A DNA stretch of 64,000 bases from Nitrospirota bacterium (lineage in GTDB: Bacteria; Nitrospirota; Leptospirillia; Leptospirillales; Leptospirillaceae): positions 1 to 64,000 of the forward strand of contig JAKADN010000004.1 in NCBI GenBank assembly GCA_021820445.1. The letters are read 5' to 3'. The notes under the pieces were generated by a model. The model made no database searches and was not told where the DNA came from. It saw nothing but the letters and a program-made list of their open reading frames with translations. The position numbers and the translations under genes were made by a program. Shown here piece by piece: positions 1-64,000 of the stretch. The stretch's first letter is position 1; each line of letters begins with the position of its first letter.

Positions 1-1
1 T

Positions 2-1405
2 TCGCCGCGCGGTCGCTGGAACATCAAGATCCACGGAGAATCCCTGAAGCCAATCCTGGCCCGGGAGGTCCGGAAATCCGGTGCCGACGTCTTGAACCGC
101 GTCGTCGTGACCAATCTCATCGTGAAGGATGGCGCTGTCCACGGAGCCTATGGATTCGGCCTCTCCGACGGAGTTTTCTATGTCATCTCTTCCCGAAAAA
201 CTCTAGTGGCGACCGGTGGAGCCTCCGGACTCTATCGTCCCAACAACGAAGGACAGGCCCGGCACAAGATGTGGTACTCCCCCTTCAATACCGGAGCGGG
301 TTATGCCATCGGGATCCGGGCGGGGGCGGAGATGACGAGCTTCGAACATCGCTTCATCGCGCTCAGGACCAAGGACACGATCGCGCCAACAGGAACGCTC
401 GCCCTGGGTTTCGGCGCCCCCCAGGTCAACGCGAAGGGGGAGGAGTTCATGAAGATCCGGTGGGCCGGTTCCGGAGGCGAGGGGGCGCCGACCCCGCTCC
501 GTCTCGAGGGACCGCTCCGCGAGATCGCAGCCGGAAACGGTCCCTGTTTCATGGATACCCGACATCTGACCAAGGGAGACCTCAAGCGGTTGTACGAGGC
601 CTACCTGGACATGTACCCCAACACGGTCCTCTACTGGGCGGCCAACCGGATCGATCTCACCACGAGCCCGGTGGAAATCTGCGGAACGGAACCCTATCTG
701 GTCGGGGGCCATTGCCAAGCCGGTTACTGGATCGATGTGGACCGGAAGACAACCCTCGAAAACCTCTTTGCGGCAGGGGATGTGGCGGGAGGGGCCCCCT
801 ACAAGTTTGTCAGCGGGTGCTTCGCCGAAGGGGCGATCGCGGCCCGCGCCGCGGCCCGGGAAATCCGGATGGAGTCGAAGCCCATCCGGACCCCCGACAC
901 GGAGGAGATTGTTCGGGAAAGGGAGCGGACCTTCCGCTGGAAGGGAGGGGCTCCCGCGGGATCGAGCCGCATCCGTCCCGACGAGGCCGAGGCGAGGCTG
1001 CAGAAGGTCATGGACGAGTATGCCGGCGGAATCCGGACCTCTTATGCCATGAACGAAGCCGCCCTTGTCATGGCCCGTCAAAAACTGTCCGAGCTTGTCG
1101 ATGACCTCTCCCGGATCACTGCGGAGGATGAGCATGCGCTGATGCTGGCCCACGAAGTGGCCGACCGCGTGGATGTGGCTCAGGTCCTCGTGGCCCACCT
1201 TCTGGCCCGGAAAGAGACACGCTGGCCCGGATTCCAGAGCCGTCAGGATTTTCCCGAAAGCGACCGGCGCTATGAGCACTTCATCAACTCCGTGGCGTTG
1301 GCCTCGGGAGAAATCCGGATCATCCATCGAACGCTCGAGGGTGACGAAATCGCGTGGAGCGAACCCGGTGTGCCGGATGAAGAGAAGACCCTCCAGGGTG
1401 TTTGA
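2..1405 (+). CDS. aprA: Adenylylsulfate (APS) reductase alpha subunit, 5' truncated
   Basis: This is the C-terminal ~467 residues of AprA, the FAD subunit that interconverts APS and sulfite plus AMP in the cytoplasm. The reading frame is open from base 2, so the start lies outside the window; full-length AprA is usually 600-660 residues. Family-type segments include GRWNIKIHGES at the very beginning, WAANRIDLTT, GGHCQAGYW and the C-terminal FAD-domain stretch LFAAGDVAGGAPYKFVSGC. It is followed after 38 bp by aprB and then sat, the usual APS reductase/ATP sulfurylase arrangement, here in the less common order A-B-sat. Identification is by recognised family sequence. The direction of flux (sulfite oxidation or sulfate reduction) cannot be told from this gene. 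Confidence 0.93.
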   Translation, partial: SPRGRWNIKIHGESLKPILAREVRKSGADVLNRVVVTNLIVKDGAVHGAYGFGLSDGVFYVISSRKTLVATGGASGLYRPNNEGQARHKMWYSPFNTGAGYAIGIRAGAEMTSFEHRFIALRTKDTIAPTGTLALGFGAPQVNAKGEEFMKIRWAGSGGEGAPTPLRLEGPLREIAAGNGPCFMDTRHLTKGDLKRLYEAYLDMYPNTVLYWAANRIDLTTSPVEICGTEPYLVGGHCQAGYWIDVDRKTTLENLFAAGDVAGGAPYKFVSGCFAEGAIAARAAAREIRMESKPIRTPDTEEIVRERERTFRWKGGAPAGSSRIRPDEAEARLQKVMDEYAGGIRTSYAMNEAALVMARQKLSELVDDLSRITAEDEHALMLAHEVADRVDVAQVLVAHLLARKETRWPGFQSRQDFPESDRRYEHFINSVALASGEIRIIHRTLEGDEIAWSEPGVPDEEKTLQGV

Positions 1406-1443
1406 GCCATTCTTGAGACCGTTCGTCAGCGAAAGGATATGAA

Positions 1444-1791
1444 ATGGGAATCGCCATCAGCGACAGTCTGTGTCATGGATGCAAGAAATTGCCGGAGGCC
1501 CGGTGCGTGGTGGCCTGTCCGGGAAACCTGATCCGGATGGACCCGTCAGGGTCTCTCGCGGTGATGCGGGAGCAGGCCGACTGCTGGGACTGCTACGCCT
1601 GCGTCAAGATGTGTCCGGTGGGGGCCATCGACATCGTCCTGCCCTACGAACTGGCCGGACGTGAGGCGAGGCTCGTGCCGAAACTCAGGAGGGAGTCGAT
1701 CCGGTGGACGCTTTCGGTCGCGGGCGAATCCGACCAGACTTTCGAACTGGCCACCCGGGTTCCTGAAGAGCTTCTCGAGACGGAGCCCTGA
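1444..1791 (+). CDS. aprB: APS reductase beta subunit (ferredoxin-like), short form
   Basis: A 115-residue iron-sulfur partner of AprA that passes electrons to the FAD. Two cysteine clusters are visible: LCHGCKK...RCVVACPGN near residues 9-28 and DCWDCYACVKMCPVGA near 47-62, enough for two [4Fe-4S] clusters. The start has an AAGGA ribosome site eight bases upstream. Dissimilatory AprB proteins are usually around 150 residues, with a C-terminal tail that wraps AprA; this one ends soon after a short beta-rich tail. It lies between aprA and sat and is surely co-transcribed with them. Confidence 0.9.
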   Translation: MGIAISDSLCHGCKKLPEARCVVACPGNLIRMDPSGSLAVMREQADCWDCYACVKMCPVGAIDIVLPYELAGREARLVPKLRRESIRWTLSVAGESDQTFELATRVPEELLETEP

Positions 1792-1822
1792 GTCCACCCC
1801 AAATCCTAAAGAAGGAGTCGCG

Positions 1823-3019
1823 ATGTTTCTTTCAGTCCCTCACGGAGGACGGCTCGTCACCTCGACCGTCTCCCGATCCGCCCGCCCGGAAATGGTTCGG
1901 GCCTATGCCAATCGGCCGTCCATACGCCTCACTCCCAGGGAGATATCCGACCTGGGTCTGATCGCGGTCGGAGCCGTGAGTCCGCTCGACGGGTTCATGG
2001 ATGAAAAAACCTATCATTCCGTGGTGGAGCGCATGCGGCTCCCCGACGGTCTTGTCTTTCCCCTTCCGATCGTTCTTCCCGTTCCCGAAAAAGAATTCCG
2101 GTCCCTCCGGATCGGGGAGGTGGTGCGACTCGTGGACGGCGACGACCGGCTCCTGGGAATTCTGACGGTCTCCGATCTCTTTCGTCGGGACCTCTCCTGG
2201 GAGGCTCGGGAAGTCTACAAGACGACCGATCCGGCCCATCCGGGGGTCGCGGCGCTCGAACGGCTTGGCACCCCCTATGCCGTGGGGGGCAAGGTCAGCG
2301 TCTTTGACGATTGGGCGGAAGGACCCTTTTCGGAGTTCCATCTTACCCCCACCGCCTCCCGGGGGCTTTTCGAGGAGCTGGGATGGCAGACCGTGGTCGG
2401 ATTCCAGACTCGGAATCCCATCCATCGGGCCCATGAATACATCCAGAAGTGCTCGCTCGAAATTGTCGACGGCCTGTTCCTTCATCCCTTGGTCGGAGAG
2501 ACCAAGGAAGACGATGTTCCCGCAAAGGTGCGCATGGACTGCTATCAGGTCTTGCTCGAACGGTACTATCCGAAGACCCGGGTCGTGCTCGGAGTCTTTC
2601 CGGGGGCCATGAGGTACGCTGGGCCGAGAGAGGCCCTGTTTCACGCCCTGGTCCGGAAGAACTACGGGTGCACCCATTTCATCGTCGGTCGGGATCACGC
2701 CGGCGTCGGAAGCTACTATGGCCCCTTCGAAGCCCATGCCCTCCTGCGGCAGTTTTCTTTCGATGAACTGGGGATCATTCCCATCTTCTTCGACACCGCC
2801 TACTATTGTCGGACATGCGAAGGGATGGTGTCCCACAAAACCTGCGGCCATGATGAAAAATCCCACGTCCTCCTGTCCGGAACAAGGGTGCGCCAGATGC
2901 TCCGGGAGGGATCACCGCCTCCTCCCGAAATGACGCGACCGGAAGTCGCCGCAGTTCTGATCGGCCACTACAGGAAAAAAGAGGAGCAGGTGCCGGTCAC
3001 GGCGGAAGGAGTGCGTTAA
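1823..3019 (+). CDS. sat: Sulfate adenylyltransferase (ATP sulfurylase)
   Basis: A 398-residue monofunctional ATP sulfurylase, normal length for the homo-oligomeric Sat family, catalysing ATP + sulfate <-> APS + PPi. Hallmarks are QTRNPIHRAHE around residues 194-204 (nucleotide site with the HxxH pair), GRDHAGVGSYYG near 290, and a cysteine-rich C-terminal motif CRTCEG...KTCGH typical of zinc-bearing prokaryotic enzymes. The reading frame is open far upstream, but ATG 1823 is chosen because AAAGAAGGAG lies just before it and the sequence from there matches the family N-terminus. With aprAB it completes the sulfate/APS/sulfite branch. Confidence 0.95.
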   Translation: MFLSVPHGGRLVTSTVSRSARPEMVRAYANRPSIRLTPREISDLGLIAVGAVSPLDGFMDEKTYHSVVERMRLPDGLVFPLPIVLPVPEKEFRSLRIGEVVRLVDGDDRLLGILTVSDLFRRDLSWEAREVYKTTDPAHPGVAALERLGTPYAVGGKVSVFDDWAEGPFSEFHLTPTASRGLFEELGWQTVVGFQTRNPIHRAHEYIQKCSLEIVDGLFLHPLVGETKEDDVPAKVRMDCYQVLLERYYPKTRVVLGVFPGAMRYAGPREALFHALVRKNYGCTHFIVGRDHAGVGSYYGPFEAHALLRQFSFDELGIIPIFFDTAYYCRTCEGMVSHKTCGHDEKSHVLLSGTRVRQMLREGSPPPPEMTRPEVAAVLIGHYRKKEEQVPVTAEGVR

Positions 3020-3032
3020 ACGAAGAAGAAGA

Positions 3033-3407
3033 TCAGGAGGCGGAGGATTCGGAAAGCCGCTTTGCGAGACGTCTCAGGAGGCTTTGATCCGGCTTGGCAA
3101 GGTTTCCCATATAGAGTAATTCGGTGGAGCGATCATAGGATCCGGCCGGCTCGGCGACGAAAGGAGCCTCCTTCACCGGGCCCCGCAACAGAAAGTCGAC
3201 GGAGACGTTTCCGAGGGTCGACAGCTTCAGAAGGATTTCGACGGGGGGTGTGCGCATCCCCCGTTCATATCGCGACACCTCCACCTGTGTCACCCCGATC
3301 TTCCCGGCGAATTCACGCTGGGAAATCTTTCCGCGAATGCCCCGAATGCGTTGACCCATCGCCTTCGTGTCCCAGTTGACCTCGAGTCCATTCTGGTTTA
3401 TATTCAA
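3033..3407 (-). CDS. XRE-family helix-turn-helix transcriptional regulator
   Basis: A 124-residue protein with a Cro/C1-type HTH at about residues 17-75: ISQREFAGKIGVTQVEVSRYERG is the helix-turn-helix core and PPVEILLKLSTLGNVSVDFLL the following helices. The C-terminal ~45 residues look helical and may serve dimerisation. The start used is a TTG; the internal ATG at residue 17 (3359) would begin right at the HTH domain and is an alternative. It is divergent from a second small XRE gene, with overlapping inverted repeats in the 66-bp gap, so autoregulation is likely. It ends 14 bp from the convergent sat gene. Confidence 0.8.
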   Translation of the reverse strand: MNINQNGLEVNWDTKAMGQRIRGIRGKISQREFAGKIGVTQVEVSRYERGMRTPPVEILLKLSTLGNVSVDFLLRGPVKEAPFVAEPAGSYDRSTELLYMGNLAKPDQSLLRRLAKRLSESSAS

Positions 3408-3414
3408 CGCTGAA

Positions 3415-3432
3415 ATACCTTATAGGTATAAG
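3415..3432. promoter_or_regulatory. Overlapping inverted repeats, probable operator between two XRE genes
   Basis: Two perfect inverted repeats overlap: ATACCT-TAT-AGGTAT at 3415-3429 and CTTATA-GG-TATAAG at 3419-3432. They sit in the short AT-rich gap between two divergent XRE genes, 8 bp from one start and about 40 bp from the other. Cro/C1-type repressors bind palindromes of this size, so these are the natural operator candidates for either or both proteins. Function is inferred. Confidence 0.6.
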
Positions 3433-3473
3433 TTTTATTTAATATTTCATAACCCTTCAGCGGATTATAGAAG

Positions 3474-3725
3474 TTGGACGAGGAAACGGTCAAGGAAGTG
3501 AAGATCGCGCTGATACGGAGAGAATGGACCCAGGGCGATCTGTCTTTCCATATCGGGGTGTCTCAGGCATATCTGAGTCTTATTCTGAACGGACGGCGTG
3601 AGGTTCCCTGGATCGAGCAAAGGGTATTAACGGCGCTGGGGCTGCAAGAAAGGCCCAGCGGATCTCAGCGGGGGAACGGACCCGAAAAAAGGAGACGGAA
3701 CCGGGGGCGGGTCGCCGCGACATAG
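3474..3725 (+). CDS. Small XRE-type helix-turn-helix protein
   Basis: An 83-residue protein whose first ~55 residues form an HTH: WTQGDLSFHIGVSQAYLSLILNGRR, followed by EQRVLTALG. The tail is Arg/Gly-rich and overlaps the 3' end of the convergent helicase gene by 61 bp, so the last residues may be less constrained. The start is TTG 3474; GTG 3498, preceded by AAGGA, is an alternative. It is divergent from another XRE gene and shares its palindromic control region, an arrangement like a repressor/antirepressor switch. Confidence 0.65.
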   Translation: MDEETVKEVKIALIRREWTQGDLSFHIGVSQAYLSLILNGRREVPWIEQRVLTALGLQERPSGSQRGNGPEKRRRNRGRVAAT

Positions 3726-5053
3726 AGGGCCCGGACGAAGGCCCTGTCCTCCCTGAAGCGGTTGAGATCGGTCCAGTCGACAATCACTGAATCGAACGTG
3801 CTTCCCTGGGCCTTGAAGACTGTCGTCGCGTAACCGTGTCTCAACGGTGCGAAGGCTCTTTTCAGGCTCCAGGTCTTTCCGGAAAGGGCGGCGATCGCCT
3901 TTCGGTCCGCCCCTCCCGCCTCTTTCAATGTCCGGATTTCCCGAAAATGATCGTCGACGGTTTTCTGGTGGCGAACCGCGTCATCGGGGACCAGCACAGA
4001 AAAATCCCCTCCCGTTTCATCCTCGAGAAAGACCCTGTGGGCTGGAATCTCCGGATAGTCGGGGTGCCTTTCGGGAAATATCTCGAGGACCGTCAAGGTT
4101 TCTCCCGCCGGCAGAACCCTGAGCTCCCCTTCCGAGGTCTTGACCCCCGTTGTCTCATGCAGAAGGATCTGTTCATGGATGGCGAAGGGGGTGGAGAGCG
4201 CTCCGTATTCACTATGATAGAGAAGCGCGTTGTAGTGTTCGACGCGCCGGTTCGTGTAAGCCAGGATGCGGACGTTGTCCCCTCTTTTGCCAAGAGTTGC
4301 GGCCCATCGGCCGGCCTCCTTGCTTCCCCCCGGAATCCAAAGAAGCTTTCCTGTATGGGAATCGTCTGCCGGCACGAGGTCTTCAAGATTATTGAAGAGG
4401 GAGAGGGGGGTCGGACGGCCGCTCTCGGGCGTCCAGCTCAAAAGGCTCTGGGTCAGAAGATGGACGGGATGGTCTCCGGTCTGGCGATGGACCCGGTCGA
4501 GGGAGAGTGTGGGATAGGAGCGGGCAAAGACCGGTGGGGTCTCGAGGTGAATGGAATCGACCGGAGGAAGCTGATAGGGATCGCCGACGAACAGAATCCG
4601 GGCCGATCCTCTCGCCATGTCGAGCGATTTGAGAAGATCGGCGCCTACGAGAGAGCATTCGTCGACGATGATCCAGTCGAAGTGCGAAAGGTCCGGTGCA
4701 GGGCCGGGCGTGATGGAAAAGGAGCCGTCCTCGTTCTCGGAAAGCCTAAGACCCAGGATGGAGTGAAGGGTGGTGAAAAGAAGCGGGGAGCCGTGAGAGC
4801 CAAAATCGCCCGTCGTCTCCCGGAGAACCCGGAGGGCCTTGTGGGTCGGGGCGGTGATGGCGACCGAGAGTCCCCGGCTGATGGCGGCCTTCAGAAAGGA
4901 GGCCGTCAGCGTGGTTTTTCCGGAGCCTGCCGGTCCGGAGAGAATGATGGACGATATTTCCGGATGGTCGAGGAGACCTAGGAGCGAGGCTTGCGGAGCG
5001 CTGGAATCCGGGACCCACGTTTTCGGAGAGGGCCAGACCGATCGGAAGGACAT
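3665..5053 (-). CDS. RecD-like superfamily 1 DNA helicase/ATPase
   Basis: A 462-residue stand-alone SF1 helicase. Walker A GPAGSGKTT is at residues 40-48, APTHKAL (motif Ia) near 69, Walker B VDECS at 130-134, GDPYQLPPV (motif III) at 157-165, and a C-terminal UvrD-like part with HGYATTVFKAQGSTFDSV and YVAATRPR (motifs V and VI). This layout matches AAA_30 plus UvrD_C_2 proteins such as RecD2/Dda-type 5'-3' helicases, but there is no RecB or RecC nearby and no long N-terminal region. ATG 5053 is chosen because longer frames overlap the upstream amidotransferase, which ends 10 bp before. It forms an operon with the amidotransferase and EttA genes. Confidence 0.82.
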   Translation of the reverse strand: MSFRSVWPSPKTWVPDSSAPQASLLGLLDHPEISSIILSGPAGSGKTTLTASFLKAAISRGLSVAITAPTHKALRVLRETTGDFGSHGSPLLFTTLHSILGLRLSENEDGSFSITPGPAPDLSHFDWIIVDECSLVGADLLKSLDMARGSARILFVGDPYQLPPVDSIHLETPPVFARSYPTLSLDRVHRQTGDHPVHLLTQSLLSWTPESGRPTPLSLFNNLEDLVPADDSHTGKLLWIPGGSKEAGRWAATLGKRGDNVRILAYTNRRVEHYNALLYHSEYGALSTPFAIHEQILLHETTGVKTSEGELRVLPAGETLTVLEIFPERHPDYPEIPAHRVFLEDETGGDFSVLVPDDAVRHQKTVDDHFREIRTLKEAGGADRKAIAALSGKTWSLKRAFAPLRHGYATTVFKAQGSTFDSVIVDWTDLNRFREDRAFVRALYVAATRPRFRLLFSGPFPR

Positions 5054-5063
5054 CGGGGGACCG

Positions 5064-5786
5064 TCAACCGAGACCCGCCTCGGAGAGCCATCGGGAAAAG
5101 AAGGCCCTGGCTCTGGATTCCAGATCCGGTCCGAGGGTCTGTGTCTGGTGTCTGAGGAGAGGGAGATCGATTTTCCGGGTGGCGAGCTCAAAGGCATGAC
5201 CAAGAAGCCAGCGCTCGAAATCGCGCGCCCGGATCTCAGGGTGGAACTGAAGAGCCAGTCCGAAATGTTCGATCCGGAAGGCCTGGTGGGGGACCAAGGC
5301 AGTTCTTGCAAGACTGGGAATCCCCTCAGGAAGGTCGAATGTGTCGCCATGCCAGTGCAGCATGGGATTCCCGTCTCCCAGAAGAGCGAGAGGGGTTTGT
5401 CGTCCCTCTTCGGTGAGTGCGAGGGGAGCCCACCCGATCTCCTGTGTTCCCGACGGATAGACGCGGGCACCCAGGGCCCTGGCCATCAGTTGGGCTCCCA
5501 GGCAGATGCCGACAATGGGCTTCCTGAGGGAAAGACGATCCCTGATATAGGCAATCTCTTCCGGAATGTGGGGATACAGATCCTCTTCGTAAACACCGAA
5601 GGGGCCTCCCAGGACCACCACCAGATCCGGTTCCCCGGGATCGGGCAGCCGGGTCGAGGGAAGGGCCGGCTCGGCCGTCCGGAGTCGGAACCCTCGGCTT
5701 TCCAGGAGGTCTCCCAGGGTCCCGGGATCCTCGAAGGCAAGATGGGACAGAACCAACGCCGTCCGGGGAGACATAGGCGAGTTCAT
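5064..5786 (-). CDS. Class I glutamine amidotransferase-like protein
   Basis: A 240-residue free-standing type 1 glutamine amidotransferase domain. The triad is visible: nucleophile Cys95 in GICLGAQL, and His182/Glu184 in LQFHPE. The oxyanion strand VVVLGGPFGVYEED is also present. Such proteins are often annotated GMP synthase-like or gamma-glutamyl peptidase-like; there is no synthetase domain and the substrate is unknown. The start ATG overlaps the stop of the upstream EttA gene (ATGA), so the two are translationally coupled. Confidence 0.85.
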   Translation of the reverse strand: MNSPMSPRTALVLSHLAFEDPGTLGDLLESRGFRLRTAEPALPSTRLPDPGEPDLVVVLGGPFGVYEEDLYPHIPEEIAYIRDRLSLRKPIVGICLGAQLMARALGARVYPSGTQEIGWAPLALTEEGRQTPLALLGDGNPMLHWHGDTFDLPEGIPSLARTALVPHQAFRIEHFGLALQFHPEIRARDFERWLLGHAFELATRKIDLPLLRHQTQTLGPDLESRARAFFSRWLSEAGLG

Positions 5787-7450
5787 CGGTGGATCGGCTT
5801 GAAGCGAAGGCGATGGGGCTTGGCCCCTTCCGTTCCAAGCCGTCTGCGTTTGTCGGATTCGTATTCCTGATAGTTGCCGGCGAAAAAGGTCACGGCCGAT
5901 TCTCCCTCGAAGGCGAGGATATGCGTCGCGATCCGGTCGAGGAACCAGCGGTCGTGGGAGATGACCAGGACGCACCCGGCGAATTCGAGGAGGGCGTCCT
6001 CGAGGGCCCGGAGGGTTTCGACGTCGAGGTCGTTGGAAGGCTCGTCAAGAAGCAGGACATTTCCTCCCGAAATGAGCGTCTTCGCAAGGTGCAGACGCCC
6101 CCTTTCTCCGCCGGAGAGCGTTCCAACGATTTTTTGCTGGTCGGGACCCTTGAAGTTGAAACGGCCGATATAGGCCCGTGACGGGGTTTCGTATCGTCCC
6201 ACGGTCAGGACGTCGGATCCCCCCGAGATTTCATCGAAGACGGTCTTGTCCTTCGAGAGACTCTCCCGGGACTGGTCGACATAGGAGAGTCGCACCGATT
6301 GTCCGATCCGGATTTCTCCGGAGTCGGGGGTCTCCTTTCCGGTGATCATCCGGAAGAGCGTCGATTTTCCGGCCCCGTTGGGTCCGATGATGCCGACGAT
6401 CGCCCCGGGTGGAATCGTAAACGAGAGATGGTCGATCAGAAGCCTGTCGCCATAGCCCTTCGAGACGTCGCGGAATTCGATGACCTGCTCTCCGAGGCGC
6501 TCGGCCACCGGTATGAAGATTTCCTGGGTTTCGTTTCTTTTCTGATATTCCTGGGAGGAAAGCTCGTCGAAGCGCGACATGCGGGCCTTGGATTTGGCCT
6601 GCCGTCCCTTGGGATTCTGTCGCACCCATTCGAGTTCCTGTTTCATGGCCTTGATCCGGGCCGACTCCTGTCGCGACTCGACCTCCAGGCGGGCCTCCTT
6701 CTGTTCGAGCCAGGAGCTGTAGTTGCCTTTCCAGGGGATTCCCGATCCCCGGTCGAGTTCCAGGATCCATTCGGCGGCGTTGTCCAGAAAGTACCGATCG
6801 TGGGTGACGGCGACGACCGTCCCGGGGAATTTCTGGAGGAACTGCTCGAGCCAGTCCACCGATTCGGCATCCAGATGGTTGGTCGGCTCATCGAGAAGAA
6901 GCATGTCAGGGTTTGAGAGAAGGAGCCGGCAAAGGGCCACCCGCCTCTTTTCTCCGCCGGAGAGGGTCTCGATTCTGGCCTCCCATGGAGGGAGACGAAG
7001 CGCATCGGCGGCAACTTCCATCTTTTGTTCCATGTTGTGGCCGTCTCCGGTCGCGATGACCGCCTCGAGCCGGGCCTGCTCCTTGGCCAGGGCATCGAAG
7101 TCCGCCCCGGGCTCCGCATAGGCGGCGTAAACCTCCTCGAGTTTCTTGTGGGCCTCGAACAGCTCTCCCAGACCTTCCTCAACCGCGCCGCGGACCGTCA
7201 TCTTCGGATCGAGTTCGGGTTCCTGGGGAAGATAGCCGATGCGGATGCCCGGCATCGGGATCGCTTCCCCGAGGATGTCGGTGTCCACCCCCGCCATGAT
7301 TCGGAGAAGGGTCGACTTTCCCGAGCCGTTCAAGCCCAGAACTCCGATCTTCGCTCCCGGCAGAAAGCTCAGGGAGATATCCTTGAGGATCTGACGCTTG
7401 GGAGGAACGATCTTGCCCACGCGGTTCATCGTGAAGACGTATTGTGCCAT
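5783..7450 (-). CDS. ettA: Energy-dependent translational throttle protein EttA (ABC-F ATPase)
   Basis: A 555-residue duplicated ABC ATPase without membrane segments, the right length for EttA, which binds the ribosomal E site and gates translation according to ATP/ADP. Two Walker A motifs (GLNGSGKST near 42 and GPNGAGKST near 360), two LSGGE signatures and the EttA arm motif GNYSSWLEQKEARLE are present. The N-terminus MAQYVFTMNRVGKIVPP is typical. It is first in a coupled set with the amidotransferase and helicase. A perfect 15-bp palindrome lies about 70 bp upstream of its start. Confidence 0.95.
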   Translation of the reverse strand: MAQYVFTMNRVGKIVPPKRQILKDISLSFLPGAKIGVLGLNGSGKSTLLRIMAGVDTDILGEAIPMPGIRIGYLPQEPELDPKMTVRGAVEEGLGELFEAHKKLEEVYAAYAEPGADFDALAKEQARLEAVIATGDGHNMEQKMEVAADALRLPPWEARIETLSGGEKRRVALCRLLLSNPDMLLLDEPTNHLDAESVDWLEQFLQKFPGTVVAVTHDRYFLDNAAEWILELDRGSGIPWKGNYSSWLEQKEARLEVESRQESARIKAMKQELEWVRQNPKGRQAKSKARMSRFDELSSQEYQKRNETQEIFIPVAERLGEQVIEFRDVSKGYGDRLLIDHLSFTIPPGAIVGIIGPNGAGKSTLFRMITGKETPDSGEIRIGQSVRLSYVDQSRESLSKDKTVFDEISGGSDVLTVGRYETPSRAYIGRFNFKGPDQQKIVGTLSGGERGRLHLAKTLISGGNVLLLDEPSNDLDVETLRALEDALLEFAGCVLVISHDRWFLDRIATHILAFEGESAVTFFAGNYQEYESDKRRRLGTEGAKPHRLRFKPIHR

Positions 7451-7516
7451 GGAACTCCTGCCATGAAGAGAAATGTGAAGGGATTCCCGGGAAGCCGGGT
7501 TTCTTCCGAGAAGATT

Positions 7517-7531
7517 CCTCTATGATAGAGG
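7517..7531. repeat. Perfect 15-bp inverted repeat upstream of ettA
   Basis: CCTCTAT-G-ATAGAGG is a perfect 7-1-7 inverted repeat 67-81 bp upstream of the ettA start codon. It lacks a T-run, so a terminator is unlikely; a regulator site is possible. No matching regulator can be named. Confidence 0.4.
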
Positions 7532-7638
7532 GATTTCCGAAAGAAATCTCGACCCGGTCCATGGTGGATCTGAAATGCCGTAAAAGGAAAGGGCTGGCGC
7601 TCTTTCCCCCACAGGAGAGATTCAGGTCTGGGAAGGAT

Positions 7639-7770
7639 TCAGTTTTTTACGAGGAAGATGTTCGCGACCACGACAAGTCCCGCCGTGACCGCGAAGATGG
7701 CCAGGACGATGGAGACGAGGATCACGGAGCCTGCCAGGATTGGATATTTGTCGATGAATTTTCGCATCAT
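7639..7770 (-). CDS. Small single-span membrane protein, 43 aa
   Basis: A short gene of 43 codons starting with ATG-ATG at 7770. The product begins MMRKFIDKYP, continues with one long hydrophobic stretch of about 28 residues (ILAGSVILVSIVLAIFA and onward to VANIF), and ends LVKN. A clear AAAAGGA ribosome site lies nine bases upstream. The positively charged N-terminus suggests an N-in orientation. It lies alone between the outer-membrane protein gene and ettA, all on the minus strand. I do not recognise the family; the ribosome site and continuous hydrophobic span support a real gene. Confidence 0.62.
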   Translation of the reverse strand: MMRKFIDKYPILAGSVILVSIVLAIFAVTAGLVVVANIFLVKN

Positions 7771-7906
7771 GATCGATTGTCCTTTTGCATCGTTCCTCCC
7801 GGAGATTATGAGAAAGCCGTCTGAAAAGCCAGAGGCGGGTTTTTCTGTTTTCTTGTCCAGTCTACTCCACTTGCCAGGAGAGAGGGGAGCCCTTCTTTTC
7901 TCTCTT

Positions 7907-8989
7907 CTACATCCCCCGGTATCCGAAGGGACCGTTGAAATAGAGGGTGGCTGTTCCCATGGGTGTGACGGTGGCAGGGTAGTTGGCCTCGTAGACCGGC
8001 ATGGCCACGCCCGCCCCCCATGTCACCGAAAACTTCTGGGTATGAGGCCAGGTTATCTCCACTTCGGGGGCCCACCACAAGAAGGAAAAGGGGGGAGCGT
8101 TGGCCGCACCGAAGAAGAGGCTCTGTCCGCTTTGGGACTCGCCGTAGAGTTCAATCAGGTATCCGGCCCCCCATTCGGTGTTGATCACGTGCTCGAAGGC
8201 CCCCGCGTAGTAGAGAAGGTTCCCGTCCACCATGTGAAAGTTGGGAAGGTGGTTATGGTTGGTACTGTTGTCGAATTCATATCCGACGCCCACGGTGGAG
8301 GGATTTTCGACGATGTCGCCCAACTGAAAGTAAAACATGAAGGGTTTGACATGTTTGCGAACGAGCAGCATGATCCCTTCGTTGAAGGTTCCGTTTCCAA
8401 GCTGGTCGGCCGAATAGTCCTGGGGGTTCAGGTTCAGATACTTCCCGGAGGGGATCCAGAAGTCGAAGGTGAGGGCGATGGCCGGCCGTGTGAGAGGGAG
8501 GTAGACGTTGGCATCCGAGGTCAGTTCCCATTTGATCTCGAAATGGGTATTCCCCACCCCGAAGACGCTTGCAGAGTGACCTGCCGGAATTTGCGGGGGG
8601 CCTACCCAGGTCTGCTCCAGAGGCAAAAATGTGTCGAGTTCCAAATTGTGGCCAAGACCAATGGCAAGTCGCATCGGCATATACAGATAAGAGACACCGG
8701 GGGACAGGAAGTCGTAGGCGAAGGGCTCGATGTACCACGATCCGATTGGCTCCACTTCGGCGGTTCCGGTGAAAAAAGGTCCGCTGGTGTTCGGGCCCCA
8801 GGGCAGAAAGGGCGGAGCCAGGGCCTGGAAGTCCTTGGCCATTTCCGCATCGTCCGAAAAAGGAAGGAAAAAGTCGCCGCTTCCGGTATTGGCGGGGGAG
8901 ATGGCCCGGGCCATGGGAGGGAAAAGAAAAAGAATTAAGAAAGCTCCCGTGAGGACGCACAGGGGGTGTCGGTTATGGGAAAAACGCAT
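7907..8989 (-). CDS. Putative outer-membrane beta-barrel/transporter-like protein
   Basis: A 360-residue exported protein. The N-terminus has a basic start, a hydrophobic core VLTGAFLILFLF and a likely cleavage site after MARA. The mature part is rich in aromatic residues and alternating amphipathic strands (for example GSWYIEPFAYDFL, FYFQLGDIVENP), and ends with strand-like residues, as in outer-membrane proteins annotated as phenol-degradation MetA-like or transporter-like. I recognise no catalytic motif. The gene follows the TPR lipoprotein gene at a distance of 34 bp and may be co-transcribed with it. Confidence 0.6.
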   Translation of the reverse strand: MRFSHNRHPLCVLTGAFLILFLFPPMARAISPANTGSGDFFLPFSDDAEMAKDFQALAPPFLPWGPNTSGPFFTGTAEVEPIGSWYIEPFAYDFLSPGVSYLYMPMRLAIGLGHNLELDTFLPLEQTWVGPPQIPAGHSASVFGVGNTHFEIKWELTSDANVYLPLTRPAIALTFDFWIPSGKYLNLNPQDYSADQLGNGTFNEGIMLLVRKHVKPFMFYFQLGDIVENPSTVGVGYEFDNSTNHNHLPNFHMVDGNLLYYAGAFEHVINTEWGAGYLIELYGESQSGQSLFFGAANAPPFSFLWWAPEVEITWPHTQKFSVTWGAGVAMPVYEANYPATVTPMGTATLYFNGPFGYRGM

Positions 8990-9023
8990 GCCGGAGGCTC
9001 CCGGGCAGAATTGTGGTCAGTGA

Positions 9024-9545
9024 TTAACGGGAGAAGGGAAGTCCGGACGTTGACATCTCGTCGTGCTTTTCCAGAAGGACGGCCATGGCCCGTGCGTTTT
9101 GCCCATTGTGGATCAGGGCCTTGGCCAGCATCTTCCGGTATCCGTGGGGCCAGGTGCGCCGCGGCTCGATGAGGGAGAGAAGGGCAAGGGCATGATGGTA
9201 CTGATGATTGGCGATGAGGATCCGGGCCTCATTTAAAATATAAGGTTCGTCGTTGTCGTCGTTTCTGAGGACGCGGGCCTGTTCCAGGTAGCCCACCGCT
9301 TTCTGGTAGTCCCCTTCCTTGAACTCGATGTAGGCCATGTTGTTCAGAATGGTCGGTTCGGTCGGGTTGTCCCGAAGGGCCCGCTTCAGGTCCGCCTCTG
9401 CCAACTCGAGCTGTCCGCTCCGGATTTCCGAATAGGCCTGCTGTTCGTGCAGGTAGGCCCGGACGGCCGGTTCTGTCGTGGCCGCGCAGGCGGACAGGAT
9501 AAGGGTCAGTGTTCCGAGGGCGAGTGAAACCACTTTTCGAGTCAT
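9024..9545 (-). CDS. TPR-repeat lipoprotein
   Basis: A 173-residue protein with a signal peptide ending in a lipobox, LILSAC at residues 15-20, so Cys20 is the expected lipidated residue. The rest consists of tetratricopeptide-like helices: LELAEADLKRALRDNPTEP, ILNNMAYIEFKEGDYQKAVG and a third pair around HHALALLSLIEP. It resembles PilF/NlpI-type periplasmic scaffold lipoproteins, but no specific assignment is possible. An AAGGAA ribosome site precedes the ATG. It is 27 bp downstream of the HTH-DUF1232 gene. Confidence 0.78.
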   Translation of the reverse strand: MTRKVVSLALGTLTLILSACAATTEPAVRAYLHEQQAYSEIRSGQLELAEADLKRALRDNPTEPTILNNMAYIEFKEGDYQKAVGYLEQARVLRNDDNDEPYILNEARILIANHQYHHALALLSLIEPRRTWPHGYRKMLAKALIHNGQNARAMAVLLEKHDEMSTSGLPFSR

Positions 9546-9572
9546 GGGAACGATTCCTTCCTGAAACGAACG

Positions 9573-10223
9573 TCAAATTGATATGTCATCATTCCGGAGC
9601 CGCAAAAGCCGGGCGTAGTAGGCGGCGGCCAGACCCAGCACGGCAAAATCGTCCATCAGTCCCAGAAAGGGGACGGTGTCGGGAATGAAGTCGATGGGGG
9701 TCAAAAGGTAAAAAAGAGCTCCATATGCGATGAATTTTTCGGGAAGCGAGACCGTGTCGGAATGAATGACGGCCCAGAGGGCCGATATCCGTTCGGACCA
9801 GTCCTTGCCCATTTCCTTGAAGGAAAAGACCTTGCCGGAATTTTTCTCGACATCGGCCTGCTTTTTCGACTGGGCTCCGATCTGGACCAGTCCGGTCAGA
9901 ATCCTGTCTCCCGAGATGGTGCGGTCCTGTCCAAAATCGGCATCGAGCCCGAGATTCTGGATGGCGGCGGCATAATCTCCGGAGGGAAGGGCAGAGGCGA
10001 GAAGCGACTGAATCGCTTCGCTGGTCGGGTCCAGCCTGCCTTCCGAGATCAGGCGGAGACACGTTTCCCGGATCGCCGGAACGTAGACCGCAGGAATGGA
10101 AGTTTCACCCCCTTTTTTCATCCAGCGTCGAAGGGTCATTCCCGAAAGCCCGATCTGTTTCCCCAGCTCTTCCGGAGAATACCCCGTTTCTTTCATGAGG
10201 ATTAACAATTGTGAATTTGTCAT
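9573..10223 (-). CDS. HTH-DUF1232 (YkvA-like) two-domain protein
   Basis: A 216-residue protein. Residues 1-40 form a helix-turn-helix (YSPEELGKQIGLSGMTLRRWMKK), while residues ~160-210 carry a DUF1232 core with the signature LLTPIDFIPDTVPFLGLMDDFAVLG, containing two membrane-proximal hydrophobic stretches. DUF1232 proteins are usually small and of unknown function; an attached DNA-binding domain is unusual and suggests a membrane-linked regulator. This is inference. The gene heads a minus-strand set with the TPR lipoprotein. Confidence 0.72.
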   Translation of the reverse strand: MTNSQLLILMKETGYSPEELGKQIGLSGMTLRRWMKKGGETSIPAVYVPAIRETCLRLISEGRLDPTSEAIQSLLASALPSGDYAAAIQNLGLDADFGQDRTISGDRILTGLVQIGAQSKKQADVEKNSGKVFSFKEMGKDWSERISALWAVIHSDTVSLPEKFIAYGALFYLLTPIDFIPDTVPFLGLMDDFAVLGLAAAYYARLLRLRNDDISI

Positions 10224-10618
10224 GATTGAATGTTAAGGCGAACAGGGGAGATTGTCAAGACTTGAGTTCATCGATTTTGAATCTGGGAGCGACTGGAAGA
10301 AAGCCAGTCCGGGTTCCCCCGGAGGCAGGTCAAGGTCGATCAGGAAATTTCCCTCCAGGGAGCGATCGCCTTCTAGGCAATTCTCTGGGTAAAAGAATAT
10401 CCCTCGGCATCCGTTGGAAGGGGCGACCATCTTTGATGGTGCGCAAAAATGTTCTTTTATAACGGTGAATAACGGAATTTTGTCCGGCGGAAAATAAGGA
10501 CGGCCTTCAGAAAACAGGAGAATATGTGGAGGCTTTAGAATGAGCTTGGGGGAGATGAGCTGGCAATTATGCCAGATCATAATCCCAATCACAATTTGGA
10601 AAGGGATTGTATTTCAAA
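10224..10618. other. Intergenic region without a convincing gene
   Basis: About 395 bp of visibly lower G+C than its surroundings, between the HTH-DUF1232 gene and the initiator tRNA. A 119-codon minus-strand frame (10233-10592) is open here, but its product has no recognisable motif, an implausible composition and no ribosome site, so I do not call it. I see no clear terminator or repeat. Confidence 0.5.
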
Positions 10619-10695
<77 letters not shown>

Positions 10696-10933
10696 TGAAG
10701 AATATAGGCGAAAAGGGATCTTCCTGTCAAGAAGAGGGAGGTGGGGATTAAAATTATCTTCATGGCTCTTTGCTTGCTGAAAAATGGAAAACGGGATGTT
10801 GGTCAGATGGAGCAGGAATCTGTTAAGCTTTGGATTCGGGTGCACCGGGATTTTGAGGCGGAAGAATTCTCCTGGCGGAGGCGGTGGTCTCTGCGGCGAA
10901 CGGCTCCGTCCGGGACGGTAAAGAGGGAGATTT

Positions 10934-12337
10934 GTGCTGTCGATGAGTGCCGATACTGATCTTGTGGTTCTGGGAGCCGGTTCAGCAGGCTACGTCGGAG
11001 CCATTCGGGCGGCTCAACTCGGGATGAGAGTGACGGTCCTCGATCCCGCTCCCGTGGGAGGAACCTGCCTCCACGACGGCTGCATCCCGACCAAGGCGCT
11101 TCTTGAGGTCTCGGGATTCCTCCGCTCCCTGGGCGAGGCCGAGCGATTCGGGATTTCGGTCCCTCCTCCGACCCGGAATCCCGAAAAGCTGGGTCTCTAT
11201 CGGTCAGCCATCATCGACAGACTGACCCGCGGCATCGAATTCCTGTTCAAAAAACATGGCATCACCCATGTTCGGGCAAAGGGAACGCTCATGGCCCCTG
11301 GCCTTGTCCGGATCGTGGATGGAACGTCCCGCGAGCTAAGAACGCGGCATGTTCTGCTTGCGACAGGCTCCCGTCCCCGTCCCCTGCCGGGATTGCCCTT
11401 CGACGGGCGCCGGATCCTCAGCAGCACCGATATGCTGCGACTCGGGGGATTCGACGGGCGGATCGCCATTATCGGAGGCGGGGCGATCGGCTGCGAATTT
11501 GCGGACATCCTTTCGGCGTTCGGAAGCCGGGTCCTTCTTCTGGAGCGTGAATCCCGGCTTCTCCCCCTCGAAGACCCGGAGGTGGGGGATGTTCTGGCCC
11601 GCGAATTCTCGGGGATGGGGATCGAAGTGCGGACCGGAGTGACCTCTCTGTCGATCATTCAGGATTCCTCCCCTCTCTCCCTCGTGTTCATGGATGGAAA
11701 AGGCAGACAGGAGGAGGCGCAGACCGAGGCCGTTCTGGTCGCCATCGGCCGGGAGCCGGTCCTGGAGGGAATCGGGCTTGAAAACGTCGGCCTTTTGCCG
11801 GGGAAAGGGGGGTTTCTTCCCGTCAGTCCCCAGGGGGAAACAGCTGTGCCGGGTATCTATGCGGCAGGCGACCTGGTCGGGGGGCTTCTTCTGGCCCACA
11901 AGGCGAGCCACGAGGCGATTATCGCCATCGAGGCGATGGCAGGGAAAAATCCTTGCCCCCTCGACCCTTCCCAGGTGCCCCGGGTGGTCTATACCCATCC
12001 CGAGGCGGTCTCCATCGGTCTGACCAGGGAAGAGGCCGAAGGACGAGGGCACTCCGTCTCGGAAGGACGCTTTCCCCTGATGGCCAATGGCCGATCCCTG
12101 ATCGAAGGCAACAGGAAAGGCTTTTTCAAGGTCCTTTCGGACAGGGACACCGGTCGCATTCTGGGGTTTCATGGGATCGGTCCCCATTCTTCAGAAATGA
12201 TCGGAGCGGTCGCTTCGGCAATGGGGGACAAGGAAGGGGCCCAACGGCTCATGGAGGGAATTTTTCCCCATCCCACCGTGAGCGAAGCCATCCACGAGGC
12301 CTTTCTTGACCTTGTCGGGAGGGCCATCCATCGATGA
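10934..12337 (+). CDS. lpd: Dihydrolipoyl dehydrogenase (E3 / glycine cleavage L protein)
   Basis: A 467-residue flavoprotein disulfide reductase that reoxidises dihydrolipoyl groups using NAD. It has the FAD motif VVLGAGSAGYVGA at 11-23, the redox disulfide Cys45/Cys50 in GGTCLHDGCIPTK, the NAD motif IIGGGAIGCEFAD, the second FAD motif GIYAAGDLVGG, and the C-terminal catalytic HPTVSEAIHE. GTG 10934 is favoured by GGGAGA just upstream; ATG 10943 is possible. It could serve both the glycine cleavage system at 49.3-53.8 kb and a 2-oxoacid dehydrogenase elsewhere. Confidence 0.93.
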   Translation: MLSMSADTDLVVLGAGSAGYVGAIRAAQLGMRVTVLDPAPVGGTCLHDGCIPTKALLEVSGFLRSLGEAERFGISVPPPTRNPEKLGLYRSAIIDRLTRGIEFLFKKHGITHVRAKGTLMAPGLVRIVDGTSRELRTRHVLLATGSRPRPLPGLPFDGRRILSSTDMLRLGGFDGRIAIIGGGAIGCEFADILSAFGSRVLLLERESRLLPLEDPEVGDVLAREFSGMGIEVRTGVTSLSIIQDSSPLSLVFMDGKGRQEEAQTEAVLVAIGREPVLEGIGLENVGLLPGKGGFLPVSPQGETAVPGIYAAGDLVGGLLLAHKASHEAIIAIEAMAGKNPCPLDPSQVPRVVYTHPEAVSIGLTREEAEGRGHSVSEGRFPLMANGRSLIEGNRKGFFKVLSDRDTGRILGFHGIGPHSSEMIGAVASAMGDKEGAQRLMEGIFPHPTVSEAIHEAFLDLVGRAIHR

Positions 12338-12356
12338 TCGCACTCCTTCATAAGGG

Positions 12357-13748
12357 TTGAGCGTGGGATTTGTCTCTCTGATCTCTCCGATGCGGGATCT
12401 GACCCCCTGGAAAAAAATCCTCGATTACGGGATCAATTCCAATCTCGTGACGTCCTTTGCCGCCGATTCAGCCGGAAAGATCGTTCTTTTTGAGGATGGC
12501 CTCATCTTCATGACGAAATTGCCGGCCCGCTCCCTTTCCCGGATGCCTGTCCGGGATCTTTGGGAGCATCTCAAGCGCAGGGGAAACGTGCAGCCCCAGG
12601 GGAATGAAGGGCCGTCCGACCTGTTTCGCCGGACCGACTTTCGGGGGCAAGGGGACCAGGGTACCCTTGTGTGGAGAGGATTTCCTCTGGGCGCGATGGC
12701 TCCGCCCGCCGGAATCTATTTCCTTTCCTACTATGACCGGATGCCGAGCGACAAACAGATGGAGACGATCGAGGTTCCCTCCATCGTCCAGATGAAGGAC
12801 AAGATCCAACTCGCCGTGGCTCACCATCTGCTCGATGAATCAGACCAGAGGGTTCTGCACGACGAGATTCCGCGGCTGATGGAGTGGGAATCAGAACAGT
12901 TCAAGTTCAACCGGGTTTTTCTGGTCGACGGGGTGACGCTCGATGACGGGGCGCGCCCGATCTACCTCCAGTTCGAGGGGCCCGAAGACAATCTCCGGAT
13001 GATTCAGGAAAATGTGTCGATCGGAGATATCCAGTTCTTTCGCAGGATGGCCGAGGGGGGGGCTCGGCCCGCCCTGATCGAGCATACCGAGAAGCCGTAC
13101 CGCTACGAGGTGATGCTCCCCCTCACCTGGTATATCCATGTGATGGGATGGATCGGCATCCCCTTTCCCTCTCTCGATCTTTGGATGAAGCCCGTGCGCC
13201 TCAACTTCGAGGAGATCGTCCGGAACATGGGGGATGCCCTTGGCGAGGAACGCATGGCCCTGGGTCTTCTTCCGAAATACGATGTCCACCGGGGGCTTTT
13301 CGAGGAGGAGAGCTTCCTGGTGCTGATGGATGGCATGATCGTCCGTCATCCACCCAGGCCCTTTGTCCTTCTGCGTATTGAGAACGATTCCGGCTCCAGG
13401 GAGATTCTCCAGGGCATACTGGACCGTTCCAAGAGACCTTCCGACATTCTGGCCCAGGTCGGAGAGGATCTGGTCCTCCTTTTCCCGGATCAGGACGTCG
13501 CGCGCGCCCGGGGGATCGAAGACCGTTACCGGGAGCTGCTCGAAAAGCTTGTCTCGACCCATCCGGATCTTTCCCCCACGCTCTCCGTCTTCTGGTTTCC
13601 TTCCACGGCCTGGACGAGCCATGATCTTCTGAAGGCTCTTGATGCCCGGCCGAAAATTCGGATCACTCCTCATGCCGGGGGACCCTCCAGTCAGAAAGTC
13701 TTCGATGATTGGTTCAAGCGCTTTCTCGTGCTGAAGGACTGGGAGTGA
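12357..13748 (+). CDS. Uncharacterised protein with a degenerate GGDEF-like C-terminus
   Basis: A 463-residue cytosolic protein of unknown function. Residues ~350-450 have the order of elements of a GGDEF fold: a beta strand FVLLRIEND, helix ILDRSKRPSDILAQV, then GEDLVLLFPD where GGDEF would be, and a later strand-helix SVFWFPS. The signature loop has decayed to GEDLV, so no cyclase activity is expected. The N-terminal 330 residues are unfamiliar. The start is TTG 12357 or GTG 12363, both 20-odd bp after lpd. It overlaps the next gene by 4 bp. A second protein of this sort is encoded at 42294-43604. Confidence 0.68.
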   Translation: MSVGFVSLISPMRDLTPWKKILDYGINSNLVTSFAADSAGKIVLFEDGLIFMTKLPARSLSRMPVRDLWEHLKRRGNVQPQGNEGPSDLFRRTDFRGQGDQGTLVWRGFPLGAMAPPAGIYFLSYYDRMPSDKQMETIEVPSIVQMKDKIQLAVAHHLLDESDQRVLHDEIPRLMEWESEQFKFNRVFLVDGVTLDDGARPIYLQFEGPEDNLRMIQENVSIGDIQFFRRMAEGGARPALIEHTEKPYRYEVMLPLTWYIHVMGWIGIPFPSLDLWMKPVRLNFEEIVRNMGDALGEERMALGLLPKYDVHRGLFEEESFLVLMDGMIVRHPPRPFVLLRIENDSGSREILQGILDRSKRPSDILAQVGEDLVLLFPDQDVARARGIEDRYRELLEKLVSTHPDLSPTLSVFWFPSTAWTSHDLLKALDARPKIRITPHAGGPSSQKVFDDWFKRFLVLKDWE

Positions 13749-14722
13749 AGGGCGCCCTGATTCCGATGAAAAGAAAGCGGATTTTTTATTTTTTGGCGGT
13801 TTTTCAGGCCTTTCTTTTTTCGTCCCTTACCTTCGCCCAAATCCCGCCCCGGGCCGACCATGTTTTCGTCATCATCATGGAAAACAAGGGATACCGGGAG
13901 ATCGTCGACGGAAAGGATGCCCCCTATTTCAACAGCCTGGCGGGGGGGCGACTGACAAATGACTGGAGCCTTGCCCATCCAAGCCTTCCGAACTATGTGG
14001 CGATGATGGGGGCCTGGCCGCCCCTGCCCGTCTCGGACGATCCCCGTATCCGGATCCAGGGCGACAGCTTTCCGGAAGAAATGCTCCTTCACGGACATTC
14101 CGTCGGGGCCTATATGCAGGGACTTCCGAGAGCCGGCTTCGGAGGAGCCAAGTCTCCCCGTCTGTTCGTCCGGTATGTCCTGAAGCACGACCCTTTTCTT
14201 CTTTTCTCGCGTCTCAGAAAGGGCCCCGTCAGGAGGACGGTCGTTCCTCTTTCCCGGCTTCCTGAGGATCTTGCCCGGGGGCAGGTCCCGGAGTTTGCCC
14301 TCGTCGTTCCCGATCTCTGTCACGACATGCACGGTGCCTTCACCTGCCATTTCCATAACCGTCACGAGCTCGTGAGGGCCGGGGACCGCTTTCTCGCCCA
14401 CTGGATCCCCCTCATCGAGGAGTCTTCTCTTTTCCGCAAAGATCATGTCTGGGTCTTCGTCCTGTGGGATGAATCGGGGTACGACGCGAAGGGGGAAGCT
14501 TCCCGGGCCCCCAGGCCGAATATCGCGCGCATTCATGCGGGGGGGAGGATTCCCTTTCTCTGGATCGATTCAACGGATCCGCATCCCTGGCGATCCCGAT
14601 GCTTCGCGAATCATTACTCGCTGCTGGAGACGCTCACGACAAACTTCGGTCTTCCGGAACTGGCACCTCCGGGGGAACGGGTTCCCTTGCCGGTCAAAGG
14701 ACAACCCTGCCCCGGTCTCTGA
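13745..14722 (+). CDS. Secreted phosphoesterase (acid phosphatase/phospholipase C-like)
   Basis: A protein of 325 residues from GTG 13745, which overlaps the upstream stop (GTGA) and has AAGGA six bases before it; ATG 13766 is an alternative. The N-terminus carries a signal peptide (KRKRIFYFLAVFQAFLF, cleavage near TFAQ). Phosphoesterase-family motifs are clear: FVIIMENKGY near the N-terminus, APYFNSLAGG, HPSLPNYVAMMG and VPDLCHDMHG. These residues normally ligate the metal and substrate phosphate. The substrate is unknown; a periplasmic phosphate-scavenging role is likely. Confidence 0.8.
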   Translation: MKGALIPMKRKRIFYFLAVFQAFLFSSLTFAQIPPRADHVFVIIMENKGYREIVDGKDAPYFNSLAGGRLTNDWSLAHPSLPNYVAMMGAWPPLPVSDDPRIRIQGDSFPEEMLLHGHSVGAYMQGLPRAGFGGAKSPRLFVRYVLKHDPFLLFSRLRKGPVRRTVVPLSRLPEDLARGQVPEFALVVPDLCHDMHGAFTCHFHNRHELVRAGDRFLAHWIPLIEESSLFRKDHVWVFVLWDESGYDAKGEASRAPRPNIARIHAGGRIPFLWIDSTDPHPWRSRCFANHYSLLETLTTNFGLPELAPPGERVPLPVKGQPCPGL

Positions 14723-14795
14723 AGGCCCTGACTGTCACCTTTCAAAGTGGCCACGCGGCCCTCTTCTCGGAGATGGTTACTGAAAAATAGCCGGC

Positions 14796-14824
14796 TTGAT
14801 CCTCCCGGAAGGGTGGACTAAGAT
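14796..14824 (+). promoter_or_regulatory. Predicted sigma-70 promoter for dsrE3A-tusA
   Basis: TTGATC at 14796-14801 and TAAGAT at 14819-14824 are separated by 17 bp, 49 bp before the dsrE3A start. Both hexamers are good matches to the housekeeping consensus. It follows the phosphoesterase gene and would make dsrE3A-tusA a separate unit. Confidence 0.55.
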
Positions 14825-14872
14825 CAAAGAACAGGGATGCTCCCGGACACTTAACAGGGAAAGGATAAATCG

Positions 14873-15265
14873 ATGGAACGAATTTCCTTTGTATTGGCCT
14901 CCGACTCTCTCGAAAAGATGCATGCCGTCGGACTCATAGCTTCCGTGGCCGCGGTGAGCCAGATGGAAGTGAACGTCTTCGTGACGATGAATGCCGTCAC
15001 CGCCTTCAGAAAATCAACGGTGGAAAAAAAGGGCTTCAAGGTGGACGGGGAGATCGGACGACATCTTCTCGAGAAAGGTGGACCCATGTTTTACGACCTT
15101 CTCCAGCAGGGAAAGATGATGGGAACCCTCAAGGTCTACGCCTGTGCCATGGCCCTTGAACTTGTCGGGGAGAAGCTCGACCAGTTTGTCCCTGTCTTCG
15201 ACGAGGTGCTGGGAGTTGCAGGATTTCTCGGGAAGGCGGAGGGTGGCCAGGTTCTTTTTGTATGA
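14873..15265 (+). CDS. DsrE-family sulfur-carrier protein (DsrE3A-like)
   Basis: A 130-residue DsrE/DsrF-superfamily protein. It starts with the beta strand RISFVLASDSLEKMHAVGLIAS and has a conserved-type cysteine, Cys91, in KVYACAMALELVG, the likely persulfide-bearing residue. It is followed after 27 bp by a tusA gene. DsrE3A-TusA pairs are known from sulfur oxidisers, where they exchange thiosulfate or sulfane sulfur. AAAGGAT precedes the ATG. The subtype is assigned by size, the cysteine position and the neighbour. Confidence 0.75.
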   Translation: MERISFVLASDSLEKMHAVGLIASVAAVSQMEVNVFVTMNAVTAFRKSTVEKKGFKVDGEIGRHLLEKGGPMFYDLLQQGKMMGTLKVYACAMALELVGEKLDQFVPVFDEVLGVAGFLGKAEGGQVLFV

Positions 15266-15292
15266 CAACCGATGAACGGACAGGAGAGAAAA

Positions 15293-15541
15293 ATGGCAGA
15301 AGACACAGGGGTTAAAATCGATGAGATCGTCGACGGTAGAGGACTTTTTTGCCCTGGCCCTTTGATGGAGCTGATCAAGACCATCCAGCTCAAACCTGTC
15401 GGGACGGTTCTATCGGTTCTCTCCACAGACGAAGGGTCGGCGAAGGATATCCCCACCTGGATTCAGAAGGTTGGACAGGAGTATCTGAAGACGGAAAAGA
15501 AAGATGGGTACTGGGAGGTCATCGTCAAAAAAGTGAAATAA
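15293..15541 (+). CDS. tusA: TusA-family sulfur carrier protein
   Basis: An 82-residue protein with the family signature DGRGLFCPGPLMELIKTI; Cys20 in the CPxP motif carries the sulfur. Strand-helix elements follow (TVLSVLSTDEGSAKDIPTWIQKVGQ). ATG 15293 is used because AGGAGA lies five bases before; an in-frame ATG at 15272 has no site. Together with the upstream DsrE3A-like protein it probably transfers sulfane sulfur in the cytoplasm. A strong terminator follows. Confidence 0.88.
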   Translation: MAEDTGVKIDEIVDGRGLFCPGPLMELIKTIQLKPVGTVLSVLSTDEGSAKDIPTWIQKVGQEYLKTEKKDGYWEVIVKKVK

Positions 15542-15574
15542 AAAGGGGGAGACCCTCTTTTTTGGGAAGAGATG

Positions 15575-15603
15575 AAACGGACCTGTCGAGGGTCCGTTTT
15601 TTT
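15575..15603 (+). terminator. Rho-independent terminator after tusA
   Basis: A perfect 9-bp stem AAACGGACC / GGTCCGTTT with a 7-base loop is followed by a run of seven T. On the minus strand it lies just past the end of the convergent HD-GYP gene, so it may serve both. Confidence 0.8.
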
Positions 15604-15606
15604 GTG

Positions 15607-16839
15607 TCAATGATCGGGGTGGTCTGCCCCTGCTATCTCGAGATAACGGGCGATGTCGGCGGAAGAAAGGCCGAGTTCTCTCGGGTGGTAGGTCTGCTTG
15701 ACCCGGGAGCGGTCGATGGTGGACAGGGTGATCGGGACGGGTTCCGGAAGGGGGACCCCCGGCTTCGAGAAAATCGCGAGCAGGTTGACCGGTCCGGTAT
15801 GGGTGTCCGGATCCTTGTATTCGGTGATCATGGCGATCCGTCCGTCGGTGAGGAGCACGAGAGAGGCGACGGGGTAGATGCCCACCATCTGGACGAGGTT
15901 TGCGATTGCCCTCGGGTCGAGCTTGTGGAGTTCGCGCTCCAATAGATAGGAGAGCGTTTTCGCGGGGGAGAGTGGAGGACGATAGATTCGTCCGGCCGTA
16001 AGGGCTTCGTAGATGTCGAGAACCATCAGGGACCGACTGACCGGATCGATGTCTGGCAGATCCAGCCCGAAGGGGTAACCGCCGCCTCCCTTCCGCTCGT
16101 GATGCTCCATGGCGACATGGGTGCAGACTCCGCGAACCATATCGTCCTTCGACTTCGAGAGGATGGAGTAACCGAGCCTCGGGTGGCGCTTCATTGTCTC
16201 CCACTCGTTCGGGTCGAGCTTGCCTGGCTTCTTCAGGATTTCAAGAGGAATGAGCGCCTTTCCAATATCGTGAAGAAGGGCGGCCAGCCCCCACATCGGA
16301 AGCTCTTCGTGCGGGACTCCGGTCTGCTGGGCCAGCCCCATGGCGAGAATCATGGTGTTGGTGGAATGGACGTAGGATTCGTCGTCGACTTCGGACAAGG
16401 TGACGAGAAAGGAATTCTTTCGGGGATCCCGCAGCAGCATGTCCAGGGTCTCCACCACCTGGTAGCGCAGCGGAGCCACGTCCAGCGCGTTTCCCATGCG
16501 AACGTCGCCGAAACTCTTCGCGACGACCGCCACGGTCTTGTCGTGGAGGGCGTTCCACTCCTTGAGGGAGGGAAGGGGAAGGACCTCCATCCCCCGTAAG
16601 ATCGGGGTTTCCCCCTCCTCCGTTTGTTTGTCCGTTTCCTTCTCGGGAGCGCGGGTGGGCTGCGGGTCGGGGATCCGGACCGTCACCATGCGGATCCCGT
16701 TCTGGCGAAGCTTCTGGATCTCATCTCGCGACTGGACGCGGAAGCGATGGAACAGGATGTTGGTTTCGAGCCAGCTCTTGTCCAGAGCCACCACCTCCAT
16801 GCCGATTTCGAGTTTGTCGACGGGAATGATCTTGTTCAT
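15607..16839 (-). CDS. HD-GYP domain cyclic-di-GMP phosphodiesterase
   Basis: A 410-residue cytosolic protein. Residues 1-~100 are a DUF3391-like N-terminal region (KLEIGMEVVALDKSWLETN); residues ~150-320 are HD-GYP. Metal-binding and signature residues are present: His158 in SYVHSTN, His190-Asp191 in LLHDIGKALIP, HHERKGGGGYPFGL at 246-259 with GYP at 254-256. All look intact, so hydrolysis of c-di-GMP is expected. The last ~70 residues are beta-rich. It overlaps the upstream trpD2-like gene by 4 bp. Confidence 0.88.
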   Translation of the reverse strand: MNKIIPVDKLEIGMEVVALDKSWLETNILFHRFRVQSRDEIQKLRQNGIRMVTVRIPDPQPTRAPEKETDKQTEEGETPILRGMEVLPLPSLKEWNALHDKTVAVVAKSFGDVRMGNALDVAPLRYQVVETLDMLLRDPRKNSFLVTLSEVDDESYVHSTNTMILAMGLAQQTGVPHEELPMWGLAALLHDIGKALIPLEILKKPGKLDPNEWETMKRHPRLGYSILSKSKDDMVRGVCTHVAMEHHERKGGGGYPFGLDLPDIDPVSRSLMVLDIYEALTAGRIYRPPLSPAKTLSYLLERELHKLDPRAIANLVQMVGIYPVASLVLLTDGRIAMITEYKDPDTHTGPVNLLAIFSKPGVPLPEPVPITLSTIDRSRVKQTYHPRELGLSSADIARYLEIAGADHPDH

Positions 16840-17855
16840 GGGAGACTCCGGAATGGGGAGGGGGAAGTCGCGGAGGGATCGTAGGGGGTTTCCGCGAGTC
16901 GTTCCTCTGCCTCGGAAAAACTCTTGGTTTGACCCGAGGCAAAAAGGAAAAGGGCTGCCTGGCGTTTGAGAAGAGGGGCCAGCGGGTGGGACGGATCTCT
17001 GTCGATTCCCCGGATAAAGGAGTCCTGTTCTGGCGGAGGAAGAGGCCCGGTTTCTCCGGACGGGGGCGGAATGGTGACGGGTTGAAGCTCCGGCCCCAGG
17101 GCCGGATCGAGAAGGTAGCAGAGGGTGGCTCTGTGGGGGTGGAGATCCACCCCTCCCTCGGATCCGCAGACAAAAAGGATGCGTCGTGAGGGTGTGATCC
17201 CGTTTCGATCAAGGGCATGGCGGAGCTTGTCGATGATCGGCTCATGAAAGATGCCGATGATCTGGGCGGTGGCATCGAGGGGATTGGCGCACTTCTCGAC
17301 GGTGTTCCAGAGAGTCCTGAGGCCCAGCTCCTGGCGCAGGGGCAGAAGACGGGCGAGCTCCGGACGAAAGGATTCCTGGGAGAGACAGAGGACGTCCCCT
17401 TCTCCTTCGGGAATCCGGGAAAATGGCGTTTGTGACAGGGGGCGTCCGAGGGCATTCCAGATGTCGAGGACGCCTGGCCCCTGTTTGACCGGGACCTTCG
17501 AAAGTCCGTGAAGAACGACCCTGAGTCCCGCCCGAGCCGCCGCGATCGCGGCGGGAACGACGAGGCTCAAAGAGCGTTTTTTTCCGTCATAGGGGTCGCC
17601 GACATCGAGGTCATAACGGGTCGGAGCGGAAAGAGGCAGGGTGTCTCGGAGAGCCTCGAGAAAGCCACCCATTTCATCGGCCGTTTCCCCTTTCAGGCGA
17701 AGTCCCAAAAGAAGGGCGCCGGTCTGTGCGGAGGTCGCAGCTCCGGACAGCATGAGCCGGGCCGCATCGGCCGCTTCGGCGCGGCTCAGATCCCGCGATC
17801 CGAGGGGGCCTGTCCCGACTTTCTTGATGTATTCCCTGATCATTTCCGGTTGCAC
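16836..17855 (-). CDS. TrpD2-like nucleoside phosphorylase/phosphoribosyltransferase-fold protein
   Basis: A 339-residue protein related to anthranilate phosphoribosyltransferase. The N-terminal helical domain is typical (AADAARLMLSGAATSAQTGALLLGLRLKGET), as is the VVPAAIAAARAGLRVVLHGLSKVPVKQG segment, which replaces the classical TrpD GTGGD loop. LRTLWNTVEKCANPL is also recognisable. The lack of the GTGG motif suggests it is not the tryptophan enzyme but a TrpD2/YbiB-like protein, some of which bind nucleic acid. Its stop overlaps the HD-GYP start. Confidence 0.75.
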   Translation of the reverse strand: MQPEMIREYIKKVGTGPLGSRDLSRAEAADAARLMLSGAATSAQTGALLLGLRLKGETADEMGGFLEALRDTLPLSAPTRYDLDVGDPYDGKKRSLSLVVPAAIAAARAGLRVVLHGLSKVPVKQGPGVLDIWNALGRPLSQTPFSRIPEGEGDVLCLSQESFRPELARLLPLRQELGLRTLWNTVEKCANPLDATAQIIGIFHEPIIDKLRHALDRNGITPSRRILFVCGSEGGVDLHPHRATLCYLLDPALGPELQPVTIPPPSGETGPLPPPEQDSFIRGIDRDPSHPLAPLLKRQAALFLFASGQTKSFSEAEERLAETPYDPSATSPSPFRSLP

Positions 17856-17903
17856 TTCATCCTCATTGTCGCTCCGGATCCATATTCAAGGGGAGGGCGA
17901 AGG

Positions 17904-18620
17904 TCAAAGCCCCCCGAGACGTTTCAGGACAATGTCTCCAGGGACTGCCGCCGGGGAGAGCTCCCTGAGGTAGAGGATCGTCTTGAGGATGTCCTCGGGC
18001 TGGATCATTTCCGATTCGGGAACGGGAGCTCCCGACACGAGCGGTGTGGCGACATACCCGGGACAGATCGCGACTGCCTTGACGCCGTTCGGCGCCCCTT
18101 CGGCCAGCAAGGATCCTGTCAATCCCCTCAAGGCGAACTTTGTCATGGAATAGAGGGAAGATCCGGCCCAGGCCTCAAGCCCTGCCACGGAGGAGATATT
18201 GACGATCAGACCATTCCCGTGTTTTTTCATGATCGGGAGGATTGCCCGGGAGAGGAGAAAGGGGGCTCTCAGATTAACGGCCATCAACCGCTCGAAATCT
18301 TCGAGGGTCGCCTCCTCGACTTCGCCGAAGATGGCGAGGCCGGCATTGTTCACAAGAAGATCGATCCTCTGGGAAAGGGCTCCCGTGGCGGCATCGATCA
18401 GCCGTCCGACCTCTTCCGTGCGCGCAAGGTCGCAGGCAAGGGTGTAGAGCGTTCCCTCCTTTCCCCTGGACTCCTCCGTCAGCCGATCGAGACGCGGGCC
18501 GCTTCGTCCGGTCGCGAAGACGCTGTGCCCAAGGGAGAGAAGGCCTCGGGCCACCGAGAGTCCGATTCCGGAGGTGGCTCCGGTGACAAGGGCATGGATC
18601 TTGGGCTCCCGGGCGTTCAC
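17904..18620 (-). CDS. Short-chain dehydrogenase/reductase
   Basis: A 238-residue classical SDR. It has the cofactor loop VTGATSGIGLSVA, NNAG motif LLVNNAGLAIFG, catalytic Ser in NISSVAG and YxxxK in SLYSMTKFAL. GTG 18620 is chosen because it overlaps the mazG stop (GTGA) and has AAGGAAG upstream; the longer frame runs back into mazG. Substrate unknown. It is co-transcribed with mazG. Confidence 0.85.
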   Translation of the reverse strand: MNAREPKIHALVTGATSGIGLSVARGLLSLGHSVFATGRSGPRLDRLTEESRGKEGTLYTLACDLARTEEVGRLIDAATGALSQRIDLLVNNAGLAIFGEVEEATLEDFERLMAVNLRAPFLLSRAILPIMKKHGNGLIVNISSVAGLEAWAGSSLYSMTKFALRGLTGSLLAEGAPNGVKAVAICPGYVATPLVSGAPVPESEMIQPEDILKTILYLRELSPAAVPGDIVLKRLGGL

Positions 18621-19498
18621 GGACCCGCTTCCTTCTCTTTCCGCGGCTTCTTTGACTCCGTCCAAAGAGCCTCCCATTGTTCGGAGGTCAGGTCGGCAAG
18701 GGGGATCCCCTGCGCGGCCGCCTCCCGTTCCATGAAGCGGAAACGGTCACGGAATTTTCTGTTGGCGGAGGACAGGGCCTCCTCGGGCCGAATTCCCGAA
18801 AGTCTTGCGAACTGGGCCAGGACGAACAGAAGGTCCCCGATCTCCTCCGCAAGACGTTCGGGACCCTCGAGGCGCGCCTCGAGAACTTCCTGCCATTCCT
18901 CGAGGACCTTGGGACAGACCGCATCGGGGGAGGGCCAATCGAATCCGACCCGTCCCGCCTTCTGTCCCTGCTTGGCCGCGACCGTCAGTGCGGGCATGGT
19001 CGGCGGGATTCCGTCGAGGACCGATTGTCTGTCCCGATGCTCCGGTTCCTTCCTTTTTTTCTCCTCCCATGTCTCCCAGATCGCGGCGAGGCTCTTTCCG
19101 GGGGCCGGTGACTCGAAGACATGGGGATGGCGGGAGACCATCTTGCGGGCGGCCCCGTCGAAAATGGTGCCGAGGGACTGGCCGGACTTCTCCCACAAAA
19201 TTCTTCGGGCCATGAAAAGGATGACGAAAAGGTCCCCCATCTCCCGGGCGATGTTTTCGGAGTCGTCCTTCTGCACGGATTCTTCGAGTTCGAAGATCTC
19301 ATCCTTGAGATCGGCAACCAGGGCGGAAAGGGTCTGTTTTTTGTCGAAAGGACACCCGTTTTCTCCCCGGAGATGATCGACGACCCGTGATAGACGGCGG
19401 AATCCCTGAAGATCTCCCGAGGTTTCCGTCAGGGGTTGGGCGCGGTTGTCCGGAGCGTCGTGGAGGGTTTCGAGATAGCGGGACGGATCGAAGGTCAT
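18617..19498 (-). CDS. mazG: Nucleoside triphosphate pyrophosphohydrolase MazG
   Basis: A 293-residue two-domain MazG that hydrolyses (d)NTPs to monophosphates and PPi. The N-terminal domain shows LRGENGCPFDKKQT, LKDEIFELEES and EMGDLFVILF (ExxE...EED-type metal site); the C-terminal repeat shows EEWQEVLEARLEGPERLAEEIGDLLFVLAQFARL. ATG 19498 is used because GGAGA lies five bases upstream; an ATG at 19534 has no site. It is coupled to the SDR gene. Confidence 0.9.
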   Translation of the reverse strand: MTFDPSRYLETLHDAPDNRAQPLTETSGDLQGFRRLSRVVDHLRGENGCPFDKKQTLSALVADLKDEIFELEESVQKDDSENIAREMGDLFVILFMARRILWEKSGQSLGTIFDGAARKMVSRHPHVFESPAPGKSLAAIWETWEEKKRKEPEHRDRQSVLDGIPPTMPALTVAAKQGQKAGRVGFDWPSPDAVCPKVLEEWQEVLEARLEGPERLAEEIGDLLFVLAQFARLSGIRPEEALSSANRKFRDRFRFMEREAAAQGIPLADLTSEQWEALWTESKKPRKEKEAGP

Positions 19499-19685
19499 GG
19501 ATTCTCCAGGGTCTGGGAGTGGCTCGGGTTTCATTATACGGGGATCGAACTGCCGGGGAAAGGCCTCATCTTGATTGACCTGAAATCTTTTTTGACGAAG
19601 GATTTCTCAAGGTGCGTTGACCTTGCCGGGAGAGTAGGAAAAAATGGGGGGGCGGAATGGAGTTGCCCGGGACCAGGGGAAACGT

Positions 19686-19715
19686 TTGACTTGTCTCTCC
19701 TGAAGGTTTTAGAAT
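19686..19715 (+). promoter_or_regulatory. Predicted sigma-70 promoter for the RND efflux operon
   Basis: TTGACT at 19686-19691 and TAGAAT at 19710-19715 are 18 bp apart, 38 bp upstream of the tolC-type gene start. This is a close consensus match, in the intergenic region between divergent mazG and the efflux genes. No obvious MerR-type palindrome was seen within the spacer. Confidence 0.6.
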
Positions 19716-19753
19716 CAAAACATCATGATACGGTGTCTCAAAAAAGGGGAGCG

Positions 19754-21205
19754 ATGAGGGTGAGGAGAGTCGAGCTGGAATCGAACCGGGAAACCGGAAG
19801 AGGATGGGTCCTTTTTTGGGGAGTCCTCTGCTTTGTCCTGGGAACGCCTGTCTGGGCGAACGCCGTGCAGGATACACCCCTAAGCGCTTCTCAGGAAATA
19901 AACGGCGGAAGCGGAGCTGAGCCCCGGAACCCCAAGGATCAGGATCCCCCCCTCACCGTAGAGCAGGCCGTTCGTATCGCCCTCGAAAAAAATCCCAACA
20001 TCCTCTCCTTCCGCAAGACGTGGCAGGGGACGAAAGATCTCGAGAAAACCGCCCTGGCGCCCGCCGATCCGCTTCTTCAATGGGAGTATGGAGGAGGAGA
20101 GCAGGGGAATGCCCAGAATGTCCTGACCAACGCCGCCGGAGTGCCGTCGGGAGTTCAGAACGTGGGGCTTCCCTATCCAAACGGAAGCAACTGGGCCATC
20201 GTTCAGTCCTTTCTGTTTCCAGGGAAAGCTCTTTATGGGTACAAGGTCAACAAGGACAACACGAAGATCGCCTACGAGGGCTACCGGGTCCAGCGGGTCC
20301 AGCTCAGGAACCAGACGGAACTTTCCTGCTATCAGTGGCTTCTGTCCCAGGAAACGCTTCGCTTGAACGAGGAGCTCCAGACCTGGCTCATGCGGGTCCT
20401 TGAGATCACCAAGGCCAAGCTGTCGGTGGGGTCGGTCCAGATTCTCGATGTGGTCAACGCCCGCGTGGCGCTCTCCCAGGCCCGCCTCGACCGTCTGACG
20501 GCGAAATACCAGATGGAGGTGGCCAGGAAACAGCTCAACATGCTCCTCGGCTTTTCGATGGATCGTCCGACCCGGGTGGAAAAGCTTTCGGATCCCTCCC
20601 CAATCCCATTCTCCATGGCCGACCTTGAGGGCAGGGCGCTGGAAAACAGGCCGGACCTTCTTTCGGCCAGGGCCACGGTCGATCTGAACCGCCACCAGCT
20701 GACCCTGTCCAAGCTCGGCTTCATGCCCGACTACCAGTTGACCGGATCCGAAGGAGGGGAATCCTGTTACGGTTTCTCCGGCCTGAATTGCTGGTATGTG
20801 GGAGTTCAGATCAACGTGCCGGTCTTCGCTCCCATCAAGCAGAACCTTCAATACGCCTCCCAGAAGGAAATGCTTCGCGCGGCGGACTGGCAGTACCAGT
20901 GGCAGACGGCGCAGGTCCGCCTCGCGGTGGACAATCTCTATGCCCAGGTCGTTCTCGCCTACCGGCAGTACCGGATGAACGCCGACGAGATCCTTCCCCA
21001 GTCCCGTCTTGCCTTCGAACTCGCCCTGACCGGATACGAGAACCAGAAAAACGATTTTCTCTATCTGATCAACGCTGTCCAGGCCTACCGCCAGGCCCAG
21101 TACAACCGCTACCAGAGTCTGACCGCCTATTATCAGTCTCTCAGCAATCTTGAGGCGGCGGTCGGAGCTCCCTTGCCTTTCGACAGGCATTCGGACAAGC
21201 CCTGA
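19754..21205 (+). CDS. TolC-family outer-membrane efflux channel (CusC/CzcC type)
   Basis: A 483-residue outer-membrane factor. The signal sequence is WVLFWGVLCFVLGTPVWANA; two OEP-type repeats follow, beginning LTVEQAVRIALEKNPNILSFR and, in the second half, LEGRALENRPDLLSARATVDLNRHQL, which is the usual NRPDL motif. The gene is first in a channel-adaptor-pump operon. ATG 19754 has AAAAGGGGAG upstream; the frame is open further back without a ribosome site. It completes the efflux route across the outer membrane. Confidence 0.9.
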   Translation: MRVRRVELESNRETGRGWVLFWGVLCFVLGTPVWANAVQDTPLSASQEINGGSGAEPRNPKDQDPPLTVEQAVRIALEKNPNILSFRKTWQGTKDLEKTALAPADPLLQWEYGGGEQGNAQNVLTNAAGVPSGVQNVGLPYPNGSNWAIVQSFLFPGKALYGYKVNKDNTKIAYEGYRVQRVQLRNQTELSCYQWLLSQETLRLNEELQTWLMRVLEITKAKLSVGSVQILDVVNARVALSQARLDRLTAKYQMEVARKQLNMLLGFSMDRPTRVEKLSDPSPIPFSMADLEGRALENRPDLLSARATVDLNRHQLTLSKLGFMPDYQLTGSEGGESCYGFSGLNCWYVGVQINVPVFAPIKQNLQYASQKEMLRAADWQYQWQTAQVRLAVDNLYAQVVLAYRQYRMNADEILPQSRLAFELALTGYENQKNDFLYLINAVQAYRQAQYNRYQSLTAYYQSLSNLEAAVGAPLPFDRHSDKP

Positions 21206-21240
21206 CCCCTATCCTGGGAGTATGACGGAACTCACCCCCC

Positions 21241-21259
21241 GCTCCCGTTTTGCGGGAGC
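21241..21259 (+). repeat. 7-bp stem hairpin between tolC-type and adaptor genes
   Basis: GCTCCCG / CGGGAGC with a 5-base loop lies in the 73-bp gap, without a T-run. It could stabilise or attenuate the polycistronic mRNA. Confidence 0.4.
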
Positions 21260-21278
21260 CAATGCAAGGAAGGCTCGA

Positions 21279-22400
21279 ATGCGGAAGGTTTTCATGGCAA
21301 TGGTCGCGATGTCGTTTCTTTTGCTGGAGGGAGGTGCAGAAGGCCTTCGTCCGGCCGCCGCCTCGTCGGGCGAGACGGAAAAGGAGGTGCGCCTCTCTCC
21401 CGCCCAGTCGGCGGCCGGATGGGTCCAGGTCATCACCGTCGAAAAAAAGAGCATGGAGACGGAACTTCGAAGAACAGGAACCCTCAACTTCGACGAGGAG
21501 AAGGTGTCGATCCTCTCGGCCCGTGTCGCCGGCCGGGAGGTGAAGATCCTGGCCTTCGAAGGACAAAAGGTCCACAAGGACGATCCGTTGGCCTATGTCT
21601 ACAGCCCGGACTATACGACGGCCGAGGTGGAGCTGTTGAACGCCTTCAAGGTGGCCAAGACCCTGTCCGACAAGGCAGAGAGCGGCGCCTACATTACCGC
21701 GGCCGAGAGAAAGCTTCGGTTGATGGGGGCCTCCGAAGGGGACATCGATACGATCTCCCGGACACGGACGGTCTCCCGCTACCTGACCCTCCATGCGCCA
21801 CGGTCGGGGGTCATCCTGAACTCGGCTCTCCGGGCGGGCCTCTTCATGAATCCCGGCGACCAGCTCATGACCATCGCCGACCTGTCGAGCCTCCTGGTCT
21901 ACATGGATATCTACGAAGGGGACTTCCCCCTCGTGAAGAGGGGGCAGACGGTGTCTCTTGAAACCGTCGCCTACCCGGAAAAGATCTTCCCCGGCAAGAT
22001 CGTCTACCTGGGGGGAATGGTCGACCCCAACACCCGGACCTTCCATGTGCGGGCCGAGATCCCCAACCCGGAGCGGCTGCTCAAGCCCGGAATGTTCGCC
22101 ACGGTCCGGATCCGGCTGAACGTTCCGCATCCGGTGGTGGCCGTCCCCGAAGTGGCGGTCCTCCGGGATGAACATGGCTATCATGTTTTTGTGGAAAAGG
22201 CTCCGGGAGCCTTCATGCTTCGTCGTGTCCAGACCGGACCGGAGGAGAAGGGATGGATCCGGATCGAGTCCGGGCTTGTCCCCGGTGAAAAGGTGGCGGC
22301 GAAGGGGGCCCTCCTTCTGGAGGGGATCCGTGAGACCAATCTCAGCGAGGCGACGGGGACGACCCCCCCGCTTGGACGGATAAGGAGTCCTCGTCCATGA
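21279..22400 (+). CDS. RND efflux periplasmic adaptor (CusB/CzcB, HlyD family)
   Basis: A 373-residue membrane-fusion protein. It begins with a signal-anchor (MRKVFMAMVAMSFLLL), then the barrel-sandwich motif GTLNFDEEKVSILSARVAGREVKIL, a short alpha-hairpin around LNAFKVAKTLSDKAE, HAPRSGVILNSALRAGLFMNPGDQL and the beta-barrel VYLGGMVDPNTRTFHVRAEI. There is no C-terminal CzcB zinc-chaperone extension. ATG 21279 is preceded by AAGGAAGG. Its stop overlaps the pump start (ATGA). Confidence 0.9.
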   Translation: MRKVFMAMVAMSFLLLEGGAEGLRPAAASSGETEKEVRLSPAQSAAGWVQVITVEKKSMETELRRTGTLNFDEEKVSILSARVAGREVKILAFEGQKVHKDDPLAYVYSPDYTTAEVELLNAFKVAKTLSDKAESGAYITAAERKLRLMGASEGDIDTISRTRTVSRYLTLHAPRSGVILNSALRAGLFMNPGDQLMTIADLSSLLVYMDIYEGDFPLVKRGQTVSLETVAYPEKIFPGKIVYLGGMVDPNTRTFHVRAEIPNPERLLKPGMFATVRIRLNVPHPVVAVPEVAVLRDEHGYHVFVEKAPGAFMLRRVQTGPEEKGWIRIESGLVPGEKVAAKGALLLEGIRETNLSEATGTTPPLGRIRSPRP

Positions 22401-25400
22401 AGCATCTCGTCGCATTTGCCCTCCGGGAGAGGGTGATTGTCTTTCTGGTAGCGATTACCCTCTCCGTGGTGGGGGTCTTTTCCTACGAGAATCTTCAAAT
22501 CGAGCCCTATCCCGATGTCTCGCCGCTCGAGGTGCGGGTTCTCACCCAATGGGCCGGCCGCGGGGCGGAAGAGGTCGAGCGGCAGATCACCCTTCCGGTC
22601 GAGATCGCCATCAACGGGACTCCCGGGATGAAGACCCAGCGGTCGATCTCCATGTATGGACTCTCGGTGGTCATCGCCGTCTTCAAGGACGGGGTCGACG
22701 ACTTCGAGGCCCGTCACCGGATCTACAACCGCATCTCCCAGGCCAATCTTCCCGCCGGAGTGACGCCGGTTCTCGACATCAACACCCCGGCCACCGGTGA
22801 GATTTACCGATATACTCTCACGGGGGCTCCCCTGGACCAGCTCAAGACGCTGGACGACTGGGTCCTGGAGCGGCGTTTCAAGGAGATTCCGGGGGTGGCC
22901 GACGAGTCCGGGATGGGAGGATGGATCCGGCAGTACCAGATCCTGGTGGACCTGGCCCGTCTCAGGGATTTCAACATCCCTCTCTCACAGGTCCTGGCGG
23001 CGGTCTCCGCAGCCAACAACAACGTCGGGGCTTACGTGATGAATTTCGGGGAGACGGCCGCGGTCGTGCGGGGCCTCGGACTCCTCAAGAACCGGGAGGA
23101 CATCGGCCATGTGATGGTGGGGGAGGTCAAAGGGACTCCCGTCCTTCTCCGGGATATCGCCACGGTCCGGATTGGCCCCCAGCCGCGCCTTGGACGGGTC
23201 GGCCGAAATTACGAGAACGACACCGTCGAAGGGGTGGTGCTCCTTCTTCGGGGGGCGAACACCCGTCACGTGATGAAGAGGATCCACGAAAAGGTCGCCG
23301 AAATCCGGGCTCACGATCTTCCTCCGGGGGTCAAGCTGCTTCCCTTCTACGACCGGACACAGCTCATGCACTGGACGCTCCATACCGTCCTGGAGAACCT
23401 CTCCCTCGGAATCGGACTCGTTCTTCTCACTCTCTATCTGTTCCTGGGGAACCTTCGTTCGGCGATCATCGTGGCCATCACCATTCCCGTGGCCCTTCTG
23501 ACCGCTTTTTCCATCATGAAGCTCCACGGGGTCTCCGCGAACCTGCTCTCTCTGGGTGCCATCGACTTCGGAATCCTGGTCGACGCCTCGGTCATCGTGG
23601 TGGAAAACATCTACCGCCATCTCACCCAGGACAGGCAACACAAGGAGCGGCCCTCGATCTTCGTGGTGATCTACGAGGCGGTGACCGAGGTGCAGTCGGC
23701 GACGGTCTTCTCCACCCTGATTGTTTTCTCGGCCTACGTTCCGCTCCTCTTCATGAGCGGAATCGAGGGAAAGATCTTCTTTCCCATGGCCTACACGATG
23801 GGCGGGGGGCTCCTGGCGGCGGTGCTGCTCTCGATGACCCTCTCGCCGGCCTTTTCCTCCGTTCTCCTCAAAAATGTCGGCGCCCATCCCGATACCCCCC
23901 TGATGCGGGTCGTAAAGAAGGGATACGACGCGATCCTCCTCTTCGTCCTCGACCGGCCCCGCCTGGTCCTTTCCATCGCGGGGATCTTCCTGGTGCTGAC
24001 GGTAGGGATCGCCCTCCCCAGGCTGGGATCGGAGTTCCTGCCCAAGCTCGAGGAGAACAACCTCTATATTCGGGCGACCTATCCGGCGGCGATCAGCCTC
24101 GATTACGGGGCCCGTCTCACCGACGGGATCCGTCGGCTCGTTTTGGAGATTCCGGAGGTCAAGACGGTGGTGTCCGAAGAGGGACGACCAGATGACGCCT
24201 ACGACGTGGGAGGCTTCTGGAACGCCGAGTTTGCGATTTTCTTCAAGCCCCATGCCCAATGGCGCAAGGGTGTGACGAAGGAGCAGATCCAGAAGGAGGT
24301 CCTGGCCCGTCTCAAGACAATGCCGGGCATCACCTTCAATGTCTCACAGTACATCGAGGACAACGTCGAGGAGGCTGTTTCGGGGGTCAAGGGGCAGAAC
24401 AGCGTGAAGATCTATGGACCCGACCCGGTGGAGCTCGAAAAGCTCGGCCACCAGGCCATGGGGATTCTCGGGAGCATTCAAGGCTTCCACGACCTGGGTC
24501 TTTTCCGGATCCGGGGAGGCCCGGAGCTCGACATCCGGGTCGATCCCCTGGCCTGCGCCCGGTACGGAATCCATGTGGCCGACGTGGAAGGGGTCATTCA
24601 GGCGGCGGTTGGCGGCGTCGCGGTGACGCAGGTTCTGAAGGAGGAAAAGCGGTTCGACGTGACGGTGCGGCTCTCCCATCCTTACAGGAAGGATATCTCG
24701 GCCATCCGGTCCATCCCGGTCGACAGTCCGGACGGCTCCCACATTCCCTTGTCTCAATTGGCGACCATCAATCTGAAAATCGGAAATTCCTATATTTTCC
24801 GGGAGGCCAACTCCCGCTACATTCCCGTGAAGTTCTCGATCCGGGGACGGGACATCGGGACCTCCGTCGAACAGGCCAAACGCGAGATCGCCGAAAGGAT
24901 GCCCCTTCCCCAGGGCTACCGCATCCGCTGGTACGGAGAGTACAAGGAGATGAAGGCGGCCCAGCACCGGCTGGCCATTCTCCTGCCTATTGCGGTCGGA
25001 CTGATCTTTCTCCTGCTCTACTGGGCATACCGGTCAATCAAATATGCCCTGGTCCAGATTCTTTCCGTCCCCGTGGCGATCACGGGAGGAGTCTGGGCTC
25101 TGCTCATCTCCGGGCACCATCTGAGCATCTCGGCCTCCCTTGGATTCCTTTCCCTGTTCGGGATCGCCATCCAGGACGGAATGATCCTGATCAACTTCGT
25201 GACCAATTTGCGACGGGAAGGGCTTTCCATGAGGGAAGCCCTGGTTCAGGGAGGGAATCTCCGGGTGCGACCCGTCCTGATGACGGCGCTTCTCGCCGGA
25301 TTCGGCCTGTTGCCGGCGGCGCTTTCGACAGGGATCGGAAATCAGGCCCAGAAGCCTCTGGCGATCGTGATTGTGGGAGGAGTCCTCTCCACCATCGTTT

Positions 25401-25510
25401 TCACACTTCTCGTGCTTCCCGTGGTCTATTCGATGACGGGGCGGCTCCCTCTCCTCGATTCCTCCGGAGAGCCCTCCGGAATACGGGAACGTCGTCCCTC
25501 TTCGGGCTAG
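22397..25510 (+). CDS. Heavy-metal RND efflux pump (CzcA/CusA family)
   Basis: A 1037-residue inner-membrane proton-driven pump of normal RND length, with two halves each of six membrane spans and a large periplasmic loop. The fourth-helix signature reads IDFGILVDASVIVVEN (Asp390 and Asp396), the DFG-x3-D pattern of divalent-cation (Zn/Co/Ni/Cd) HME pumps; Cu/Ag pumps such as CusA usually lack DFG. GTPGMKTQRSISMYGLSVV and PYPDVSP at the N-terminus are also typical. With the adaptor and channel it spans the envelope. The metal is inferred. Confidence 0.92.
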   Translation: MKHLVAFALRERVIVFLVAITLSVVGVFSYENLQIEPYPDVSPLEVRVLTQWAGRGAEEVERQITLPVEIAINGTPGMKTQRSISMYGLSVVIAVFKDGVDDFEARHRIYNRISQANLPAGVTPVLDINTPATGEIYRYTLTGAPLDQLKTLDDWVLERRFKEIPGVADESGMGGWIRQYQILVDLARLRDFNIPLSQVLAAVSAANNNVGAYVMNFGETAAVVRGLGLLKNREDIGHVMVGEVKGTPVLLRDIATVRIGPQPRLGRVGRNYENDTVEGVVLLLRGANTRHVMKRIHEKVAEIRAHDLPPGVKLLPFYDRTQLMHWTLHTVLENLSLGIGLVLLTLYLFLGNLRSAIIVAITIPVALLTAFSIMKLHGVSANLLSLGAIDFGILVDASVIVVENIYRHLTQDRQHKERPSIFVVIYEAVTEVQSATVFSTLIVFSAYVPLLFMSGIEGKIFFPMAYTMGGGLLAAVLLSMTLSPAFSSVLLKNVGAHPDTPLMRVVKKGYDAILLFVLDRPRLVLSIAGIFLVLTVGIALPRLGSEFLPKLEENNLYIRATYPAAISLDYGARLTDGIRRLVLEIPEVKTVVSEEGRPDDAYDVGGFWNAEFAIFFKPHAQWRKGVTKEQIQKEVLARLKTMPGITFNVSQYIEDNVEEAVSGVKGQNSVKIYGPDPVELEKLGHQAMGILGSIQGFHDLGLFRIRGGPELDIRVDPLACARYGIHVADVEGVIQAAVGGVAVTQVLKEEKRFDVTVRLSHPYRKDISAIRSIPVDSPDGSHIPLSQLATINLKIGNSYIFREANSRYIPVKFSIRGRDIGTSVEQAKREIAERMPLPQGYRIRWYGEYKEMKAAQHRLAILLPIAVGLIFLLLYWAYRSIKYALVQILSVPVAITGGVWALLISGHHLSISASLGFLSLFGIAIQDGMILINFVTNLRREGLSMREALVQGGNLRVRPVLMTALLAGFGLLPAALSTGIGNQAQKPLAIVIVGGVLSTIVFTLLVLPVVYSMTGRLPLLDSSGEPSGIRERRPSSG

Positions 25511-25516
25511 GAAGGA

Positions 25517-27151
25517 CTATCCGCGCCCTTCATGAAAGGCGCGGGGAGAGGTCCCGTGGAACCCGATGGCCGGGTATTTTTCCACGACGTAACGGAGAGC
25601 CCACTCGTTTCTGAAGAGGGCGACGGGCTTCGCTTCGTGGTCGTAGACGAGCAGCGTGTCGAGGGTGCCGGACAGGGCCTGGATCTGGTCTTGGTTTCCG
25701 GTCAGCCAGCGCGCCCGGTCGTATCCGACCGGATCAAGTCGCGCTTTGACATTGTATTCGTGTTCGAGACGAAACTTCAGGACCTCGAGCTGAAGAGCTC
25801 CCACGGCTCCGACGATCAGGTCCCTCTCCCCCTGGGGATCCAGCTGGAAAACCTGGATCGCCCCCTCTTCGGACAGCTGGTCCAACCCCTTTTTCAGATG
25901 CTTGCGCTTCAGGGGATCCTCAAGGATCACCCTGGCAAAAAGCTCGGGCGAGAAGGAGGGGATGCCTTCGTAATGAAAGACCCCCTTTTCGCAAAGAGTG
26001 TCCCCGATTCGGAAGACTCCCGGATCATGAAGGCCGATGATGTCCCCGGGCCAGGCCTCCTCCACGCGTTCGCGCTTTTGTCCGAGAAACTGGATCGTCT
26101 TTGACAGGCGGAGCGTTTTTCCGGTCGAGGCGTTGGTGACGGTCATCTCCCGAAGGAATCGTCCCGAACAGACCCGGATGAAAGCGAAGCGGTCCCGGTG
26201 CTGGGGATCCATATTGGCCTGAATCTTGAAAACAAAGCCGGAAAAGGAGGGCGAATCGGGCGGAACGGGGCCCTTGTCGGACTGGTAGGCCCGGGGAGGC
26301 GGCGCCATCTCAAGGAAGGTCCTGAGAAAGATCTCGACGCCGAAATTGTTGAGAGCGCTCCCGAAAAAAACGGGAGTCACCCGTCCGGCAAGGAACCCCT
26401 TGGTGTCGAAGGCGGCTCCTTCGTGGGACAAAAGAGCGATCTCGTCCTGAAAGGCACTCCGGTCCGGAAGGGAATCGAGGATTTCCCCGATCTCGGGGCT
26501 GTCGGCCCGGAGGATCCTTTCGGTGGCTTTCCCCCCTCCGTGGTCGACCGACTCGTAGAGATGCGCTTCCTGTTTTCTGAGGTCCCAGACACCCCGGAAG
26601 CCCGATCCCGATCCGATCGGCCAGTCGAAGGGAAGAGCGGCGATGTCGAGTGTGCGCTCGATATCGGAAAGGAGATTGAAGGGATCGACTCCTTCCCGAT
26701 CGACCTTATTGATGAAGGTCAGGATGGGCAGGGAGCGCATGCGGGCCACCTCGAAGAGCTTGAGTGTCTGGGGCTCGATCCCCTTGGCCCCGTCGAGCAG
26801 CATGACCACCGAATCCACGGCCTCGAGGGTTCGGAAGGTGTCCTCGCTGAAATCCTTGTGTCCCGGAGTGTCGAGGATGTTCAGGGTATGGTCCTCGAAA
26901 TCGAAGGCGAGGGCGCTGCTGGTGACGCTGATTCCCCGCTGGCGTTCGATTTCCATCCAGTCGCTGGTGGCGTACCGGGCGGCTTTTCTGGCCTTGATCG
27001 AGCCCGCAAGGTGAATGGCGCCTCCGTACAGGAGAAGTTTTTCGGTGAGGGTGGTCTTTCCGGCATCGGGGTGGCTGATGATGGCGAAGGTCCGCCGCCT
27101 TGAAATTTCCCGGTCAAGGGACGAGGCTTCCTGTGCGGATTGGGTGGTCAT
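25517..27151 (-). CDS. prfC: Peptide chain release factor 3
   Basis: A 544-residue translational GTPase of standard RF3 length that recycles RF1/RF2 after termination. G motifs are clear: SHPDAGKTTLTEKLL (G1), RGISVTSSA (G2), DTPGHKDFSEDT (G3), NKVDREG (G4). The C-terminal domain is typical, with EGAIQVFQLDPQ and VGAVGALQLEVLKFRLEHEYN. It ends 7 bp from the convergent RND pump gene and lies 49 bp after recR. Confidence 0.96.
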   Translation of the reverse strand: MTTQSAQEASSLDREISRRRTFAIISHPDAGKTTLTEKLLLYGGAIHLAGSIKARKAARYATSDWMEIERQRGISVTSSALAFDFEDHTLNILDTPGHKDFSEDTFRTLEAVDSVVMLLDGAKGIEPQTLKLFEVARMRSLPILTFINKVDREGVDPFNLLSDIERTLDIAALPFDWPIGSGSGFRGVWDLRKQEAHLYESVDHGGGKATERILRADSPEIGEILDSLPDRSAFQDEIALLSHEGAAFDTKGFLAGRVTPVFFGSALNNFGVEIFLRTFLEMAPPPRAYQSDKGPVPPDSPSFSGFVFKIQANMDPQHRDRFAFIRVCSGRFLREMTVTNASTGKTLRLSKTIQFLGQKRERVEEAWPGDIIGLHDPGVFRIGDTLCEKGVFHYEGIPSFSPELFARVILEDPLKRKHLKKGLDQLSEEGAIQVFQLDPQGERDLIVGAVGALQLEVLKFRLEHEYNVKARLDPVGYDRARWLTGNQDQIQALSGTLDTLLVYDHEAKPVALFRNEWALRYVVEKYPAIGFHGTSPRAFHEGRG

Positions 27152-27200
27152 GGGTCTCCATCAGTGACGGGGCTTGCCCCGAATTGTTTCATTGTTCCCG

Positions 27201-27848
27201 TCAAAAGGGGTGGCGTCCCTCGACGGCGCGGATCAGCGTGACTTCGTCAACATATTCGATCTCGAGTCCCACAGGAATGCCGAAGGCGATCCGGCTGACC
27301 CGGATTCCCATGGGCTTGATCAGGCGGGAGAGATAAAGCGCGGTCGCCTCTCCGTCCGTTGTCGGAGAGGTGGCCATGATGACTTCCTTGACCTCCGGGT
27401 CGTTCAGGCGGTTCAGAAGCTCCCGGATCCTGAGCTTGTCGGGATTGATTCCCTCGAGCGGGGAGAGGCGACCCTCGAGGACATGGTAAAGCCCCCTGAA
27501 CTCCCCCGACTTTTCAAGGGAGTACAGGGTCTGGATGTCCTCGACGACGATCAGGAGCCCCCGGTCCCTGGCAGGATCCCGACAGATGGTGCAGTGAAGG
27601 GGGGCGTCCGGATTGTCGGCATCGCGCTCGACGATGTTGCGACAGTCGCGGCATGGCACCAGGCGGCTGGCGAGAGTGCCCAGGGAATCGGTGAGGATCG
27701 CGCGTTCTTCGTCCGAAGAGAGGAGCAGATGGAACGCAAGTCTGGTCGCAGTCTTTGATCCGATGCCGGGAAGGCGTCGAAAGGCTTCCACCACACGGGC
27801 GAAGGGTTCGGGAAAGGCCGGCTTGTTGGGTTTGTGACTCCGTTCCAT
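27201..27848 (-). CDS. recR: Recombination protein RecR
   Basis: A 215-residue RecR, slightly longer than the usual ~200. HhH-type LPGIGSKTATRLAFHLL is at the N-terminus, followed by a zinc motif (CRDCRNIV...LHCTIC) and a Toprim domain (LIVVEDIQTLYSLEKSGEFRGLYHVLEGRLSPLEGI). It acts with RecO/RecF in loading RecA at gaps. ATG overlaps the ybaB stop (ATGA). The dnaX-ybaB-recR order is widely conserved. Confidence 0.96.
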   Translation of the reverse strand: MERSHKPNKPAFPEPFARVVEAFRRLPGIGSKTATRLAFHLLLSSDEERAILTDSLGTLASRLVPCRDCRNIVERDADNPDAPLHCTICRDPARDRGLLIVVEDIQTLYSLEKSGEFRGLYHVLEGRLSPLEGINPDKLRIRELLNRLNDPEVKEVIMATSPTTDGEATALYLSRLIKPMGIRVSRIAFGIPVGLEIEYVDEVTLIRAVEGRHPF

Positions 27849-28177
27849 CAGAGGCCGGGGATCCCGATTCCTCCCAGGGGGTTGCCTCCGGGAAAGCCTG
27901 TGATCTCTTCCATGGCCTTCGCTGCCGCAAGACGGACCTTCTGGGTCGCATCATTCGTCGCCGCCGCCACCAGATCCTCCACCATGGATAGATCTTCGCT
28001 TTTGAGGAGGTCGGGCGAGATCCGGACCGACAGGACGACATTGTGCCCGTCCATGGTGACGGTGACGAGATGTCCACCGGCGGTTCCCGTGACCGTCATT
28101 CCGGCCATCTCCTGCTGCATCCTGGCCATCTTTTCCTGCATTTCCTGCGCTTTTTTCAGAAAGTCCTGTCCGAACAT
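27848..28177 (-). CDS. YbaB/EbfC-family nucleoid-associated protein
   Basis: A 109-residue YbaB/EbfC homologue. The N-terminal coiled helix LKKAQEMQEKMARMQQEMAGM is followed by the conserved strand-turn GTAGGHLVTVTMDGHNVVLSVRISPDLL and helix LVAAATNDATQKV. These homodimers bind DNA and are nearly always found between dnaX and recR, as here, with 4-bp and 3-bp overlaps on the two sides. Confidence 0.95.
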   Translation of the reverse strand: MFGQDFLKKAQEMQEKMARMQQEMAGMTVTGTAGGHLVTVTMDGHNVVLSVRISPDLLKSEDLSMVEDLVAAATNDATQKVRLAAAKAMEEITGFPGGNPLGGIGIPGL

Positions 28178-29865
28178 CAGGGCTGATCTCCTTGTCTGTG
28201 ATCCGTTTGGGGTTTTCCCGGGCGGACCCCGATGACTTCCGACCCGAAGAGCATGGCGGCCTCGGATACGAGAGGAGGCGCCGGGAAAGTCTTGGCCGCA
28301 GGTCCTTCCCCTCCTGCTCCGGGGGCCGGGGTTTCGATACGGAGAGGTTGGGGGGAGCCGACCGCCTCGGAGAGGGCGCGTGCCAAGAGGTCGCGATTGG
28401 TGGCGATCCGGTTGTTGAAGAAGGAATTGCCCGTGTCGAGGAGGAGTGTTCCCTGTTCGAACCGGGCGATGTGTGCGGGCTCGAGGAGCGCCCGGCTTTC
28501 CTGGGGGAGACGGGACAGAGCCCGTCCCCAGTCGGATGGGATCCTGAGATCCAGCGGACCGGCCTTCTCGGAGGAGGAGGATTCCGTTCGGGCCGAACTC
28601 TGGCTCACGCCTTGGTGTCCGGTTGTCTGGGAAGGGGGTGAAGGCCGTCTGCCGATGGGCCTCTCGGAAGGGGCGGGGGGGGCCTCAGGAGACTCCGGAG
28701 GGGGGGGGCGCCGGGGAGAAGGTTCCGGCTGTGAGAGAAGTCGGGCCAGGAGATCGGGGAGGGGAAGGACCTCCCTCAGATGACAGATCCGTGCGAGGAG
28801 AAGCTCAAAGGTGATGGCGGGTTGCGGGGATCGCCTCAGGTCGTCCTCTCCCCGGACAAGGACGGAAAGTACCTGTTCCAGGAAAAAGGCATTGGAGCGG
28901 GGGAGGGCGGCGATCCGGGCCGCCGACTCTGGGGTCCATCCATAGCGGGGACCATCGAGCGGGGCCTCTTCGAGAAGACTGTGGAGGATGTCCCGGAACA
29001 GTCTGGAGAGATTGCGCACCTGTGCCCGTGGGTCGATGCCGGCTTCGAGGACGGTTCTGGCCGTTCGGAGGGTTGCCGCCAGATCTCCGGACAGTAGGGA
29101 TGAGAGCAGCGCCTCTTCAAGCGCCTGATCGGTGACGCCGAGCAGTTCGGCCACCCCGGAAGGGGTCATCTCCGTTCCGCCGAGCCGGAGGATCTGGTCG
29201 AGGAGAGAGAGCGCATCCCGCAGGCTCCCTTCCGCAGACCGTGCCACCATGGCCACCACGGACGGGTCGAGAGACAGCCCCTCCTTCCCGGCGATCAGGG
29301 CCAGGCGCCCGGAGATTTCCGGAAGGGTCAGAAGCCGGAAGCGAAAGTGCTGGCAGCGGGAAAGGACTGTGTCCGGTATCTTGTGGGCCTCGGTTGTGGC
29401 GAGAATGAAGACCACATGGGGGGGAGGCTCCTCGAGGGTCTTCAAGAGGGCGTTAAAGGCGGAGGTCGAGAGCATGTGGACCTCGTCGATGATGATGATC
29501 CGGGCCCTTCCGGCCAGAGGACTGTAACGAAGTCCTTCGCGGATCGTCCGGACGTCTTCGACGCTTGTGTGGGAGGCACCGTCCATTTCAAGAACGTCGG
29601 GAGACCGGCCTTCGGCGATCTCGATGCAGGAGGAACAGGCGAGGCAGGGTGTGGCGGTCGGTCCGGAGTCGCAGTTGATCGCCTTGGCAAGGATCCGGGC
29701 GACGGTCGTTTTTCCGACGCCTCGCTCTCCGGAAAAAAGATAGGCCTGGGTCAGAGATCCCGAAGCGAAGCCCTGGGAGAGGGCCTTGACAACGGCGTCC
29801 TGGCCGACGAGGTCGGAAAAGGTCTGGGGGCGATAGATACGGGCCAGGGATTTGAACTGGGACAT
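28177..29865 (-). CDS. dnaX: DNA polymerase III subunits gamma/tau
   Basis: A 562-residue clamp-loader ATPase. The N-terminus LARIYRPQTFSDLVGQDAVV, Walker A SGERGVGKTT, zinc cysteines (CDSG...PCLACSSC), Walker B IIIDEVHMLS, and sensor LATTEAHKIPDTVLSRCQHFRF are all classical. After ~380 residues comes a Pro/Ser-rich linker and a tau-like C-terminal domain (LRIPSDWGRALSRLPQESRALLEPAH). I did not see an evident slippery site and make no frameshift claim. It lies next to the SRP RNA gene. Confidence 0.96.
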   Translation of the reverse strand: MSQFKSLARIYRPQTFSDLVGQDAVVKALSQGFASGSLTQAYLFSGERGVGKTTVARILAKAINCDSGPTATPCLACSSCIEIAEGRSPDVLEMDGASHTSVEDVRTIREGLRYSPLAGRARIIIIDEVHMLSTSAFNALLKTLEEPPPHVVFILATTEAHKIPDTVLSRCQHFRFRLLTLPEISGRLALIAGKEGLSLDPSVVAMVARSAEGSLRDALSLLDQILRLGGTEMTPSGVAELLGVTDQALEEALLSSLLSGDLAATLRTARTVLEAGIDPRAQVRNLSRLFRDILHSLLEEAPLDGPRYGWTPESAARIAALPRSNAFFLEQVLSVLVRGEDDLRRSPQPAITFELLLARICHLREVLPLPDLLARLLSQPEPSPRRPPPPESPEAPPAPSERPIGRRPSPPSQTTGHQGVSQSSARTESSSSEKAGPLDLRIPSDWGRALSRLPQESRALLEPAHIARFEQGTLLLDTGNSFFNNRIATNRDLLARALSEAVGSPQPLRIETPAPGAGGEGPAAKTFPAPPLVSEAAMLFGSEVIGVRPGKPQTDHRQGDQP

Positions 29866-29926
29866 GGGAGCTCCATGCAGAAGGCATTGGCAAAAGATGC
29901 AGGAGGCTTCGGGAAAGAAGACCGAA

Positions 29927-30030
29927 GGGACCCCAGGGGAATCCGGGGCACACGCGATGCACCGCTACCGTTGCTTCCTTCCGGACCTGGCGGGGTTTAC
30001 GGGATCTCGTTGCCCGGAGCCTGGGGGCCC
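29927..30030 (-). ncRNA. ffs: Signal recognition particle RNA (4.5S type)
   Basis: A ~104-nt RNA whose ends pair along 11 bases (GGGCCCCCAGG with CCTGGGGTCCC, one mismatch). The apical domain carries the SRP core CAGGTCCGGAAGGAAGCA and, opposite the tip on the 3' side, GCGTGTGCCCCGG. This is the short 4.5S form without an Alu domain. It lies between tRNA-Ser(GGA) and dnaX, a commonly seen neighbourhood. Confidence 0.93.
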
Positions 30031-30063
30031 ATCGGTCCGCTCTCGCGAATGCGCCTTGTCAAA

Positions 30064-30156
30064 TGGCGGAGAGAGGGGGATTCGAACCCCCGAGGCACTT
30101 CTTAGGCACCTACACGATTTCCAGTCGTGCTCCTTCGGCCGCTCGGACATCTCTCC
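30064..30156 (-). tRNA. tRNA-Ser (GGA)
   Basis: A 93-nt class II tRNA with encoded CCA. The anticodon arm is CACGA-CTGGAAA-TCGTG, giving anticodon GGA (UCC/UCU codons). It has a long variable arm and T loop TTCGAAT. The acceptor stem is GGAGAGA/TCTCTCC with G73, the serine discriminator. Confidence 0.95.
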
Positions 30157-30293
30157 ACTCGAGGCGATCAAATGCAGAACATCCGATAATCATACCGTCA
30201 GGGACGATGGAAAACAAGGGGCCCGGAAAGATGGCCAGAATGGAAAATAGAAGATGAGAAACGGGATGGATGGCTTCCGGGCCGGTCCATGGA

Positions 30294-30545
30294 TCAGGGA
30301 AGAACGAGGACGCGGTCATTGTCGTGGATCAGGCCAAGGAGACCCTTCGCATCGATTGGAAAGACCCCCGGGCTGGAGCCGGACAGCGAAAAGGTCCGGT
30401 CCGGAAGAACCAATGGAGGTGACATTGGGTCGGAAAGGCTGGTCTTCTCCAGGTAGACGAGGGTGGACCCGGGACATTCCTCTTCGAGCGAGCCTATGAC
30501 TTCCCGGAGCCGGGCATCCGGATTCTGTCGGGTAAGGATGAGCAT
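30294..30545 (-). CDS. DsrH/TusB-like sulfur relay protein
   Basis: An 83-residue protein resembling DsrH/TusB. It starts MLILTRQNPDARLREVIGSL and ends with the typical VFPIDAKGLLGLI...DRVLVLP. Cys24 is the only cysteine and lies where many DsrH proteins have one. ATG 30545 has AGGA eight bases upstream. Last gene of an mscS-dsrE-dsrF-dsrH set. The assignment rests on size, order and weak sequence similarity. Confidence 0.65.
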   Translation of the reverse strand: MLILTRQNPDARLREVIGSLEEECPGSTLVYLEKTSLSDPMSPPLVLPDRTFSLSGSSPGVFPIDAKGLLGLIHDNDRVLVLP

Positions 30546-30555
30546 GTGGTCCGTC

Positions 30556-30906
30556 CTAAAAGAAGATCGTATGATCGAACCCTGCAATCAGCCGTCCGAG
30601 ATCCTTCGGGGGCAGGGGCTTCCCGCGGAGAGACTGGGAGGGGGGTGTCGGGAAGGGTTCGTAAAGGATTTCCGTTGCCATGTCGAAAAACATTCCGAGA
30701 AAGCGGTGGAGAACCTCTCCGTCCTCAAGGTCGAGAAGATCGTCCGGAGAGGAAAGAAGGAGCGCGTGGGCCTCCCGGAAAAGGTAGACGCTGACGGGTA
30801 TTTCACCTGCGATGAGGCCGAGCGCCGACCGTATGGCTTCGGCAGGGCGAGGATCATTGGCCGGGTCGGCCTTGATCATGAGCAGGGTCCTGTGTGAAGA
30901 AGCCAC
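30556..30906 (-). CDS. DsrF/TusC-like DsrE-family protein
   Basis: A 116-residue DsrE-fold protein without any cysteine, as is common for the DsrF/TusC subunit. Recognisable are RTLLMIKADPANDPRPAEAIRSALGLIAGEIPVSVYLF and the later helix FFDMATEILYEP. GTG 30906 is used because AAGGA lies six bases upstream, and it starts 10 bp after dsrE ends; a TTG at 30924 would overlap. It probably forms a heterohexamer with its two neighbours, as DsrEFH does. Confidence 0.65.
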   Translation of the reverse strand: MASSHRTLLMIKADPANDPRPAEAIRSALGLIAGEIPVSVYLFREAHALLLSSPDDLLDLEDGEVLHRFLGMFFDMATEILYEPFPTPPSQSLRGKPLPPKDLGRLIAGFDHTIFF

Positions 30907-30916
30907 GGAAATCCTT

Positions 30917-31234
30917 TCAGGCAAAGGACAGGAAGCGATCGCACCCCTCGATGATCTGGGTCAGCACCACGAGTCCGCAGAAGGTCGTCTTCCCGGGGTC
31001 CGGAATTTTACGATTTTGGGCCGCGTAGGCGCAGGTATACACTGACGCCCCCCGGTCGACCAGCTCATGAACCCAGGGTTGTGCCAGAAAGCGGGCGCCT
31101 TCGTCGAGAAGGTAAAGGTAGACTTCATCGCCAGAAGCGATGGCCGCGTCGGTGATCATGCGAACGGTCTCGCCGTCATGTCTGTCGGGGTGGGTTGAGA
31201 GAAGGATTCCAATTTTCATAGGCACCATTATCAT
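30917..31234 (-). CDS. DsrE/TusD-like sulfur relay protein
   Basis: A 105-residue DsrE-family protein: MKIGILLSTHPDRHDGETVRMITDAAIASGDEVYLYLLDEG, then RGASVYTCAYAAQNRK with Cys68, the position of the active persulfide cysteine in DsrE/TusD. ATG 31234 overlaps the mscS stop (ATGA); ATG 31219 is an alternative. DsrEFH/TusBCD complexes take sulfur from TusA; a TusA is encoded at 15293. Confidence 0.75.
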   Translation of the reverse strand: MIMVPMKIGILLSTHPDRHDGETVRMITDAAIASGDEVYLYLLDEGARFLAQPWVHELVDRGASVYTCAYAAQNRKIPDPGKTTFCGLVVLTQIIEGCDRFLSFA

Positions 31235-32157
31235 CCCGCAAGGCTTCCCGGCGCAAGAGGAGAAGCATTTCGGTCATGAGGTTCCGGTCCGTTTCCCTTT
31301 GGGAAGATCACGACATTGTGCGGATAGGGAAGATCGATTCCCGCCGCCTGGAACTCTCTCGCGATCTTGAAGTTCAAGTCAGAGAGGGTGGTGTGGCGAA
31401 GGGTGACATCGTTGATCCAGTAAACGAGTTCGAGGTTGAAGGATGAGGCGCCAAATTCGGTGAACCAGACTGCGGGCGCAGGGTCCGGAAGGATGTCGGG
31501 ATGGTTCAGGGCCAACCTTCGGAGAATGTCGACCGCCTTGTCGAGGAGTGAGGGATCCATCCCGATTCCGACCTTCAGATGCATGCGGGTCTTGGGATCC
31601 CTGTGGCTCCAATTGATGACCTTGTTGGCGATCAGATGCGCGTTGGGAATGATGATGGCGATGTTGTCGCGGCTCATGACGGTCGTTGATCGCCCCTTGA
31701 TCTCGACGACGGTTCCGAGAACCCCGTCTATCTCGATCAAGTCCCCGATTTGAATGGATTTCTCAAGGAGGATGACCACGAGCCCGATCATGTTTGCGGC
31801 GAGATTCTGAAGGCCGATGCCGATCCCGATGCCCAGGACCCCGAGGGTTCCTCCAAGAAACGAAAGACGGACGCCCAGATTGTCCAGGGCAATGACGATG
31901 AAAAGGGCGAAAACAAGATTGGCGGCGAAGGTCGACAAAAGACCCATCATGTGGCGCGTCTGGGGGGAGGATTGGGTCTGGGCCCTGGCGGTCAGGGTCC
32001 TTTTGAGGAAGAGGCGAAGAAAAAAGCCCAGAAGGACGATGAAGGAAAAATCGATCAGGCCGGCAATGGTGACCGGCGTTTTTCCCAGATGAAATAGAAC
32101 GAGGTCCCAGTTGGACCTGTCGCGTGGGCTGGAATGTCTGGCCAGTGAGCTGACCAC
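31231..32157 (-). CDS. MscS-family mechanosensitive ion channel
   Basis: A 308-residue small-conductance channel homologue. Three hydrophobic segments are visible (~30-50, ~75-95 and the pore helix GTLGVLGIGIGIGLQNLAANMIG), followed by the beta domain IQIGDLIEIDGVLGTVVEIKGRSTTV and the C-terminal alpha/beta cage. The glycine-rich pore helix and QNLAAN are family features. The start is GTG 32157 with no strong ribosome site. It is translationally coupled to dsrE, an unusual partner. Confidence 0.85.
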   Translation of the reverse strand: MVSSLARHSSPRDRSNWDLVLFHLGKTPVTIAGLIDFSFIVLLGFFLRLFLKRTLTARAQTQSSPQTRHMMGLLSTFAANLVFALFIVIALDNLGVRLSFLGGTLGVLGIGIGIGLQNLAANMIGLVVILLEKSIQIGDLIEIDGVLGTVVEIKGRSTTVMSRDNIAIIIPNAHLIANKVINWSHRDPKTRMHLKVGIGMDPSLLDKAVDILRRLALNHPDILPDPAPAVWFTEFGASSFNLELVYWINDVTLRHTTLSDLNFKIAREFQAAGIDLPYPHNVVIFPKGNGPEPHDRNASPLAPGSLAG

Positions 32158-32374
32158 TCCGAGGGAGAAAATGGGAGTCCTCCTTGTGTGAAGGGGTTTT
32201 CCGGGGAGACTGGAAGGCCTCCAGGTCAGCCTTCTGTATGATTATCCTGATTCGGGGTCCTCTGGTCCAGACTCAGGTCGGCTTGGGAGGTGTGATCATC
32301 GTCATCTTATGATAGAATTCATCCGCAATTGTCTAAAATGAATCTTTAGACCGGAATCCGGGATAGGAGCGTCC

Positions 32375-33433
32375 ATGCTTCGTTATCCAGAGAGCAAGAT
32401 ATCCAGCGCTGAAATCTTCCGCCTCGTTCTTCAACGGATGACGGAACTCGGATTTTCCTTCACTCCTATCCATTACGCCGTTGTTTACGAGTATGTCTCA
32501 GGCATCAACCCGGGGCTGTCGGAAGCCCTCGACTCTCTTGTCAAATCCGGAAATCCCCTCTCAGACAAGGATGTGGAAAGCATTTTTCTCAGATTCGTGG
32601 CTCCGGAATACATCCTCCCCCTGAACGACCATCGGGACTCTCTCACAAAGGAAATCCAGGAGCTGCTCGAAAAGATATCCCGGTCGACCTTGTCAACCAC
32701 CCATGAGGCCGAACGCGTTCAGAAGGGAATGGAATCCTATGGCGCTTCACTTGAGGAAAAAGGCATGGACAAGTCCACGCTCGAGTCGCTCGTCGAAGCC
32801 GTCCTCAAGGACACTCTTTCCATCAAGGAAAGTTCAGCCAGTCTGAGCTACGACCTCTCGGAAAGCCAGAAGAAAATCGACCTGCTGCAACGGGAGCTTC
32901 GGACAGCCCGGGCGGAGGCATTGATCGATCCTTTGACCGCGCTGTTAAACCGAAGAGGGCTCAAGGCGAGCATGGAGGAGCTTTTGTCGGGGTCCCTCCA
33001 TCTTGGACGGGAGATGGCGGTTTTAATGCTCGACATCGATCACTTCAAGGCAATCAACGATACGCATGGACATATGGTCGGAGACAAGGCGATTGTGGCT
33101 GTTTCGCGTATCCTCAAGATGTGTGTCAGGAATCCGGGAGATCTGACGGCGCGTGTCGGAGGGGAGGAGTTCGCACTGATCCTTCCCGGCGCATCCGAGA
33201 AGGAAGGATATGGGATGGCGGAGAAAATTCGCAAGTCCATCGAAAAGATCGAGATAACGAATGTGACAAAGCGTCAGAAGATCGGAGTCATGACCATCTC
33301 GATCGGTGTTGACGCCGCTCCTTTTGGCCCCGACTGGGAGGCAATGATGGAGCGGGCGGACAAGGCCCTCTATTTGTCAAAGGAGGCTGGAAGAAACAGG
33401 ACGACGGTCTTTGGCAAGGGAGCCATGGTCTGA
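32375..33433 (+). CDS. GGDEF-domain diguanylate cyclase
   Basis: A 352-residue cytosolic protein. The N-terminal ~180 residues are helical, with a coiled-coil run (LSESQKKIDLLQRELRTARAEAL) leading into the cyclase domain, which begins IDPLTALLNRRGL. GGEEF is at residues 262-266, with DIDHFKAINDTHGHMVGD upstream, so activity is expected. The upstream inhibitory site reads NPGD instead of RxxD, so product inhibition through that site is probably lost. No membrane span, hence a soluble enzyme; the input signal is unknown. Confidence 0.88.
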   Translation: MLRYPESKISSAEIFRLVLQRMTELGFSFTPIHYAVVYEYVSGINPGLSEALDSLVKSGNPLSDKDVESIFLRFVAPEYILPLNDHRDSLTKEIQELLEKISRSTLSTTHEAERVQKGMESYGASLEEKGMDKSTLESLVEAVLKDTLSIKESSASLSYDLSESQKKIDLLQRELRTARAEALIDPLTALLNRRGLKASMEELLSGSLHLGREMAVLMLDIDHFKAINDTHGHMVGDKAIVAVSRILKMCVRNPGDLTARVGGEEFALILPGASEKEGYGMAEKIRKSIEKIEITNVTKRQKIGVMTISIGVDAAPFGPDWEAMMERADKALYLSKEAGRNRTTVFGKGAMV

Positions 33434-33513
33434 TCTGTCCGGTATCGCAATGAGTGCCGACACATCCTTTGAGCTTTGAGACGGGGTTGAAAAAGGGGAA
33501 AATCTATCATGAA

Positions 33514-33606
33514 TGGCGGAGAGGCAGGGATTTGAACCCTGGGTAGGACTTTTGGTCCTACATCCGCTTAGCAGGCGGACGCCTTCGACCACTCGGCCAC
33601 CTCTCC
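33514..33606 (-). tRNA. tRNA-Ser (GCU)
   Basis: A 93-nt class II tRNA, CCA encoded. The anticodon loop CTGCTAA gives GCU, reading AGC/AGU. It has the long variable arm (GGATGTAGGACCAAAAGTCCTACCC region), T loop TTCAAAT and acceptor GGAGAGG/CCTCTCC. Confidence 0.95.
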
Positions 33607-33728
33607 AGGGGAAATTATCGGGTGTCTGTCGCTCGGGTCAGACGAAGAAGAATACCCCAATTCGGGATCGGGATTCAACTTTGATGGCATTGACACCTTC
33701 CGGAAAAATCCCGCTAAGAGTATCGGGA

Positions 33729-33814
33729 TGGCGGAGGGGGTAGGATTCGAACCCACGGAGCTTTCGCTCTACGGTTTTCAAGACCGCCGCCTTCGGCCGC
33801 TCGGCCACCCCTCC
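33729..33814 (-). tRNA. tRNA-Ser (UGA)
   Basis: An 86-nt class II tRNA, CCA encoded. The anticodon arm GCGGT-CTTGAAA-ACCGT gives UGA, reading UCA and other UCN codons. The variable arm is AGAGC-GAAA-GCT type and the acceptor is GGAGGGG/CCCCTCC. Confidence 0.95.
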
Positions 33815-33856
33815 GACTCTGGAAATTTTAAGATATCCATGAAAAAAAGACAAACC

Positions 33857-34711
33857 TCAATGAAGAACAGAGGGAGCCCGGACAGGAGATGGGGAGAGCT
33901 GCTGGGAGTTTTGGGGGGTCGCTGTTGACGAGGGGGGCCCAGGAGTGGGGGTGAGGAGCGGGTTGAACCCACTTGACGGAGATTTCTGGGATTTGTGTGG
34001 AGCCATTTCATGTTTGATGAAGGTGATCGATCGACGGATGCCTTCGTCCTTCGGGTCGAGTTTACGGGCCGACTCCTCCATCAGAAGCGCCTCCTGAAGA
34101 TAGCCTTCATGGGCTAAGGCCAGCCCCAGGATCATGCGCGCTCCCGCATCGGAGGGGCTGAGATCGATTGCTTTTTCCTCGGCAAATCGGGCATCCTTCC
34201 ATTGTCCCAGGGACGCGTAGGCCCATCCGGCCGCCTTCCATGCAGGCTCTCTCTTCGGATCTTTCTGGATGACAGCGTTTTCTTCCTCCAGTTCTCGCCT
34301 GAAATGGCCCGTGTTTCCTTCCGCGATACCAAGGCTGATTCGTGCGGTCAGGTTATCGGGGTCGAGAGTCAGGGCTCTCCGTTCCATCTCAATGGCTTTT
34401 CTGTTAAGTCCGCTTTTTCCGTAGGCCATGCCTGCCAGAGTGAAAACGATCGTGTAGTCCGGAAAGAGCTTGAAAAGGGGGGTGAGGATGGTCAGCGCCT
34501 TTTTCGGATGGTCGGACAGAATCTGTTGCGCGGCCTCCTGAACTTCCTTGCGCAAGAGGGGGGGGTAAGTCGGGTCGTTCAGGGGAAGGGCGAAAAGGGG
34601 TTCGCTCGTGGTTGTTAAACTGCTGAAAACCAAAAGGAATAAAGCGAGCCTGCGGACTAAGTGCCCCCAATCTTCCTTTTCATGGATAATGGGTCTTTCA
34701 GAAATTGTCAT
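33857..34711 (-). CDS. Exported TPR-repeat protein
   Basis: A 284-residue protein with an N-terminal hydrophobic segment (LALFLLVFSSLTTTSEPLFA, residues ~22-41) that looks like a signal sequence or anchor. At least four tetratricopeptide repeats follow, for example YTIVFTLAGMAYGKSGLNRKAIEMERRALTLDPDN and AGARMILGLALAHEGYLQEALLMEESARKLDPKD. The last 45 residues are rich in Pro, Ser and Thr. A scaffold role in the periplasm is likely; the partner is unknown. Confidence 0.72.
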   Translation of the reverse strand: MTISERPIIHEKEDWGHLVRRLALFLLVFSSLTTTSEPLFALPLNDPTYPPLLRKEVQEAAQQILSDHPKKALTILTPLFKLFPDYTIVFTLAGMAYGKSGLNRKAIEMERRALTLDPDNLTARISLGIAEGNTGHFRRELEEENAVIQKDPKREPAWKAAGWAYASLGQWKDARFAEEKAIDLSPSDAGARMILGLALAHEGYLQEALLMEESARKLDPKDEGIRRSITFIKHEMAPHKSQKSPSSGFNPLLTPTPGPPSSTATPQNSQQLSPSPVRAPSVLH

Positions 34712-34779
34712 GTCTCCAATTATGGGAAGAGTTTCTTAAAACGGCAAGTGTCAATCTTCAGTTTGGGTGAAGGGAGCCT

Positions 34780-35541
34780 GTGCACATGAAAATCAATGAG
34801 CCGAAGATTGCCGTCGTCACGGGCGCTTCTTCCGGGATCGGGGCCGCCACGGTCAGGGCCCTGTCTGATTGTGGATATCGCGTATATGGGGGGGCACGGC
34901 GTCTTGACCGCCTCGAACACCTCTCTCGGGAGACAGGGATGGTGCCGTTAGAGCTTGATGTCCGAAGCACCGAATCTGTTTCCACCTTTGCATCAAGGCT
35001 TCCCGGGACACTTCATGTTCTGGTCAATAACGCGGGAGGAGCCCTGGGGCTCGACCCCGTTCTCCAATGGGATGAAGCGGGATGGCTCGAAATGTATCAA
35101 AGCAATGTCCTTGGAACGGTCCGGATGGTCCGGGCCGTTTTTCCAGGGCTTCGCCGAAGCGGCCTGGGACACCTCGTCAATATCGGTTCCGTTGCCGCGA
35201 TTGAAACCTATCTCGGGGGAGCGGGGTATACGGCCGCAAAACATGCACTCCGGGCCGTCACGGAGACGATGCGCATCGAATGGCTCGGTGAGCCGGTCCG
35301 TATCACGGAAATCGACCCTGGACTTGTCGAAACAGAATTTTCCCTCGTTCGGTTTCAAGGCGATGCCGAAAGAGCAAAAAAGGTGTATGAAGGAATGACG
35401 CCCCTTTCCGCGGAAGATGTGGCGGAAGCTGTCGTCTGGGCCGTCACCCGCCCCCCTCACGTGAACGTGGACACCATTCTTCTCCGGCCCCTCGACCAGG
35501 CCCGGGTCGACCGGGTTTACAGAAGACAACCGCCTCCATGA
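34780..35541 (+). CDS. Short-chain dehydrogenase/reductase (YdfG-like)
   Basis: A 253-residue classical SDR. Cofactor motif VTGASSGIGAATV, then VLVNNAGGALG, NIGSVAA (Ser) and YTAAKHAL (YxxxK). The tail PLSAEDVAEAVVWAVTRPPHVNVDTILLRP is typical of YdfG/serine 3-dehydrogenase-type enzymes. GTG 34780 or ATG 34786; GAAGGGAG lies just upstream. Its stop overlaps the tadA start. Confidence 0.86.
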   Translation: MHMKINEPKIAVVTGASSGIGAATVRALSDCGYRVYGGARRLDRLEHLSRETGMVPLELDVRSTESVSTFASRLPGTLHVLVNNAGGALGLDPVLQWDEAGWLEMYQSNVLGTVRMVRAVFPGLRRSGLGHLVNIGSVAAIETYLGGAGYTAAKHALRAVTETMRIEWLGEPVRITEIDPGLVETEFSLVRFQGDAERAKKVYEGMTPLSAEDVAEAVVWAVTRPPHVNVDTILLRPLDQARVDRVYRRQPPP

Positions 35542-36014
35542 CACCCCGGGATGTTTTCTGGATGAAGGAGGCGCTCCTGCGTGCGCGAAATGCCATGGAT
35601 GAAGGGGACGTTCCCGTCGGAGCGATCCTTCTGCTGGGAGAGACAATCATCGGAGAAGGGTGGAACAGGGGGAGGGCAACGAATGATCCCACCGCACATG
35701 CGGAGATGCTCGCTATCCGGTCGGCGGCTTCGCGACTCGGCAACTATCGGCTGGCAGGGGCGTCCCTCTATGTCACCCTTGAGCCTTGTTTCATGTGTTT
35801 CGGCGCCATGCTCGAAGGGAGAATATCAAGGCTTGTCTTTGGGGCGAGAGAACCTAGGCGTGGGGTGGCGGGGTCGATCTACGATCTTCACAACGACCCC
35901 CGGCTTCACCACAGGATTGAGGTTGTGTCCGGGGTGCTCGAAGAGGAGTCACGGAGTCTTTTGCAGAATTTTTTCGAAAAAAAAAGGGAAGGAGAATATC
36001 CGGAAACTGTTTAG
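35538..36014 (+). CDS. tadA: tRNA-specific adenosine deaminase
   Basis: A 158-residue zinc deaminase that makes inosine at position 34 of tRNA-Arg. The active site is complete: His54-Ala-Glu56 (TAHAEMLAI) and Cys84-x-x-Cys87 (LEPCFMCFGA). TadA-type features include GAREPRRGVAGSIYDL. The last residues are Lys/Glu-rich. ATG overlaps the SDR stop (ATGA). Confidence 0.93.
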   Translation: MTPRDVFWMKEALLRARNAMDEGDVPVGAILLLGETIIGEGWNRGRATNDPTAHAEMLAIRSAASRLGNYRLAGASLYVTLEPCFMCFGAMLEGRISRLVFGAREPRRGVAGSIYDLHNDPRLHHRIEVVSGVLEEESRSLLQNFFEKKREGEYPETV

Positions 36015-36058
36015 ATTTTCCGAATCCCTCCTTCCCGCAGTGGAATGGGCGGTTCAAT

Positions 36059-36172
36059 CTAGAATCCGCCGAGGCCACCTTTCAGGGCATGGTCGATCTT
36101 TTCAAAGACGGCCATGAGAAGAAAGGGAAACGCGGCAAGAATCACAAAGGTGAGGTTTTTTGCACCACTCAT
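36059..36172 (-). CDS. 37-aa hydrophobic mini-protein
   Basis: A 37-residue product starting MSGAKNLTF with a hydrophobic core VILAAFPFLLMAV (about residues 10-22), then FEKIDHALKGGLGGF. An AGGAGAAAAAA ribosome site stands directly before the ATG. A sigma-54-like element lies 80-95 bp upstream on the same strand, and the gene of a sigma-54 activator ends 235 bp upstream. One membrane span or an amphipathic membrane-binding helix is likely. No family recognised. Confidence 0.6.
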   Translation of the reverse strand: MSGAKNLTFVILAAFPFLLMAVFEKIDHALKGGLGGF

Positions 36173-36251
36173 TTTTTTCTCCTCTTGATTTAAAAGATGA
36201 TGAAGGATCCTTAGGGAAGAAGAAAATGATTCCCTTCGGAATTTTTTATTA

Positions 36252-36267
36252 ATCAAGATCCGTGCCA
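36252..36267 (-). promoter_or_regulatory. Sigma-54-type -24/-12 promoter element
   Basis: On the minus strand the sequence is TGGCAC-GGATC-TTGAT, against the consensus TGGCAC-N5-TTGCA. The -24 half is perfect; the -12 half has TTGAT in place of TTGCA, so the normally invariant GC is not fully kept. It points to the 37-aa gene, with an expected leader of about 65-70 nt, and lies downstream of a sigma-54 activator gene. Confidence 0.5.
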
Positions 36268-36352
36268 ATGCTTTTCTTAGCGAAGGATGTTTTTTTATCT
36301 TGCAGAGGAAGGAATTTATGCGGAAGGAGAGTTTCGAGGCGCATGCGCAAGG

Positions 36353-36367
36353 GGAAACAACGTTTCC
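36353..36367. promoter_or_regulatory. Inverted repeat GGAAAC-AAC-GTTTCC, possible activator site
   Basis: A perfect 6-3-6 inverted repeat 86-100 bp upstream of the -24 element. Further GGAAAC half-sites occur near 36384 and 36415, and another palindrome, GCGCATGCGC, is at 36339-36348. The distance suits an enhancer for the neighbouring activator. Function inferred. Confidence 0.45.
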
Positions 36368-36407
36368 GGCTTGTGACATTTGATGGAAACCACGGTGGAA
36401 AAGGGTT

Positions 36408-37775
36408 TCAGGAGGGAAACGTCTTGCGGCGGTCCAGATTGTACTTCTTCATCTTCCGCCAGAGGGTGATCCGGCTCATCGAGAGTGAGTGTGCGGCGTC
36501 GGAAACCCTTCCCCGATGCTGGAGAAGGACTCTCTGGATCATGTCTTTCTCGACGGCTGCTATGGCTTCTTCGACATTTTTCGACCCCCGTGATCCGATG
36601 GTCTCGTTGGTAAAAGGACGGTCCGGTTCCTTTTTGAACAGGATCTCCTTGACCGGGTCGGGGATATTGTCCACTGTGACTGTCTGATCAATTGTCAAGC
36701 TCAGGCACAGGTCAACCAGATGTTTGAGCTCGCGTATGTTGCCTGGATAGGGGTAGTCGCAAAATCTCTCGACCAGGTCCGGCGAGAAGTCCGGGGCTTT
36801 TCGTCTGTGGCGGGCAGACCAGTTGCCCCGGAAGGTATGGATGAGAAGCGGAATCTCTTCCTGGCGATCCCTGAGAGGAGGAAGAAGGATGGTCATGCCA
36901 CGAAGGCGGTAGAAAAGATCCTCCCTCAGTCGGCCTGAAGAGAGAAGGTCTTCCGGGCTGACATTGGTGGCGGCAAGGATACGGACATCTATGGCATGTT
37001 TTTTTGTCTGTCCGATTCGTTCGACGATCCCGGTTTCCAGAAAACGAAGAAGCTTGGCTTGAACAGAAAGGGGGATATTCTCAAGTTCATCAAGCAGAAG
37101 TGTCCCTCCGTCTGCCTGGAGGAGTTTGCCGGTATAATCGGATGTTGCGCCGGTAAAAGCCCCCCGTGTATGTCCAAAAAGGGCATCGTCGACAAGGGAT
37201 TCGGGAACGACGGAGAGATCGAGCACGACAAACGGATTGTTTCTGCGCGGACTCAGTTCATGGATGCGCTGGGCGAGAACCTCTTTGCCTGTCCCCGTTT
37301 CACCGACAAGGAGAATGGGGATTGTCGTTTCGGCAATGCGGGCGAGAGTCGGGGCGAGGGTCGAGTGCCATGATCCTCTGGATTCGAACTGGTCCTGTCT
37401 CGAAGGCGGGGCGGACTCTTCGGAAGACGAGATCTGCTTCAATAGCCCTACGGTCTTACCACCTGAATCCAGGAGGGAATTCCTGATGTTGAACTCTCCC
37501 TGGACCTCCTTGAGGCAGGCTGCACCAAAAGGAGTTGTGTCCCCCTTGACCAGAGCAATATCCTCAATGCATTCGGCCGAACAGACCTTTCCTCTGAGTC
37601 CGCGGGCACAAGCCATTCCTTCGATTTCCGGGACATTCTTGAAGAGAAGCTTCCTTGCCGCATCGGACACCCACTGTATCCTGTAGTCCGTTCCGATCAG
37701 AAGGAATGCAGAGTTCGTGGAGTCTGCGATATGGCTGGAAAGGAGTCGGTAAAGGGCATCCTGCTTGGTGGACAA
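36408..37775 (-). CDS. PAS-containing sigma-54-dependent transcriptional activator
   Basis: A 455-residue NtrC-type activator without a receiver domain. Residues 15-125 form a PAS-like sensor (FLLIGTDYRIQWVSDAARKLL) with four cysteines at 56, 65, 69 and 87, suggestive of a metal or redox site. The AAA+ domain has Walker A GETGTGKE, the sigma-54 contact loop GAFTGA, Walker B LLLDELENI and the R-finger region EDLFYRLRG. The C-terminus is a Fis-type HTH (VSDAAHSLSMSRITLWRKMKKY). The inducer is unknown. A candidate target promoter lies immediately downstream. Confidence 0.9.
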   Translation of the reverse strand: MSTKQDALYRLLSSHIADSTNSAFLLIGTDYRIQWVSDAARKLLFKNVPEIEGMACARGLRGKVCSAECIEDIALVKGDTTPFGAACLKEVQGEFNIRNSLLDSGGKTVGLLKQISSSEESAPPSRQDQFESRGSWHSTLAPTLARIAETTIPILLVGETGTGKEVLAQRIHELSPRRNNPFVVLDLSVVPESLVDDALFGHTRGAFTGATSDYTGKLLQADGGTLLLDELENIPLSVQAKLLRFLETGIVERIGQTKKHAIDVRILAATNVSPEDLLSSGRLREDLFYRLRGMTILLPPLRDRQEEIPLLIHTFRGNWSARHRRKAPDFSPDLVERFCDYPYPGNIRELKHLVDLCLSLTIDQTVTVDNIPDPVKEILFKKEPDRPFTNETIGSRGSKNVEEAIAAVEKDMIQRVLLQHRGRVSDAAHSLSMSRITLWRKMKKYNLDRRKTFPS

Positions 37776-37825
37776 TGTCGGCTCCGAAGAGATGATGAGC
37801 GCCTTCAGGCCCCCGGGATGGGAAT

Positions 37826-37915
37826 TGGCGGAGAGAGAGGGATTTGAACCCCCGCTGGGGTTCCCCCCAGAGTTGATTTCGAGTCAACCGCCTTCAGCCT
37901 CTCGGCCATCTCTCC
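37826..37915 (-). tRNA. tRNA-Ser (CGA)
   Basis: A 90-nt class II tRNA, CCA encoded. The anticodon arm GTTGA-CTCGAAA-TCAAC gives CGA (UCG). The variable arm is CTGGGGGGAACCCCAG-like, T loop TTCAAAT, acceptor GGAGAGA/TCTCTCC with G73. It is the fourth serine isoacceptor on this strand within 8 kb. Confidence 0.95.
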
Positions 37916-38185
37916 ACATGAAAATTTCGTATGATTGGTAAAAATCTACCAGAATGCACGGTAAAATTCAAGATAAAGAGGCGTCTGTGCCGTGATGGGA
38001 AAGGGGGATTCGGGGGGGGTATCATTTTCGGTTTCCGTCTCGGACTGTCATGGATGCAATCGGAGGGAGGAATCTGTTAAAATCGCGGAAACGGTTTTGT
38101 TGCGATGAAGGGCTTCTTCTTGTCACGCCTTCATGTATCCCCGGTGTATCGTTCCAAATGGGAGCGAGAGTGGCGAAAGGATCCT

Positions 38186-38551
38186 ATGGAAAGTTTTGAG
38201 AAAGTCCGGGAAATTCTTCAGCAGCAAAAGAAAGAGATTATTTCCGGGGCGGAAAAGGTTCTTCAGTCAACGGTAGAGAAGGGGATACAGCTTTTCCCTG
38301 ACCCGTCGGATCTTGCTTCGCTCGAGGAGTCCCAAGGTTTTTCCTATCGCCTGAAAGAGCGAGAAAAGAAATTGCTCAGGAAGATCGACGAGGCGCTGGA
38401 AAGAATCGAGACCGGTTCTTTCGGTGTCTGCGAAAGGTGCGGAGAAGAGATTGAGGAAAAACGCCTGCTTGCCAGGCCGGTAACAACTTTCTGCATTTCC
38501 TGCAAAACCTTGCTTGAAGAAGAGGAACGAGCCGAAAAGATCAGACGGTGA
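38186..38551 (+). CDS. DksA/TraR-type C4 zinc-finger protein
   Basis: A 121-residue protein with an N-terminal coiled coil and a C-terminal C4 zinc finger: Cys82, Cys85, Cys103 and Cys106 in GVCERCGEEIEEKRL...TTFCISCK. RKIDEALERIETGSFG is the usual lead-in. It probably binds the RNA polymerase secondary channel, but the coiled-coil tip residues of true DksA (DxxDxA) are not evident, so the YbiI/TraR-like subgroup is possible. ATG 38186 has AAGGA nearby; a longer frame from 38105 has no good site. The stop overlaps the next gene. Confidence 0.83.
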   Translation: MESFEKVREILQQQKKEIISGAEKVLQSTVEKGIQLFPDPSDLASLEESQGFSYRLKEREKKLLRKIDEALERIETGSFGVCERCGEEIEEKRLLARPVTTFCISCKTLLEEEERAEKIRR

Positions 38552-39273
38552 GATCGATGGTTCTCGTCCTGGGGGCCGGAGGGGGTCTGGGGAGAGCTCT
38601 TGTACGCTTTTTCCTGCTTCAAGGCATTTCGGTTGCCTGCGTGACCCATTCCCAGGAAAGCCTGGACTCCTTGAAGGATGAGTTCACCTCCTTCAATTCG
38701 CTCTTTTCCTCGACCGAATCCTTTGATTACTGTGACAGAACTCTTTCCGAGGCGTATGTCAGACGACTCGCATCGGGAAATGACGGCAACAACTTTCCGT
38801 GTCTTGCCATATACAGCGCAGGGTATCTCTCCGGGCGCCAAGGCCTTGTCGAGACTCCTATCAATGAGTCGGACCGGGAGATCGATGTGAATTTTCGAGC
38901 TCCGCTCTTCTGGTCGACGCTGCTTTCACGCCATTTTGTCGAACTCGGAAGAGGGGGCCATCTGTTCATTTCTTCGGGGGTGGCCTCCAACCCCCGTCCT
39001 TCGTGGGGTGCCTATGGAATTGCCAAGGCCGGGGTGGAGGCCCTTGCCTCCCAGCTCTCCCTGGACCTGCCAGATCCTCTTTTCAGCCTTTCGCTCAACC
39101 CGGGTGGGATGTCCACGAAAATGCGACAAATCGCCTATCCTGAAGAAGACCGCAAGACCCTGCCCTCTCCCGGGGAGACCGGGACCAGAATAGGGCGATT
39201 TTGCCTAGAGCTCATGAAAGGGCGAGGCAGGGAATACAACGGCAACAAACTGGGGCTGGGGGATATCGGATGA
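38548..39273 (+). CDS. Short-chain dehydrogenase/reductase family protein
   Basis: A 241-residue SDR. The cofactor loop is VLGAGGGLGRALV, IYSAGYLSG replaces the NNAG motif, HLFISSGVAS provides the Ser and YGIAKAGVEAL the YxxxK pair. GTG 38548 overlaps the DksA-like stop. Substrate unknown. The set DksA-like/SDR/quinone reductase is linked by 4-bp overlaps. Confidence 0.8.
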   Translation: MRSMVLVLGAGGGLGRALVRFFLLQGISVACVTHSQESLDSLKDEFTSFNSLFSSTESFDYCDRTLSEAYVRRLASGNDGNNFPCLAIYSAGYLSGRQGLVETPINESDREIDVNFRAPLFWSTLLSRHFVELGRGGHLFISSGVASNPRPSWGAYGIAKAGVEALASQLSLDLPDPLFSLSLNPGGMSTKMRQIAYPEEDRKTLPSPGETGTRIGRFCLELMKGRGREYNGNKLGLGDIG

Positions 39274-40316
39274 GGTCGGTTCTTCTTTCTGGCGGGAAAA
39301 ATATCGAATCGCTGATTCTCCATGACCAACCCGTTCCAGTTCCTTCACGGGGCGAGGTCAGGGTCCGGATGCTTGCACACACCCTCAATCATATCGATCT
39401 TTGGGTCCTCTCCGGCTCACCGGCCTATTCGGTCAGCCTGCCTCATGTGATGGGATCAGAAGGGGTTGGAGTGGTCGATGCCATCGGTGAGGGGGTCGGG
39501 CCCGAGTTTTCTCTTGAAGTAGGCGCCTCTGTCGCCCTGTCTCCAGGCCAGGGATGTCTGGTGTGCGAGCTTTGTCGGAGCGGTCTGGAATCTCTTTGTC
39601 CCTCTTACCGGGTTCTTGGAGGACATCTCCCGGGAGTGTTTTCCGAGTATGTCTGCCTGCCGGCCTCCCGGCTTCTGCCGGTTCCCCCGTCGGTCGATCC
39701 GCTCAAGGCTTCGGCCATCACCCTGGCCGGGGCGACTGCCCATCAGGGGCTTGTGGTAAGAGGAGGGGCTCGCCCCGGAGAACGTTGGCTGGTCGTAGGG
39801 GCGAGCGGAGGGGTTGGACATCTCGCCTGTTTGCTGGGCAGCGTACTCCGGCTGGAAATTTTTGGCACCTATGGGCCAGAGAAAAAAAAGGAGATTCTGA
39901 CCCGTTCCATGAATATACCCCTGGTCTCCCATGATGCTCCGGGGTGGCCCGATCAGGTGCTGAAACTTTCAGGCAAGCCTTTTGACGGGGTTCTTGATAC
40001 CGTCGGAGGTGCGACCATCCCCAAAATTCTCCCCCTTCTCCGAAAAGGGGGGAGAGCGGTCATTGTCGGAGAAACGACCGGTTCGCCGACCCAGTTTCCG
40101 ACCAGGGAACTTTTTGGGCGTCAGCTGTCCCTTCACGGAGTCTATCTCGCACACCGGTCCGATATTCTGGCCATGCTCGGGTGGGTGGCCAGCGGGAATA
40201 TCCGTCCCATTGTCAATGATGTCGGACCTCTCTCATCGATACTCCCGCTTCAGGGGGCCTACCGTCGAATGTCGGAGCGCGATTTCGTCGGAAAGCTCGG
40301 CTTCACCTGGCAATAG
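39270..40316 (+). CDS. Zinc-type alcohol dehydrogenase/quinone oxidoreductase (MDR family)
   Basis: A 348-residue medium-chain dehydrogenase. GroES-like half: GEVRVRMLAHTLNHIDLWVLSG, GSEGVGVVDAIGEGV, and a structural zinc lobe with CLVCELCRSGLESLC (four Cys). The NAD(P) half has WLVVGASGGVGHLACLLG and FDGVLDTVGGATI. The catalytic zinc Cys of true alcohol dehydrogenases is replaced by the NHIDLW motif, favouring a quinone-reductase-like enzyme. The start overlaps the SDR stop. Confidence 0.85.
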   Translation: MRSVLLSGGKNIESLILHDQPVPVPSRGEVRVRMLAHTLNHIDLWVLSGSPAYSVSLPHVMGSEGVGVVDAIGEGVGPEFSLEVGASVALSPGQGCLVCELCRSGLESLCPSYRVLGGHLPGVFSEYVCLPASRLLPVPPSVDPLKASAITLAGATAHQGLVVRGGARPGERWLVVGASGGVGHLACLLGSVLRLEIFGTYGPEKKKEILTRSMNIPLVSHDAPGWPDQVLKLSGKPFDGVLDTVGGATIPKILPLLRKGGRAVIVGETTGSPTQFPTRELFGRQLSLHGVYLAHRSDILAMLGWVASGNIRPIVNDVGPLSSILPLQGAYRRMSERDFVGKLGFTWQ

Positions 40317-40348
40317 AACGATTCTTGAACCTGAATGAAGGAGGTCGC

Positions 40349-41212
40349 ATGGAAAAGAGTGTGGGGAGTGGTGTTCCATGGTTGCTTTCAGTCAGTCTCC
40401 TGACACTCTTGTCCGGGTGCTCCTCCGGCTCTCTCTTTCACTCCTTCTTCAGTCGACCAGGAGGCTCCTCTTCCTCCGACGCACGTTTCCAGAAAGACTA
40501 TCCGGAGCTCAAGGCACTCCTCAGGGACAACCACTTCCGGAAGGCGCTGGTATGGGTGCGGGACTGGGAAAAGACACGGACGCTTTCCGAAGACAACCAG
40601 CGTCTTCTTCGGAAGGACGAACGGACCATACGTCTCGTCGGGGCGGCTTATTACATGGGAGTCGCTCGAGAGAGGCGCAAATCGGGCCGTCTCAAAGGAG
40701 CGCTCTCGGCTCTGGAAACAGCACGGGCATTGACGCCGGAAGATCCGACCCTCCGGACTGAAATCGAAAAAACGAAAGCCCGGGTCATCGTTTCAGGCCA
40801 GGATGGGCAGGATTGGGGGGAACTTCTTGGGAAACTTCTGGCGCTAAAGGCAAAAAATCCAAAAGATGACTCTCTCGACCCCACGATCGGTTGGGCTTAC
40901 GGGAAGCTGTCGGAAAGCGAATACATGGCAGGCCGTTATTCATTGGCCCTTGGCCATGCACGAAAGGCGTTGTCCTATAAGAAGACGGATGCGCTTGCTC
41001 TCAGGGTTCGGGACCGTGTAGAAGAAATGGTCAGGACTCTCGTAGATCGCGCGGAGAGGGAATACAGACGCCATCAATATGCGATGTCCGCCCGGGATCT
41101 CGGAAAGGCCCTGGAGGTCGACCCTGAAAGTCGGAGAGCGCGCAAGGACTGGCAGATTCTCTCGGAGACGCCGGGCGCGGTTCAGAATGCGGAAGCCAGA
41201 AATTTCAAATGA
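40349..41212 (+). CDS. TPR-like lipoprotein
   Basis: A 287-residue protein with a lipoprotein signal (WLLSVSLLTLLSGC, lipidated Cys near 24). The mature part is helical with TPR-like pairs: RRKSGRLKGALSALETARALTPED, EYMAGRYSLALGHARKALSYKK, EYRRHQYAMSARDLGKALEVDPES. ATG 40349 follows AAGGAGG with five bases of spacing. A periplasmic scaffold is likely. It is 15 bp upstream of the dapF homologue. Confidence 0.75.
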   Translation: MEKSVGSGVPWLLSVSLLTLLSGCSSGSLFHSFFSRPGGSSSSDARFQKDYPELKALLRDNHFRKALVWVRDWEKTRTLSEDNQRLLRKDERTIRLVGAAYYMGVARERRKSGRLKGALSALETARALTPEDPTLRTEIEKTKARVIVSGQDGQDWGELLGKLLALKAKNPKDDSLDPTIGWAYGKLSESEYMAGRYSLALGHARKALSYKKTDALALRVRDRVEEMVRTLVDRAEREYRRHQYAMSARDLGKALEVDPESRRARKDWQILSETPGAVQNAEARNFK

Positions 41213-41227
41213 AATGAGGGTGTCATA

Positions 41228-42097
41228 ATGAAATTTGATTTCGTTAAAAGCCACGGGCTGGGGAATGATTACATCGTCATGGTGAAAGGGGAGGGGACCC
41301 CTCCTTTGACCGAGGACAATATCCGTCTTATTTGCGACAGAAACTACGGTGTGGGATCGGATGGAATTCTTTTGCTTGAAAAAGACACGCCGCCCTTCGG
41401 TCTTCGAATTTTCAACCCCGACGGCTCGGAGGCCGAAAAAAGCGGAAACGGGCTACGGATCTTTTCGAAATTCCTATTCGAATACGGCTATGCAAAAGAC
41501 AAGGAGTTTCCGATAGACACAGCCGGAGGACGTGTCAAATCAACGGTGCGGACCGACCCTTCGAACCGGGTTGTCGCCGTGCTGGTGGAGATGGGGACCT
41601 ACACCTTCGATCCCTCGGCTGTGGGAATCAAGGACCGGAGCACCCCCATGATTGAGGAGACCTTGCAGATCAAGGGCGATGTTTCGGTAAAGGGATCCGC
41701 CCTGTCGGTCGGCAATCCGCATTTTGTTTTTTTTGTAGATGCGATCGATGAGCCCTTCATTCGGGAATTCGGGACTCTGATAGAACATCACCCCCTTTTT
41801 CCCAGACGAATCAATACGCAGATGGTGCGGGTTGTCGGTCCGAACGAGATCGAGATCAGGATTTGGGAGCGGGGAGCGGGATACACCCAGGCCTCGGGGA
41901 GCAGCTCTTGTGCAGCCGCCTCTTGCGCCGTCTCCCTGGGAAAAGTGAAAAGTCCGGTGACGGTTCGCATGCCGGGGGGTGTCCTGCACATCGAAGTGGG
42001 AGAGGATAAGTCGCTCCGCATGGAAGGGCCGGTCGAAGAGGTGATGACAGGATTTTTCTCAAGGGATTTTATGGACAGGCTGACGAAGAAGACGTGA
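41228..42097 (+). CDS. dapF: DapF-family (diaminopimelate epimerase) homologue with Ser in place of both catalytic Cys
   Basis: A 289-residue protein of full DapF length. Family motifs are present: HGLGNDY, YGVGSDG, FNPDGSE, GNPHFV, RRINTQMV and WERGAGYTQA, including the asparagines and the Glu-Arg pair that hold the substrate. The two catalytic cysteines of DapF (E. coli Cys73 in CGNGARC, Cys217 in ACGSGAC) are replaced: Ser72 in KSGNGLRIF and Ser223 in ASGSSSC. Codons are AGC at 41441-41443 and TCG at 41894-41896. It may be a DAP epimerase using serines, another racemase/isomerase, or a non-catalytic paralogue. The name follows the family, not proven activity. Confidence 0.82.
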   Translation: MKFDFVKSHGLGNDYIVMVKGEGTPPLTEDNIRLICDRNYGVGSDGILLLEKDTPPFGLRIFNPDGSEAEKSGNGLRIFSKFLFEYGYAKDKEFPIDTAGGRVKSTVRTDPSNRVVAVLVEMGTYTFDPSAVGIKDRSTPMIEETLQIKGDVSVKGSALSVGNPHFVFFVDAIDEPFIREFGTLIEHHPLFPRRINTQMVRVVGPNEIEIRIWERGAGYTQASGSSSCAAASCAVSLGKVKSPVTVRMPGGVLHIEVGEDKSLRMEGPVEEVMTGFFSRDFMDRLTKKT

Positions 42098-42115
42098 CCA
42101 CCCCATGGGGGGCCT

Positions 42116-42277
42116 TCATTGTTTTAAAAAATCCAAATTTCTCAGGTGGTAGAGCGTCATCCCGATGATTCCGATGAAAACGAGGGCGACAGGAATAAGA
42201 ATCCATAACAGCGGAATCCCGATATCGTCATGCGAATTTTTCCGGTCTTCATCTTCCGGATCGAAGGGATTTGCCAT
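42116..42277 (-). CDS. Small single-span membrane protein, 53 aa
   Basis: A 53-residue product: an acidic N-terminus (MANPFDPEDEDRKNSHDD) followed by a hydrophobic helix (GIPLLWILIPVALVFIGIIG, ~residues 20-39) and the tail MTLYHLRNLDFLKQ. AAGGAG lies six bases before the ATG. It begins 17 bp after the degenerate-GGDEF gene on the same strand and is likely co-transcribed. It resembles short subunit-like proteins of respiratory complexes but I cannot name it. Confidence 0.62.
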   Translation of the reverse strand: MANPFDPEDEDRKNSHDDIGIPLLWILIPVALVFIGIIGMTLYHLRNLDFLKQ

Positions 42278-42293
42278 TTGATCTCCTTGTCGG

Positions 42294-43604
42294 TCACTCT
42301 TCGGTCTGTTTTTTATACAAAGGTTGGGATTCCTGGTCTTTGAAAACGCTTCTGATCAAGTTCATTGGACCCTTTGGGGTCTCAGGATAGGAAAGCCATC
42401 CGAAGGTGATCAGAGACGACTGCTCCCTGTTCAGTCCCAGCAGGATGTCCCGGACCCGTTCTATAATGGAGTCTGCATGTTGCGGATCCATTGCCGGAAG
42501 TATCAGCAGATATTCCCGGTGGGCGATATGGGCGATTTCGTCGTAGAATCTCAGAATGCTCCTGGCCTTGATCATGAGCGACTTGTGATTCGGAATTTCG
42601 GTTCTGATCCCGATCAATCCAAAGCCGATTCCGGTAATCCTGTGTTCCTCGATCAGGGCTTCCATCAAAAGCAGTGCATCCCGGCGGTCCAGGAAGCCTG
42701 ATTCGGGCTCTCTTGCGGCGGGAATCAGATCTCCCAGGTTCTTGCGGATATCGAAAAGCTTTTTCGAGAGCGCCTGCGCCTTGGGTTGAAAAGAACTGAG
42801 CCCGGGAAGTTCCCTTTTTTTTGATTCGGGACGAAAGAGCCGGATCTTTCCGAAAAAGGTGCGATTGTAAAGAAGGGGAAAATCAGCCCAGTAGCCTTCT
42901 CCCGGATTCTTTGCGAAAAGGATACGTCTGAAGGGGAGTATGGATCGGGACTCCTCTGTAGAGAGGGATTCGGCAATCCGTTTTTGGGGTTGGTCCGGGT
43001 TGTTCCTTATTCGCCAGAATTCGGCAGAAGGGGACCATGACGAGGTTTTTGCAAGATAGATCTGCGCCATGTCCGCATTTGAGTCGACCGCCAGTTCATC
43101 CAGGAAAAAATGGTCGATCAGGAGTTCGTCGCTGACACTTCGCACGACCGTTCTTGAAGGAGTCCGGAGTCGTCGCCCCAGGAGAAGCAGGCCCTCCTTG
43201 GCGCCTTCATCGAGCGTATCCGAGACTCTCTCGAGAAAGAAGGGATCCTCGGAACTCTCTTTTTCCGTTGGGACCTTGAGGATGAACCGGGTCTTTCCCG
43301 ATCCGGGATCGGGGAGGCCGATAAGGGAAGGGGTGGGAGAGGTGGTGGAAAACCAATCCCAAAAGTGCCCTTTCGTTTCTCCTGAAAGGGGCAGTGCAAT
43401 CTGGTTGGAATAGTCAGCCAGGGTAAACCTGGGAAATACAGCCCTCACAAGGTTCCATCGCTTCAGGAAAAGGGAATTGGCAACAATGATTTGGGATCTT
43501 GAAAGAAATAGGGAAAACGAAAAGTCCGACCCGGAAAGAAGGGAGTCGATTTCCAGGAGTGCCTGATCATTTTTGAAAAGCGAGGGCCTGATCAATAGAT
43601 TCAT
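42294..43604 (-). CDS. Uncharacterised protein with a degenerate GGDEF-like C-terminus
   Basis: A 436-residue cytosolic protein. The C-terminal ~130 residues follow a GGDEF fold: DRRDALLLMEALIEEHRITGIGFGLIGIRTE, ILRFYDEIAHIAHREYLLILPAMD (AHREY stands at the GGDEF place) and SSLITFGWLSYPETP. No GGDEF motif remains, so it may be a c-di-GMP or nucleotide sensor or a structural relic. The N-terminal 300 residues are unfamiliar. Size, place of the fold and decay resemble the protein encoded at 12357-13748. Confidence 0.65.
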   Translation of the reverse strand: MNLLIRPSLFKNDQALLEIDSLLSGSDFSFSLFLSRSQIIVANSLFLKRWNLVRAVFPRFTLADYSNQIALPLSGETKGHFWDWFSTTSPTPSLIGLPDPGSGKTRFILKVPTEKESSEDPFFLERVSDTLDEGAKEGLLLLGRRLRTPSRTVVRSVSDELLIDHFFLDELAVDSNADMAQIYLAKTSSWSPSAEFWRIRNNPDQPQKRIAESLSTEESRSILPFRRILFAKNPGEGYWADFPLLYNRTFFGKIRLFRPESKKRELPGLSSFQPKAQALSKKLFDIRKNLGDLIPAAREPESGFLDRRDALLLMEALIEEHRITGIGFGLIGIRTEIPNHKSLMIKARSILRFYDEIAHIAHREYLLILPAMDPQHADSIIERVRDILLGLNREQSSLITFGWLSYPETPKGPMNLIRSVFKDQESQPLYKKQTEE

Positions 43605-43701
43605 CGTGGCCTGTCGACTCCTCTCAAAATGAGTGAACCCTCGGAGCTCTTGGTTTACAGACGAGGGGATCGACTCTAATTTAGCACGAGGAACCCCATT
43701 G

Positions 43702-44364
43702 ATGGAAACCGACAGGAAGGTGTATGATCGCCAAAATCGGTTTTTCTCTGAGGCCTATCATTCCGGAAAAATTGGTTGGCCAAGAGAAGGTCCGACGAGG
43801 CTTGTGAGTCAGATCATTGAATCATCCATCGGCTCAGTTCCCGGGACTGTCTTGGAGATTGGGTCAGGTGAGGGACGGAATCTCGCCCCTTTTCTTGAAC
43901 GGGGATGGGACGTTGTTGCCATGGATTTCTTGGTAGATCCGCTTCGGATGGCGAGGGAGCGTATCTCTGATGGAGGGGGAGGTCGGGTCTTTTTTGTTCA
44001 GGGCGATCTTTTTCACCTGCCCTTTCATCCTGCGAGCTTTGATGTCGTTTTCGACTTCGGGGTTTACCATCATCTGCGCCGTCCCGAAAGGGAAAAGTAT
44101 CCTTCGTGGGTCGCTCGTCTGCTGAAGCCTGGAGGGTTGGCCGGGTTGGGGGTTTTTTCAGACCTTTTTCGGCATTTTCCAGAAGAAGTGCGGCGTCGGA
44201 ACTTCATCACCCACCGTGGACATCATGACGTCTTCTTCAAGGAAAAGGACCTTCCCGCTCTGATGGGAAGAGGATTCTCTCTGTTGTCCACAGGAGAGGA
44301 GCGTCCCGGAGCCCTCGATCATTACCGGCTGGCGGTCTATCGGAAAAACCGTGAAGAGCCTTAA
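43702..44364 (+). CDS. Class I SAM-dependent methyltransferase
   Basis: A 220-residue methyltransferase. SAM motif I is VLEIGSGEGRNLAPFLERGWDVVAMDF, motif II/III VFFVQGDLFHLPF, then FDVVFDFGVYHHLRR and LLKPGGLAGLGVF. ATG 43702 has GAGGAA nine bases upstream; a longer frame from 43633 is less likely. The fold is certain, the substrate is unknown. It is followed by a small hypothetical gene 30 bp on. Confidence 0.83.
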   Translation: METDRKVYDRQNRFFSEAYHSGKIGWPREGPTRLVSQIIESSIGSVPGTVLEIGSGEGRNLAPFLERGWDVVAMDFLVDPLRMARERISDGGGGRVFFVQGDLFHLPFHPASFDVVFDFGVYHHLRRPEREKYPSWVARLLKPGGLAGLGVFSDLFRHFPEEVRRRNFITHRGHHDVFFKEKDLPALMGRGFSLLSTGEERPGALDHYRLAVYRKNREEP

Positions 44365-44393
44365 CCTGAATCAGCTTTTGAAAGGGAAGACAG

Positions 44394-44693
44394 ATGGAAC
44401 ACCGTCCTATCGCATTCGCCTTTGAAATCGGGGAGACCGTTCTAGTCAAAATCACGAACCAGATCGGTCTCGTGGAAAGCCGTACGAGAGGATACTGGAA
44501 GGCCAACGAATATGATGTGATCATCCCTCCGGAAAACGCCCGCATGCGGGTTCGCGAGGAAAACCTTTCCCACGTGCCTCATGAATACGTCCTCACACGC
44601 CTTCCAACGATGGCGGGCTTGTCCTCGCCTCCCAAATTTCTGAATGTCCCGGGAGATGACAGAACATCCGGATCCGCCCTTCCCTCGCACTGA
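44394..44693 (+). CDS. Hypothetical protein, 99 aa
   Basis: A 99-residue basic, soluble protein. The first half looks beta-rich (AFEIGETVLVKITNQIGLVESRTRGYWKANEYDVIIP), like a small SH3-type barrel; the tail is disordered. AAAGGGAAG precedes the ATG. It ends 39 bp before a strong terminator and follows the methyltransferase, with which it is likely transcribed. No family recognised. Confidence 0.55.
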   Translation: MEHRPIAFAFEIGETVLVKITNQIGLVESRTRGYWKANEYDVIIPPENARMRVREENLSHVPHEYVLTRLPTMAGLSSPPKFLNVPGDDRTSGSALPSH

Positions 44694-44731
44694 TGTTCTT
44701 TTTTTGAGGCACTCCCGTTCAAGCGTCAAAT

Positions 44732-44767
44732 AAAAAAGGGGACCTTTCCAAAGGTCCCCTTTTTTTA
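44732..44767 (+). terminator. Rho-independent terminator
   Basis: Stem GGGGACCTT / AAGGTCCCC with a 4-base loop, flanked by A-run and T-run (seven T). Symmetric, so it may also stop transcription of the convergent rhodanese gene. Confidence 0.88.
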
Positions 44768-44859
44768 TCTCCGGAATGGCAGGATGTGGCAGTGTGATAA
44801 CGGGCGACAATGAAGATGTCTGCAGCAAAGCCAGACGAGCCGTGTGACTGTCGAACGTG

Positions 44860-45204
44860 TCAGTAACGGGGGAGGGAATGGTCGGCATGAAGGGCATAGG
44901 CATCAATGCCCCCATGAAGGTTCTTGACCTTTTCAAAGCCCATTTTCTTGAGAAACTGGCAAGCCTGCAGGCTGCGGACCCCATGGTGGCAATAGACGAC
45001 AATATCCTTTTCGCGGTCGATCTGAGAAAGTTTCTGGGGAAGCTGTGCGAGGGGAATGTGAAGGGCGTTCTCAATCTTGACCCGGGAATGTTCCCAGTTC
45101 TCCCTGACGTCCAGAATCACAAGATCGTCACCTTGGTCGATCCTTTCCTTCAGATCTGAGGGGTGAAGCTGCAAATCCTTATTTCCTGAGAAGAATCCAA
45201 ACAT
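44860..45204 (-). CDS. Rhodanese-like sulfurtransferase
   Basis: A 114-residue single-domain rhodanese. LVILDVRENWEHSRVKIENALHIPL is the CH2A-type region, and Cys72 in VVYCHHGVRS is the persulfide-forming residue; the C-terminal part is GGIDAYAL. ATG 45204 follows AGGAGG; the frame upstream is open but unlike rhodanese. It may feed TusA/DsrE-type carriers elsewhere in the window. Confidence 0.88.
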   Translation of the reverse strand: MFGFFSGNKDLQLHPSDLKERIDQGDDLVILDVRENWEHSRVKIENALHIPLAQLPQKLSQIDREKDIVVYCHHGVRSLQACQFLKKMGFEKVKNLHGGIDAYALHADHSLPRY

Positions 45205-45268
45205 TCCTTGAAACCTCCTGAGGGATGGGCAGGGGAAAGGGTTCTTCCCCCCGCCAAGCCGCCTCTCT

Positions 45269-46687
45269 TTATTTCGTAATCGTAAAATCATCTGCAAGAT
45301 TCAGGTCGGTGGTATCCAGCGTGGACAGAATCCCATGCGCGGCCCGTCCGCCCCCGATGACGGCATCAATGTTGCCGTTCTTCGAAAAGACTGGGGTCGA
45401 ACCTTTTTCAGTTTCTATTATAAATTTTACCGCGTCGCCATCGATGGAAACAACCTTTATTCTGGCGTATCCGCCAAAAAGGGAGACCGGTTTCCCGGGC
45501 GAGAGCGCCAAAGCTCGGGTGTTGTAAATCATGGCCCCGATGTGGTGGGCAATGGGACAGGCAATCGGGAAGTAGGCGACGTGACGGATCCCGAAGTTCA
45601 TCCGGTTTGTGTCCCAACGCGCGACTCCTCCATAAACCCAGAGATGAACCGAGTTCTTCTCGATGGCATCATGGGGCCATAGGACGACGGCCATCGAGCC
45701 ATGGATCGCGATCATCCGGCTCCTGAGTGAAGGATCCTCGGGCAGTGTCGCACTGTTCAGGGTCACAAGGGTCCGGCTTAGAATCTTGCGGCCGTTGTGG
45801 ATAAAGTCTACGGTGACCCGGGATTGATTCTGTTCGATCCGCTTGATCACGACCTTGTCAGCCCCTTTGCCAAAGATCTGTCCTTCCTTGGCTGATCCTT
45901 CGAAAAGTTTCGACTGGGCCCACCATTCCCGATGAATCGATGTTCCGGTAAGGGATGCGAAGGTCACCCCTTTTTTTCCTGCACTTTGGATGACTCCCTG
46001 AAGATAGGTCATGGGTTTCTGGTCCGGACGATCGGGGGAAGGATTCTCCCATCGCTCGGTGAAGGCCCAGGGTCGGATCGAAACCCCGTCAAAGGTCCGC
46101 CAGTTCACGATCGGGTTGGGGATGACTTTCGGCACGGGGGGCAGAAGCATGGTGTAGAGATGATTCCCTGCGACAGTCAGTTTTTTTGGAAAGACCTTGA
46201 CGTTTTTGACGATGTGGATGCGGGCATCATAATCGACGAAATAATAACGTTTTCCGAGAAAGTAGTCGCTGGCGCCGGTCATGGGAAGTTCACCTCTGGC
46301 CGGAGAGGCGTCGAAGTAGAGTCCTCCGGCGGGAATGACCACCTTTCCGTTCTTGATGCGAGATCCCCGGATCACCAGCATTTCATATTTCGGAATGGTC
46401 ACCTTCATGGAATTGGTGACCTTTTTGCCATGAATCCATCCCGGTATTCCTGCAAAGTCGAAGATCGGCCGAGACGGAACCAGTGTGGCCCCGGGAATGG
46501 TGGGAGCCGTCCCCCGATCAACCGGATAAAAAAGGCCCGGGGGAAAGGGAGGAAGAACGGAATTCGCAGCAAGGACATTGGCCGGGAAGGAAGAGGCAAA
46601 GGCGAGAATCATGACAGAAGGGGCCACTTTCAGAAGCTTTTGACGGAACGGCTCTTTTTCAAGGGATTGACGGCATTCGATGGGCAT
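45269..46687 (-). CDS. Exported protein of unknown function, 472 aa
   Basis: A 472-residue protein with a signal peptide (SVMILAFASSFPANVLAAN, cleavage near residue 41). The mature part is rich in beta-strand-like segments, Gly, Tyr and Trp, with few cysteines (FPIACPIAHH). I recognise no domain. ATG 46687 stands four bases after AGGAGGG; the frame continues upstream into an unlikely sequence. It is divergent from a small outer-membrane-type gene at 47119 and ends 64 bp from the rhodanese gene. Confidence 0.7.
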   Translation of the reverse strand: MPIECRQSLEKEPFRQKLLKVAPSVMILAFASSFPANVLAANSVLPPFPPGLFYPVDRGTAPTIPGATLVPSRPIFDFAGIPGWIHGKKVTNSMKVTIPKYEMLVIRGSRIKNGKVVIPAGGLYFDASPARGELPMTGASDYFLGKRYYFVDYDARIHIVKNVKVFPKKLTVAGNHLYTMLLPPVPKVIPNPIVNWRTFDGVSIRPWAFTERWENPSPDRPDQKPMTYLQGVIQSAGKKGVTFASLTGTSIHREWWAQSKLFEGSAKEGQIFGKGADKVVIKRIEQNQSRVTVDFIHNGRKILSRTLVTLNSATLPEDPSLRSRMIAIHGSMAVVLWPHDAIEKNSVHLWVYGGVARWDTNRMNFGIRHVAYFPIACPIAHHIGAMIYNTRALALSPGKPVSLFGGYARIKVVSIDGDAVKFIIETEKGSTPVFSKNGNIDAVIGGGRAAHGILSTLDTTDLNLADDFTITK

Positions 46688-47118
46688 GAACCCTCCTGTG
46701 AGAAGACGTTGAGTTGGGCAATACAAGTCTGTTTTGCGACCGGGGCTGCCAATCCATAATGACAATAGATCTTGGTCGCTTCTGGCGATTCCCGGAGCAT
46801 AAGCCATCCCTGGCGGCGTCATCATGGGGCGCATTGACGACTTCCTCCGCCACGTCAACCGCCTCGGTGTCCAGGTTGGCGGGGATTCTGACATGTGCGA
46901 TAGGACGAGGACTATGGAGAAATTTCTGGAACAGGAGCTCCAGGATCCCGTCATCAGGCTAGCCATTGGAGGGGGAAGGGACTTCTTGGGCACCCAAGAT
47001 AGTCCTATTGTAACCCGAGGAAATCACCGATAAAGACATTGTTTCTTATGAAGCGGAAAAGGAATCCAAATAGGGATTGGCTGAGTCCCGAAACTTATTT
47101 CAATTAGAGGGCAGACAC
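46688..47118. other. Intergenic region between divergent exported-protein genes
   Basis: About 430 bp with no gene I can support. A 70-codon plus-strand frame (46824-47033, starting MGRIDDFLRHVNRLGVQVGG) has fairly gene-like composition but no ribosome site and no recognised family; it may be a decayed fragment. The final ~100 bp are AT-rich and probably hold the promoter of the 47119 gene. Confidence 0.45.
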
Positions 47119-47676
47119 ATGTTAAGGCAAATGGTCGGAGGAAAGTCCATCGTATGGGCATTCTGGGTCCTGCTTATGGGGGTGATTCTGGTCGGAGGGG
47201 CTGGGAAGAGGGCCATGGCCAGCCCGGGAGGGAGCAACCAGCTCGGATTTTCGGCGGAAGTGGAGGGAATGGACGATCTCAACACTCCCGGTGGAGCCGG
47301 AACGATGTTTTACGGAGGGGGGGTCTCGATTCAGTATTGGATCTCGCCTGGGGTCGGTGTGAGGATCGGGGCCGATTACTTCAACAACTCGAAGTCGACC
47401 GGCCCTCTTCCCCAGAGCATTCTTCCCTTTTATTCGGGGATTATGGTGAATCTCCTGTCGGGATCGCTCGGCTCTCTCGATCTGGTGGGGGATTTCGGGC
47501 AGGCGTTGAACAATGGCGTGGACAACACCTATTTCGATGCCGGCCTCCAGGTCAATACGCTTTTATCAAATCGTCGCCAGTTTTTCCTCGATGTCCGCTT
47601 CCGGGAAGATGGAGTCGGGACGATGGCGACCCCCTGGCAATTCGTGACGGCAGGGCTGGGCATCAACTTCTTTTAG
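47119..47676 (+). CDS. Small outer-membrane beta-barrel-type protein
   Basis: A 185-residue protein with a signal peptide (VWAFWVLLMGVILVGGAGKRAMA) and a mature part of alternating strands (YGGGVSIQYWISPGVGVRIGADYF, YFDAGLQVNTLL, QFFLDVRFRED) ending in Phe-Phe (TAGLGINFF), the terminal aromatic typical of outer-membrane barrels. ATG 47119 has AGAGGG upstream. It is followed by the haemoglobin gene, with a regulatory palindrome between. Confidence 0.68.
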   Translation: MLRQMVGGKSIVWAFWVLLMGVILVGGAGKRAMASPGGSNQLGFSAEVEGMDDLNTPGGAGTMFYGGGVSIQYWISPGVGVRIGADYFNNSKSTGPLPQSILPFYSGIMVNLLSGSLGSLDLVGDFGQALNNGVDNTYFDAGLQVNTLLSNRRQFFLDVRFREDGVGTMATPWQFVTAGLGINFF

Positions 47677-47688
47677 TGGCTCCTCCGG

Positions 47689-47708
47689 ATTATGATCTGG
47701 ATCATAAT
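47689..47708 (+). promoter_or_regulatory. Perfect palindrome, FNR/CRP-type box before the globin gene
   Basis: ATTATGATC-TG-GATCATAAT is a perfect 9-2-9 inverted repeat containing TGAT-N4-ATCA, the core recognised by FNR/DNR-type regulators (TTGAT-N4-ATCAA). It begins 12 bp after the stop of the outer-membrane gene and ends 117 bp before the globin start. No T-run follows, so it is not a terminator. Confidence 0.65.
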
Positions 47709-47824
47709 GGTGAAATCAGGGCTCTGATATCGTTGACGTTGTGGCAGGTCCGAGGGCTGGAGAGAAAAGTCCGGCTTGCCGGGGGTTTCACCGACAAATC
47801 CAGAGCATTAAAGGAGCGGAGAGT

Positions 47825-48283
47825 ATGGCGATCAACACAGATCTTATCAAGGCCCATGGGGCGGCCATCAAGGGACTGGGAACCCAGGTCACATCCTATT
47901 TCTACGATTACATGTTTTCCCACTTTCCCGAAGTCCGGAAAATGTTTCCGGAAACGATGACGACCCAGAAGGAACGGCTCTTCAATTCACTGGTCTTCAT
48001 CTCCACAAACATCGATAATCCCGGGGCTCTGGTCCCCTATCTCGAACGTTTGGGGGAAGGGCACATCAAGTACGACACTCGGCCCGAGCACTATGACGCG
48101 GTGGGAGTCAGCCTTATGAAAACGCTCGAGCATTTTCTCGGATCGGCGTGGACTCCCGAGGTTTCCGCCACCTGGAGCGAAGCTTACAACCTTGCCGCGA
48201 AGGTGATGACGGAAGCCGCGGCCCGCTCGATGGATCCGGCACGCTACAAGCCGCTTTCCCACCAGGGAACTCCTGTCGCCTAG
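47825..48283 (+). CDS. Single-domain bacterial haemoglobin
   Basis: A 152-residue globin related to the haem domain of flavohaemoglobins but without the reductase part. Key residues can be aligned: Tyr27 (B10, in YFYDYMF), Gln48 (E7, in TTQKERLFN) and proximal His80 (F8, in EGHIKYDTRPEHY). Tyr/Gln distal pairs favour NO dioxygenation or tight O2 binding. ATG 47825 follows AAGGAGCGGAG. The FNR-like palindrome upstream suggests control by oxygen or NO. Confidence 0.9.
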   Translation: MAINTDLIKAHGAAIKGLGTQVTSYFYDYMFSHFPEVRKMFPETMTTQKERLFNSLVFISTNIDNPGALVPYLERLGEGHIKYDTRPEHYDAVGVSLMKTLEHFLGSAWTPEVSATWSEAYNLAAKVMTEAAARSMDPARYKPLSHQGTPVA

Positions 48284-48303
48284 AACATTCTTATCCAGCC
48301 CGA

Positions 48304-48338
48304 GAGGCGTCCTCCTTGCATCAGCAGGAAGACGCCTC
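48304..48338 (+). terminator. Strong hairpin after the globin gene
   Basis: GAGGCGTC...GACGCCTC plus an inner TCCT/AGGA pairing makes a long stem with a ~9-base loop, 20 bp after the stop. There is no T-run, so it is either a weak terminator or an mRNA-stabilising structure. Confidence 0.45.
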
Positions 48339-48455
48339 CTCGAATGACCGGTTTTCTCTGGCGCCCGTGTACAAGCTGCCGGGAAAGACCCAGTCTCCTC
48401 CCCAAGAATTCACCCTTCAGATTGATACCAAAAAAATGAGTGTATTTTTTTTGAT

Positions 48456-48484
48456 TTGAGATCCCATCCGGAAACGTTTAAAAT
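48456..48484 (+). promoter_or_regulatory. Predicted sigma-70 promoter for the gcv operon
   Basis: TTGAGA at 48456-48461 and TAAAAT at 48479-48484 with a 17-bp spacer, 88 bp before the SurA-like gene that heads the glycine cleavage genes. The leader contains no structure that I recognise as a glycine riboswitch. Confidence 0.55.
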
Positions 48485-48572
48485 ATCTCCGTCAAAAACG
48501 GGCGAATCGCGATAAATAAAGAGGAGCGGCGCTCCGAATGCAACAGGTGCCGCGACCGGGAAAGGTGGTTTC

Positions 48573-49277
48573 ATGCTGGAATGGATCCGTAAGGAGGCCG
48601 TTGAGCGTCCGAAGGTCATCGGAGGTCTCATGGTCCTGATCGGAGGTGTTTTCGTCCTGTCGATGGGTTGGTGGGGCTTTTCCGCGAGCCGATCCTCGAA
48701 GTCCGATGTCCTGGCCAAGGTCAATGGTGTTCCGATAAAGGTGGAAGATTACTCCCGCGACTATCTCATAATGAAGGACAATTACAAACGGCTCCTGAGG
48801 GGAGATCTTGGGGCAAAGATTTTAAAGGACCTGAACTTCCCGGGCCTTGTCCTGAGGAATATGATTTACCGGCAGCTCTGGATTGATGAAGGGCGAACCC
48901 TCGGCATCCAGGTTTCGGATCAAACGGTCATTCAGGAAATCGCCCGCATTCCTTTCTTTCAGGTTGGAACGCCGCCTTCTTTTTCAAAGGAGGCCTATGT
49001 CTCCTTCCTCAAGGAAACCCATCAGACGGCGGAAAGCTTTGAGGAGTCGGTTCGGATGGATGTCCTTGTCCAGCGCGCCCAGCTTTTTGTCCGGGCCTCC
49101 CAGACCATCGGAAATCCTGCTCCCCAGCCCGCGGGAGCGCCTCCGTCGGATACCAATGCGGAGCGCGTCCGTCTTCAGAACGAAACAGTGGAAGCTCTCC
49201 AGAATCAGCTGGAAACAAAAGCCCGCATCGACATCGACCAGAAGGTCTTTCGGGAAGTCTCCCGCCAGCTCCTCTGA
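48573..49277 (+). CDS. Membrane-anchored SurA/PpiD N-terminal-like chaperone protein
   Basis: A 234-residue protein with one N-terminal membrane span (VIGGLMVLIGGVFVLSMGWWGF, ~15-36) and a periplasmic SurA-N-type chaperone domain: VLAKVNGVPIKVEDYSRDYLIMKDN, LRNMIYRQLWIDEGRTLGIQVSDQTVIQEIARIPFFQ. The parvulin isomerase domain is absent, as in truncated PpiD-like proteins. It ends 35 bp before gcvT. Confidence 0.78.
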   Translation: MLEWIRKEAVERPKVIGGLMVLIGGVFVLSMGWWGFSASRSSKSDVLAKVNGVPIKVEDYSRDYLIMKDNYKRLLRGDLGAKILKDLNFPGLVLRNMIYRQLWIDEGRTLGIQVSDQTVIQEIARIPFFQVGTPPSFSKEAYVSFLKETHQTAESFEESVRMDVLVQRAQLFVRASQTIGNPAPQPAGAPPSDTNAERVRLQNETVEALQNQLETKARIDIDQKVFREVSRQLL

Positions 49278-49312
49278 CTTTGATTTCTCACCCCGATCCG
49301 AGGAATCGTACA

Positions 49313-50434
49313 TTGTCTCTCCCTTTGGCTCCGTATCACATGCAACGTGCCGCAAAAATGACGGATTTTCACGGATATCTGCTTCCGTTGTCCTTCACCT
49401 CCATTCTCGAAGAGGCGAAGGCTGTCCGTGAAAAAGCCGGATTGTTCGATATTTCACATATGGGGCATTTCCTGGCGAAGGGCCCCGACGTCAGGAGGCA
49501 TCTCAATGGCCTGATCACCTCGGACTTCGAGGCAGTGCCTGTCGGAAAATGTCTCTACGGCCTCCTGACCAACGACCAGGGGGGAACTGTCGACGATCTG
49601 ATTCTGGCCGCCTCCGGGGAAGACGAAGCGCACATCATCGTCAATGCTGGAAACAGGACGGCGGATTTTTCATGGCTTCGGGATCATCTTCCTGATTCCA
49701 TTTCTCTCGAGGATCTTTCTGAAGGTCAGATCGGCCTGGCCCTTCAGGGCCCAGCATCTTCCCAGATTGTCGCTCTGCTCGGCGGAGGTTTCGATGGAAT
49801 GAAGCGCAGGGAAGCCCGGTTTTCGATGGGTCCCGTGGACCAGGTCTGGATCAGCCGGACCGGATACACCGGGGAGGATGGGTGGGAGTTCTTCGGGCCG
49901 GAAGCGGCGATTCTGCCCGTTTACCGGATCCTGTCGGAACGGGGGGCCGATCTCGGGTTGCTTCAGGCCGGCTTGGGCGCCAGGGATCTGCTCCGGCTGG
50001 AGATGGCCTATCCTTTGTACGGGCAGGAACTCTCCCCAGAGAAGACGGCTTTCGACGCCGGACTCGATTTCGCAGTCAATCTTCGCAAGGGTGCTTTTCT
50101 GGGAAAAGACAAAATGCTTGAAAAGAGGGACGATACAGGAAGAGAGCGCCTGACAGGATTCGTCCTGCTCGAACGGGGAATTCCCAGGACGCACTGTCCC
50201 GTAATAGACCCCTTAACCGGCGATCAGGTCGGAGAGGTGACTTCTGGCGGGCATTCGCCCCGCGTGGGTGGAGGGTTCGGGCTGGCCTACATGGAGCCCC
50301 ATTTTCTCCGGGAGTTCGAGCAGGGCAAAGAGGCCGGCATCGAGATTCATGGCAAGATCCATCGGGCCCGGATTCATGATCGGCCCTTTCTGGCCGGAGG
50401 CCTGTCGGCAAAGAACCTGTCGACAAAGAAATAG
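49313..50434 (+). CDS. gcvT: Glycine cleavage system T protein (aminomethyltransferase)
   Basis: A 373-residue T protein that releases ammonia from the aminomethyl H protein and forms methylene-THF. Typical segments: MTDFHGYLLPLSF, VREKAGLFDISHMG, GGTVDDLIL, LALQGPAS, SRTGYTGEDGWEFF, GLGARDLLRLEMAYPLYG and GGFGLAYM. TTG 49313 is chosen from GAGGA eight bases upstream and the usual N-terminal length; TTG 49280 and ATG 49340 are alternatives. Confidence 0.94.
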   Translation: MSLPLAPYHMQRAAKMTDFHGYLLPLSFTSILEEAKAVREKAGLFDISHMGHFLAKGPDVRRHLNGLITSDFEAVPVGKCLYGLLTNDQGGTVDDLILAASGEDEAHIIVNAGNRTADFSWLRDHLPDSISLEDLSEGQIGLALQGPASSQIVALLGGGFDGMKRREARFSMGPVDQVWISRTGYTGEDGWEFFGPEAAILPVYRILSERGADLGLLQAGLGARDLLRLEMAYPLYGQELSPEKTAFDAGLDFAVNLRKGAFLGKDKMLEKRDDTGRERLTGFVLLERGIPRTHCPVIDPLTGDQVGEVTSGGHSPRVGGGFGLAYMEPHFLREFEQGKEAGIEIHGKIHRARIHDRPFLAGGLSAKNLSTKK

Positions 50435-50490
50435 TCCGACCGGGTATGGACAGGCAAGTTGAACGGAACAGCAGATCAAGGAGTGAAAAC

Positions 50491-50889
50491 GTGAGTTCAG
50501 AACGGCGTTATACCCCGACCCATGAGTGGATCCAGTCGTTTGGAGATCCCTCCCGGATGCGAGTCGGGATTACGGATTTTGCCCAGAAGGAGATCACCGA
50601 CGTTGTCTTTGTCGAGCTTCCGAAAATCGGAAAGAAGGTTCCCCAGGGTGCCGAAGCGGCCATCATCGAGTCGGTGAAGGCCGCATTTTCGATCTATGCC
50701 CCCATGGGGGGAGAGGTTGTGGGGGTCAACAGTGCGATTGAGTCCAATCCTGCCCTCGTCAACGCGGATCCCTTCGGTGCCGGGTGGCTTTTTGAGCTCA
50801 AGGTCGACAATGCCCAGGAATGGAATTCGCTTCTGGACGAAAACGGGTACCGGGCGCTTCTGTCGTCCGGAACCGGCGGGGGGCACTGA
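50491..50889 (+). CDS. gcvH: Glycine cleavage system H protein (lipoyl carrier)
   Basis: A 132-residue H protein. The lipoylated residue is Lys63 in IIESVKAAFSIYAP. RRYTPTHEWI, GITDFAQKEITDVVFVELPKIG and NADPFGAGWLFEL are conserved elements. GTG 50491 is used, eight bases after AAGGAG. It shuttles the aminomethyl group between P and T proteins. 57 bp after gcvT, 4 bp before gcvPA. Confidence 0.95.
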   Translation: MSSERRYTPTHEWIQSFGDPSRMRVGITDFAQKEITDVVFVELPKIGKKVPQGAEAAIIESVKAAFSIYAPMGGEVVGVNSAIESNPALVNADPFGAGWLFELKVDNAQEWNSLLDENGYRALLSSGTGGGH

Positions 50890-50893
50890 CCCG

Positions 50894-52258
50894 ATGGCCG
50901 ATTTCATTCCGCACACCGAGGCGGAGACCCGGGAGATGCTCTCCCTTCTCGGCCTGGACAACCTCGAGGATCTTCTCTCAGTCTACGCCCCCTCGATGGC
51001 GGCCTCGTCTCTTCCTGATCTGTCCCCATTGGGGATTGGGCAGGATGAACGGACCCTCTTGGAGTGGTTTTCGTCGCGCGGAGAGCGGAACCTGCCGGCT
51101 TCCCGTGCGGTGGTTTTTCGGGGGGCGGGGGCCTACGACCATTTTATTCCCGCGGCCGTCTCCGCCCTGGTCGGAAGAGGCGAGTTTCTGACCTCCTACA
51201 CTCCCTACCAGCCGGAGGCATCCCAGGGACTTCTCCAGGCCATTTTTGAGTTCCAGACCTCTATTGCAAGGCTCTATGGAATGGATCTGGCCAACGCCTC
51301 CCTGTACGATGGGGCAACGGCCATGGCTGAGGCCGTTCTCGTGGCCGTCCGGGAAACAGAAAGATCTGTGGTCCTTCTTTCAGAAGGCATCGATCCGGAG
51401 TGCCGTTCTGTCTTGGAGACCTATCTCGAAGGAATGTCCGTCCGGGTGGAAATCGTTCCACTTAAAGGGGGTACGACCCCTTATTCCGTTCTTGCGGCCC
51501 GTGTCGGACCGGATGTCGCCTGCTTTGTCGGATCCACGCCGACCTTTCTGGGAACGGTCGATCAATTCGATGGGTTCTCCGAGCTCCTCCATGGGTCGGG
51601 AGCCCTTTTCATCGTACACGCCAATCCGCACTCACTGGCACTTCTGAAATCCCCCGGCGAGTGGGGGGCCGACCTTGCCAGTGGAGAGGGACAGCCTCTT
51701 GGACTTCCCCTTTCTTCCGGCGGACCTTATCTTGGACTTCTCTCCGCGCGAAAAAAATTTGTCCGTCGCATTCCGGGCCGCCTGGCAGGGCTGACGAAGG
51801 ATCGGGAGGGGCGTCCGTGTTTCGTCCTGACCCTTCAGGCTCGGGAGCAGCATATACGCCGTGAAAAGGCCAATTCGAACATCTGTAGCAACGAAACCCT
51901 TCTGGCCTTGCAGGCTCTGGTCTACCTCTCCCTCCTCGGCCCTGACGGGCTCCGGAGGGCCGCATCAGGGTCGTGGTCCAATGCCCATGAACTCTGCGCC
52001 AGGCTCCAGGCGATCCCGGGGATCTCCCTTATCAACCCGGAGGCTGACTTTTTTCACGAATTTGTTTTGGAACTTCCGGTGGACGCGGACGCGCTGAGCC
52101 GCCATCTTCTGACCGAAGGCATTCTCGGAGGTCTCCCTCTCGGGGGGCTCCTGGGTCCTTCCTGGAGCCGGAGAATGCTTTGGTGTGCAACCGAACTTCG
52201 TACGGAGGACGAGATTGCGCGAACCGTCGAGATTGTCCGGCTCTCTCTTGAAAAATGA
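50894..52258 (+). CDS. gcvPA: Glycine dehydrogenase (decarboxylating) subunit 1
   Basis: A 454-residue N-terminal-half subunit of the split P protein. It begins DFIPHTEAETREMLSLLG and shows FRGAGAYDHFIPAAVSAL, TSYTPYQPEASQGLLQAIFEFQT and YDGATAMAEA, all standard. It pairs with subunit 2 to decarboxylate glycine. The ATG lies 4 bp after gcvH, so translation is probably coupled. Confidence 0.95.
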   Translation: MADFIPHTEAETREMLSLLGLDNLEDLLSVYAPSMAASSLPDLSPLGIGQDERTLLEWFSSRGERNLPASRAVVFRGAGAYDHFIPAAVSALVGRGEFLTSYTPYQPEASQGLLQAIFEFQTSIARLYGMDLANASLYDGATAMAEAVLVAVRETERSVVLLSEGIDPECRSVLETYLEGMSVRVEIVPLKGGTTPYSVLAARVGPDVACFVGSTPTFLGTVDQFDGFSELLHGSGALFIVHANPHSLALLKSPGEWGADLASGEGQPLGLPLSSGGPYLGLLSARKKFVRRIPGRLAGLTKDREGRPCFVLTLQAREQHIRREKANSNICSNETLLALQALVYLSLLGPDGLRRAASGSWSNAHELCARLQAIPGISLINPEADFFHEFVLELPVDADALSRHLLTEGILGGLPLGGLLGPSWSRRMLWCATELRTEDEIARTVEIVRLSLEK

Positions 52259-52290
52259 TCGTTTTACTATAATGCGAGGATAAAAGAACA

Positions 52291-53793
52291 ATGTCCCTTC
52301 AACTGTCCGGTGTCGAGGAGCCAGGATCGACGAGGCCCCCCATGGAGCCCACCCTTTGGCAGAAAAGTCGTCCGGGAGCCCGCGGGGTCTTTCCCCCGGG
52401 AGTCTCTCCGGAGACTCTTGAGGGCCGTTTTCCCGAACGCCTCAGACGGAAAGCTCCCCTCTCCCTTCCGGAGTTGTCGGAACTGGACGTGGTTCGGCAC
52501 TTCACCCGTCTGTCCCATCTGAATCGCGGGGTCGACACCCATTTCTATCCTCTCGGCTCCTGCACGATGAAATACAATCCCAAAATCATGGACAGGATTG
52601 CGGAAATCGCGGGATTCCGCGACCTCCATCCAAGATCAGAGCCGGAAGGGATGCAGGGTTTGCTGGAGGTCCTTCACACCCTCGAGGATTCCTTGGGCCA
52701 TCTCCTCGGAATGGAGGCCGTGACCCTGGCTCCGGCAGCCGGAGCCCATGGGGAGCTGACCGGAATTTTGATCGCGAGACGCTATTTCGAGTCGAAGGGG
52801 GACCGGAACAGGACGGAGATTCTGATCCCGGATTCGGCGCACGGGACCAATCCTGCCAGCGCGGCCATGGGCGGATTCACCGTTCGCGTTCTCCCTTCCG
52901 GAAGCGACGGGGGGGTCGATCTGGCCCATCTTGCGGAAAGCCTGTCCGAAAAGACGGCACTCGTGATGATGACCGTTCCGAGCACGCTGGGGGTCTTCGA
53001 AAAGGACCTTCTCAAGATGGTCGAAATGGTGAAGGCCTCCGGGGCCCTTCTGTATATGGATGGGGCCAATTTCAATGCCTTCATCGGACTTCTCCGGCCC
53101 GGCGACCTTGGATTCGACATCGTCCATATCAATACCCACAAGACCCTGGCGACCCCGCACGGGGGAGGCGGTCCGGGTTCCGGCCCGGTCGGGGTCAAGG
53201 CCCACCTTGCGCCTTTTCTCCCATCTCCCCGCATCAGAAAAGAAGGAGACCGCTATTCGCTGGTCTCTCCCGAAACCTCCATAGGGCCGATCCGTTCCTT
53301 CATCGGCTCTTCCCTCGTTCTTTTGCGGGCGCTCGGGTATTTGAGAATGCTCGGAGGGGAAGGTCTCCGGCGGGTGGCCCTCTATGCCCTGCTGAACGCA
53401 AATTATCTCCGGGCGCGCCTTTCCGGGACTCTCCCGAGAACCGGGTCCGGGCTTTGCGCCCATGAGTTTGTTCTTTCCGCCAAGGAACTGGGAGCCGAGG
53501 GGCTTCATGCTTCGGATCTGGCCAAGGAGATCCTTGATGCCGGCTATTACGCCCCAACGATCTCGTTCCCTCTCATTGTTCCGGAGGCCTTGATGATCGA
53601 GCCCACGGAGACGGAGTCAAAAGAGACGCTCGATCGTTTTGCCGAGGACTTTCGCAGAATTGTCGAAATAGCCCGGAGCAATCCAGAAAGGATCAAGGGG
53701 GCACCCCGTCGAACCCCCATCGCGAGGCCCGACGAAGTGGCGGCGGCCCGGGATCCGGTTCTCACCGATCCGGCATCCCTGCACGTTTCCTGA
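52291..53793 (+). CDS. gcvPB: Glycine dehydrogenase (decarboxylating) subunit 2
   Basis: A 500-residue PLP subunit of the split P protein. The Schiff-base lysine is Lys284 in NTHKTLATPHGGGGPGSGPVGVK (positions about 281-303). Also typical are HFYPLGSCTMKYNP, PAAGAHGELTG, DSAHGTNPASAAMGG and YMDGANFNAF. The GAGGA before the ATG is good. It acts with gcvPA, gcvH, gcvT and lpd. Confidence 0.96.
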   Translation: MSLQLSGVEEPGSTRPPMEPTLWQKSRPGARGVFPPGVSPETLEGRFPERLRRKAPLSLPELSELDVVRHFTRLSHLNRGVDTHFYPLGSCTMKYNPKIMDRIAEIAGFRDLHPRSEPEGMQGLLEVLHTLEDSLGHLLGMEAVTLAPAAGAHGELTGILIARRYFESKGDRNRTEILIPDSAHGTNPASAAMGGFTVRVLPSGSDGGVDLAHLAESLSEKTALVMMTVPSTLGVFEKDLLKMVEMVKASGALLYMDGANFNAFIGLLRPGDLGFDIVHINTHKTLATPHGGGGPGSGPVGVKAHLAPFLPSPRIRKEGDRYSLVSPETSIGPIRSFIGSSLVLLRALGYLRMLGGEGLRRVALYALLNANYLRARLSGTLPRTGSGLCAHEFVLSAKELGAEGLHASDLAKEILDAGYYAPTISFPLIVPEALMIEPTETESKETLDRFAEDFRRIVEIARSNPERIKGAPRRTPIARPDEVAAARDPVLTDPASLHVS

Positions 53794-53815
53794 CAGGACT
53801 GAGGGGGGGCTGCCG

Positions 53816-54523
53816 ATGTCGACGAATCCGGAGAATCCTTTGGAGCGCTGGGTTCTTCTTGTCGACGGAGCCGGGTCCCCTTTCGAGCAGATGGCGCGCG
53901 ACAGAGAGACCAGTACCCTGGTCAGGCCCGGGAGGAAGGGTATTCTCCGGGTCTACCGGATCTCGGGGGGGGCGACGGTCGGGCGGACATGGGCCGGAAC
54001 CATTCCGCCGGAATGGGACGTGTCTCCGGAATCAGTGGCCATCCGTCAGACGGGGGGAGGCGCCGTTCTGCACGGAAGGGATCTTTGTCTTTCCCTGTTT
54101 TTTTCCCGTGACGCGCGACCGTCTGGTCCTGGAAACTGGACCCTTTTATATGAAAGACTCCACGCAGCCTTCGCGGAGTTCCTCCTCTGGAGTGGACAGC
54201 CGACGACGATGGAGCTGCGGTGTTCTCCCTCAACATCCGCCAATGCGTCCCCCTCAAAAAACACCAACGGATCTTTTTGCTTTCGGGAGAGCGTCCGTGG
54301 GGACCTGATGCAAAACGGGGCCAAGGTCCTCGGCGGTGCCTTGGCCGTCGGGCGGGGGGGGATCGTCTATCAGGGGTCAGTCCAGATCCCCGGACAAAAT
54401 CCTGAAGTCTTGTCAGGCCTCTTCGAAGAGTGGTATTGTTCGATAGGGTGCCAAAGGATCGATAGGGCTTTGTTGGTAAAGGAGAAAGCCATTGGGACAG
54501 ATGGATCCCTTTGTACGGGTTGA
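53816..54523 (+). CDS. Octanoyl/lipoyl-protein ligase-family transferase (LipM-like)
   Basis: A 235-residue member of the biotin/lipoate A/B ligase fold. RQTGGGAVLH (residues 77-86) is the family RxxGGGxVxH site and Lys170 in GAKVLGGA the conserved lysine. Cys155, in the CFRES motif, matches the catalytic cysteine position of LipM/LipL octanoyltransferases, making that subgroup more likely than an ATP-dependent LplA. It follows gcvPB by 22 bp, so it probably lipoylates the H protein. It overlaps the next gene. Confidence 0.78.
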   Translation: MSTNPENPLERWVLLVDGAGSPFEQMARDRETSTLVRPGRKGILRVYRISGGATVGRTWAGTIPPEWDVSPESVAIRQTGGGAVLHGRDLCLSLFFSRDARPSGPGNWTLLYERLHAAFAEFLLWSGQPTTMELRCSPSTSANASPSKNTNGSFCFRESVRGDLMQNGAKVLGGALAVGRGGIVYQGSVQIPGQNPEVLSGLFEEWYCSIGCQRIDRALLVKEKAIGTDGSLCTG

Positions 54524-54866
54524 TCTGACCAAGGACCATTCCCCCCCCTCGGAACCCTTGGCCGTCGACGTTCGCGACTCCCAGGGGAGACTCGTCGTCC
54601 GGGCCGGGGAACGGGTCACCTCGTCCCTCATGGACCGTCTCAGGAAAATGGGGATCCTGGAAATCTTCGTCACGACTTCGGAGGCTTCTTCCGCCGACTT
54701 CTGGCTTCGCTGGGGGGAGGATTGGCTTCGAACGGCAAGGAGCCGGCTTCTCCTTGTGACTCCCGAGACGGGAGTGCCGAAGGAGATGCTCGATCGCTTT
54801 GACGGAGCGCTTGAAAATGCTGTAAAGGAGACGGTCCGCCAAAGGATTCGGTCCATGGAGCCTTGA
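54492..54866 (+). CDS. Small protein with an HD-GYP/HDOD-associated N-terminal motif
   Basis: A 124-residue soluble protein. LAVDVRDSQGRLVVRAGERVTSSLMDRLRKMGILEIFV resembles the small beta-alpha element found ahead of HD-GYP and HDOD phosphodiesterase-type domains, here free-standing. The rest is helical. TTG 54492 follows AAAGGAG by seven bases; it overlaps the lipoyl-transferase gene by 32 bp. The HDOD gene follows. A partner or regulator role is inferred. Confidence 0.58.
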   Translation: MGQMDPFVRVDLTKDHSPPSEPLAVDVRDSQGRLVVRAGERVTSSLMDRLRKMGILEIFVTTSEASSADFWLRWGEDWLRTARSRLLLVTPETGVPKEMLDRFDGALENAVKETVRQRIRSMEP

Positions 54867-54939
54867 TGGAGAAGGGGGTCGACAATCCCCGGGGATGCCG
54901 TTGGATCCCTCCATTCGGGAACAATTCGGAGAAAACTTC

Positions 54940-55815
54940 ATGAACCAGAAACTCTCTCCTTCCCCGAACCCTTCTCCACAGGGCCGACCTTCGACAGACA
55001 AGCTTTTCGAAAGAATTTCCAGCATCGACCATCTGCCGACCCTTCCGGTCATCGTGAGGACAGCCCTTTCCTATCTTGACGACCCGGATGTCTCCATGGC
55101 CCGGCTGGCTCGGATCATCGAAGAAGACCAGTCGATGGCTTCCCGTATCCTGAAAGTGGCAAACTCTCCCTACTATGCCCGGTCCGGAAAGATCGGCATG
55201 ATCCGTGAAGCGATCCTTCTTCTGGGTTTGAACGGAACCCGGGGACTGATCCTTTCGATGTCTGTCCTTCAGCTTGTGGCTGGCCGGGAGGGGGTGCTCA
55301 AGCTCTGGAAACATTCCTTTGCCGTTTCGATCCTTTCGCGGATCCTGGGCGAAAACCTCGCCGTTGGCCAGCCGGAGGATCTGGCAACGGCCGGACTGCT
55401 CCACGACTTCGGGAAGGTCATCTACTATCTGGACTTCGAACCCTGGATTCCCGATCTGATGAGAAAGGATCCAGGGATTCCAGACTGGCGGTTCGAAGAG
55501 GATCTGTTTGGTGCGAGCCACGCCTTTGTCGGTTTCCGGCTGGCCTATTTCTGGCATTTTCCCTCCTCGATCCGAGTTCCGATCGGATGGCATAACAATC
55601 CTTCGAAGGCACCTTCCTATCAGCTTGAAACGGCGATTGTCGCACTTGCAGACGGTCTCGCCACTCTGGCCGGATTCGGTCTCGAAGAGGCTCCCTGTCC
55701 GGAGTCGACGATGTTCGACGCCCTTCGCTCTCTGGACCTGACGGAAAAACAGCTGGAGGTTGTTCTGCAACTTCTGATGGAGAACCTCCCCAAGTTGGAG
55801 GCTCCGGATTTCTGA
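54940..55815 (+). CDS. HDOD-domain signalling protein
   Basis: A 291-residue protein with an HDOD domain at ~25-220: LPTLPVIVRTALSYLDDPDVSMARLARIIEEDQSMASRILKVANSPYY, AILLLGLNGTRGLIL, GLLHDFGKVIYY. An HD pair is retained (LLHDFGK), but HDOD proteins generally lack activity and act as signalling adaptors. ATG 54940 follows GGAG; ATG 54895 has no site. It lies downstream of the small DVRDSQG-type protein. Confidence 0.85.
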   Translation: MNQKLSPSPNPSPQGRPSTDKLFERISSIDHLPTLPVIVRTALSYLDDPDVSMARLARIIEEDQSMASRILKVANSPYYARSGKIGMIREAILLLGLNGTRGLILSMSVLQLVAGREGVLKLWKHSFAVSILSRILGENLAVGQPEDLATAGLLHDFGKVIYYLDFEPWIPDLMRKDPGIPDWRFEEDLFGASHAFVGFRLAYFWHFPSSIRVPIGWHNNPSKAPSYQLETAIVALADGLATLAGFGLEEAPCPESTMFDALRSLDLTEKQLEVVLQLLMENLPKLEAPDF

Positions 55816-55852
55816 TCATTCCCCGTCGGCACAGCGGTCCGTCGGGCCTGAC

Positions 55853-56830
55853 GTGCGGGCGTCCCGCATCATGGAAACGCTTGCCCCGTCCATGGATCGT
55901 GAGTTTGCGGACTGGGCCGTTCTTGTCGACCCTCCCCCCGTTCCCGAATGGGAATTTTTCATGGAATGGCTTTCCAGGGGCTACCAGGGAACCTTGGAGT
56001 ATCTCGAACGGACGGCATCGCGGCGGCGCTCCCTTTCCGATGGGTATCCGGGCTACCGATCCCTTATCCTCGGAATTCTTCCCTATGACCCGAGGGCTTT
56101 TTCTTCTGCTCCCTCCCAAGGCCGCCTCGAGATCGCGCGCTATGCGGTGGGAGAGGACTACCATGTCCGTTTTGAAAAAGCCTTCGGGCGCGTGCTCCAG
56201 GATATCTCCCCCCTCCTCCCCGAAGAGGAAAAACCCTTGATCAAGCCGGATCACGGGAGCCTCCTCGAAAAATCATTCGCTCAGATGGCAGGCCTTGGCC
56301 GAATGGGTAAGAACACCCTTTTGATTCATCCCGGTCTTGGATCCTGGTTCACGATCGGATCCCTTCTGCTGAAGACGCCCCTCCTCGAAAAAACTGTCCC
56401 GCTTTCCGAGCGGGATCCCTGTGGCCCATGTTCCCGCTGCCTTGATGCCTGTCCGACACAGGCTTTTGAGGCCCCCTATCTACTCGATGCCCGACAGTGT
56501 CTGAGCTATCTGACGATCGAGCGCCCGGGAGAGGATGGAGACGGTCTGAGGAAATCCCTGGGCGACCGCTGGCTGTTTGGTTGCGACCGCTGCCAGGAGG
56601 TCTGTCCCCACAACAGGGAACATCCGTCTTCGGATTCAGGAAATGACCTTTCCCGCTTTCTTTCCGTCGACGATCCGACGGAGTCCGATATGCGGGCCTT
56701 CCGGACGGTCCATGGAGCTCTTTCCAGGGTGCCGCTTCGACGTCTCCTCGAAAGAGCCGAAGAGGTATCCCGGTTCCGAAAAGAGGCAAGCGCTCCGGAG
56801 CATGGAGAAAAAAGGTCGAGTCCGATATAA
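55853..56830 (+). CDS. queG: Epoxyqueuosine reductase
   Basis: A 325-residue cobalamin/Fe-S enzyme making the last step of queuosine synthesis. ILGILPYDPRAF, IARYAVGEDYH, SFAQMAGLGRMGKNTLLIHPGLGSWF and two cluster motifs, DPCGPCSRCLDACPTQAF and FGCDRCQEVCPHN, are diagnostic. The C-terminal HEAT-repeat domain of longer QueG is missing. GTG 55853 or ATG 55871. Confidence 0.93.
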   Translation: MRASRIMETLAPSMDREFADWAVLVDPPPVPEWEFFMEWLSRGYQGTLEYLERTASRRRSLSDGYPGYRSLILGILPYDPRAFSSAPSQGRLEIARYAVGEDYHVRFEKAFGRVLQDISPLLPEEEKPLIKPDHGSLLEKSFAQMAGLGRMGKNTLLIHPGLGSWFTIGSLLLKTPLLEKTVPLSERDPCGPCSRCLDACPTQAFEAPYLLDARQCLSYLTIERPGEDGDGLRKSLGDRWLFGCDRCQEVCPHNREHPSSDSGNDLSRFLSVDDPTESDMRAFRTVHGALSRVPLRRLLERAEEVSRFRKEASAPEHGEKRSSPI

Positions 56831-56896
56831 TCTTGCGAAAAGAAACCCCCTCTCCGCATGAAAAGGCGGGAGGGGCTTTGGACCCGAAGGAGACCC

Positions 56897-57973
56897 ATGG
56901 CAAAGAAAGGTTCCCCCCTCCCGGACTTTTCCGGCCGGTTCATCGGTCGCTCAAGGCCCGTGGCAGAACTTCTCGCGCTGGTCGCGCGTGTGGCCAGGAG
57001 CGAGTCGACGGTCCTGATCACCGGGGAAAGCGGGACGGGAAAGGAAAGAATCGCCCGGATCCTTCACGACGAAAGTCCAAGAGCGAACGCGCCCTTTGTT
57101 CCCGTAAATTGTGGGGCCATACCCGAGGGGCTGATGGAAAGCGAGCTCTTCGGCCATGAAAAGGGGGCTTTCACCGGGGCATCGAACGGGCGTGCCGGAC
57201 GATTCGAGGTGGCGGAGGGGGGAACCATTTTCTTCGACGAAATCGGGGAGTTGCCCGTCACCCTCCAGGTCAAGCTTTTGCGGGTTCTGCAGGAAAAGGT
57301 CTACGAGAAGGTGGGAGGAGCAAAACCCCGGACCACCAATGTCCGCGTGCTGGCGGCCACTCACCGCAACCTCGAGGAGATGACCCGCTCGGGGGGGTTC
57401 CGGGAGGATCTCTACTACCGGCTGGCCGTGATTCCCGTCGAGATTCCCCCCCTGCGAAAACGCCCGGAGGATATTCCGCTTCTGATCGATTTTTTCATCA
57501 GAAGATGGGAGGAGGAGGGGCGGGGGGATCCGGTCACGCTTTCGGCCGGCGCCATGAATGCCCTTGTGGAATACGAGTGGCCGGGAAATGTGAGGGAGCT
57601 TGAAAATGTGTTGGAACGCCTTCTGGTCCTGTCGGGAGGAGAAAAAGTCGACATCTCCGACCTTCCGGAGAAGATCGGACGATCCGCAACGCTCCTGAGC
57701 GCCCCTGAACCGAAAGCCCCTATTCCGGAAAAGGGGACTTCGCCACCTTCTCCGGAGCCGTTTTCCCCGCCGGGGGAGGGAGGACCACCCCCGCTGCCGG
57801 AAGAGCTGCTCGGAAAGGACTTCAACCTGTCCGTCTTCCTGGGCGACCTTGAGCGGACCCTGGTTCTCCAGGCCCTGGAGCGGGCCAGCGGAAATCGATC
57901 GAGGGCGGCTGAAATCCTGGGGATCAACCGGACGACCCTGATCGAAAAAATCCGGAGATTCCGCATTTCGTGA
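56897..57973 (+). CDS. Sigma-54-dependent activator without a sensor domain (flagellar FlrA/FleQ-like or PspF-like)
   Basis: A 358-residue activator made only of AAA+ and HTH parts. Walker A GESGTGKE near 49, GAFTGA loop, FFDEIGELP Walker B and [11 protein letters not shown] are intact. A Pro-rich linker of about 50 residues separates it from the Fis-type HTH ([24 protein letters not shown]). FlrA/FleQ proteins usually have an N-terminal FleQ domain, absent here. ATG 56897 follows AAGGAG. Its position upstream of a FlrB/FlrC-like pair and flg genes suggests the flagellar master regulator. Confidence 0.82.
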
Positions 57974-58056
57974 GGGAGAAAGGGGCGGGGATTCCCTTTC
58001 TTCCCCCCAGGGCCGTGCAATGTCTCCCGAGTCTGCGACATCCAGAGAGGGTGACG

Positions 58057-60138
58057 ATGGCTAAGGCAAAAACGGTCGTCTTCATGAAGTGGCCCATGGC
58101 CCTGACAGGCCTCGTCCTCCTTCTGGCGTTTTCGGGACTTTCCCCGAGGGCGCTGGCGGGGACGGCTCCCAAGGGGAGACTGGGTCCGAAGGACGACAGG
58201 ACGCTTCTGTCCGTGGCCCGAAAGGATCTGAGATCCCGTCATCTCAGGATGGCGGAAGAAGCCCTCGTGGAGCTCCTCGCGTCTCATCCTCATTCGGTCT
58301 ACCGGGGACCGGCTCTTCTCCTTTTAGCCAGAATCCATGGCCGCGAGGCTCTGGATAAGGGAGCCCGGAACTTCAGGGAACCCCTTGTCTATTTCCGGAA
58401 GGCGGAAGCGGTCCTCCCGCCGGGCTGGGATAAGGGAGAGGTCCTGTTTCGCGAGGGACGATATCTCATCCGTCAGAGGTTCGGAGCGGAAGGTCGGGGA
58501 ATTCTCGCACGTGTCCTGTCCCTCTACCCCGATAGCCCGTGGGCCTTTCGGGCTCGCCTCGCCATCGCCGATTCCTGGAGGGCAAAAGGGAACCTCCGAA
58601 GGGCCGAGTCGATGCTGGCCACCGCGCGTCCTCATCTGGCGACCTCCGCCTCAAAGGAAGATCGCATCCGATACGACTATCTCCAAGGCCATATCCTGCT
58701 GGACCGGGGGGATCTGGAGGGGGCGGAGTCGGCCTTTCTGTCCGCCCTTGCCCTTTCGAAGCGCTATCCCTACCACCATCCGGGAGTCCTCTTTCTTCTG
58801 GCCCGGACCGCTTACACCCTTCGCCACAATCGCCGTTCGGCGGTGCTTTTCCGGAGCTTTGAGCGCCTTTTCCCCAACGATCGGAGGGCCGGTGAGGCCG
58901 AATACTACCTGGCCAGGATCTCTGGTCGAATCGGGCGACTCTCTCATGAACGGGCCCGATTGAGGGCGGTCGTGGCGGACAATCCCGGGAGCACGGCCAG
59001 CCACATGGCCCGGATCGAGCTGTTGCGGCTGACCTTTTTTCATGGAGCCGGGGCCCAGAAGGAACGAGATCTGCCTGAGCTTCTGTCCCGATCGATCCGG
59101 GAGATGGGCCGGATCGCCTCGGAGGAGAGAAATCAGAGGGTGGCCAATGAGGCGATCCTGCTCCGCATTCGATTGCAGGCCCGCTCGGGGAGCTGGGACA
59201 GGGCCATTCGCGAGGTGGCCCGCCTCGAAGGACGAATCGACCCCTCCACCCGGATGGGGCAAAAGGTCCGCCATCTGGAGACCGAACTGGTTCTTGACCG
59301 GATCGCCCTTCTCTCGAATCCCTTGCACCCCCGAAAAATCCTCAGTCTTTTCCGTTCCTACCACTACCGCCTGCCGTCTCCGCAAGATCCCGGAGGGGCC
59401 TCCCTCGCTCTTTCCCTGGCCCGGGCCCAGCGGAAGGTGGGCCACCGGAAAAGGGCCGTCCGAACGCTGGAGTCCACTCTCCTCCATATCCGGGATCCGA
59501 TTCTCCGGAAGGAGGCCCTGACACTCCGATACCGGTGGTTGATCGAGGACGACCGGAAAGAGCAGGCCTTTCGCTTCGCGATGAGCCTTGGCGAGGATTC
59601 ATCCCTTTCGATTCCGGAGCGGGAAGGGTGGTTCGCCCATGCGGAGAAGCTCGCCCGGGACATGAAGAAGCCGAAGCTTGAGCAGAGTGTCCTTGGTCGG
59701 TGGTCCGACTCAGGTGTTCCGATGGACAACCCGGGTGCGGCACTCGCACGTCTCGGTCTTCTCGATATTGCCTCGGGCCACGGTAAAAAGGGGCTTGCCC
59801 TGCTCAAGCAAGCCCTTCCCGAAATCGAGGACAGCCCGAAAAAACGCGCCCTCCTCGGCCGTGTCCTCTTTCACCTCGGCCAGGAATCCTTGCTGCGGGG
59901 TGACAGGGCCGAGGCACGGCGTTACTGGCAGCAACTTCTCGTCTGCTGTCCCGCCGGGCCCCACGGAGGATGGGTCAGTTACCAGATGGGGCAGATGGCC
60001 TTGAGCGAGGGCCACTCCCGGGAAGCGCTCGACTGGTTCGAAAAGACCGTCAGACTCTATTCCGGGGAGGAAGTGGCCCGGATTGCCGAACAGAAGATAC
60101 GGGCCATGAAACTGGAGAAAAAGGATGGAGAACCCTGA
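58057..60138 (+). CDS. Large exported TPR-repeat protein, 693 aa
   Basis: A 693-residue protein with a signal peptide (WPMALTGLVLLLAFSGLSPRALAG) and many TPR-like helix pairs (GRGILARVLSLYPDSPWAFRARLAIADSWRAKGN, HPGVLFLLARTAYTLRHNRRSAVLF, SREALDWFEKTVRLY). Arg-rich. ATG 58057 suits the signal peptide; GTG 57970 overlaps the upstream stop and is possible. It overlaps the kinase gene by 14 bp. A periplasmic scaffold connected to flagella is plausible. Confidence 0.72.
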   Translation: MAKAKTVVFMKWPMALTGLVLLLAFSGLSPRALAGTAPKGRLGPKDDRTLLSVARKDLRSRHLRMAEEALVELLASHPHSVYRGPALLLLARIHGREALDKGARNFREPLVYFRKAEAVLPPGWDKGEVLFREGRYLIRQRFGAEGRGILARVLSLYPDSPWAFRARLAIADSWRAKGNLRRAESMLATARPHLATSASKEDRIRYDYLQGHILLDRGDLEGAESAFLSALALSKRYPYHHPGVLFLLARTAYTLRHNRRSAVLFRSFERLFPNDRRAGEAEYYLARISGRIGRLSHERARLRAVVADNPGSTASHMARIELLRLTFFHGAGAQKERDLPELLSRSIREMGRIASEERNQRVANEAILLRIRLQARSGSWDRAIREVARLEGRIDPSTRMGQKVRHLETELVLDRIALLSNPLHPRKILSLFRSYHYRLPSPQDPGGASLALSLARAQRKVGHRKRAVRTLESTLLHIRDPILRKEALTLRYRWLIEDDRKEQAFRFAMSLGEDSSLSIPEREGWFAHAEKLARDMKKPKLEQSVLGRWSDSGVPMDNPGAALARLGLLDIASGHGKKGLALLKQALPEIEDSPKKRALLGRVLFHLGQESLLRGDRAEARRYWQQLLVCCPAGPHGGWVSYQMGQMALSEGHSREALDWFEKTVRLYSGEEVARIAEQKIRAMKLEKKDGEP

Positions 60139-61372
60139 AAACCTTTCCGGATCGAGCTTGGGAGCCAAAGACCGTGAAGACATTCTGAGACAGGCCTTCC
60201 TCTCCTTCCAGTCTGCCTCGGAATCCCTTGTCACCTCCTACGCCGCCCTCGAAAAGCGGATCGCCGACCTCTCCCTGGCTCTCTCCCGAAAAAATATGGA
60301 TTTCGACCGGCAGGGAAGTTTCCTGGAGGCCATCCTGAAAAATCTGTCGGCAGGAGTTCTTGTCCTTTCGCCGGGAGGATCGGTCCTCTACAGGAATCCG
60401 GCCATGGAAGTCTTTTTCGAGACCACCGAACTCTCGCTCCTCGCCCTCCTCGAGACGAAGGGGCTCTGGCCTCCGGATGGAAGGGAGGAGGCGGCCTTCG
60501 ATGAGCGAAACCGTTCATGGGGGGTGGTTCGCCGCCCCGTTCCCGGGCCGGAAGGGGGGCCGATCGGTTATGTGTTCATCTTTACCGATGTGACCCGTAT
60601 CCGTGAAATGGAAGAGGAGATGGCCCGGGACCGGAGACTTCGGGCCATGGGGGAGATGATCGCGCAAATCGCCCACGAACTCCGGAATCCCCTCGGAAGT
60701 CTCGAACTGTTCAGTGCCCTGCTGACAAGGGATGCGACAACTTCGGAGGCCCGGGAATACCTGGGACACATGACCACGTCGATCGCCTCCATGGACCGGC
60801 TGATCGGAAACCTTCTCTACCATACCCGAACGCCGGAACTCCAGGCGGGTTGGCTTGACGCCGGAAGCTTCCTCGGCCGCATTTCTACCGACTTCTCCCG
60901 CATGGTCCAATCCGTTTCCCGGTCCCGTTCTGCCAGAACCCTGACATTTCATTCCGTTCCCGCTCAGCCCCCTTTCCTTCTAAATGTCGACGAGGAACTT
61001 CTGACCCACGCCCTTTTCAACCTTCTCAGCAACGGGCTAGAAGCCCTCATGGGACTTCCCCTAACGGAGGAGCGTTCGCGGGAACTCCGGCTCGAGTCCC
61101 TTCTTTCCAACGATGGAAGCTGTCTTCTTGTCGTGAAGGACAATGGCACTGGAATTGCTTCTGATGTGGCGGAGCGGATATTTGATCCCTTCTTCACCAC
61201 GCGTGCCAAAGGAACCGGACTGGGGCTTTCCATCGTCCACAACATCGCCGTGGCTCATGAAGGGGAAGTTCGCTATGAACGCGAGGGGGACTGGACGGTT
61301 TTTTCCTTGAGCATTCCTCCAAAGCGCGTCCGGTCGGTATCGGGAAACGGAAACGAAGGAGGCGTCAGGTGA
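60125..61372 (+). CDS. Sensor histidine kinase (FlrB/FleS-like)
   Basis: A 415-residue soluble kinase without membrane spans. A coiled segment and a PAS domain (LEAILKNLSAGVLVLSPGGSVLYRNPAMEVFF) lead into the H box with His184 (IAQIAHELRNPLGSLELF). The ATPase part has N box FNLLSNGLEALM, VKDNGTGIASD, FDPFFTT and GTGLGLSIVHNI. Cytosolic location and coupling to a sigma-54 response regulator match the flagellar FleS/FlrB kinase. Confidence 0.9.
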   Translation: MENPENLSGSSLGAKDREDILRQAFLSFQSASESLVTSYAALEKRIADLSLALSRKNMDFDRQGSFLEAILKNLSAGVLVLSPGGSVLYRNPAMEVFFETTELSLLALLETKGLWPPDGREEAAFDERNRSWGVVRRPVPGPEGGPIGYVFIFTDVTRIREMEEEMARDRRLRAMGEMIAQIAHELRNPLGSLELFSALLTRDATTSEAREYLGHMTTSIASMDRLIGNLLYHTRTPELQAGWLDAGSFLGRISTDFSRMVQSVSRSRSARTLTFHSVPAQPPFLLNVDEELLTHALFNLLSNGLEALMGLPLTEERSRELRLESLLSNDGSCLLVVKDNGTGIASDVAERIFDPFFTTRAKGTGLGLSIVHNIAVAHEGEVRYEREGDWTVFSLSIPPKRVRSVSGNGNEGGVR

Positions 61373-62778
61373 GTCCTCAGGAAACAGGGAGTGTTCTTGT
61401 CGTCGACGACGAACCTGAAATGGCGATCGCCCTCAGGGAGACCCTCCGGAGGGACGGCTACAGGGTCAGTCTCGCCCAGAACGGGCGCGAGGCGATCGAG
61501 AAGATTTCACGGGAAGAGTATGGATGGGTGATCAGCGATGTCCGGATGCCCTCTGTCGACGGATGGGAGCTCCTTTCGCGGCTGAAAGAAAAATCGCCCC
61601 TGACGCGTGTCATTCTTATGACGGCCTATGGGACGGTGCCCCAGGCGGTGGCGGCGATGAAGCAGGGAGCAGTCAATTTTTTGACGAAGCCCTTCAAGGC
61701 GGAGGAGTTGAGAAAGATCCTGGAGCCCTCCGCGTCCGATCCGCAGGAGGAAAAGGCCGGAGATGCCCTGAATCCGGCGGGTCGCAACCCCTGGGAAAAT
61801 GTCTCTCGTCCGATCAGGACCAGGAACCCCGCGATGCTCAGGATTCTTGGAATGATCGATGCAGTCGCCTCGACGCCGGCGACGATCCTGATCGAAGGGG
61901 AGAGCGGAACGGGCAAGGAGCTCCTCGCGCGGTACATGCATGAACGGTCGACCCGGGCGCATCGTCCTTTTGTCGCTGTCAATTGCGCCGCGCTTCCAGA
62001 CAACCTTCTCGAATCGGAACTCTTCGGATACGAAAAGGGGGCCTTTTCCGGGGCGCTGGCCCGAAAAATCGGGAAGTTCGAGCTTGCGCATTCGGGAACG
62101 CTCCTTCTCGACGAAGTCGGAGAGATGGAGCTCGCCCTGCAAGCCAAACTTCTCCGGGTGATCCAGGAGAGGGAAATCGACCGGGTCGGAGGGACGCGTC
62201 CGGTTCCGGTCGATATCCGGATCATCGCCACCACCAACCGGAACCTGAAGGAAGAGGTGAGAGCCGGCCGCTTCAGGGAGGATCTCTATTACCGCCTGCG
62301 GGTCTTTCCTGTGGCCCTCCCCCCCCTTCGGGAAAGGATGGAGGATATCCCCCTTCTCGCGGAGCGATTCCGTCTGGCATTCGAGAAGGAGCACATGGCG
62401 GTGGGTCCCTTCGCTCCCGAGACTCTCGAACTTCTCTCGCGTCATGGCTGGCCCGGCAATGTGCGGGAGCTTGAAAACGTTGTGACCCGGGCCGCCTTCC
62501 TGGCCGAAGGACGGACGATCCTGCCCGCTCACGTGGCGGATCTTCTTGATCCGGAGGTCGCGGATCCCGGGAGGGGGGAGGAGTCCGATGCGGGGATTCG
62601 ACCCGGGCGCTCCGTCTGGGAAGTCGAGCGGGAGCTGATCCTCCGGACTCTGGCCTCCTGCGGCGGAAACAAGGCCCAGTCGGCGAGGCTCCTGGGCATC
62701 AATGTGCGCACCCTCCGGAACAAGCTCTCCGAATACGGGATCGGGGGAGCCGAGGGGAGCGGAGAGGAGTCCGCATGA
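61369..62778 (+). CDS. Sigma-54-dependent response regulator (FlrC/FleR-like)
   Basis: A 469-residue NtrC-family regulator. Receiver with Asp57 as phosphoacceptor (WVISDVRMPSVDG), AAA+ domain with Walker A GESGTGKE, contact loop GAFSGA (Ser in place of the second Thr-type residue), Walker B LLLDEVGEM, EDLYYRLRVFPVALPPLRER, and a Fis-type HTH (GNKAQSARLLGINVRTLRNKL). GTG overlaps the kinase stop. It probably activates the sigma-54 promoter found before flgB. Confidence 0.92.
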   Translation: MSPQETGSVLVVDDEPEMAIALRETLRRDGYRVSLAQNGREAIEKISREEYGWVISDVRMPSVDGWELLSRLKEKSPLTRVILMTAYGTVPQAVAAMKQGAVNFLTKPFKAEELRKILEPSASDPQEEKAGDALNPAGRNPWENVSRPIRTRNPAMLRILGMIDAVASTPATILIEGESGTGKELLARYMHERSTRAHRPFVAVNCAALPDNLLESELFGYEKGAFSGALARKIGKFELAHSGTLLLDEVGEMELALQAKLLRVIQEREIDRVGGTRPVPVDIRIIATTNRNLKEEVRAGRFREDLYYRLRVFPVALPPLRERMEDIPLLAERFRLAFEKEHMAVGPFAPETLELLSRHGWPGNVRELENVVTRAAFLAEGRTILPAHVADLLDPEVADPGRGEESDAGIRPGRSVWEVERELILRTLASCGGNKAQSARLLGINVRTLRNKLSEYGIGGAEGSGEESA

Positions 62779-62872
62779 CACGGAAAAAATTTCCTTTCGA
62801 CAGAGAAGAAACCTCCGCTTTCCTGAAGAGTCTTTTTTTGTAAAATTAATTATTCATGTGTTCTTGCGTTGT

Positions 62873-62888
62873 TGGCATTGTTGTTGCT
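62873..62888 (+). promoter_or_regulatory. Sigma-54 promoter upstream of flgB
   Basis: TGGCAT-TGTTG-TTGCT: only one mismatch to TGGCAC-N5-TTGCW, with GG and GC correctly spaced. The expected start is near 62899, only a few bases ahead of the AGGAGG ribosome site at 62901-62906. It follows the sigma-54 response regulator gene. Confidence 0.75.
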
Positions 62889-62912
62889 TATGAATGAGCG
62901 AGGAGGATGATC

Positions 62913-63287
62913 ATGAGCCAGGTCCATCTTTTCGACAGGACAAGCGATCTTCTCAAGGTGACGATGGATCTCCGCTCCCGGAGACATCTTCTGTTGGTCA
63001 GCAACATCGCCAACCAGAATACCCCGGGGTACATGGCCCGGGATCTGTCATTCAAAAATGAACTTTCAAGAGCCCTGGAATCTCCGGACCGACGGGAGCT
63101 GGACCGTTCGGAGGGTCGTCTCACCCTCAACACGGAGGAGACGGTCGGAAACGACCTCAATACCGTCAACATCGAACTTGAAATGCAGAAGCTGGCCTCG
63201 AATACCGGCAACTACAATGCCCTGGCCTCCATGGCCGGATGGAAGTACCGGATGATGGGCGACGCCATCTCGGGTGAAGGGAGGTAA
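62913..63287 (+). CDS. flgB: Flagellar basal-body rod protein FlgB
   Basis: A 124-residue proximal rod protein. LLVSNIANQNTPGYMARDLSFKNEL is the rod-protein N-terminal motif, and the C-terminal helix NTVNIELEMQKLASNTGNYNALA is typical. ATG 62913 is seven bases after AGGAGG; ATG 62907 is too close. First gene of the flgB-flgC-fliE operon. Confidence 0.94.
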   Translation: MSQVHLFDRTSDLLKVTMDLRSRRHLLLVSNIANQNTPGYMARDLSFKNELSRALESPDRRELDRSEGRLTLNTEETVGNDLNTVNIELEMQKLASNTGNYNALASMAGWKYRMMGDAISGEGR

Positions 63288-63289
63288 TC

Positions 63290-63727
63290 GTGGGATTCTC
63301 AGACGCTCTCCGGATCTCGGGATCCGGACTCGAAGCCGAACGCGTGAGGCTCAATGTCCTGGCGGGAAACCTGGCCAACGCCGACTCCACCCGGGGAAAT
63401 GCCCGCGGGGTCTACGAGCGGAGGGACGTCATCTTTGCCGCCGTCGCTCCCGGCCAGTCTTTTTCGGACATACTCAAGTCTCCTTCGGAAAGCCCTGTCA
63501 AGGAGGTCAAGGTTCTCGGCATGGTCCGGGATCCCCGCCCCCTCAACAAGGTGTACGATCCCCAGAGCCCCGATGCCGACTCCGAGGGATTCGTCTACCG
63601 TCCGAATGTCTCGAAGCTTGAGGAGATGACGAACCTGATCGACGCGTCCCGGGCCTACGAGGCGAATCTGACGGCCCTCGACACGACGAAAAGAATGGCT
63701 TCGAAGGACCTGACGATCCATGTCTAG
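63290..63727 (+). CDS. flgC: Flagellar basal-body rod protein FlgC
   Basis: A 145-residue proximal rod protein. N-terminal LRISGSGLEAERVRLNVLAGNLANADSTR and C-terminal VYDPQSPDADSEGFVYRPNVSKLEEMTNLIDASRAYEANLTALDTTKRM are diagnostic. GTG start, 2 bp after flgB, with GGGAGG within the flgB end as the ribosome site. Confidence 0.96.
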   Translation: MGFSDALRISGSGLEAERVRLNVLAGNLANADSTRGNARGVYERRDVIFAAVAPGQSFSDILKSPSESPVKEVKVLGMVRDPRPLNKVYDPQSPDADSEGFVYRPNVSKLEEMTNLIDASRAYEANLTALDTTKRMASKDLTIHV

Positions 63728-63760
63728 AAGCGTGTCAGGGGGTCAGAAGGGAGGGTCAGA

Positions 63761-64000
63761 ATGATCGACGAGCCGCGGATCGGAAGCGGATCCCCGCTTG
63801 AGCCGCATTCCCAGGTCGAGGGTCCGGAAAGGCTTCAACCTTCTCCGTCGGGCGAGGAATCCTTCGTCCATGTCTTGAAGGATTCGATCGCCCGGGTCAA
63901 CTCGCTTCAGACGGAGGCGGACAAGACGATTCAGGAATTCTCGACCGGGCAGGACGGGGTGACCCTTCACCAGACGATGATCGAGATGGCCCAGGCCGAT
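63761..64000 (+). CDS. fliE: Flagellar hook-basal body protein FliE, 3' truncated
   Basis: The first 80 codons of a FliE-like gene, open to the window end. GEESFVHVLKDSIARVNSLQTEADKT and GVTLHQTMIEMAQAD match FliE, which joins the MS ring to the rod. The first 30 residues are variable. ATG 63761 is preceded by AAGGGAGG. The flgB-flgC-fliE order is standard. Confidence 0.9.
   Translation, partial: MIDEPRIGSGSPLEPHSQVEGPERLQPSPSGEESFVHVLKDSIARVNSLQTEADKTIQEFSTGQDGVTLHQTMIEMAQAD

Follow-up and report, generated by a model that had tools for sequence, protein, structure and literature searches.

The 64,000-nucleotide stretch of DNA analyzed here (the window) contains a dapF homologue in which serine replaces both catalytic cysteines, and we consider it likely that this gene encodes a working epimerase that converts LL-diaminopimelate (LL-DAP) to meso-DAP, a cell-wall building block, using a Ser/Ser acid-base pair. 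Two-base catalysis by cysteines is textbook knowledge for DapF, which is also an antibiotic target. Both residues are regarded as essential, since abstraction of the alpha-proton (pKa about 29) calls for a thiolate, and serine is a far weaker acid or base than cysteine, with a pKa that on its own is unsuitable. The same Cys-to-Ser exchange is nevertheless fixed across a large bacterial enzyme family, which argues that the Ser/Ser form is not a broken gene but probably functions, with altered chemistry. We found no published description of a Ser/Ser DapF in the open-access literature searched, and annotation pipelines label these proteins DapF, leaving the absence of the catalytic pair unnoticed.

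The dapF reading frame (41228-42097, + strand) encodes 289 residues and is the sole gene of its genome that matches PF01678 or TIGR00652. Its product matched TIGR00652 over residues 4-277 with 227.7 bits (cut-off 114.65), as expected of a full-length DapF, and PF01678 matched each of its two halves, in keeping with the pseudosymmetric DapF fold. The translation reads KSGNGLRI and GYTQASGSSSC at the places where DapF usually has CGNG and ACGTG. In alignments with DapF proteins of solved structure (Anabaena 9mro, B. anthracis, P. aeruginosa and Arabidopsis), Ser72 (codon AGC, 41441-41443, +) fell on the first catalytic cysteine and Ser223 (codon TCG, 41894-41896, +) on the second. These positions correspond to Cys73 and Cys217 of H. 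influenzae DapF and to Cys75 and Cys224 of the Anabaena enzyme, and both are serine in 45 of 45 clade members. The product thus lacks the cysteine pair that acts as the thiol/thiolate acid-base of the family. A predicted structure (mean pLDDT 93, pTM 0.90) put both serines where the canonical cysteines reside, Ser72 at the N-terminus of helix 73-85 and Ser223 at that of helix 224-236, and its top PDB matches were the DAP epimerases 9mro, 8qzy and 1bwz (TM 0.78-0.87). Translation, alignment and model therefore all bear out the initial annotation, which had read both catalytic cysteines as replaced. That annotation had also named two ways in which it could be wrong. Sequencing error at the two codons is excluded because the same serines occur in 45 distinct sequences from independent assemblies, some of them closed, and misalignment with the true cysteines lying elsewhere was ruled out by the alignments with solved DapFs, the clade alignment and the structural model. 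Another cysteine standing in for the pair was also ruled out; Cys36 and Cys228 are conserved in the Ser/Ser clade, but Cys228 is common in Cys/Cys enzymes as well. The bifunctional DapF/glutamate racemase model (NF038284) was rejected at 51.7 bits, far under its curated cut-off of 350.

The substrate site has been left intact. In Anabaena DapF, DAP is contacted by the side chains of Asn13, Asn66, Asn164, Asn197, Glu215 and Arg216 and by the hydroxyl of Thr226 (PMC12039745). The first six are identical in all 45 Ser/Ser proteins, and the position of Thr226 holds serine or threonine; the equivalents of the six in the window protein are Asn13, Asn63, Asn163, Asn196, Glu214 and Arg215. The earlier statement that the asparagines, the Glu-Arg pair and the overall length are kept is upheld. 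Other positions separate the Ser/Ser proteins cleanly from the remaining classes, namely Tyr15, Ser44, Lys71, Leu76, Ile78 and Ser226; all other classes have Phe in place of Tyr15, Cys in place of Ile78 and Gly in place of Ser226. This set of class-discriminating residues argues that the Ser/Ser class is a rebuilt active site and not a point lesion. Tyr15 (41270-41272, +) is present in 45 of 45 Ser/Ser members and also in L182, a Ser/Ser protein from a viral collection, whereas the 46 Cys/Cys and Ser/Cys proteins compared all have Phe at this position. Lys71, which adjoins Ser72 (41438-41440, +), occurs in 45 of 45 proteins of the compared set and is Gln in L182, a finding that weakens the candidacy of Lys71 as an obligatory activator of Ser72. 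Ser226, three residues after Ser223 (41903-41905, +), is found in 42 of 45 Ser/Ser members and is not kept in L182. Because Tyr15 alone among the discriminating positions checked is retained in L182, it is the best candidate for a helper residue. Judging from the motifs GND-Tyr and GNP-His, Tyr15 may be pseudosymmetric to His165; a profile alignment of the two DapF halves matched around Ser72 and Ser223 and left the N-terminal motif unaligned.

The thiol/thiolate pair of canonical DapF sits at the N-terminal ends of helices, and no basic side chain comes closer than 4 Å (PMC12039745). Single Cys-to-Ser mutants of the related enzyme PddB keep less than 0.1% of activity (PMC8225329), the same is reported for M. 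tuberculosis DapF as cited in that paper, and Cys-to-Ala exchange abolishes the activity of C. glutamicum DapF (PMC5296763). Ser/Ser chemistry is surprising in light of these engineered mutants. However, activity is known for a same-fold enzyme that is naturally Ser/Cys, a 4-hydroxyproline 2-epimerase whose serine is positioned by extra hydrogen bonds (PMC4113996), and we therefore favor a Ser/Ser pair revived by clade-specific residues. We propose that two serine hydroxyls would take the place of the thiol/thiolate pair in a cofactor-free 1,1-proton transfer from LL-DAP to meso-DAP. The substrate would be bound by Asn13, Asn63, Asn163, Asn196, Glu214 and Arg215 as in ordinary DapF, its alpha-carbon would be flanked by Ser72 and Ser223 on helix N-termini that face each other, and clade-specific polar changes (Tyr15 always; usually Lys71, Ser44 and Ser226) would rescue the chemistry. 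What we infer here is DAP epimerization by the protein, the role of the two serines as its true acid/base groups, and their activation by Tyr15 or other residues.

An alternative is that DAP is epimerized, but that the proton is carried by another residue (Tyr15, His165 or Lys71) or by a water relay. The unsuitable pKa of serine alone speaks for this idea, as does the replacement of Phe by Tyr15 in every Ser/Ser protein and in 0 of 46 others, with Lys71 and Ser226 being specific to the clade too. Yet Ser72 and Ser223 sit at the helix N-terminal acid/base positions in the model, the Lys71 position is Gln in L182, and the Ser/Cys 4-hydroxyproline epimerase does employ serine as an acid/base group (PMC4113996). 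We therefore regard a carrier other than the serines as unlikely and retain the Ser/Ser pair as the preferred mechanism.

Comparison with known systems places the protein close to DapF (TIGR00652; H. influenzae, E. coli, Anabaena and C. glutamicum), with which it shares the full-length match, the fold, the two-domain layout, the DAP-binding side chains and a metabolic place between DapL and LysA/MurE. It differs in having serine for both catalytic cysteines, Tyr15 for Phe and usually Lys71 and Ser226, and the window gene lies outside the lysA-dapA operon. The H. influenzae variants C73S and C217S (PDB 2q9h and 2q9j) are both structural matches of the model and carry the same substitutions one at a time; unlike the natural proteins, they are engineered single mutants meant to block catalysis and have no compensating changes. 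Members of the proline racemase superfamily (the Ser/Cys 4-hydroxyproline 2-epimerase B9JQV3 and the Ser/Thr trans-3-hydroxyproline dehydratase B9K4G4; PMC4113996) share the fold class and the use of serine as one acid/base group, but belong to another family with other substrates, have at least one non-Ser partner, and include no described Ser/Ser epimerase.

The gene content of the window genome (G000) shows where such an activity is needed. DapL makes LL-DAP and LysA needs meso-DAP, and the genome encodes DapA, DapB, DapL and LysA and lacks Ddh (meso-DAP dehydrogenase), so that epimerization of LL-DAP is needed. Its lysine cluster reads argF-argG-argH-lysA-dapA-dapB-(fumarylacetoacetate-hydrolase-like gene)-dapL, with the arg names taken from ORF reading and the lys and dap genes from NCBIfam, and contains no dapF; DapL scored over its cut-off (594.8 versus 593.25). 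In many Cys/Cys Nitrospirota dapF adjoins lysA, whereas in the window genome this slot is empty and the Ser/Ser gene is located elsewhere. The initial annotation had advised a search for a second, Cys/Cys DapF or a meso-DAP dehydrogenase, and neither was found in the window genome with TIGR00652, PF01678 or PF16654. Ddh was also absent from the Ser/Ser and Ser/Cys genomes tested, save for two weak partial matches in family f10, and control genomes were positive. The window genome and the near-complete genomes G015 and G017 have one DapF each, as do seven single-contig genomes of families f10 and f18 (G089, G148, G178, G246, G250, G252 and G320); in all of these genomes DapF is Ser-type by motif. 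The window genome is 88.7% complete, and relatives that are 99% complete agree with it. As side observations, the fumarylacetoacetate-hydrolase-like gene between dapB and dapL occupies L071:7579-8403, and the genome has two lysA genes over the cut-off, on G000:C14 and G000:C103 (L071 and L072).

The strongest link of Ser/Ser dapF to the DAP pathway is provided by the 1.3-Mb Pseudomonadota genome G734. There, dapB, dapA, the Ser/Ser dapF and a gene for a DapL-like aminotransferase run head to tail; dapA and dapF overlap, dapF and the aminotransferase gene abut, and an aspartokinase gene lies alongside on the opposite strand. The aminotransferase scored below the DapL cut-offs (401 versus 507). 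No other DapF and no Ddh were found in this genome.

We looked for further examples in two phyla, the Nitrospirota and the Pseudomonadota. TIGR00652 was run against 61 relatives, and the catalytic residues were taken from the DNA. All full-length DapF proteins found in the window's own family (f1) are Ser/Ser. The form also occurs in f10 genera such as g14 and in f18, and is the sole DapF of other Nitrospirota families besides that of the window. Three genomes of family f7 (G026, G035 and G043) carry one Ser/Ser and one Cys/Cys DapF each, and the other Nitrospirota families read are Cys/Cys. A degenerate DNA pattern for KxGNGLRI, which split Ser/Ser from Cys/Cys loci without error on the loci then compiled, matched 148 of 396 Nitrospirota genomes, including a few chance matches (e.g. 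G298 and G336). In the Pseudomonadota sample it matched 26 of 399 genomes. Sequence confirmed Ser/Ser DapFs in seven of these; the remaining matches look like other genes or coincidence. Because the pattern requires Lys71, it undercounts forms such as L182. A search of the IMG/VR viral collection returned one Ser/Ser protein, L182, and one fragment, and a plasmid search gave only distant DapFs and no match at 60% identity or more. The initial annotation had treated the substitution as a local oddity; it instead marks a large subfamily, and an independent Ser/Cys form exists as well. The viral-collection gene, with its Gln71, lies at L182:2480-3325 near a serine-recombinase-like ORF.

At least six Pseudomonadota genomes (G455, G459, G543, G555, G683 and G771) encode a Ser/Ser protein beside a Cys/Cys DapF. 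With the three f7 genomes, they suggest that some Ser/Ser members may act otherwise, and the paralogue in the two-form Pseudomonadota may have another role; the neighbors seen there are not lysine genes but encode a urea transporter, a LysE-type exporter and a ring-cleavage dioxygenase. Extended to the whole clade, this would mean that the Ser/Ser protein racemizes or isomerizes an amino acid other than DAP, with an unrelated enzyme supplying meso-DAP wherever Cys/Cys DapF is absent. DapF-fold relatives with other substrates do exist (O-ureidoserine racemase, PddB and PhzF). On the other hand, 45 of 45 proteins keep all distal-DAP ligands, among them the Glu-Arg pair by which the second amino acid end is recognized. 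Moreover, Ser/Ser is the sole DapF of closed genomes that lack Ddh, and the gene stands in the G734 operon with dapB and dapA. A different substrate for the clade as a whole is thus rather improbable. Among the three options first offered, altered chemistry acting on DAP fits best, given the intact ligands, the sole DapF where one is needed and the G734 operon; a different substrate is kept mainly for the two-form Pseudomonadota, and a pseudo-enzyme is unlikely.

The tree of Ser/Ser forms recommended at the outset was built from 92 sequences. All 45 Ser/Ser proteins, from the Nitrospirota and scattered Pseudomonadota, fell on one side of a branch (support 100/100), and eight Ser/Cys proteins formed a separate clade (100/100) far from them. 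Both clades persisted when the trait columns were removed and L182 was added (SH-aLRT 99 and 100). Since the two clades lie far apart, serine at the first catalytic position would most simply have arisen at least twice. Most Ser/Ser pairs have dN/dS values of about 0.04-0.12, much like Cys/Cys DapF, which corresponds to strong purifying selection. The claim of selection rather than decay therefore stands, on clade-wide conservation, dN/dS of about 0.05 and the coordinated changes at other active-site positions.

These values also bear on whether the gene is a pseudo-enzyme or is decaying without a catalytic role. Both textbook catalytic residues are gone, and several metagenome-assembled genomes (MAGs) of the same genus lack the gene. 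No DapF was found in seven of 14 such MAGs (G001, G003, G005, G006, G008, G010 and G011), when their summed incompleteness predicts about three. The gene directly upstream of dapF (40349-41212, +; a 287-residue reading from ATG with a lipoprotein-like N-terminus) adjoins dapF also in G002, G004, G009 and G012, and the seven DapF-less MAGs have no clear match to it either. In these MAGs, then, either the entire region is absent from the assembly or was left unbinned, or a subgroup has truly lost it. Against decay stand the low dN/dS, the intact frames, a single clade across phyla, a wholly conserved substrate site and the fact that genomes in need of a DapF have no other, and we consider a non-catalytic protein very improbable.

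Eight f10 genomes, none of them belonging to g14, have a Ser/Cys protein (L144-L151) as their sole DapF. These proteins resemble the Ser/Ser class in having a natural Cys-to-Ser exchange at the first catalytic position and in being the only DapF of their genomes. They differ in keeping Cys at the second position, in having Phe15, in forming a separate branch of the GVPH / TYERGVE type and in their gene order; the two loci annotated (L176 and L177) have dapF within lysA-dapF-dapA-dapB. C. glutamicum DapF is shut off when its two catalytic cysteines join in a disulfide, and H2O2 shuts it off as well (PMC5296763). Neither Ser/Ser nor Ser/Cys proteins can form this disulfide, and redox is a possible selective reason for losing the cysteine pair. 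We suspect that f1 comprises Leptospirillum-like iron oxidizers and f10 Nitrospira-like nitrite oxidizers; if so, both live at high redox potential. As a tentative and broader proposal, to which we give somewhat less than even weight, a large natural clade of DAP epimerases would abstract the alpha-proton without cofactor by means of two serine hydroxyls, activated by a rebuilt site of Tyr15 and its neighbors. Cys/Cys DapF would have been displaced in these families or have turned independently into Ser/Cys, perhaps because neither form suffers disulfide shut-off in strongly oxidizing chemolithotrophs. A clade that epimerizes DAP with serines would escape thiol-reactive and possibly aziridine inhibitors as well as redox switching, and would make it possible to test directly how an alcohol can serve an enzyme as the base.

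Some further observations were made along the way. Within the Ser/Ser clade, Ser72 is encoded by AGY in f1, f7, the Pseudomonadota and L182, and by TCN in f10 and f18; this change of serine codon class affects a conserved residue of the active site and may have had Cys or Thr as an intermediate. The genome G683 encodes a third DapF-like copy (L167; G683:C1:3397112-3397891) that combines a first-position Cys with a second-position Ser and has a diverged motif and a very long branch. Finally, the tRNA-Ser genes of the window cluster on its minus strand: the four isoacceptors found (GGA, GCT, TGA and CGA) all fall in a span of 8 kb (29928-37915) beside the small SRP RNA.
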